This document shows positions 1-26,867 of a stretch of DNA of 26,867 nt, one piece after another. Within the stretch, counting starts at the first letter, position 1. Every line of letters starts with the position of its first letter. The position numbers were made by a program, and so were the translations under genes. This DNA comes from a virus. The stretch is taken from positions 18,856-45,722 of the IMG/VR virus record IMGVR_UViG_3300030117_000228; one strand, given 5' to 3'. Below the pieces are notes generated by a model. The model was not told the origin of the DNA and did not search any database. It saw only the letters and a list, made by a program, of their open reading frames with translations.

Positions 1-61
1 ATTTGGGGTAGAACCTAATCTCACCCCAATTTTCTTTGCGTTCAAACTTTAACGTGTTCAT
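1..61 (-). CDS. Partial small protein, cut by window edge
   Basis: An ATG at 61 on the minus strand overlaps the TAA of the preceding leftward gene (TAATG) and opens a frame running off the window after 20 codons, beginning MNTLKFERKENWGEI. Only the N-terminus is present, so no function can be assigned. The stop-start overlap with the neighbour suggests translational coupling within the leftward operon. Confidence 0.6.
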   Translation of the reverse strand, partial: MNTLKFERKENWGEIRFYPK

Positions 62-234
62 TACCATACCCCGTCCATTTCCCATTCTTCCATTGCACAA
101 TCTATCGCATCTTGTGGCGATAAACCATCTTCGTGAAAATCGCGCCACAATAAGTCTGGCATATCGTGTACACCAACGCCAATTTCTGCCACGCAGATTG
201 CGTCACACTCTGTCATAAATTCCTCGAATGTCAT
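61..234 (-). CDS. Small acidic phage protein of unknown function (57 aa)
   Basis: A 57-codon leftward frame starts at the ATG at 234 and begins MTFEEFMTECDAIC. A strong ribosome site (GAGGTGA) lies just upstream and overlaps the stop codon of the gene at 244-843. The product is acidic, with a C-terminal stretch DAIDCAMEEWEMDGVW, and shows no membrane segment or signal peptide. I do not recognise it. Its stop overlaps the next start (TAATG), so three leftward genes appear to form one operon. Such short acidic proteins are common in the early regions of phages. Confidence 0.65.
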   Translation of the reverse strand: MTFEEFMTECDAICVAEIGVGVHDMPDLLWRDFHEDGLSPQDAIDCAMEEWEMDGVW

Positions 235-243
235 TTTGTCACC

Positions 244-843
244 TCACTTGATGTTGTGTATTCTGCGCCATGTCACCCATGTGATGGCTTGTAATTCAAA
301 TGCTTTTAGCGCACGCCCATTAACTCTTGTACGTTTCGCGGCCTGAACATACTCTGCCTGTAGTGTCCTATATTCTTTGACACCTATATTGGTCTTATCG
401 TCTGTCAATCCTACACGTTCAGCATATGCGATATTACGTGCGTGTCCATCAATGGTACACGTATCATCACCCATAATGTTGCGATAGAATGAAACAATCT
501 TTTGCCCATTGAGTATGTCAATGACGCCATCATGGTTAGGCATTGCCTCTAGTATAGACCACGCTTTTTGTTTCATCTTGTGGTATGTGGATACCTTGAT
601 GCTATCCATGCCATCCCCATTTACATGGGCATGGATTAAATCTTTTGCGTTTATAATGTTGCGTTCCCACTTGTTATTAGGTGATAGGCTTGCCACCACA
701 CCAACAACAATATGCAACGGAACGCACGTATCAAGCGCAATGCGTGTACAGTCTCGCAATGCGTCTGCGTACCACACAATACCATCACGCTTTTCTTCCG
801 GTGTTGCCATCTTATATGTGGCAAGAATATTTTCAACACTCAT
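244..843 (-). CDS. HhH-GPD-like (DNA glycosylase fold) phage protein
   Basis: This is a 199-residue leftward gene with an AAGGGGTGA ribosome site before its ATG. Two blocks stand out: LSPNNKW (residues 53-59) and IDGHARNIAYAERVGL (131-146). The second resembles the VDTHVxRvxxRlgl segment of HhH-GPD base-excision glycosylases, including the Asp position, and the first resembles their N-terminal L-S-(P/Q) helix. A Trp-rich C-terminus (ITWVTWRRIH) follows. The catalytic Lys of bifunctional enzymes and an iron-sulphur cluster are not evident. Related proteins are frequent in phages and plasmids and are usually annotated as unknown. The fold assignment is my inference from motif spacing; a role in modified-base handling or repair is possible but unproven. 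Confidence 0.75.
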   Translation of the reverse strand: MSVENILATYKMATPEEKRDGIVWYADALRDCTRIALDTCVPLHIVVGVVASLSPNNKWERNIINAKDLIHAHVNGDGMDSIKVSTYHKMKQKAWSILEAMPNHDGVIDILNGQKIVSFYRNIMGDDTCTIDGHARNIAYAERVGLTDDKTNIGVKEYRTLQAEYVQAAKRTRVNGRALKAFELQAITWVTWRRIHNIK

Positions 844-1046
844 TGTGTCACCCCTTGGTTTAGTTATTGATTAAGGAATAGGGGCTTTGTGCATGGCATA
901 CACTACCGCTGCCGATAGTTACACTCCACCCCCAAATTGGCCGGACACCATTTGACTATGTAACTCAATCATAGTTCTATAGCCTCACCTTTCAGAGACA
1001 TAGGTCACCCACCACAATAAAAACGCCATTGTTTGAGGCTTGCCAT

Positions 1047-1099
1047 ATAGGCCACCGGTATTGAGCCGGTGTAGTTAGAAGCTTCGCTTTGTGGCCTAT
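1047..1099 (-). ncRNA. tRNA-like acceptor/T-arm fold
   Basis: Read on the minus strand, ATAGGCC pairs perfectly with GGCCTAT (7 bp, acceptor-like). The 3' strand of that stem abuts, with no spacer, a 5-bp stem ACCGG/CCGGT closing a 7-nt loop CTCAATA, close to the T-loop consensus TTCRANY. The 22-nt connector holds a small AAGC/GCTT hairpin in the D-arm position, but there is no anticodon arm and no encoded CCA (ATGG follows). The geometry is that of a tRNA upper half. It may be a degenerate tRNA, a tRNA mimic or part of a larger RNA. Confidence 0.4.
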
Positions 1100-1191
1100 C
1101 CGCTAGTCTGCCGTTGGTACGGTCCAAACTCAAAGGGTCAGTCGCTTGCCGTATTGTTGACCCTATAGCTTCAAGTATGTGCCTATCCGCT
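1094..1191. repeat. 11-bp direct repeat GCCTATCCGCT
   Basis: GCCTATCCGCT occurs at 1094-1104 and again at 1181-1191. Both copies can pair with the single ATAGGC at 1047-1052, so the tRNA-like stem has an alternative partner 87 nt away. A stem GGGTCA (1135-1140) / TGACCC (1158-1163) lies between the copies. Confidence 0.6.
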
Positions 1192-1201
1192 TCGATGTAG
1201 T

Positions 1202-1237
1202 GATGCAATTCGTGGGTTTAACCACCTAGCTTGCATC
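1202..1237. other. Nested stem-loop
   Basis: GATGCAA (1202-1208) pairs with TTGCATC (1231-1237). Inside it GTGG (1212-1215) pairs with CCAC (1222-1225) around a GTTTAA loop. A competing stem CTAGC (1226-1230) / GCTAG (1240-1244) overlaps the outer strand. This is consistent with a structured RNA, though the strand cannot be decided from sequence alone. Confidence 0.5.
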
Positions 1238-1441
1238 GGGCTAGTATCATTAGGCTAGTCTATTCATATTCGGTTAGTCAACTCTTTTTTATTTGGTGCC
1301 TCACAAGTTTGCCGTGGCGGTTATGTGCTAGGCGTTTATCTAGAGCGGTTTGTCGTATCGGTTGATAGAGCGTCGTCGCTTTCGATGTTTAGAGAATGGC
1401 ACGGGTCAAAACGGAAAGCAAATAAAAAAACTACTTTTTAG

Positions 1442-1480
1442 TGTCAACAATTTGACAGGGTAAGTGTCAATATATTGACG
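1442..1480. promoter_or_regulatory. Tandem operator-like palindromes
   Basis: A perfect dyad TGTCAA-N4-TTGACA (1442-1457) is followed by a near-perfect copy TGTCAA-N4-TTGACG (1465-1480). Their centres are 23 bp apart, about two helical turns, so two dimers could bind the same DNA face. An AT-rich stretch ending in TATAAT (1495-1500) lies to the right. The half-sites also resemble -35 boxes. This is likely a regulator-controlled divergent promoter. Confidence 0.55.
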
Positions 1481-1569
1481 CAGCTTTTTATATATATAAT
1501 AGGTGTGACTGGTGATGTTCATGTTGTGTTCTTGTTTTGGTGGGTAGGGTGTTTTTGCAGGCAATGGGG

Positions 1570-1609
1570 TGCCTATTTTTTATGCACCATCCTGCCTATT
1601 TTTTGTGCA
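1570..1609. repeat. Tandem 17-bp direct repeat
   Basis: TGCCTATTTTTTATGCA (1570-1586) and TGCCTATTTTTTGTGCA (1593-1609) differ at one base and start 23 bp apart. Each has short flanking dyads (GGTGC/GCACC and CTGC/GCAG) around a T-run. They could be protein-binding iterons or regulator sites. Confidence 0.5.
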
Positions 1610-1715
1610 GCATTTTATTTCCTGCCATTCATCCGGCAACGAATAGGCGTCAAGTGATAGCATATCTCTTGCCATGCTATAAAAAAAGCAATCAAAACAA
1701 TGTGTTGCATCGTTT

Positions 1716-1755
1716 GTTCACCCTTTGTCCAGGCCGTTCACCTTTTGTTCCACCC
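1716..1755. repeat. Imperfect 20-bp direct repeat
   Basis: Two adjacent units share GTTCACC followed by TTTGT and a C-rich end, starting at 1716 and 1736. No function is evident. Confidence 0.35.
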
Positions 1756-1913
1756 GTGTGGCCGGACCACCACCCCCGTACCGTACGTACATATACATAG
1801 AAGCACACAGATTGGGAAAATTGAGTGTTAACCACATGGGCAAATGATAAACACGGGTGGCACCAGCATACACAAGTCAAGACATATTTTGTCAGCAAAA
1901 CTTAATTTTCTTC

Positions 1914-1943
1914 TTGACAGCATATAGTGAGTTGTGGTATAAC
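1914..1943 (+). promoter_or_regulatory. Sigma70-type promoter P1
   Basis: TTGACA (1914-1919) and TATAAC (1938-1943) are separated by 18 bp, close to the bacterial housekeeping consensus. It is the only strong rightward promoter found before the operon starting at 2073. Transcription would start near 1950, at the edge of a strong inverted repeat. Confidence 0.75.
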
Positions 1944-1947
1944 TCTA

Positions 1948-2026
1948 TTATTAGATGAGAACATTAAATGTTCTTAGAAAGATGTTAAAGACATTATATG
2001 ATAGCATTATATGTAACATCTAATAA
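1948..2026 (+). promoter_or_regulatory. Structured leader / operator after P1
   Basis: TTATTAGATG (1948-1957) and CATCTAATAA (2017-2026) form a 10-bp outer stem. Directly stacked inside is hairpin AGAACA/TGTTCT (1958-1974). Beyond it CATTATATG occurs twice, 4 bp apart. The layout resembles a junction RNA at the 5' end of the P1 transcript, or a cluster of operator sites. Confidence 0.5.
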
Positions 2027-2072
2027 CCCCCTACTGGACTAATTTGTATTTTTTGTAAAAAAGTAGTTGACA

Positions 2073-2288
2073 ATGGGAAAGAAATCTGTAAAACTATACA
2101 CAGACAATGTGTTGGATGCATTCTATGACGCCATCAAGAACAACACATTACATAATTTGCATATACCCCACAGTGATGTCTTTTATGTAAGGCAAGCTGT
2201 GGAGGCACATTATGGTCGTCCTTTCACATTGAAACACGTTGAGGCTGCAATGAAAGCCGAAGGCTGGAAGGACACTGATGATGTTTAA
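2073..2288 (+). CDS. Small protein of unknown function (71 aa)
   Basis: This is the first gene after promoter P1. The ATG at 2073 gives MGKKSVKLYTDNVLDAFY; a TTG two codons upstream is a less likely start. No good ribosome site is seen. The C-terminal half (VRQAVEAHYGRPFTLKHVEA) looks helical, with alternating polar and hydrophobic residues. There is no membrane segment and I recognise no family. Its end overlaps the start of the next gene, so the two are probably co-translated. Confidence 0.6.
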   Translation: MGKKSVKLYTDNVLDAFYDAIKNNTLHNLHIPHSDVFYVRQAVEAHYGRPFTLKHVEAAMKAEGWKDTDDV

Positions 2289-2475
2289 AGCACTTGTAAT
2301 GGTATGTAGTTTAGCAGACCCTACTCAATGCACTATCTTTGAGGATACAATAAAACTACGTGAAACTGAAGAACTTTGTAGGGTACGTATTGAAGAAATG
2401 GTTGAGGTCATTCAGATGACTATGCCAGCACCCGTAGAATACAAGTTTAAGTGTGAACTTAAAAAGAGTATCTAA
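2281..2475 (+). CDS. Short four-Cys protein, paralogue A
   Basis: The protein has 64 residues from the second of two adjacent ATGs. That start is chosen because it aligns MFKALVMVC with the MFEAVVLAC start of the next gene and is well spaced from AAGGA. A short hydrophobic N-terminus is followed by Cys residues spaced as VCSLADPTQC, then TEELC, then KFKC. The next gene and the one at 9717 share this pattern, so this is a small family. The conserved Cys pairs suggest disulfides and possibly export, but no clear signal-peptidase site is present. Function unknown. Confidence 0.65.
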   Translation: MFKALVMVCSLADPTQCTIFEDTIKLRETEELCRVRIEEMVEVIQMTMPAPVEYKFKCELKKSI

Positions 2476-2681
2476 TGTTTGAAGCAGTTGTATTGGCATG
2501 TCTAATGGGCCAGCCTACTATGTGTGTTGAAGCACAGGATGCGCGTGGGCCTTATCAAACAGAAGCTGAGTGTGTAATGCGTGTCCATCAGATGGTCACC
2601 GCTATGCAACTGGTTTTTCCACAGCCGCACACCTATCAATATAAATGTAGAGAACCAGAGCCAGAGGGTATGAAACTGTGA
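2475..2681 (+). CDS. Short four-Cys protein, paralogue B
   Basis: The 68-residue product is clearly related to its upstream neighbour. Shared features are an M-F-x-A-hydrophobic start, CLMGQPTMC, TEAEC, a conserved Pro and a YKC near the end. The start overlaps the preceding stop (TAATG). The tandem arrangement points to duplication. The N-terminus is hydrophobic but short, so export is uncertain. No family name is recognised with confidence. Confidence 0.65.
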   Translation: MFEAVVLACLMGQPTMCVEAQDARGPYQTEAECVMRVHQMVTAMQLVFPQPHTYQYKCREPEPEGMKL

Positions 2682-2980
2682 GTGTAGAGTACCGTGGTAT
2701 AACATTCCCTGGATACAACAGGCCCATCAAGTCTAACCGTGAAGGTAAGAAGAAGATGGTGTTGGCTAAGAAGGGTGATAAGGTAAAGCTGATTCACTTT
2801 GGTGCTACGGGCTATGGACACAACTACAGTGCTGCAGCCCGTAAGTCATTTCGTGCTAGGCACAAGTGTGACACAGCTACGGACATTCTGTCGGCACGGT
2901 ACTGGGCATGTCGCACTCTATGGGGTGGGGCAGGTAAGCCTAAACAATCTAGTCCTAAATCACGTAAAGGAAAATACTAA
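2678..2980 (+). CDS. Basic protein with FRARHxC...YWACR motif
   Basis: The gene starts at a GTG (2678) overlapping the previous stop and encodes 100 residues, strongly basic (GKKKMVLAKKGDKVK). The central part HFGATGYGHNYSAAARKSF, then FRARHKCD and ARYWACR, matches a small motif family I recall from marine phages and algal or giant viruses. Cys and His are spaced so that metal binding is possible. Function unknown; nucleic-acid binding is an inference from charge. The stop overlaps the next ATG. Confidence 0.7.
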   Translation: MSVEYRGITFPGYNRPIKSNREGKKKMVLAKKGDKVKLIHFGATGYGHNYSAAARKSFRARHKCDTATDILSARYWACRTLWGGAGKPKQSSPKSRKGKY

Positions 2981-3222
2981 TGGGCAAGCACAAGAAAGAT
3001 GTGACTGTTGTTTCAATCGGTGTAGGCACAATGCCAGCCAAGAAACTAAAAGAAATGAAAAAGAAGGCTGAGATGGCGATGGGTGGCATGGCTAACGGCA
3101 AGAAGCATATGTATTCTGCTGGTGGTAATGTGACTGACAAGCTGCCGAACAAAGGTCTGAAGCAACTTGCTAAAACAGAAAAAGGCAAAGCTGCCGTACG
3201 CAATATGGGCTTTGATGTTTAA
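2980..3222 (+). CDS. Lys/Met/Gly-rich small protein (80 aa)
   Basis: The ATG overlaps the previous TAA. The product starts MGKHKKDVTVVSIG, continues with a Lys-rich helix (PAKKLKEMKKKAEMAMG) and has the motif GGMANGKKHMYSAGGNV, a type of Gly-Met-Lys repeat seen in marine phage proteins. It is very basic and without membrane segments. It may bind DNA or be virion-associated, but I do not recognise a named family. It belongs to the run of basic small genes between 2678 and 6095. Confidence 0.65.
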   Translation: MGKHKKDVTVVSIGVGTMPAKKLKEMKKKAEMAMGGMANGKKHMYSAGGNVTDKLPNKGLKQLAKTEKGKAAVRNMGFDV

Positions 3223-3528
3223 GTGGCCCCAAGAGTTCCACGCAAAAAGGGTCAACCTGTAGGTTCAAAAAAACACAGTGACTTATACACAGATGAGAAC
3301 CCCAAAGGAACCATCCACGGTCTTAAATTTGCTACTGTCAAAGACGCTGAAGCATCTGTCCGTAAGATTAGAGCGTCTGGAAAAACACATGCTCATAAGA
3401 CACAAGCGGCGATTGCTATGGAACAACGCGCTAGAGCGGCAGGTAAGAAGGCCGCTGCGGCAGTGTATAGAAATTTTATTAACGCCCAAAAGCGAAAGAC
3501 AAAGCAACGTGCATCCCGTCGAGCGTGA
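3223..3528 (+). CDS. Conserved viral basic protein (DUF5824-like)
   Basis: A 101-residue gene starting at GTG 3223, immediately after the previous stop. Motifs in order: SDLYTDENPKGTIHGLKF (about residues 19-36), a helix with SVRKIRASGKTHAHK (46-60), QAAIAMEQRARAAGK (61-75), then VYRNFINAQKRKTK. I recall this set from marine phages and large algal viruses, where it is a domain of unknown function; the DUF5824 label is from memory. It is strongly basic at the C-terminus. Its end overlaps the next gene by 20 nt. A DNA-binding role is plausible but unproven. Confidence 0.7.
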   Translation: MAPRVPRKKGQPVGSKKHSDLYTDENPKGTIHGLKFATVKDAEASVRKIRASGKTHAHKTQAAIAMEQRARAAGKKAAAAVYRNFINAQKRKTKQRASRRA

Positions 3529-4042
3529 CATACGCACGTGGTCCAGAGACTTTTTAGAGATACCCAATGCTAAACTAAATGGTCTACCGCCTTGCCCCTA
3601 TGCTAGAAAAGCATGGGCTGATGACAAGGTAGTGTTTAGTATTAACACAGGTATAGATGGATTGCTAAGTGCTATCCGTGAGTTTGATGGCCACGACTAT
3701 GATATTGTAGTCTGGGCTGAAGAAGATTTGCCAGACATGGAATACCTAGATGGTCTGTGTGATGGCATGAATGAGTTGATGTCAATAGCTGGTATTGATT
3801 TGCACCTTATGGTGTTCCACCCCGACTATGACGCAACAGAAGCTGGTCTTGAGTTTCTTGTCGATGATGAGGTAACTGATGACAGCTTGTCCTACTGTAT
3901 GGTCTTTGTGCAGAAACTTTCTAAACTAGACGATGCAGCTTTGTATCTGGAAAAGTCTAATTACTACGAACACTTTCCAGAAGACGTTTATGATGCTCTA
4001 GTGCTTGACAGAAGGAGATTGAGAAATGCCAATGCACGGTAA
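3509..4042 (+). CDS. Conserved marine phage protein of unknown function (177 aa)
   Basis: The frame is open further upstream, but that part shadows the preceding gene, so GTG 3509 (VHPVERDIRTWSRDFLEIP) is taken as the start. The region EIPNAKLNGLPPCPYARKAW resembles an N-terminal block that I recall from uncharacterised marine phage proteins. The rest is acidic, with MEYLDGLCDGMNELM and a Tyr/Asp-rich end, in contrast to its basic neighbours. No catalytic motif is recognised. The final codons overlap the next gene, whose AAGGAGA ribosome site lies inside this one. Confidence 0.65.
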   Translation: MHPVERDIRTWSRDFLEIPNAKLNGLPPCPYARKAWADDKVVFSINTGIDGLLSAIREFDGHDYDIVVWAEEDLPDMEYLDGLCDGMNELMSIAGIDLHLMVFHPDYDATEAGLEFLVDDEVTDDSLSYCMVFVQKLSKLDDAALYLEKSNYYEHFPEDVYDALVLDRRRLRNANAR

Positions 4043-4190
4043 AGCTAAAATGGCTAAGAAGAAAATGCGCGGTGGTGGAATGACCAAGATGCGTGGTGGC
4101 GGCATGTCCAAAAAGAAAATGATGATGGGCGGCATGACCAAGAAGAAGAAGATGATGCGCGGCGGCGGTATGGCTAAAAAGAAGAAGTAA
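4026..4190 (+). CDS. Met-Gly-Lys repeat peptide (54 aa)
   Basis: A short gene with a strong AAGGAGAT ribosome site before ATG 4026. The product is almost entirely Lys, Met, Gly and Arg in an imperfect repeat (MAKKKMRGGGMTKMRGGG). There are about four units of the form K-K-K-M-x-x-G-G. It is extremely basic and low in complexity, so disorder and nucleic-acid binding are likely, though this is inferred from composition only. Its stop overlaps the start of the SET gene, making the two a coupled pair. Confidence 0.7.
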   Translation: MPMHGKAKMAKKKMRGGGMTKMRGGGMSKKKMMMGGMTKKKKMMRGGGMAKKKK

Positions 4191-4552
4191 TGCCATATGT
4201 TGCAGATTCGGAAATACATGGACTTGGTGTTTTCGCAGATAGGGACTATGCTCAAGGAGATACAATTGAGTTGTGTCCTTATCTGGTCGCGGATTATACT
4301 GACGTGGGAGATGAGTGTGTCCTCCATGACTATATGTTTCACACACCTTATGTCGATACCGAAGAGTATTACATCCCACTTGGGTTTGCTATGGTCTATA
4401 ACCACAGCGCAAGTCCAAACGCTGAGTGGGACATTGAAGAAGAAGATGAACGCTTTGTTAGGTTTTATGCGCTTAAAGAAATAAAGCAAGGCGAAGAAAT
4501 ACTTCACGATTACGGTGAAGATTATTGGGAAAGTAGAGATGCCCTTACTTAA
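4190..4552 (+). CDS. SET-domain protein lysine methyltransferase
   Basis: This 120-residue protein is essentially a bare SET domain, which transfers methyl groups from S-adenosylmethionine to protein lysines. Visible hallmarks are HGLGVFADRDYAQGD (10-24), the cofactor motif NHSASPN (71-77), and GEEILHDYGEDYW (101-113) with the expected catalytic Tyr in DYG (108). No pre-SET or post-SET Cys clusters occur, as in compact viral and bacterial SET proteins. The ATG overlaps the stop of the Lys-rich repeat peptide. With several Lys-rich small proteins around it, a phage-encoded basic protein is an attractive substrate, but a host protein is equally possible. Confidence 0.88.
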   Translation: MPYVADSEIHGLGVFADRDYAQGDTIELCPYLVADYTDVGDECVLHDYMFHTPYVDTEEYYIPLGFAMVYNHSASPNAEWDIEEEDERFVRFYALKEIKQGEEILHDYGEDYWESRDALT

Positions 4553-4895
4553 TCAAGGTTCTAAATTCAATATATCACTCACGGCAGTAGGAACTTCGGA
4601 TACAGATTGTTATGAGGTTCCTGCTAACTATTCGGCAGTTGTAAAGAACTTGATGTTGACAAATTCAAGTTCTTCAACCCGGCCTTATACGATTAAAATA
4701 TACCAGAAAACTCCCAATACGACGACAACAATAACTAGTGACCATGTTATAGCTAGCAGAGTGGAACACTACATATTCACTGCGGACAAGCCTCTGTTTT
4801 TATCGGCAGAAGATAAGATAACCATAGCGACTAATGCAACAGACCGCATTGTAGCCACGGTATGTGTTGAAGAGTTTTATGACCCCGCAAGATAG
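4539..4895 (+). CDS. Putative beta-sandwich virion protein (118 aa)
   Basis: ATG 4539 (MPLLNQGSKFNISL) is preferred over a GTG eight codons upstream. The sequence alternates hydrophobic and polar residues as in an all-beta domain: VPANYSAVVKNLMLTN, then TIKIYQ, then EDKITIATNATDRIVATV. The same order of elements appears in the 110-residue protein at 24704, which sits in the tail-tip module. I infer a small virion beta-domain related to that protein. It starts inside the SET gene. Confidence 0.6.
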   Translation: MPLLNQGSKFNISLTAVGTSDTDCYEVPANYSAVVKNLMLTNSSSSTRPYTIKIYQKTPNTTTTITSDHVIASRVEHYIFTADKPLFLSAEDKITIATNATDRIVATVCVEEFYDPAR

Positions 4896-4905
4896 GAGAT
4901 AGGAG

Positions 4906-5187
4906 ATGGCACGTGTCTCTAAAAAATCCCCCGCAAAAAAAGTCAAAACCCCACAAGCTAGGGCGAAAAAGAAACCGATTAGAACGCTTAAACTTGCGCC
5001 GGGTGGTGCGGCAAAGAGCAAGAGTCGAGTTAATGAAGCTGGCAACTACACTAAGCCAGCAATGAGAAAGAGACAATTTAATAGAATTAAAGCTGGTGGC
5101 AAAGGTGGAAAGCCTGGACAGTGGTCGGCGCGTAAAGCCCAGATGCTTGCATCAGCTTATAAGAAAGCAGGGGGTGGATACAAATGA
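4906..5187 (+). CDS. Basic protein carrying N-terminal half of a DUF5872-like domain
   Basis: Ninety-three residues with a duplicated GATAGGAG ribosome site. The first 45 residues are a Lys/Arg/Pro/Ala-rich tail resembling histone-tail composition (KKSPAKKVKTPQARAKKK). The rest, FNRIKAGGKGGKPGQWSARK and QMLASAYKKAGGGYK, matches what I remember as the first half of DUF5872, found in bacteria, phages and giant viruses. The second half of that domain appears in the separate gene at 5847. Both halves are strongly basic. Nucleic-acid binding is likely but inferred. Confidence 0.75.
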   Translation: MARVSKKSPAKKVKTPQARAKKKPIRTLKLAPGGAAKSKSRVNEAGNYTKPAMRKRQFNRIKAGGKGGKPGQWSARKAQMLASAYKKAGGGYK

Positions 5188-5188
5188 T

Positions 5189-5416
5189 ATGCAACATGTA
5201 TTCCTCCTCTTGGTATATTTAGGAACAGGAGATTTTCGCACTTTAATAAGTGCTGACATGTATTTTGCAGATATTAATGAATGCAATTACTTCGCAGAAA
5301 AATCTGCAATAAGATATGGGAACTACAGATATAGAGATTACCTAGACCCAAAAGACAGGGTAACTGCATATTGTGTACCCAAATACGTTAACCCCAACGA
5401 CGTAAGGATATACTGA
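5189..5416 (+). CDS. Short Cys-containing protein with hydrophobic N-terminus (75 aa)
   Basis: The open frame extends upstream, but ATG 5189 follows a GGGGGTGG ribosome site and avoids overlap with the basic gene. The product begins with a hydrophobic stretch (MQHVFLLLVYLG), followed by MYFADINECNYFAEK and ends around VTAYCVPKYV. Its hydrophobic start, one central and one late Cys echo the Cys-patterned genes at 2281, 2475 and 9717, although sequence similarity is weak. It may be exported or membrane-attached. Function unknown. Confidence 0.6.
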   Translation: MQHVFLLLVYLGTGDFRTLISADMYFADINECNYFAEKSAIRYGNYRYRDYLDPKDRVTAYCVPKYVNPNDVRIY

Positions 5417-5847
5417 TGCTGGCAGAACTTGCAGCGGCTAATGCCGCATTTAGTGTTATTAAAGCCGCTGTACAGAACGGTAGTGACATTGCCAAGGCTG
5501 GTACTGCCATTGCTAAGTTTGTAGGTGCAAAGGAAGACCTACAAAAGAAGGCTAGCAAAAAAGGTGGCGGCTCTGATTTAGAAGAGTTTATGGCTCTTGA
5601 GCAGATACGTGAAAAGGAAGACCAGTTAAAGCAGCTTATGATTTATGCAGGTCGTCCCGGTCTATGGGGAGATTGGCAACGATTTCAGGCCAAGGCTCGT
5701 GTGGCGCGAAGAGAAGAAGAAATTAGAGTAGCAAGAAAAAGAAAACAGATTATAGAATGGAGCATAGTAGTATTTTTATCTTTAGTAATTTTAGTAGTGT
5801 TGGGTTCTTTGATTGCACTAATACTACACGCACAGGGTAGATTATAA
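5416..5847 (+). CDS. C-terminally anchored coiled-coil protein (143 aa)
   Basis: The ATG overlaps the previous TGA. An Ala-rich helix at the N-terminus (LAELAAANAAFSVIK) is followed by a charged helical middle (residues 55-110; ALEQIREKEDQLKQLM and GRPGLWGDWQRFQAKARV). One transmembrane helix lies near the C-terminus (IIEWSIVVFLSLVILVVLGS) with a short tail. I recall similar proteins in many marine phages without a known role. Topology fits a cytoplasmic coiled coil tethered to the inner membrane. Involvement in lysis or DNA entry is speculation. Confidence 0.65.
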   Translation: MLAELAAANAAFSVIKAAVQNGSDIAKAGTAIAKFVGAKEDLQKKASKKGGGSDLEEFMALEQIREKEDQLKQLMIYAGRPGLWGDWQRFQAKARVARREEEIRVARKRKQIIEWSIVVFLSLVILVVLGSLIALILHAQGRL

Positions 5848-6095
5848 TGGCATTAGCTAAATCACAACGTAGTCTCAAGTCATGGACAAAGCAGAAGTGG
5901 AGAACAAAGTCAGGTAAGCCTAGTGCAAAGACTGGCGAAAGATATTTGCCAGAGAAAGCCATAAAGTCCTTGACAAGTGCTGAATATTCTGCTACAACTA
6001 AAGCTAAAAGAGAAGGCACACGAAAGGGAAAGCAGTTTGTACGCCAGCCTAAATCTATTGCTAAAAAGACTGCACGATTTCGCAGAGGCGGGTAA
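5847..6095 (+). CDS. Basic protein carrying C-terminal half of a DUF5872-like domain
   Basis: Eighty-two residues, ATG overlapping the previous TAA. Motifs SLKSWTKQKWRTKSGKPS, TGERYLPEKAIKSL, SAEYSATTKAKREGTRKGK and the end KQFVRQPKSIAKKTARFR match, from memory, the second half of DUF5872. In single-gene versions this part directly follows the GGKPGQWSARKAQ segment found here in the gene at 4906. The protein is highly basic. The two products may assemble into one domain or have diverged after the split. Confidence 0.75.
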   Translation: MALAKSQRSLKSWTKQKWRTKSGKPSAKTGERYLPEKAIKSLTSAEYSATTKAKREGTRKGKQFVRQPKSIAKKTARFRRGG

Positions 6096-6237
6096 TGACC
6101 CACGCGACGTGCGCTTGGCTGACATGGAGCCTGATGTAGAACATCGTGTGTATTTGATTAAGAAAAAACTATGGGAACTAAAAAATGTGGACCGCACTGA
6201 TATCACCGATAGCAAGTCTAGCAGGGACATGGCTTGA
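6058..6237 (+). CDS. Possible small overlapping gene
   Basis: A frame overlapping both neighbours reads LKRLHDFAEAGNDPRDV then ADMEPDVEHRVYLIKKKLWE, which looks protein-like (helical, balanced charge, no low complexity). The start is unclear: TTG 6058, GTG 6109 (after GAGGCGGG) or ATG 6124 are candidates. Without it a stretch of about 90 nt between 6095 and 6185 would lack a gene, unusual in this tightly packed operon. Function unknown. Confidence 0.4.
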   Translation: MLKRLHDFAEAGNDPRDVRLADMEPDVEHRVYLIKKKLWELKNVDRTDITDSKSSRDMA

Positions 6238-6568
6238 AGGAAAGGTTGAAACTAAGAAAGCAGAAACTGCATCGAAAGTCGCAACGGCGAAGGCTGAAGC
6301 GATTATTATGGAAAAAAAGGCCACGGGTGAAATTGACTGGGACTTAGAAATTGCTAAGAGTAAAGCAAATTCTTGGGCTGACGAATGGTTAGTAATTCTA
6401 TTTAGCATACCATTAATACTAGCATTTGTGCCGGGAATGGAAGAGGTGGTAGCAAATGGTTTTGCACAACTTAATGCCATGCCACAATGGTATCAGTACA
6501 GCCTTGGTGTTATTGTTGCTGCCAGCTTTGGTGTACGCAGTGCTACAAAATTCTTTGGTAAAAGGTAG
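6185..6568 (+). CDS. Membrane protein, putative holin
   Basis: A 127-residue protein with a short hydrophobic N-terminus (MWTALISPIASLAGTWL), a long charged helix (residues 19-60, KAETASKVATAKAEAIIMEK), and two C-terminal membrane segments: WLVILFSIPLILAFVP and YSLGVIVAASFGVRSA. It is followed by another small membrane protein and a lysozyme, so it probably is, or helps form, the holin that lets the endolysin cross the inner membrane. The assignment rests on topology and neighbours, not on a recognised family. Confidence 0.65.
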   Translation: MWTALISPIASLAGTWLEGKVETKKAETASKVATAKAEAIIMEKKATGEIDWDLEIAKSKANSWADEWLVILFSIPLILAFVPGMEEVVANGFAQLNAMPQWYQYSLGVIVAASFGVRSATKFFGKR

Positions 6569-6628
6569 TCCTAGTGCCGATGTGGAGTATGCACGAGAGA
6601 ACTACAGAAGAACAAGCGAGGAAAAATC

Positions 6629-6832
6629 GTGGCAGAAGTAACTATGGAAAGATTGTTGAAGTGGAAGATACTACCACGTCTGATGATGCTTGGGATGTCC
6701 TTGTCCGCTTGGCGAGTCGTGGAGTGGTTCATGACATTAGAAGACCCAACAAGTCAACAAGCAGCACTAGTGAGTGTAGTCACGGGGGCCATGACAGGTG
6801 CATTTGCGGTGTGGATGGGACATGAAAAATGA
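6629..6832 (+). CDS. Small two-helix membrane protein, holin-like
   Basis: GTG 6629 follows a GAGG ribosome site at good distance; ATG 6641 is the alternative. The 67-residue product has two predicted membrane helices (LMMLGMSLSAWRVVEWFM and ALVSVVTGAMTGAFAVWMG) joined by LEDPTSQQA. That organisation resembles small holins or antiholins. It sits directly before the lysozyme, with the ends overlapping (ATGA). It could partner the gene at 6185 as a holin/antiholin pair, which is inferred from position. Confidence 0.7.
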   Translation: MAEVTMERLLKWKILPRLMMLGMSLSAWRVVEWFMTLEDPTSQQAALVSVVTGAMTGAFAVWMGHEK

Positions 6833-7320
6833 AATATAATAGAGATGATTTAATTGAAAAATTAATCCAACACGAAGGTTTACGTCTTCAAGTATATGAA
6901 GACAGCCTTGGTATTGCCACAATTGGCATAGGAAGAAACCTAGAAGACCGTGGTATCACTCCAGAAGAATTAGATTGGATGGATATACCCAATATGGCTA
7001 TTGTTCATACAATGGGTATTACTGAAGCTGATGCCATGTATCTAGCACAGAATGACGTACAGATTGTCGAAGAAGAACTGTTACGTGCGCACCCTTGCGT
7101 AGACAGGTTAGACGCTGTACGTCAGCTTGTACTTGTGGACATGGCGTTTAATCTAGGGGTGCCGCGTCTTTGCAAATTTAAGAAGATGTGGGCGGCTGTT
7201 GAGGCAGAAGATTTTCCGACTGCGGCAAAAGAAATGCTTGACAGCAGGTGGGCAAATCAGGTAAAATCACGGGCAACAAAACTCGCACACGCTATGCATC
7301 ATGGAGAGTTTAATGGCTAG
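6829..7320 (+). CDS. T4-type lysozyme, endolysin (GH24)
   Basis: A 163-residue muramidase that hydrolyses the beta-1,4 bond between N-acetylmuramic acid and N-acetylglucosamine to release progeny. The catalytic triad spacing of T4 lysozyme (Glu-9-Asp-6-Thr) is exact here: Glu16 in HEGLRLQVYED, Asp25, and Thr31 in GIATIGIGR. The later segment LVLVDMAFNLG matches the conserved GH24 helix. Length equals that of T4 lysozyme. There is no signal peptide, so release depends on a holin, probably encoded by the two membrane genes just upstream. The ATG overlaps the previous stop. Confidence 0.95.
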   Translation: MKYNRDDLIEKLIQHEGLRLQVYEDSLGIATIGIGRNLEDRGITPEELDWMDIPNMAIVHTMGITEADAMYLAQNDVQIVEEELLRAHPCVDRLDAVRQLVLVDMAFNLGVPRLCKFKKMWAAVEAEDFPTAAKEMLDSRWANQVKSRATKLAHAMHHGEFNG

Positions 7321-7687
7321 ACAACTGACAGGTAAACAACAAGTCTTTCTTGATGTGTTGTTTGATGAGGCAGGTGGAAACATGGCTACCGCCAAAAAAC
7401 TTGCGGGGTACTCTGAGACAAGTTCTACCACAGAGATTGTCAAAGGATTGAAAGAAGAAATCCTTGAGGCTACACAAATGTACATGGCACGTAACGCACC
7501 CAAAGCCGCGATAGCAATGACCGGCGCACTGTATGACCCGACTGAACTTGGCATCCGTGACAAGATGGTTGCAGCAAAAGAATTGCTTGACCGTGTGGGT
7601 CTTGTGAAGACAGAGAAGATGCAAGTCGAGGCATCCGGTGGTGTAATGCTCATGCCGCCCAAAGCCGTGGTAGAAGATGAAGACTAA
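7313..7687 (+). CDS. terS: Terminase small subunit
   Basis: ATG 7313 lies five bases after a GGAGAG ribosome site and overlaps the lysozyme stop; an in-frame ATG four codons earlier is possible. The 124-residue protein shows LTGKQQVFLDVLF, then NMATAKKLAGYSE (helix-turn-helix-like), then RDKMVAAKELLDRVGLVKTE, a pattern typical of small terminase subunits that bind the packaging site and load the large subunit. Its position two genes before TerL supports this. The MPPKA tail is also usual in such proteins. Confidence 0.85.
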   Translation: MARQLTGKQQVFLDVLFDEAGGNMATAKKLAGYSETSSTTEIVKGLKEEILEATQMYMARNAPKAAIAMTGALYDPTELGIRDKMVAAKELLDRVGLVKTEKMQVEASGGVMLMPPKAVVEDED

Positions 7688-7910
7688 AGCACCAAAGGTT
7701 TTTAGAAGATTAGTAGGCGTCTTAATTAGAGATGGCGTATCAAAAAAACAAGCCCATGCTATTGCTTATAAAAAATTGCAAGCTGAAGGATACCTAAAAC
7801 CCGGCACACTAAAGCCTACAAAGAAAAATGCAAGCGATTACATAAGATATTTAAACGAAAGATATAATGAGCAGAACAGCAGGAAAATGGAAGCTGCCGC
7901 AACCCACTGA
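7677..7910 (+). CDS. Small basic protein in the terminase region (77 aa)
   Basis: The gene starts inside the end of terS. The product is basic and mostly helical: VFRRLVGVLIRDGVSKKQAH, AYKKLQAEGYLKPGT and NASDYIRYLNERYNE. No family is recognised. The helix pattern and charge suggest a nucleic-acid-binding accessory, which is inferred from composition. It overlaps the next gene by 44 nt. Confidence 0.6.
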   Translation: MKTKAPKVFRRLVGVLIRDGVSKKQAHAIAYKKLQAEGYLKPGTLKPTKKNASDYIRYLNERYNEQNSRKMEAAATH

Positions 7911-8277
7911 CTTAAAGGATGAAGACGAGTGGGTTCCGGTCCCACGCATAGCAAGAACAGTACCATTTGGTTACGAGGCAGATGATAACGACCCCGACAT
8001 ACTTCTGCCAGTAGCTACAGAGTTAGACTTACTTGAGACTGCACGGAAACATGTGAAACGATATTCCTACAGGGAGGTGGCAAATTGGTTGTCAGCAAAT
8101 TCTGGAAGATACATATCACATGTTGGGCTACGTAAAAGATTAGCACATGAACGACAGCGTAAGAACCAAGCTGCAAGCCTCCGCAAGTGGGCAGAATATG
8201 CGGAAAAGGCAATTGCCAAAGCGCAGGAAATCGAAGAAACAAGACTTGGCGCAAAGCGCAAAAAAGCAACAGCCTGA
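7867..8277 (+). CDS. Helix-turn-helix-like protein upstream of TerL (136 aa)
   Basis: Starts within the previous gene. Residues about 38-75 include a segment of the type PVATELDLLETARKHVKRYS. It is followed by YREVANWLSANSGRYIS and HVGLRKRLAHERQRK, which reads as a helix-turn-helix with a basic recognition helix. The C-terminal 40 residues form a charged, probably coiled helix. Similar proteins, in my memory, sit directly before terL in many marine phages and may help recognise the packaging site. A second small-terminase-like role is a reasonable guess. Confidence 0.65.
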   Translation: MSRTAGKWKLPQPTDLKDEDEWVPVPRIARTVPFGYEADDNDPDILLPVATELDLLETARKHVKRYSYREVANWLSANSGRYISHVGLRKRLAHERQRKNQAASLRKWAEYAEKAIAKAQEIEETRLGAKRKKATA

Positions 8278-9715
8278 GATAAAAGAAGTTACACGTGAAA
8301 CATCTAGCATTGAAGAACATGCTAATGTTTTGTTTAAACCAAACGAAGGACCACAGACAGAGTTTCTAGCAGCGAGTGAGCGAGAGGTTTTGTACGGTGG
8401 TAGTGCCGGTGGCGGTAAGAGTTACGCCATGCTGGCTGACCCACTTCGTTACATGGGGCATCCTCAGTTTAGTGGATTGCTTCTTCGACATACAACAGAA
8501 GAACTGCGAGAACTGATATTTAAGTCGCAAGAGTTGTACCCAAAAATCTGGCCGGGTATCAAATGGTCAGAGCGGAAGATGCAGTGGACTGCGCCATCTG
8601 GTGCAAGGTTGTGGATGTCCTACCTAGACAGGGATGAGGATGTCTTGCGTTATCAGGGTCTGGCATTTAGCTGGATAGGCTTTGACGAACTGACACAATG
8701 GGCCACACCATATGCATGGAATTACATGCGAAGTCGTCTACGGTCCACTGCACCTGACTTGCCTATCTTTATGAGGGCAACAACTAACCCTGGTGGTAGG
8801 GGTCATGGTTGGGTTAAGAAGATGTTCATTGACCCTGCCCCGTATAATAGAGCGTTTGATGCAACCGATATTGAAACAGGAGAGGCACTTAAATATCCCG
8901 CTGGGCATAGCAAAGCAGGAAAATCTTTATTTAAGAGACGCTTTATCCCAGCAAGACTTTCTGATAACCCATACCTTGCGGACGCAGGGGATTACGAAGC
9001 CATGCTTCTCTCGCTCCCAGAGCAACAGAGGCGTCAACTTCTTCAAGGCGATTGGGACATCAAAGAAGGCGCGGCGTTTACTGAGTTTAATCGGGATGTT
9101 CATGTTGTGGAGCCTTATCGTCTCCCTAGCAACTGGGTCAAGTTTCGTGCATGTGACTATGGTTACGGGAGTTATTCTGGCGTTCTTTGGTTTGCAGTTG
9201 CGCCTGACGAGCAACTTATCGTATATAGAGAACTATACGTCAGCAAAGTCCTTGCCACAGACTTGGCTGATATGATACTTGAGGTAGAAGCTGAAGATGG
9301 AAATATTAAGTATGGTGTTTTGGACAGTAGTCTTTGGCACAAGCGTGGCGATACTGGTCCTTCTCTTGCGGAGCAAATGATTAACAGAGGATGTCGATGG
9401 CGTCCATCAGACCGTAGTAGAGGCAGTCGTGTAGCCGGTAAAAACGAACTACACAGACGATTACAAACAGACGATTTTACAGAGGAGCCTAGACTTGTAT
9501 TCTTTAGTAGCTGCACAAATGTCATCAGTCAGTTACCGTCCATCCCGCTGGACAAGAAAAATCCAGAAGATGTGGATACAAAATCTGAGGACCATTTGTA
9601 TGACGCCTTACGGTACGGCATTATGTCCCGACCCCGGTTCTCTATTTTCGACTACGACCCCACGGGCAGACCATCGACAGGTATGAGAGTAGCCGACTCG
9701 ACGTTTGGATATTAG
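8246..9715 (+). CDS. terL: Terminase large subunit
   Basis: The packaging motor: an N-terminal ATPase that drives DNA into the prohead and a C-terminal nuclease that cuts concatemers. Walker A is GGSAGGGKS and Walker B is WIGFDELTQW. The RNase H-like nuclease shows its acidic residues in RACDYGYGSYSG, YGVLDSS and DHLYDALRYG. The frame stays open upstream to ATG 8147, but that part overlaps the preceding gene and reads as a basic shadow; TTG 8246 (then AQSAKKQQPEIKEVTRE) leaves a 489-residue protein of normal size. The product is certain, the start is not. Confidence 0.93.
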   Translation: MAQSAKKQQPEIKEVTRETSSIEEHANVLFKPNEGPQTEFLAASEREVLYGGSAGGGKSYAMLADPLRYMGHPQFSGLLLRHTTEELRELIFKSQELYPKIWPGIKWSERKMQWTAPSGARLWMSYLDRDEDVLRYQGLAFSWIGFDELTQWATPYAWNYMRSRLRSTAPDLPIFMRATTNPGGRGHGWVKKMFIDPAPYNRAFDATDIETGEALKYPAGHSKAGKSLFKRRFIPARLSDNPYLADAGDYEAMLLSLPEQQRRQLLQGDWDIKEGAAFTEFNRDVHVVEPYRLPSNWVKFRACDYGYGSYSGVLWFAVAPDEQLIVYRELYVSKVLATDLADMILEVEAEDGNIKYGVLDSSLWHKRGDTGPSLAEQMINRGCRWRPSDRSRGSRVAGKNELHRRLQTDDFTEEPRLVFFSSCTNVISQLPSIPLDKKNPEDVDTKSEDHLYDALRYGIMSRPRFSIFDYDPTGRPSTGMRVADSTFGY

Positions 9716-9716
9716 T

Positions 9717-9908
9717 ATGGAAATTATCTGGTCTTTGATGTTGACAGTATGTTTGGACAGTCACACCTGCATTGAACAATCGGTTCAGTGGTTTGATGAA
9801 AAGACACAATGTGTTGAGGCGCAAGCTATACACGAAGGCATACCACCAGACGGAAATTGGAAATCTGTCAACTATAAATGCACCGTAGTAGGAGCAAAGG
9901 AAATATAA
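9717..9908 (+). CDS. Short four-Cys protein, paralogue C
   Basis: ATG 9717 follows the terL stop by one base and gives 63 residues. The hydrophobic start (MEIIWSLMLTVC) and the Cys series VCLDSHTC, KTQC and NYKC repeat the layout of the genes at 2281 and 2475. It is therefore a third member of that family, inserted between terL and portal. The hydrophobic N-terminus could serve as a signal or anchor. Function unknown. Its stop overlaps the portal start. Confidence 0.65.
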   Translation: MEIIWSLMLTVCLDSHTCIEQSVQWFDEKTQCVEAQAIHEGIPPDGNWKSVNYKCTVVGAKEI

Positions 9909-12028
9909 TGGCTGAAGAAGAAATCCCTATGGAGACAGATGCTATCTCGCTAGAAGACAGCGACGATACAAATGTCACTGACGTTGAAATATCATCTTTG
10001 ATAGCCCATGTACATGACTCGTACAGACGGGCAGAAGATTATCGTTATCAAGATGAAGAAAGATGGACACGCGCTTATAGAAACTATAGGGGTTTGTACG
10101 GACCTGATGTGCAGTTTACAGAGGCTGAAAAGTCTCGTGTTTTTATTAAGGTAACAAAAACCAAGACGCTGGCTGCATATGGTCAGATTGTTGACGTTTT
10201 ATTTGCCAACAACAGGTTTCCCCTTTCTATTGAGCCAACAGAACTACCAGAAGGTGTAGTGGCAGATGTAAACTTTGACCCGCAAAAACCTCCACAGCTA
10301 CAAGACCCAATGGAAAGTCCGTATGGTTTTGAGGGTGATGGACGGGATATTCCACGGGGTGCCACACAAAAGACACTCATGGACATGTTGGGTCCATTAG
10401 ATGAAAAACTATCTGACCTAGAAAACTTGGAAGAGGGACCGGGCAAAACGCCAACGGCAATAACTTTTAGTCCTGCAATGATTGCTGCAAAGTCAATGCA
10501 GAAAAAAATTCACGACCAGCTAGAAGAGTCAGGTGCAAACAAACATCTCCGTAGCACAGCGTTTGAAATGTCGCTGTTTGGCACGGGGGTAATTAAAGGA
10601 CCATTTGCTATAGACAAAGAGTATCCTAACTGGAATGATGAGGGAGACTACGACCCACTCTTTAAAACAATTCCACAAGTTTCGCATGTGTCTGTTTGGA
10701 ATTTTTATCCCGACCCAGATGCAAACAACATGGATGAAGCGCAGTTTGTTATTGAGCGTCATAAGATGTCGCGCACACAGCTTCGTTCTCTGAAACGTCG
10801 CCCATACTTTAGGGGCCAAGTTATTGATGAAGTTATTAGCTTGGGTGAAAACTATACCAAGAAGTATTGGGAAGATGACCTTGCGGACTATGCACCAGAG
10901 CATGGCATTGATAGATTTGAGGTTCTGGAATACTGGGGTACTATCGACACAAGTATGTTGGAAGACAACGATGTTGAGATACCAGAAGAACTAAAAGAGT
11001 TTGACGAACTGCAAGCAAACATCTGGGTTTGTAATGACCGACTACTGCGTGTTGTTTTAAATCCATTTAAACCAGCAAAGATACCATACCACGCATCACC
11101 ATATGAACTCAATCCGTATAGCTTCTTTGGTGTGGGTATTGCAGAGAACATGGACGACACACAAACGCTGATGAATGGCTTTATGCGTATGGCTGTGGAT
11201 AACGCCGTGTTGTCAGGCAACCTGATTGTGGAAGTTGATGAAACTAATCTTGTGCCGGGTCAAGACTTGTCTCTATATCCGGGCAAGGTCTTCCGTCGTC
11301 AGGGTGGCGCACCGGGCCAAGCTATCTTTGGTACAAAGTTCCCGAACGTGTCATCTGAAAACATGATGTTGTTCGATAAGGCGCGGGTGCTGGCAGATGA
11401 AAGCACCGGCTTTCCGTCGTACGCGCATGGACAAACAGGTGTGCAGGGTGTAGGGCGAACAGCTAGTGGTATTTCTATGCTGATGAACGCCGCTGCTGGT
11501 GGCACAAAGAGTGTCATCAAAAATGTGGATGACTACCTTCTGCGTCCGCTGGGCGAAGGTTTCTTCCGCTTCAACATGCAGTTTGACTTTGACCCTGAGA
11601 TAAAGGGCGACCTTGAAGTAAAAGCGCGAGGCACAGAAAGTCTAATGGCTAACGAGGTTCGTAGTCAGAGACTGATGCAATTCCTTGGTGTAGCAAGTAA
11701 TCCTGCTTTGGCACCATTCGCTAAGTTTCAATATATTATTCGTGAGATTGCAAAATCACTTGACCTTGACCCTGACAAGGTTACTAACAATATGGATGAG
11801 GCTGCTCTTCAAGCTGAACTTCTCAAGGGCTTTCAAGCCCCAGCAGAAAATCAGCAACAACCACCGGCTGGTGCTGACCCAACAGACCCAACTGGTGCAG
11901 GGGGTGGCACAATCGGTATAGGGCAAGCACCTGTGCCGGATGAGCAAGGATTTAGTGCAAATGGACAAGGAACTACTCAGCAAGTTGAAGCCGCTGGTGA
12001 ACAGCAAGCAGTGGCCCCACTTCAGTAA
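9908..12028 (+). CDS. Portal protein
   Basis: A 706-residue protein directly after terL, the usual portal position. The start ATG 9908 has an AAAGGAA ribosome site and overlaps the previous TAA. An N-terminal helical region (SLIAHVHDSYRRAEDYRYQD, then RNYRGLYGPD) is followed by TKTLAAYGQIVDVLFANN. The core follows, with MRMAVDNAVLSGNLIVEVDE and the conserved stretch ASGISMLMNAAAGGTKSVIK. The C-terminus is disordered and Gln/Pro-rich (from about residue 640). Twelve copies should form the vertex channel for DNA and the tail. The size is like that of portals of short-tailed phages. Confidence 0.9.
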   Translation: MAEEEIPMETDAISLEDSDDTNVTDVEISSLIAHVHDSYRRAEDYRYQDEERWTRAYRNYRGLYGPDVQFTEAEKSRVFIKVTKTKTLAAYGQIVDVLFANNRFPLSIEPTELPEGVVADVNFDPQKPPQLQDPMESPYGFEGDGRDIPRGATQKTLMDMLGPLDEKLSDLENLEEGPGKTPTAITFSPAMIAAKSMQKKIHDQLEESGANKHLRSTAFEMSLFGTGVIKGPFAIDKEYPNWNDEGDYDPLFKTIPQVSHVSVWNFYPDPDANNMDEAQFVIERHKMSRTQLRSLKRRPYFRGQVIDEVISLGENYTKKYWEDDLADYAPEHGIDRFEVLEYWGTIDTSMLEDNDVEIPEELKEFDELQANIWVCNDRLLRVVLNPFKPAKIPYHASPYELNPYSFFGVGIAENMDDTQTLMNGFMRMAVDNAVLSGNLIVEVDETNLVPGQDLSLYPGKVFRRQGGAPGQAIFGTKFPNVSSENMMLFDKARVLADESTGFPSYAHGQTGVQGVGRTASGISMLMNAAAGGTKSVIKNVDDYLLRPLGEGFFRFNMQFDFDPEIKGDLEVKARGTESLMANEVRSQRLMQFLGVASNPALAPFAKFQYIIREIAKSLDLDPDKVTNNMDEAALQAELLKGFQAPAENQQQPPAGADPTDPTGAGGGTIGIGQAPVPDEQGFSANGQGTTQQVEAAGEQQAVAPLQ

Positions 12029-12179
12029 TTATATAGAGAGTTTAATTACAATACAACAAAAGTCATTGGAACAAGCGGACAATGAAATCTTATTGTATCG
12101 TTCACAGGGAGCGATAGCCGTGTTGAAAAAGATGCAGCAGCTAAAAAATGATGTGGTAACACAAGATGTCAATATTTAA
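11961..12179 (+). CDS. Small helical protein overlapping the portal gene (72 aa)
   Basis: This frame begins inside the portal gene (ATG 11961, AAGGA ten bases upstream; ATG 11940 is an alternative) and extends past its end. The product reads MDKELLSKLKPLVNSKQWPH, then SLEQADNEILLYRSQGAIAV, a fully protein-like helical sequence I recall from other marine phages. The overlap of about 70 nt means the portal's disordered tail and this N-terminus share DNA. Function unknown; its position hints at a head-assembly accessory. Its end overlaps the next start. Confidence 0.75.
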   Translation: MDKELLSKLKPLVNSKQWPHFSNYIESLITIQQKSLEQADNEILLYRSQGAIAVLKKMQQLKNDVVTQDVNI

Positions 12180-15100
12180 AAAACACTCACGTAAAGAAGT
12201 TGTTCGCGCTATTGAGGCGCATGAGGTAGGTCCGTACAAGGATACTAAAGAGGGCTGGCCCTATATCTTTACGGGTGTGTCTAGGAAGAAAAACCCATCA
12301 TCTGCTTTTGGTCCTAGACAAATAACGTACTCTACCATTAACAATGCCATTGCCGCGTATAAAGATAGAGGAAATGAACTCTCACCAGAGTTACAAGCAT
12401 ATGCAGATAAACTCATTGCACAAGGAAAAAATAAAGTAAATTTAGACCAAGGTGCAGCAAAGTTTTATAGTGAAGCAGGTATAGGCATTAAGCGTGAAGC
12501 AACAGCAGAGGATAGAGCATCCTTTGGTTCTTTTGGCACTGGTTTTATTCCTAGAGAAGACCACGAAAAATATTATGACGAAATAGCTGATATTGTATTT
12601 GATGAAAAACTTAGAGAAGCTAAAGCACTGGGCGTTACGGACCACAACGGTTTTCTGCGCGTTTATCATGGTAGTGAAAACCCAGAGAACAATTTAGATT
12701 ATCAAGATAAAGTTAATAGATATTTAGAAGACCCAAGTTTGATAGGCCGTAAACCCGGTCTTTTTGGCATGGGCATGACTGTCCCAATATTTGGAAAACA
12801 AATTGGCTTTAACGAAGGTGGAGATGTACCAGCCAGCGAACAAACAGATAAGCTATTATCAAAAGAGAATGTAAAAGATGCAGCTATGTTTGGCGCGGAA
12901 TTTATTCCGGGCGTAGGTGAAGCATTGGCTATCAAGCGCACGTCAGATGCGTTAGATAAAAAAGATTATTTGGGTGCAGGTATTGAGGCAACCGCTGGTC
13001 TTCTTGGTATTATTCCGGGCGTAGGTGATTTAGCTGGTAAGGGGCTACGCACAGCTACTAAAGCATTTCGTAAGGCAGATGTAGAAGAGGCTGAGAAACT
13101 TATTGATAATCCTGACCTACTTAAAAAATGGGAAAAAGATAATACACTGCCTGAAAGTCAGCGTCAAAAAAATATACCTGAAGCAGAGAAAGCAGCAGAA
13201 GATTTATATCAGGGTGAAATAACATCTAAAGAAGCACGTACACGTATTAAAGAGGCTTTCCCAGAGCCTGAATTGTATACTGCAAATACAATGCCTGATA
13301 TGCCTACAGTAACTGAGGTTGCAGGTTCTATGGGCAAAAAAGCCCTTACAAAAGGTATTGTGGGGGTTAAGGGTTTTGATTTAGAGGCTGGTCAACGGCT
13401 TGGTGCAAGATTAGATATCCCTGCATATAATCGCTTTGATAAGTGGGTAGTATCTATTCACGATGGAAATTCATCAAAGGGTAAAGTTGTTGGCTACGGT
13501 CAAGCTATTAGACTCAAAAATATTAAGTTTGGTTCAGACCCTAAAATTGCTTTAAATATTGCTAGAGGAAAAACATTTTCCCCAAAAAAAGGTAAAGACG
13601 TTCCTTTCGGCAAATCTACTATTGCCCGTGTATATGGCGACTATGTACCAGAAGACCCATATGAACTACAGGATTTTGCTAGAAAAATATTAGCTGACAA
13701 AGATTCTGGTTGGACGCAAGTAGGTATGAACCCATATAGGGGTAGTTATTTTTATGATAAAGCAACAGGAAATCTTGTAACTAGTGCAGATGAAGTTATT
13801 CAGGTTGGTCCTCTAGTTCTTGCAAAAAATGTTGTAGGGCTAGGTATGGATAAAAAACCAACATTGTCTGAAGTAAAAGAGGTTTTAAGCACTCCTGTAG
13901 CTAGAACCAAAGACGGCAAACTTAGAACTTTTAACGTAGGTGGAGATGTTTCAATGCAGAAACAAATGGAACTATTTAATGAGGGCGGCCTCATGGATGA
14001 AGGAGGAACAATGGACCCCATATCCGGTAATGATGTTCCAGTAGGCTCACTGCAAAAAGAAGTACGCGATGACATACCCGCCCAACTTAGCGAGGGCGAG
14101 TTTGTAATGCCAGCCGACGTTGTACGCTATCATGGACTAGACAAAATGATGGCACTACGAGATGAAGCAAAGGCTGGCCTTGCACGTATGGAAGCGATGG
14201 GACAGATGGGTAACGCAGACGAAGCCACAATTCCTGATGGCATTCCATTTAACATGGATGACCTGATTATGGATGATGAGCCTATGCAGATGCAGGTTGG
14301 CGGTTTTGTGCCGCAGCTTCAGCCATACACTTCTTTGCAGGGACAACAACCCACTGGGTTTGTACAGCTTCAAGAAACCGCACCCGTTCAGGAACGCATT
14401 GCAAGCCCGTATGCAATTGCTGAGTCGCCGCAACAAACTGGTGAACTAATTACAGCAGAGCAGCTTGTGCCGCGTGTTCAAACAGAATTTAAAACATATG
14501 TTAATGCGCAGGGCCAGACCCTTCAGATACCGTTCATTAATGGTCAACCCCTGTACCCAATTCCACCGGGTTACACTTTACAGTCAGTAGATGCTCAACA
14601 AGACCCTGTGCAACGAGAACAAACAGTACAGGCTCCGGCACAACCTGTGCAACGAGATGACCCATCTGACACGCAGGACACTCCGCAAGGTGGTGTAGCT
14701 GTATTTGGTGGTACAGTTTCTGATGGTCGTATAATTGGAGCGACAAAATATGACCTATCCTATAGTTCTAGTGGAGAAACTGCACCCGGTTTACTTGGAG
14801 CCTTAACAGGACGTTTTGACCGTGTTACACTTACACGACGGGATGGTAAAAAAGCAACCATGTCACGTGATTTATATAATCGACTAAAAGAAGATAGAAC
14901 AAGCCCTGAAACCACACAAATAATAAATCAGTTATTTAATTACACTGATGCAGCTAATCAACAAATTAATCAGTCAACAGGATTAGAGAGAGGATTTCTA
15001 GGTTTTGGTGGTAACAGGAAAGAGTTAGAAAACAGTGCCGCCCGTGAAATATATGAGGACTTAGGTTTAGAATATAAAAATCAACCGTTAGCTGAAGCAC

Positions 15101-16719
15101 TTATGGTGCAAGCAGAAACAGAGAGAGAAGAAGCCACAACAGCACAACCAACAGTAACACCGACTCCAGCAGATATTGACTACGAAGGCGTAGTAGCAGG
15201 TGAAGCTGCACGTATGGCAGAACAAGGTTTTCCGGCAAGAACACCGGACGGTATTGGCACTGGACCACTTCCTAGTGCCACACTTACAACTACTGGACCA
15301 AGGTCTAGCCCAATTATGGCTGGCGGCTCAAACGTAGGACAACTAAGCACAGGTCGTCCAGCGACTACGGGTGACATTGCTAGATTGTTTGGGCAAGAAA
15401 CTAAAAGACTATCTCCAACAGGCACGGTGACTAGTTTTGACCCAGCAGGTGTTGGTTTTCCTGTTGGCACAAGATTATCTCCTGTAGAAGAACAACTATC
15501 AGATTCAATGCGCATGGAACGTATTGATGCGCCAACAACAACAGTGCAAAATATTTCAGAGGTTCCAGTTATTACAGTAGCAAATATGGGTGGTGCGTTT
15601 AGAGATGCTCAAGGTCGTCGCTCTAATCGTTATGCACAAATTGGGGATGATTTATTTAGATTTAAAAGAGATGGAACACTAGCTTCTGAACCAGCCAGAA
15701 ATTTAGATACTCTTGCAATTCGTAATGATGGCAGTAGTGTTATGAGTAGAACAACATCTCTTTTACAACAGCCTGTAGAAATGTCAACTCCAATGTCACG
15801 TCCAACAGCACTTGAACGCGATGTAGGCGCACGTCTTCTTCCATCAGATAGAAGGCTCATTGAAATTGCAAGGGAAGAGGAGCGTCGTCGTCAACCAAGT
15901 TCATTTGAAGTTCAAGCTATGGCAGACCGTGACGACAGTCCGTCACTTACCCCAGCGGAAATCGAAGCACAGGCAGACCGTGACTTTAGTAACCAGTTGA
16001 TAAGAGATGAACAAAACAGACAGGCAGAGATTGAGCGTGAAAGATTTGAACGTGAAGAAAGACGAGTTGCCGCAGAAACAGAGAGAAGAAATAGAGAAGA
16101 ACAAGAAGAAAATGTAAGGCAAGGACGAGGTAATATTGTCACAGATAGTTCTGGTCGTCCTGTAACTTCCCGAAGCACAGGTCGTGCGGTGACAACAGCT
16201 AGAGGTCAGCAACTTCGTGAAAGAGATGCTGCAGGTAATGCTGCTATTGAGCGTCAAGCAGACGCGTTGCGTAAAGACGCAGACGATAGAGAACGTGCAG
16301 AGGCAAGTCGCAGAAGTGAACAACGAGTGCAAGAAAAAATTGCATCAGGTGTTGACCCCGAAGCTGCTGCATTTGAAAGTGGCGGCAATGAACCTAGTGG
16401 TGGCACATATTGTTGCACCGCATCGTGGAAGCGTAATCAGATGACCATCACAGAAATTAAAGAACTGCGTAGGTGGCATCGTCAACAGTCCAGTATGTGG
16501 CAAGAGGGATATGATATCTGGGGCAAGTGGGTTGCAGATAATCTTGTTGCCAAATCAGATTGGTCAGCATCCGTTGTTAAGGATGTGTATGAAGCATTCA
16601 TTAATAAAAAGTATACTGTAAAGGGCTTGATTGGTCTGTCAGTAATTATTCCTGGCGTGTATGCCACAGCTATTTATCGGAGAATAAAGAACTATGGACG
16701 AGTTACTTGCACTAATTAG
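12166..16719 (+). CDS. Giant multi-domain internal virion protein (1517 aa)
   Basis: The longest gene in the window. Residues 1-155 look like a lysozyme or transglycosylase fold: AIEAHE with Glu20, then NPSSAFGPRQIT (44-54). A Gly-rich hydrophobic segment spans about 240-305. Residues 370-558 hold a domain ending WTQVGMNPYRGSYFYD and ADEVIQVGPLVLAK, which I recognise as one of the large polyvalent protein-associated domains. Next comes QLSEGEFVMPADVVRYHG (about 640-660), a block common in marine phages, then Pro/Gln-rich disorder, a charged coiled coil (1238-1395) and a C-terminal domain from GGTYCCTASWKR (1412) with two Trp-rich helices. I infer a protein packaged in the head and ejected into the cell. 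Confidence 0.8.
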   Translation: MSIFKKHSRKEVVRAIEAHEVGPYKDTKEGWPYIFTGVSRKKNPSSAFGPRQITYSTINNAIAAYKDRGNELSPELQAYADKLIAQGKNKVNLDQGAAKFYSEAGIGIKREATAEDRASFGSFGTGFIPREDHEKYYDEIADIVFDEKLREAKALGVTDHNGFLRVYHGSENPENNLDYQDKVNRYLEDPSLIGRKPGLFGMGMTVPIFGKQIGFNEGGDVPASEQTDKLLSKENVKDAAMFGAEFIPGVGEALAIKRTSDALDKKDYLGAGIEATAGLLGIIPGVGDLAGKGLRTATKAFRKADVEEAEKLIDNPDLLKKWEKDNTLPESQRQKNIPEAEKAAEDLYQGEITSKEARTRIKEAFPEPELYTANTMPDMPTVTEVAGSMGKKALTKGIVGVKGFDLEAGQRLGARLDIPAYNRFDKWVVSIHDGNSSKGKVVGYGQAIRLKNIKFGSDPKIALNIARGKTFSPKKGKDVPFGKSTIARVYGDYVPEDPYELQDFARKILADKDSGWTQVGMNPYRGSYFYDKATGNLVTSADEVIQVGPLVLAKNVVGLGMDKKPTLSEVKEVLSTPVARTKDGKLRTFNVGGDVSMQKQMELFNEGGLMDEGGTMDPISGNDVPVGSLQKEVRDDIPAQLSEGEFVMPADVVRYHGLDKMMALRDEAKAGLARMEAMGQMGNADEATIPDGIPFNMDDLIMDDEPMQMQVGGFVPQLQPYTSLQGQQPTGFVQLQETAPVQERIASPYAIAESPQQTGELITAEQLVPRVQTEFKTYVNAQGQTLQIPFINGQPLYPIPPGYTLQSVDAQQDPVQREQTVQAPAQPVQRDDPSDTQDTPQGGVAVFGGTVSDGRIIGATKYDLSYSSSGETAPGLLGALTGRFDRVTLTRRDGKKATMSRDLYNRLKEDRTSPETTQIINQLFNYTDAANQQINQSTGLERGFLGFGGNRKELENSAAREIYEDLGLEYKNQPLAEALMVQAETEREEATTAQPTVTPTPADIDYEGVVAGEAARMAEQGFPARTPDGIGTGPLPSATLTTTGPRSSPIMAGGSNVGQLSTGRPATTGDIARLFGQETKRLSPTGTVTSFDPAGVGFPVGTRLSPVEEQLSDSMRMERIDAPTTTVQNISEVPVITVANMGGAFRDAQGRRSNRYAQIGDDLFRFKRDGTLASEPARNLDTLAIRNDGSSVMSRTTSLLQQPVEMSTPMSRPTALERDVGARLLPSDRRLIEIAREEERRRQPSSFEVQAMADRDDSPSLTPAEIEAQADRDFSNQLIRDEQNRQAEIERERFEREERRVAAETERRNREEQEENVRQGRGNIVTDSSGRPVTSRSTGRAVTTARGQQLRERDAAGNAAIERQADALRKDADDRERAEASRRSEQRVQEKIASGVDPEAAAFESGGNEPSGGTYCCTASWKRNQMTITEIKELRRWHRQQSSMWQEGYDIWGKWVADNLVAKSDWSASVVKDVYEAFINKKYTVKGLIGLSVIIPGVYATAIYRRIKNYGRVTCTN

Positions 16720-16888
16720 AGAGCGTTATATGTCGCTTTCTGAAGAAGAAAAAGATGATATCCGTCGTCTTATGGGTACACAAGAAGGTCGCGTACTTGC
16801 AAAGTTACTTGGCCCTGACCTAATGCAACAAATTCGCTTGAAGCCACCACAGGGTGCTTCTCGCAAACGTGGACTAGCAGCACGTTAA
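16694..16888 (+). CDS. Small helical acidic-basic protein (64 aa)
   Basis: ATG 16694 has a GGAG ribosome site inside the preceding gene. The product runs MDELLALIRERYMSLSEEEK, RRLMGTQEGRVLAKLLGP, and ends in a basic tail (SRKRGLAAR). It looks like a small helical bundle. I recall similar proteins in this location, between the large internal protein and the scaffold, in marine phages. Function unknown; a head-assembly accessory is likely from position. Confidence 0.7.
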   Translation: MDELLALIRERYMSLSEEEKDDIRRLMGTQEGRVLAKLLGPDLMQQIRLKPPQGASRKRGLAAR

Positions 16889-16954
16889 ACAGCTAGATTA
16901 ACTGGCCTACCCATCCCCCTGCATGGCTACGATGGCCCCAGATAGGAGAAACCT

Positions 16955-17809
16955 ATGAACGACACAATCATGGCTGAAGAAATGAAGCCGCAAGAAACTA
17001 AGGCATTTGTATCAAAGCCGTATAGTAACGATGAGCGTATCAAGAAAGAAGAAGAACAACTTGAACAGCTTATGAAAGAACAAAAAGGTGAGGTTGAAGA
17101 AGTTGAAGAAGAACCTGCCTCATCTGAAGAAAAGACATTTAAGAAACGCTATGGTGACTTGCGTCGTCATACACAAGAAAAAGAAAAAGATTTTCAAAAG
17201 CAACTAGAAGAACTCAAGTCACAACTTGACACTGCTACTCGTAAAGAAATGAAGTTGCCAAAGTCAGACGAAGACCTTGAGGCTTGGGCAAAGGAATATC
17301 CAGATGTTGCTGCTATTATTGAAACTATTGCTGCCAAAAAGGCTCAAGAACAAGCTAGAGAACTTGAGGATAAGTTTAAGGCAGTTGATGAAATGCAGTT
17401 CAACGCCAAGCGAGAAAAGGCAGAAGCAGAACTAATGCGACTGCATCCTGACTTTGATGAGATTAGGGATAGCGATGACTTTCACGAGTGGGCTGACGAA
17501 CAGCCTAAGTGGGTACAGGAAGCACTGTATGAGAACGACAATGATGCTCGTTCTGCTGCCCGTGCTATTGACTTGTACAAGTCGGACAGAAACATCACGA
17601 CTAAGAAAAAGTCAAAAGGCAACGCAGCAGAAGCTGTCACATCAAAGAATACTAGAAGCAAGCCGCAAGAGAATGAGGCATCTTCTTATCTAAAAGAATC
17701 TGAAGTGCAGAAGATGTCACCGCAAGAATACGAAAAGCGGTCAGATGAAATTATGGAAGCAATCCGTGCCGGTAAATTTGTCTACGATATTTCGGGGTCT
17801 GCACGATGA
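16955..17809 (+). CDS. Scaffolding protein
   Basis: A 284-residue, highly charged, coiled-coil protein with a GATAGGAG ribosome site. Glu/Lys-rich helices dominate (KKEEEQLEQLMKEQKGEVEE; YGDLRRHTQEKEKDFQKQLE), followed by LHPDFDEIRDSDDFHEWADE, a segment seen in podovirus-type scaffolds, and a Lys-rich middle. It precedes the capsid gene, as scaffolds usually do. It should guide capsid assembly and leave the prohead. No protease gene is seen nearby, so it may exit intact. Confidence 0.85.
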   Translation: MNDTIMAEEMKPQETKAFVSKPYSNDERIKKEEEQLEQLMKEQKGEVEEVEEEPASSEEKTFKKRYGDLRRHTQEKEKDFQKQLEELKSQLDTATRKEMKLPKSDEDLEAWAKEYPDVAAIIETIAAKKAQEQARELEDKFKAVDEMQFNAKREKAEAELMRLHPDFDEIRDSDDFHEWADEQPKWVQEALYENDNDARSAARAIDLYKSDRNITTKKKSKGNAAEAVTSKNTRSKPQENEASSYLKESEVQKMSPQEYEKRSDEIMEAIRAGKFVYDISGSAR

Positions 17810-18474
17810 GTGTAATATTTAAACCCCAAAAAGACATGGAACTGTTTGCTCCGTTTGGTCCGACGATGGGATACTATCGTATGCCAAAGGAACTTGTAGA
17901 CAAACTGAACAGTAAGATGTCTGACAAACTTCAAGACTATTCCGACAATCTTGTTGGCAAAGTGTCTGAGGAGTTAGCGTTTGACGAAGAAATAGTAAAG
18001 ATTGCCCAAGAAGGTTTAGGGCAATTTGTTGGACAATATCAAGCATACACGGAATTAAGAAACTCTTTTGGCGCAAAACCTCTTGATATTGATAACTATA
18101 ATTACGGACTACAGATTGTTTCGGGCTGGTTTGTACGCCAGTTTGAAAACGAATACAACCCTCTTCACATACATACAGGCTCTCGCCTATCGTGTGTAGG
18201 TTACTTGAAACTGCCGGAAGGCATTGAAGAGGAATGGGAAGAAGACTACAAAGACCATCACCCTTCTAACGGCCACATTCAGTTTGCTAGTGGTACAGCT
18301 TCGGGCTACACTTGTACAAACTTTATTGTAAAACCACAAGTTGGAGACTTTTATGTCTTCCCTTCTCAACTGTTTCACTGCGTGTATCCATTCTATACGA
18401 AGGGAGAACGTAGGTCTTTCAGCATGAACATGAATTTTCTTGAAGTGCCGAAAGAAAAAAGTGTTGACAAATAG
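17806..18474 (+). CDS. 2OG-Fe(II) oxygenase
   Basis: A 222-residue member of the Fe(II)- and 2-oxoglutarate-dependent oxygenases (the type often found in cyanophages). The cupin core shows NPLHIHTGSRLSCVGYLKLP with His121 and His123, then DFYVFPSQLFHCVYPF with the distal His191, and GERRSFSMNMNF with the Arg (202/203) expected to bind the 2OG carboxylate. Metal ligands follow an HxH...H pattern rather than HxD...H, as I recall for this subfamily. It lies between the scaffold and capsid genes, overlapping the scaffold stop, so a capsid protein could be its hydroxylation target, though this is only inferred. Confidence 0.85.
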   Translation: MSVIFKPQKDMELFAPFGPTMGYYRMPKELVDKLNSKMSDKLQDYSDNLVGKVSEELAFDEEIVKIAQEGLGQFVGQYQAYTELRNSFGAKPLDIDNYNYGLQIVSGWFVRQFENEYNPLHIHTGSRLSCVGYLKLPEGIEEEWEEDYKDHHPSNGHIQFASGTASGYTCTNFIVKPQVGDFYVFPSQLFHCVYPFYTKGERRSFSMNMNFLEVPKEKSVDK

Positions 18475-18491
18475 TTATTTTTTAGTATAAC
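18464..18491 (+). promoter_or_regulatory. Sigma70-type promoter P2 for the capsid gene
   Basis: TTGACA (18464-18469) and TATAAC (18486-18491) are separated by 16 bp. The -35 box lies inside the last codons of the oxygenase gene. It would give the capsid gene high, separate transcription. Confidence 0.65.
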
Positions 18492-18499
18492 TATAGTCA

Positions 18500-18692
18500 T
18501 CAAAGGTGTAAGTAGGTTCGCTACCCGCTCACACCACTCTGCAAACAATACAGTCTTACGGATTACCTGACGAGCATGGCCCGTTGAACATTCGGTCGGC
18601 CAACTGAATAGAATACGCACCCATTGTGAATCAGCCTCTGATTAGTCTGGTAAGTTTGCATCTGTTAAAATGCCTAAATAGGAGATAACATC
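18500..18692 (+). promoter_or_regulatory. Structured 5' leader of the capsid gene
   Basis: About 190 nt without a gene. GGTGT (18505-18509) pairs with ACACC (18531-18535), enclosing GTAG/CTAC (18512-18515/18521-18524). Later AATCA (18629-18633) pairs with TGATT (18639-18643). A TAGGAGAT ribosome site ends the leader. The hairpins could stabilise this abundant mRNA. The first one resembles a T-arm but lacks the rest of a tRNA. Confidence 0.5.
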
Positions 18693-19790
18693 ATGGCTTT
18701 TTCAACCGCAGCCGGGTATGGTAATCTTCCTAACGGTAATTTTTCGCCCGTCATTTACAGCAAACAGGTGCAACTTGCTTTCCGCAAGGCATCTATTGTT
18801 GAGGCAATCACCAACAATGACTACTTTGGTGAAATTGCACAAATGGGTGATTCCGTTAAGATTATCAAGGAACCCGAAATCACGGTTAAGGAATATGCAC
18901 GTGGTACGACTATCACGCCGCAAGACCTTGACGACGAAGACTTCAACCTGACCATCGACAAAGCTAATTACTTTGCGTTTAAGGTTGATGACATTGAAGA
19001 GGCGCACAGCCACGTAAACTTCCAAGCATTGGCAAGTGACCGTGCTGCCTACCGCCTTGCTGACCAGTTTGACCAAGACGTTCTTGGCTACCTGTCAGGC
19101 TTTAAGCAGTCTGCCATTCATGGTGCTGCTAACACTGTTAACGATACCGTTAACGGCTCAAAGGCTGTTTCCACTGCTTCCAGTGGCTCCAACCTTGTAG
19201 GTGCTGAACTGCTGGCTTCCATGTCGCTTGACGCATCTGACTTTACCAATACCTCTGGCACTGCTGGTGCCGCTAATAGCTGTATTGGTGTAGAGCCACG
19301 TGCAGGTGGCGCAACGGCTGCTAAGTCCGGTACTGCCGGTAACGCATTCCCGCTGCAAATCATTGCACGTATGTCACGTCTTATGGACCAACAAAATGTT
19401 GACACCCAAGGACGTTGGCTCGTTCTTGACCCGGTTTTCATTGAAGTTCTGAAGGATGAGGACTCACGTCTTCTGAACGCTGACTTCGGTGGTTCTGGAC
19501 TCCAGAATGGTCTTGTAATCAATAACCTTCACGGTTTCCAAGTTTACTCGTCTAACAACCTGCCGTCGCTGGGTACTGGCCCTGCAACTACCGGCGGTGT
19601 TAACTCGTCAAACATGGGTATCATCGTGGCTGGTCATTCGTCTGCTGTTGCAACTGCAGAGCAGATTAACAAGACTGAAACCTACCGTGACCCGGACAGC
19701 TTCGCTGATATTGTCCGTGGTATGCACCTGTATGGTCGCAAGATTCTTCGTCCTGAAGCAATCGCTACTGCGGCATACTGCTTGGCTTAA
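18693..19790 (+). CDS. Major capsid protein
   Basis: A 365-residue protein with its own promoter and a TAGGAGAT ribosome site. It starts MAFSTAAGYGNLPNGNFSP and continues SKQVQLAFRKASIVEAITNN, MGDSVKIIKEPEITV and ADQFDQDVLGYLSGFK, followed by an insertion-like Gly/Ala/Ser region (about 145-210). RWLVLDPVFIEVLKDEDSRL and the C-terminal HLYGRKILRPEAIA complete a pattern typical of HK97-fold capsids of marine phages. It follows the scaffold and is free of tandem domains. I place it as the head shell from sequence pattern and context. Confidence 0.9.
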   Translation: MAFSTAAGYGNLPNGNFSPVIYSKQVQLAFRKASIVEAITNNDYFGEIAQMGDSVKIIKEPEITVKEYARGTTITPQDLDDEDFNLTIDKANYFAFKVDDIEEAHSHVNFQALASDRAAYRLADQFDQDVLGYLSGFKQSAIHGAANTVNDTVNGSKAVSTASSGSNLVGAELLASMSLDASDFTNTSGTAGAANSCIGVEPRAGGATAAKSGTAGNAFPLQIIARMSRLMDQQNVDTQGRWLVLDPVFIEVLKDEDSRLLNADFGGSGLQNGLVINNLHGFQVYSSNNLPSLGTGPATTGGVNSSNMGIIVAGHSSAVATAEQINKTETYRDPDSFADIVRGMHLYGRKILRPEAIATAAYCLA

Positions 19791-19804
19791 AGGGGGATTG
19801 AATT

Positions 19805-20299
19805 ATGGCTCTTGGTGATAATACTACCTCTGTAGCACGGGGTGTTGGCGCACGTGGGCGTCAACCATACATGATTCAGGCAGACCTGAACTTTGCAACT
19901 GCAGCAAGCGATAAGGGTACAGCCCTCGCTGCTAACGATGTAATTCCTGGCCTGACTGTCCCAGCGAATACCCTCATTCTCGCTGCTGGCTTTGAAGTAA
20001 CATCCGCACATACGGGTACTTCAACCGACACCGATTTTGACTTTGGTATCACTGGCGGTGACTTGGACAACTTTGTTGATGGCTTCGACTTTGACGGAGC
20101 ATCAGTAGGTGACTACGCATTTAAGGCAGGTCAAACTCCTGTTCTTATTGGTGGCACTTCTGACACCATCGACGTTGAAATCCAAGCCATGACAGGTACG
20201 ACAACAGGCGGTGTAATCCGCATGTTTGCCGTCTGCATGAACGTGGATGACACGGGTGACATGACTGCTAATGAAGTAGACCGTGACACTCTTGCCTAA
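19805..20299 (+). CDS. Putative capsid decoration / head protein (164 aa)
   Basis: Follows the capsid gene by 14 nt with an AGGGGG ribosome site. The sequence is Gly/Thr/Asp-rich and beta-rich: NDVIPGLTVPANTLILAAGF, then TSTDTDFDFGITGGDLDNF, then DTIDVEIQAMTGTTTGGVIR. It is acidic and without membrane segments. The position and beta-sheet character fit a protein that decorates or stabilises the capsid. I know of similar uncharacterised proteins after marine phage capsid genes. A stem-loop follows. Confidence 0.7.
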   Translation: MALGDNTTSVARGVGARGRQPYMIQADLNFATAASDKGTALAANDVIPGLTVPANTLILAAGFEVTSAHTGTSTDTDFDFGITGGDLDNFVDGFDFDGASVGDYAFKAGQTPVLIGGTSDTIDVEIQAMTGTTTGGVIRMFAVCMNVDDTGDMTANEVDRDTLA

Positions 20300-20306
20300 A
20301 TAATAT

Positions 20307-20330
20307 GGGGGGCGGCAGAAGTCGCCCTCC
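20307..20330 (+). terminator. Stem-loop after the head genes
   Basis: GGGGGGCG (20307-20314) pairs with CGCCCTCC (20323-20330) over eight pairs, one G-T, around an 8-nt loop. The following TAACTCTTT is not a real T-tract, so it may act as a weak terminator, attenuator or 3'-end protector for the capsid mRNA. Confidence 0.5.
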
Positions 20331-20350
20331 TAACTCTTTAAGGATTTCAG

Positions 20351-21076
20351 ATGGCGTACAACTACCTTGACATCACGAATGAAGTATTGGCCCGTTTCAA
20401 TGAAGTTGCATTGACGAGTTCTAACTTTACTACATCTCGTGGATTTCAGACGCAATGTAAAAATGCTGTGAACGACGCTATCAATTATATTTTTCAACGA
20501 GAGTTCGGGTGGTCATTTAGCCACGCATTACAAACCGAAACTCTTGTCGCTGGCACTACACGATATTCACTAGGTGCCACGGTATATAATGTGGACTATG
20601 AAACATTCCGCATAAGTAAAAACGACACTCTTGGCACAGCAGGTGTAAGCCTACGTGTCATGGAATATAAAGAGTATGTAGATAAGTACATTGACCAAGA
20701 GACTACCTCTGATGTGGGAGGTGTTCCTATCTACATATTCAGAACACCGGATAATAACTACGGACTGTTTCCGTACCCTGACAAAGCGTATGAATTAAAG
20801 TACGACGCATATATAAAGCCGACTGCCTTGTCTGCCGCTACGGATGCTCCAACAATTCCTGAACAATTTCGTCAGGTTATTGTAGATGGTGCAACAGCTT
20901 ACGGTTATCAGTATCGGGGCGAGGCGCAGCAATACGGCATTAACTTTGCCCGATTTGAAGAAGGCATTAAGCATATGCAAAGTCTGTTTATCAACAGAGA
21001 TTTTAGCTATGTGCGGTCAACATATCTTCCGCACTCACAAAGGTACGGCGTATCCATTTTCCCATCAGGAGCATAA
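20351..21076 (+). CDS. Head-to-tail adaptor / tail tubular A-like protein
   Basis: A 241-residue protein with AGGATTTCAG before its ATG. N-terminal LDITNEVLARFNEVALTSSN, the helix AVNDAINYIFQREFGWSFSH and the strand LVAGTTRYSLGATVYNVDYE match what I know of podovirus tail tubular protein A and related adaptors. They ring the portal and connect it to the nozzle. The downstream gene is a nozzle-like protein, which supports this. Its mid part (VGGVPIYIFRTPDNNYGLFP) is usual in the family. Confidence 0.8.
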   Translation: MAYNYLDITNEVLARFNEVALTSSNFTTSRGFQTQCKNAVNDAINYIFQREFGWSFSHALQTETLVAGTTRYSLGATVYNVDYETFRISKNDTLGTAGVSLRVMEYKEYVDKYIDQETTSDVGGVPIYIFRTPDNNYGLFPYPDKAYELKYDAYIKPTALSAATDAPTIPEQFRQVIVDGATAYGYQYRGEAQQYGINFARFEEGIKHMQSLFINRDFSYVRSTYLPHSQRYGVSIFPSGA

Positions 21077-21079
21077 CAC

Positions 21080-22585
21080 ATGGCTGATGAAGCACAACTT
21101 AGCCCCTTTGTGTTTGCTTGTCAGGGTGGTCTTGTACTTGACCAATCTACGTTTGCTATGCAACCGGGGATGGCACTTGAACTGCAAAACTTTGAACCAG
21201 ACATTAGTGGTGGCTACAGACGCATTTCAGGATACGCTAAATGGAATAGCAATATTGTTCCGCAGACAGCCGCATCCACAGAGCCTGTGCTTATGGTGGC
21301 ACTGTTTAACTCAAAAGTTATTGCGGCACGTGGAACTAAAATATTTGAAGCTGGTACAACCGGCTCATGGTCAGAGATAGACACAGGTAGGACAAGTGCT
21401 GGACGCTATACATTCTTTAGGTACAATCTCGCAGGAACAGATTTTATCATATGGGCAGACGGTGCTAACCACGCTACTAAGTATGACGGCACAACCCTTA
21501 CAGACATCAATGCATCTGGCGCACCAGCTAATCCAAAGTTTGTAACAGGATTTAAAGACCACCTGTTTTTTGCTGGTGCATCCAGTACACCACAGCAGCT
21601 TACGTTTACTGCACCATTTACTGACAACGATTTCAATTCAAGTAATGGTGCGGGTACAATTAAAGTAGACAGCAATATTACCGGACTGTTTCCGTTTCGT
21701 GATGCACTGTTTATCTTTTGTGAAGAACGTATATTTAAACTAACAGGCACAGGTATTTCTACTTTTGTTGTACAGCCCGTGACCAGAGAGATTGGTTGCC
21801 TTAACGGATTTACCATCCAAGAATTTGCAGGTGACATTGTATTTCTTGGGCCTGACGGTCTTCGTACAGTGGCTGGTACTGAAAGAATTGGTGACGTTGA
21901 ACTTGGCACGATTAGTCGTCCTGTACAGAAACGGTTTCAAGAACTTACGGACGTAGATGAATTTACAAGTTTAGTTATACCAGACAAAACGCAGTATCGT
22001 ATTTTCTTTAGTAATGCCGCTACAGCACGAGCATCAACAGAAGGCATAATTTGTGTGCGACGTGGCGAGGGTTACGAGTTTGGTGATACTCTAGGCATTA
22101 GAGCAAGTGCAACAGACTCTACTGTAGTAGCTGGCACTAGCTTTATTCTACACGGCGACTTTGATGGATTTGTGTACAGGCAAGAGCAGGGCAACGACTT
22201 TGACGGCAGTCAAATAGTTGGCAAGTATCGTTCACCCGACCTGACTATGGGTGATGCTGGTATACGCAAGAACTTTCAGCGTGTAATTATTAACTATGCA
22301 CCTGAAGCTGCAGTGAACGCAGATTTGTTTCTCCGGTATGACTATGAGGCACCGGACGTAGCAAGACCCGCAGCATACCCGTTTGATACAGCCACCGTTG
22401 TTGCTGTGTATGGTTCGGCCCTATATAATACCTCAACGTATGGTGGTCAGACAAACCCATTGGTAAGACAGCCTGTAGAGGGTTCAGGTTTTGCGGTAGC
22501 ACTACGAGTAAATGACAGAGGCACATCTGCACCATACTCACTAAAAGGTTTTCAATTAGAATTTGACGCAGGAGCAAGAAGGTAA
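21080..22585 (+). CDS. Tail nozzle-like protein (501 aa)
   Basis: The protein begins [18 protein letters not shown], then [20 protein letters not shown], and continues in repeated beta-strand blocks resembling propeller blades ([60 protein letters not shown]). This layout and its location after the adaptor suggest the nozzle of a short tail, comparable to T7 gp12 or P22 gp10. Only four bases separate it from the adaptor gene. The exact family is not certain, but a tail-tube tip role is likely. Confidence 0.8.
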
Positions 22586-24645
22586 TGGCAGGATATACTA
22601 GACAATCTTCATACACTGACGGCGACGTTATTACCGCTGCCCACAGTAACGATGAATTTAATCAGGTACTAGCTGCATTTGTAAATACATCAGGTCACAA
22701 ACACGACGGCACGGCTGCTGAAGGCCCGGTCATTGGATTGATTGGTGACCCCGGTGTAACAACACCCCTTAACAAAGTTGTAGTAGATAACACAAACAAT
22801 CGTGTGGGTGTATTTGTAGATGCAGGTGGTGCAGGTTCTTCGGTAGAACAACTCCGGTTTCAAGACGGTGCGATTGTACCTGTAACAAACAATGACGTTG
22901 ACCTTGGTACAAGTTCACTTGAGTTTAAGGATGCTTTCTTTGACGGCACAGTAACGACAGATGCTCTTGCAGCAGGTACTGCTAACATTGATGGTGGTTC
23001 TATTGACGGTGCCACACTTGGCACAAACAGCGCTATCACACAAGCTGTTATTGATAACGTCAACATCAATGGCACAACCATTGGTCATACAGATGACACA
23101 GACTTGATAACATTAGCTGACGGTATTGCAACTGTCGCTGGTGAGATATCTGTAACGACCCTTGACATAGGTGGCACTAATGTAACAGCAACTGCCGCTG
23201 AATTAAATATTATGGATGGCGGCACTGCTGCTTCTGCTACCACTGTGGCAGATGGTGACCGTGTTGTATTCAACGATGATGGAACTATGAAACAGGTGGC
23301 GGTCACTGACCTTGCCGCCTATTTTGATGACGAAATTACGGCAATGCCTAATCTTGTCACAACTGGCGCACTAAACTCTGGCTCTATTACGTCTGGCTTT
23401 GGCAATATTGACACAGGTTCATCAACTATTACCACCACTGGCCTTATTACTGGTGGCTCCCTTGATATTGATGATGTTGTAATTAACGGGTCAACAATTG
23501 GTCACACTGACGATACTGACCTTATTACTGTTGCTGATGGTATTGCTACGGTGGCTGGCGAAGTCTCAATGACAACGCTGGACATTGGTGGCACAAATGT
23601 TACCGCCACTGCGGCAGAACTTAATCTCATGGACGGCGGCACCTCTGCTGGCACGACAGCAGTAGCTGGCAGTGATGGTATCGTAACTAACGATGCTGGC
23701 ACAATGCGTCAGACAACAGTGGATACGTTTGACACATATCTTGCTGCCACAACTAAAACTCTTACAAACAAAACAATTGATGCAGACAACAATACGGTAT
23801 CTAACCTTGAGGTAGATAACCTAAAGTCTGGTGTGCTTGACACAGACCTGTCTAGCGTAGCTGGCACAGATACTACGCTTGCATCTGCAAAAGCCATTAA
23901 GGCATACGTAGATGCACAGTTGACAGCATCTGACCTTGACTTTCAGGGTGACAGTGGCGGCGCACTTAGCATTGACCTTGACAGTGAAACTCTTGATATC
24001 GCGGGTGGCACGGGCATTGACACATCCGGTTCTGGTAATACCCTGACTGTTGCAATTGACAGCACTGTAGCTACACTGTCAGGTTCTCAAACTCTGACTA
24101 ACAAAACTATTGATGCCAGCCAGCTTTCTGGCACTGTGGCTAACGCTCGTCTTGATGCAGACTTACAGGCACTTGCTGGCCTAACATCTGCTGCTAACAA
24201 GGGTATTCAATTTACCGGCTCTGGTAGCGCAGCTACGTATGACCTGACTGCTGCCGGTAAAGCATTGTTAGATGACGCTGATGCCGCTGCACAACGTACA
24301 ACGCTGGGTCTGGGTACAGCAGCGGTGACAGATACAGGTATTAGCAACGGCAACGTTGCTGTATTTACCAGCGGTGCAGCAGACAATGACTTCCTTCGTA
24401 TTGACGGCACGTCTATTGAGGGCCGCTCTGCATCAGAGGTTCTTTCAGATATCGGTGGTCAGGCCGCACTGACATTCGGTATATCAAATACAAATGCGGT
24501 TAAGATTGACAGTTCGTCAGTGGCAGATGATGAGTATGCAAGGTTTACTGCCAATGGACTTGAAAGCCGGTCTGTATCTGAAGTGGCATCTGATATTGGT
24601 GCAGCAACTGCTGGCTTTGCTGTAGCAATGGCAATTGCACTTTAA
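22585..24645 (+). CDS. Repetitive tail fibre protein (686 aa)
   Basis: The ATG overlaps the nozzle stop. The N-terminus ([19 protein letters not shown]) likely attaches to the virion. The shaft is Gly/Thr/Asp-rich beta-repeat sequence, including [16 protein letters not shown], a motif I recall from many marine phage fibres. A 54-residue unit (161-214) recurs at 300-353, 49 of 54 residues identical. The C-terminal half has further blocks (LTNKTIDA twice; [13 protein letters not shown] and [13 protein letters not shown]). The end [11 protein letters not shown] is short and hydrophobic, without a chaperone domain. A trimeric fibre is likely. Confidence 0.85.
23065..23643 (+). repeat. Internal fibre duplication, 417-nt period
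   Basis: Codons at 23065-23226 and 23482-23643 encode 54-residue units differing at five positions. Only 17 of 54 codons are the same; 32 identical residues use different codons. Confidence 0.85.
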
Positions 24646-24648
24646 TAC

Positions 24649-24677
24649 TTGACAAAAAAATAAAAGTATGGTATAAT
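24649..24677 (+). promoter_or_regulatory. Consensus sigma70 promoter P3
   Basis: TTGACA (24649-24654), 17-bp A-rich spacer and TATAAT (24672-24677): a perfect housekeeping consensus. It lies right after the fibre stop and 26 nt before the next ATG, so the tail-tip module has its own transcript. A GGAGA ribosome site follows in the short leader. Confidence 0.85.
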
Positions 24678-24703
24678 TATACTTGCTTTAACATGGAGAA
24701 ATC

Positions 24704-25036
24704 ATGGCACAGGATTTTGAAAGAAACATTGCACGTAACGTCGGAACAAGCGAGGTCGTTTTACGCACCGCAAACTCCGACGACGCAATTGTTGGTATCA
24801 ATATCGCTAATGTTACAACTAGCCAAATCTTAATGGATGTGTACATCACTGGTGCAGGTGCCACTGATGACTATTACATCATTAAGGATGCCCCGATTCC
24901 AGTAGGTTCAGCCCTGCAGGTCTTGGATGGTGGTGCGAAGATTGTAATGCAATCCGGCGATATACTTAACGTACAGAGTGATACCGCAAGCAGTGCAGAT
25001 GTTTGGGTCTCTGTAGTTGACGCAATCAGCACGTAA
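24704..25036 (+). CDS. Small beta-sandwich virion protein (110 aa)
   Basis: First gene after P3, with a TGGAGAAATC leader. The sequence NSDDAIVGINIANVTTSQI, then LQVLDGGAKIVMQSGDILNV, then VWVSVVD reads as a compact beta-sandwich. The start MAQDFERNIARNVGTSEV is polar. Its element order parallels the 118-residue protein at 4539, which suggests common origin. Its strong promoter and place before the tail-tip genes point to a virion protein made in quantity, perhaps a tail or capsid accessory. The exact role is unknown. Confidence 0.7.
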   Translation: MAQDFERNIARNVGTSEVVLRTANSDDAIVGINIANVTTSQILMDVYITGAGATDDYYIIKDAPIPVGSALQVLDGGAKIVMQSGDILNVQSDTASSADVWVSVVDAIST

Positions 25037-25046
25037 GGAATAACAG

Positions 25047-25496
25047 ATGCCATACATAGGTCAAAAAGTTCCGGGCGAATATCAAGCCACGAAAGCTGTC
25101 CAGCGTTTCAACGGTGACGGCAGTGACACTACGTTTACCCTGACCACCACAGTCTCTTCTGTGCAAGACGTGTTGGTATCGGTAGACGGCGTGGTGCAGG
25201 ATACCTCTGCCTACACAATTCCTGACGGTACGACACTCACCTTCACTGCTGCCCCGTCGAGTGGCACAGGCAATATCTTTGTAAATTACCTTGCACCGCA
25301 AGCGGGTACGATTGTGCCACCCGCAGAGAACAAGGGCAATTTCAAGGCCGGTGGTCTGTTCCGTACCAATGCACAGTCGTTGACAGCAGACACAACTATC
25401 CTTGCAACTGAGAACGCAAACGTGACAGGCCCGTTCACTGTAGCCAGTGGTGTAACCCTGACCGTTGAAAGCGGCGGGACATTGGTGACGCTATGA
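25047..25496 (+). CDS. Tail fibre / tip protein (149 aa)
   Basis: AAGGAA precedes ATG 25047. The N-terminal part VQRFNGDGSDTTFTLTTTV, VQDVLVSVDGVVQDTSAYT and LTFTAAPSSGTGNIFVNYL is a pattern I recall from many phage fibre and tip proteins (a beta-domain often near the attachment end). The rest is beta-repeat sequence ending in TLTVESGGTLVTL. It likely forms part of the fibre assembly with the following paralogous genes. The stop overlaps the next start. Confidence 0.75.
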   Translation: MPYIGQKVPGEYQATKAVQRFNGDGSDTTFTLTTTVSSVQDVLVSVDGVVQDTSAYTIPDGTTLTFTAAPSSGTGNIFVNYLAPQAGTIVPPAENKGNFKAGGLFRTNAQSLTADTTILATENANVTGPFTVASGVTLTVESGGTLVTL

Positions 25497-25873
25497 GTAC
25501 GTTGAAGGCAGATACAATTCAGAGTACAGGCGGCGGTGCGGCTACGCTGACGAAGCAACACGCTGCGAAAGCGTGGGTAAAGTTTGATGGAAGTGTTAGC
25601 ACCCCCGCAGCTTTAGACTCATTTAATCACAGCAGCATTACAGACTCAGCAACGGGGAATTACATAAATAATCTGGCTAATGCCATGTCAAATGTAAACT
25701 ATTGCATGTCTACGGCAGGGGAACATGATGCTGGAAGTCATGCCTCAATCGGTGAATACAACCACGATAGCCCCAATACTACAACTGCTTCAAAAGTTGA
25801 TTATCACAACACCAGCGGCGGTGCTGTAGACGTTGGTAACGCAGGACAAGTAGTACACGGAGACCTCGCATGA
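25493..25873 (+). CDS. Tail-tip paralogue 1 (126 aa)
   Basis: First of three tandem related genes. The shared core reads AKAWVKFDG, then DSFNHSSITDSATG, then NAMSNVNYC. The N-terminus (MSTLKADTIQSTGGG) resembles many marine phage tail-tip proteins. The middle differs from the other copies, as expected for a receptor-contact region. It ends in the conserved GDLA, whose codons hold the ribosome site for the next gene. Probable small fibre or receptor-binding component; not proven. Confidence 0.7.
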   Translation: MSTLKADTIQSTGGGAATLTKQHAAKAWVKFDGSVSTPAALDSFNHSSITDSATGNYINNLANAMSNVNYCMSTAGEHDAGSHASIGEYNHDSPNTTTASKVDYHNTSGGAVDVGNAGQVVHGDLA

Positions 25874-26289
25874 GTACCATTCTTGTAAACACGCTGACGG
25901 GTACTAGCACTGCTGGCTCTATTGCAGTCACGGGTGAAGGCAACTCGACGACCACAAACTTGCAGCAGGGGCTGACGAAGGCTTGGGTAAATTATACAGG
26001 GATAACAACCACTGCGGCTAGGGATTCGTTTAACATTAGTAGTTTGACAGATGCAGGTACTGGACAGACGTATCCTATTAGCTTTACTAACAATATGGGA
26101 AATGATGATTACGCTGGTTCTTACTTTCAAAACTCAGCCGCAGGTACAGCCTATACAAATTTTTCAAATCAATATGTAGGTGGCTTTGGTACTTTTGCCA
26201 CAGGCTCCTTTGGTAATTATGCTTTTGGGTCAAGCAATGATACAGATAGTGCCAATAACTATACTGTAATTATAGGAGACCTCGCATAA
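25870..26289 (+). CDS. Tail-tip paralogue 2 (139 aa)
   Basis: Start overlaps the previous stop (ATGA), with GGAG of the preceding GDLA codons as ribosome site. The core TKAWVNYTG, DSFNISSLTDAGTG, FTNNMGNDDYAG matches its neighbours. The Gly/Phe/Tyr-rich part (NQYVGGFGTFATGSFGNYAF) is unique to this copy and suggests a distinct binding surface. It ends in IIGDLA. Likely a tip protein homologous to genes at 25493 and 26289. Confidence 0.7.
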   Translation: MSTILVNTLTGTSTAGSIAVTGEGNSTTTNLQQGLTKAWVNYTGITTTAARDSFNISSLTDAGTGQTYPISFTNNMGNDDYAGSYFQNSAAGTAYTNFSNQYVGGFGTFATGSFGNYAFGSSNDTDSANNYTVIIGDLA

Positions 26290-26669
26290 TGCCTAGTTTC
26301 GGTACACTCAAAGCAGATACCCTGACGCACTCGACTGCGGGTTCGCTGGCTACGAATTACGTGGTGCAGGGTAGTGCGAAGGTTTGGATTAAATTTGACA
26401 TGAGTTCAAGTTTTACCACAGAGGACAGTTTTAATGTGTCTTCGCTAGACGATGATGGTGCAGGTGATTTTGGGCTTAATTTTACAAACAGTATGAACAA
26501 TGCAAATTATGCAGCACCTGCATCAGCAGGTGACGACAATGCAAATGTGTTAACTAATTTTGGAACTGTTTCAACTTCAAGTATGGATGGTCAAACAAGA
26601 CAGACAGAAGCTAATTCAGCGATTGATAAACCAAACAATTCCGTGTGTATTTTAGGAGACCTCGCATGA
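26289..26669 (+). CDS. Tail-tip paralogue 3 (126 aa)
   Basis: The start overlaps the previous TAA. It begins MPSFGTLKADTLTHSTAG and shows AKVWIKFDM, DSFNVSSLDDDGAG and FTNSMNNANYA, the same core as copies 1 and 2. The later region (VSTSSMDGQTRQTEANSAID) is polar and variable. It ends in CILGDLA with the conserved codons that provide GGAG for the next gene. Probable tail-tip component. Confidence 0.7.
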   Translation: MPSFGTLKADTLTHSTAGSLATNYVVQGSAKVWIKFDMSSSFTTEDSFNVSSLDDDGAGDFGLNFTNSMNNANYAAPASAGDDNANVLTNFGTVSTSSMDGQTRQTEANSAIDKPNNSVCILGDLA

Positions 26670-26867
26670 CAGTGACCCCAGAGTTTCAAGGCACACATTT
26701 ATGGGACAGGCTCTGCTGGGCCAAAGAGAACCTTGAGGGTGTGCAGTCAGATTACCGTGTTGTGTACGAAGATAGCATCGACGAGTGTGCCAAGATATTA
26801 GTGCCTGACCCTAACTGGATGGCTTGTGCGCTACAGGGTGGCATCCTGCCGCCGGTAGAAGTGTATT
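26666..26867 (+). CDS. Partial protein at the right edge
   Basis: ATG 26666 overlaps the previous TGA and uses the GGAG at 26655. The 67 visible residues begin MTVTPEFQGTHLWDRL and include VPDPNWMACALQGGILPPVE, a segment I recall from uncharacterised marine phage proteins found near tail genes. It contains three Cys. No function can be given, and the C-terminus lies outside the window. Confidence 0.65.
   Translation, partial: MTVTPEFQGTHLWDRLCWAKENLEGVQSDYRVVYEDSIDECAKILVPDPNWMACALQGGILPPVEVY

Follow-up and report, generated by a model that had tools for sequence, protein, structure and literature searches.

A putative vSET-like lysine methyltransferase in a variable gene slot of HMO-2011-type marine phages

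In the stretch of phage DNA analyzed here (the window; 26.9 kb, taken from an IMG/VR record of 45.7 kb) a gene for a SET-domain protein begins exactly where that of a Lys/Met/Gly repeat peptide ends. This arrangement raises the question of whether the phage encodes a methyltransferase together with its own substrate (the enzyme/substrate pair that an earlier note on this DNA had suggested), or whether the two genes merely adjoin and the enzyme acts elsewhere. SET-mediated protein-lysine methylation has received little attention in bacteria and phages, and we found no paper on SET proteins in HMO-2011-type phages or on the substrate of a phage SET.

The SET gene and the phage that carries it

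The terminase encoded in the window is 87.6% identical to that of Puniceispirillum phage HMO-2011 and the coat protein 78.9% identical to that of Roseobacter phage CRP-345; judged by these two proteins of the group, the source is an HMO-2011-type marine podovirus. Its host may be SAR116 (the host lineage of HMO-2011), but Roseobacter is infected by isolated HMO-2011-type phages as well. The structural region between the portal and coat protein genes harbors a 1517-aa ORF (12166-16719) in which repeats and GG motifs are abundant.

The SET ORF (4190-4552) matches Pfam PF00856 (E 2.3e-14; 54.1 bits versus a cut-off of 22.4), and its best match by sequence among solved structures is vSET of Paramecium bursaria chlorella virus 1 (PBCV-1; 1n3j, E 8.9e-16). 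The AlphaFold model of the protein (mean pLDDT 83.8) was found to share its fold with Plasmodium PFL0690c (Z 15.2) and with vSET (Z 14.5), with 101-105 residues aligned. Among 37 aligned phage homologues the residues G11xG13, Y48, N71-H72, P76-N77, Y108-G109 and Y112-W113 are invariant, and a median pairwise dN/dS of 0.17 indicates purifying selection. The product is strongly acidic (pI 4.1, net charge -23) and qualifies as vSET-like, being a minimal stand-alone SET with a YGxDYW.SR end. The compact SET enzyme with intact cofactor and catalytic motifs described in the earlier note is thereby borne out by domain match, fold and invariant residues alike, and the ORF seems to encode an intact, active-looking vSET-like protein-lysine methyltransferase with predicted catalytic activity. 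One related record (G412:C1:47516-47866, the record of locus L355) contains a SET match with a single internal TAA, possibly a decaying copy.

Table 1. Features of the SET locus, in window coordinates.
Feature	Position	Strand	Basis or remark
Basic 80-aa protein, pI 10.2	2980..3222	+	ORF list, pI computed
Basic 101-aa protein, GTG start, pI 11.5	3223..3528	+	ORF list, pI computed
Acidic DUF1415-like protein (phrog_28122), GTG start, end overlaps peptide-gene start	3509..4042	+	phrog_28122, E 1.5e-74
Lys/Met/Gly repeat peptide, 54 aa, pI 12, net +20	4026..4190	+	Kept whether or not the phage has SET
TAATGCC junction, where the peptide stop runs into the start of the next gene	4188..4194	+	Same junction before SET or DN in relatives
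Putative SET-domain protein-lysine methyltransferase, vSET-like, 120 aa	4190..4552	+	Pfam, vSET match, fold, motifs, dN/dS
Gene DN (phrog_1276, weak match)	4539..4895	+	Start overlaps SET stop; directly behind peptide in many SET-less relatives
Basic 93-aa protein (phrog_17747), pI 11.9	4906..5187	+	Occurs with or without SET
Basic 82-aa protein (phrog_14910), pI 11.6	5847..6095	+	Occurs with or without SET

Gene order behind the peptide in related phages

The peptide's TAA and the ATG of SET share one base (the final A of the stop codon, at 4190; both genes on the + strand), so that the overlap of the SET start with the stop of a 54-residue Lys/Met/Gly peptide, reported earlier, is exact. Synteny in relatives had been proposed as a check, with a lack of conserved adjacency counting against a pair; we found the adjacency to be conserved instead. 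From 80 SET relatives in viral contigs we obtained 68 loci with room upstream (the window included), and in 59 of them a Lys-rich peptide ends at the SET start (offset 0 in 52, -1 in 7). Eight of the nine exceptions form a distinct SET lineage (49-53% identity) with another genomic setting, while the ninth (L063/L106) has the order peptide, DN, SET. The reading frame of the peptide is conserved as well: 39 distinct versions lie upstream of SET, and repeat units were gained or lost in frame.

By anchoring the comparison on the upstream gene (phrog_28122), the bias of a SET-based search was removed. The peptide was detected by script in 76 of the 77 loci with room and by inspection of the sequence in the remaining one; the gene directly behind it is SET in 52 loci, DN in 19 and a different one in 5. 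Within the SET-bearing loci fetched in this way the peptide adjoins SET in 52 of 53. Occupancy of the slot by SET follows the identity of the upstream protein (22/22 at >=90%, 17/18 at 80-90% and 13/36 at 70-80%), and in the wider collection SET was absent from all phages with 29-47% identity (several of these loci being fetched via the peptide pattern). It is likewise missing from the whole HMO-2011 record (55,282 bp), in which the peptide is present, and from near-full peptide-bearing records of 58,718, 54,923 and 55,873 bp. Parsimony places 6 gains or losses of SET on the upstream-gene tree, only 2 of which are forced by well-supported branches. Many of the records behind these counts are incomplete and some loci almost repeat one another; distinct sequences are counted where stated.

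Judged by gene content, SET and peptide are not an obligate pair (found together, never apart), as each occurs without the other; what links them is adjacency, not a demonstrated enzyme-substrate relation. SET would instead appear to be an accessory cassette, inserted in a variable slot behind a conserved two-gene unit (the DUF1415-like gene and the peptide).

The junction itself does not single out SET, since TAATGCC is found, depending on the phage, between peptide and SET, between peptide and DN, or between SET and DN. A simple reading of this is that genes were exchanged as modules at short junctions which they have in common. The TAATG overlap was consequently rejected as a mark of specific coupling between SET and peptide, as other genes are preceded by the same junction. 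Phages without SET conserve the peptide just as well, its C-terminal ...RGGMAKKKK included. One difference was nevertheless recorded: the motif AK[MT][AS][KR]K occurs in 68 of 69 peptides of SET-bearing phages versus 3 of 43 from SET-less ones, a contrast that is confounded by ancestry and comprises two supported independent comparisons only, on which account we did not count it as evidence of co-adaptation, although it leaves room for it.

What the SET enzyme may act on

When bacterial and archaeal genomes were scanned, the closest cellular SETs retrieved were SAR116 and related alphaproteobacterial genes (47-57% identity) on chromosomal contigs. In the SAR116 homologues the cofactor and catalytic motifs (GxG, NHxxxPN, YG) are invariant too, except for the P, and phage and SAR116 SETs both end in HDYGxxYWxxR. 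Within the order of one SAR116 genome carrying a close homologue, 46 of 98 genomes encode SET, and among 289 Alphaproteobacteria strong matches were restricted to the SAR116 order (best other match 7e-17). A vSET-like gene is found in about half of the sampled SAR116-order genomes (L270-L313). A tree was built on 123 columns, which leave its deeper branches unresolved. In it the peptide-linked phage SETs fall into a single clade (98/94 support; L251 and L269 apart), while the second phage lineage, which has no Lys-rich neighbour, groups with SAR116 genes (92/84 support).

The chromosomal SETs are stand-alone, uncharacterised genes in varied neighbourhoods and, unlike the window SET, have no Lys-rich peptide beside them. 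We dropped their gene neighbourhood as a clue to the substrate, as no conserved neighbour (neither a basic peptide nor any other pointer) was present in the 3-kb flanks. Of 101 SAR116-order genomes just one showed the C-terminal pattern of the peptide, on a phage-like contig. The idea that the acidity of the enzyme points to a peptide partner was rejected too, because the SAR116 SETs are acidic as well (median net charge -14).

We reason that the phage SET is an accessory, host-related lysine methyltransferase that acts in trans and whose target is probably a protein of the host, and we give this reading an even chance of being correct. It draws on the intact motifs and fold, the kinship with SAR116, the lack of a peptide neighbour in the host SETs and the variable slot. 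Accordingly worded as a mechanism, an HMO-2011-type phage would carry a SET cassette related to the chromosomal gene of SAR116, and during infection the enzyme would methylate, in trans, the lysines of a host target, which is probably of the kind modified by its host relative; it would not be a dedicated partner of the peptide. Sequence and model show the fold and motifs of SET, the purifying selection, the relation to SAR116 genes, the variability of the slot and, independently of SET, the conservation of the peptide with its upstream partner; that the enzyme is active, that the phage infects SAR116 and that a host protein is the substrate we infer. Against such action in trans speaks the position of the peptide, almost always directly upstream in the main SET-bearing clade, which a substrate pair would predict likewise; so does the AK[MT][AS][KR]K contrast, and so does the infection of Roseobacter by isolated HMO-2011-type phages.

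Characterised SETs provide precedents for more than one kind of target. vSET (A612L) of PBCV-1 trimethylates H3K27 of the algal host's histone H3 and is carried within the virus particle (PMC7019647). It resembles the window SET in being a stand-alone viral SET (119 aa) with NHS and YG(D/E)DYW.SR motifs; its host, however, is a histone-bearing alga, whereas the phage presumably infects a bacterium, which would lack such histones. Go1-SET of Methanosarcina mazei, a prokaryotic SET, is reported to methylate the basic DNA-binding protein MC1-alpha in vitro (PMC3980110, PMC6776556), but this enzyme is archaeal and MC1-alpha is a folded nucleoid protein instead of a repeat peptide. Both a host histone and a DNA-binding protein have precedent as substrates. 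Phage-encoded SETs are also present in the Stenotrophomonas phages Moby and Mendera, where they are distant (~34% identical); that of Moby lies among small hypothetical genes and has no annotated basic-peptide partner. By being shared between an abundant marine phage group and SAR116, the subfamily offers a defined combination of phage and host for seeking the substrate of a bacterial SET.

The pair suggested earlier, here taken to mean that SET would methylate the adjacent Lys/Met/Gly peptide and tune its binding to DNA, RNA or membranes, we regard as unlikely. Part of that proposal stood, namely an intact phage-encoded enzyme and a conserved adjacency (seen in both the SET-anchored and the upstream-gene-anchored loci); exclusive pairing did not, given that the peptide is kept without SET and the slot is shared. 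The opposite charges of the two products (-23 and +20), the motif difference between peptides of SET-bearing and SET-less phages and the activity of Go1-SET on MC1-alpha all agree with a pair, yet the same slot and junction serve other genes, host and second-lineage SETs do without the peptide, and the acidity of the enzyme, found in SAR116 as well, is no special fit to it. Still less probable, in our estimation, is the more specific proposition that phages with a SAR116-type SET methylate the Lys-rich peptide of the preceding gene at AK[MT][AS][KR]K, as a phage analogue of histone-tail modification.

The methylated proteins might instead be further products of the phage, either small basic ones or virion components encoded nearby, with an effect on packaging or stability. 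The run of very basic small proteins noticed before is real (six small ORFs between 2678 and 6095, with pI of 10.5, 10.2, 11.5, 12.0, 11.9 and 11.6), and vSET is itself packaged in virions (PMC7019647); these neighbours, however, occur in SET-less phages too, none of them being specific to SET-bearing ones, and no proteomic evidence for the HMO-2011-type group was found, for which reasons we consider such targets rather improbable. Least credible is that SET is a passenger with a weak or no present role, moved by local recombination at TAATGCC junctions, as the variable slot, the shared junctions, the gains and losses (at least 2, by parsimony 6) and the one copy with an internal TAA would allow, since a dN/dS of 0.17 and active-site residues invariant over distant phages oppose it.

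The acidic upstream gene as partner of the peptide

On gene order, the conserved partner of the peptide is the DUF1415-like gene before it (3509-4042) and not SET, and of the two pairings this one has the stronger support. All 112 distinct loci show the end of that gene overlapping the peptide start, even where its product is only ~30% identical. This product (pI 4.3, net -20) mirrors the charge of the peptide (net +20). Translational coupling of two such products, one acidic and the other very basic, suggests that the upstream protein may serve as carrier or chaperone, or that the two may form a complex. The match to DUF1415 is weak (best E 6.5e-5, 10/38 members), and the structure yielded no confident fold match (best Z 5.1).

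In HMO-2011 and CRP-345, too, the acidic gene is present and runs into the frame of a Lys/Met/Gly peptide (HMO-2011, unlike the window, having no SET). The comparison exposes a deeply conserved, largely unannotated pair. The peptide is annotated as a hypothetical protein in CRP-345, while in HMO-2011 the conserved Lys-rich 50-aa ORF (L138:4497-4649) is absent from the annotation. The acidic/basic gene pair (3509-4190 in the window) recurs, mostly unannotated, in diverse marine phages and could be a functional pair in its own right. A phage-like contig binned with a SAR116-order genome (L394) also carries the upstream gene (29% identical) and the peptide.

Beyond this gene pair, the Lys/Met/Gly repeat was observed as a C-terminal tail on differing N-terminal domains (L027, L036, L058, L099, L103, L164, L220), some of them helix-turn-helix-like, and so resembles a portable module. 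The C-terminal ...GGMAKKKK is likewise found on several other small basic proteins, encoded by marine phages in which the phrog_28122 gene is missing (several among L147-L217).
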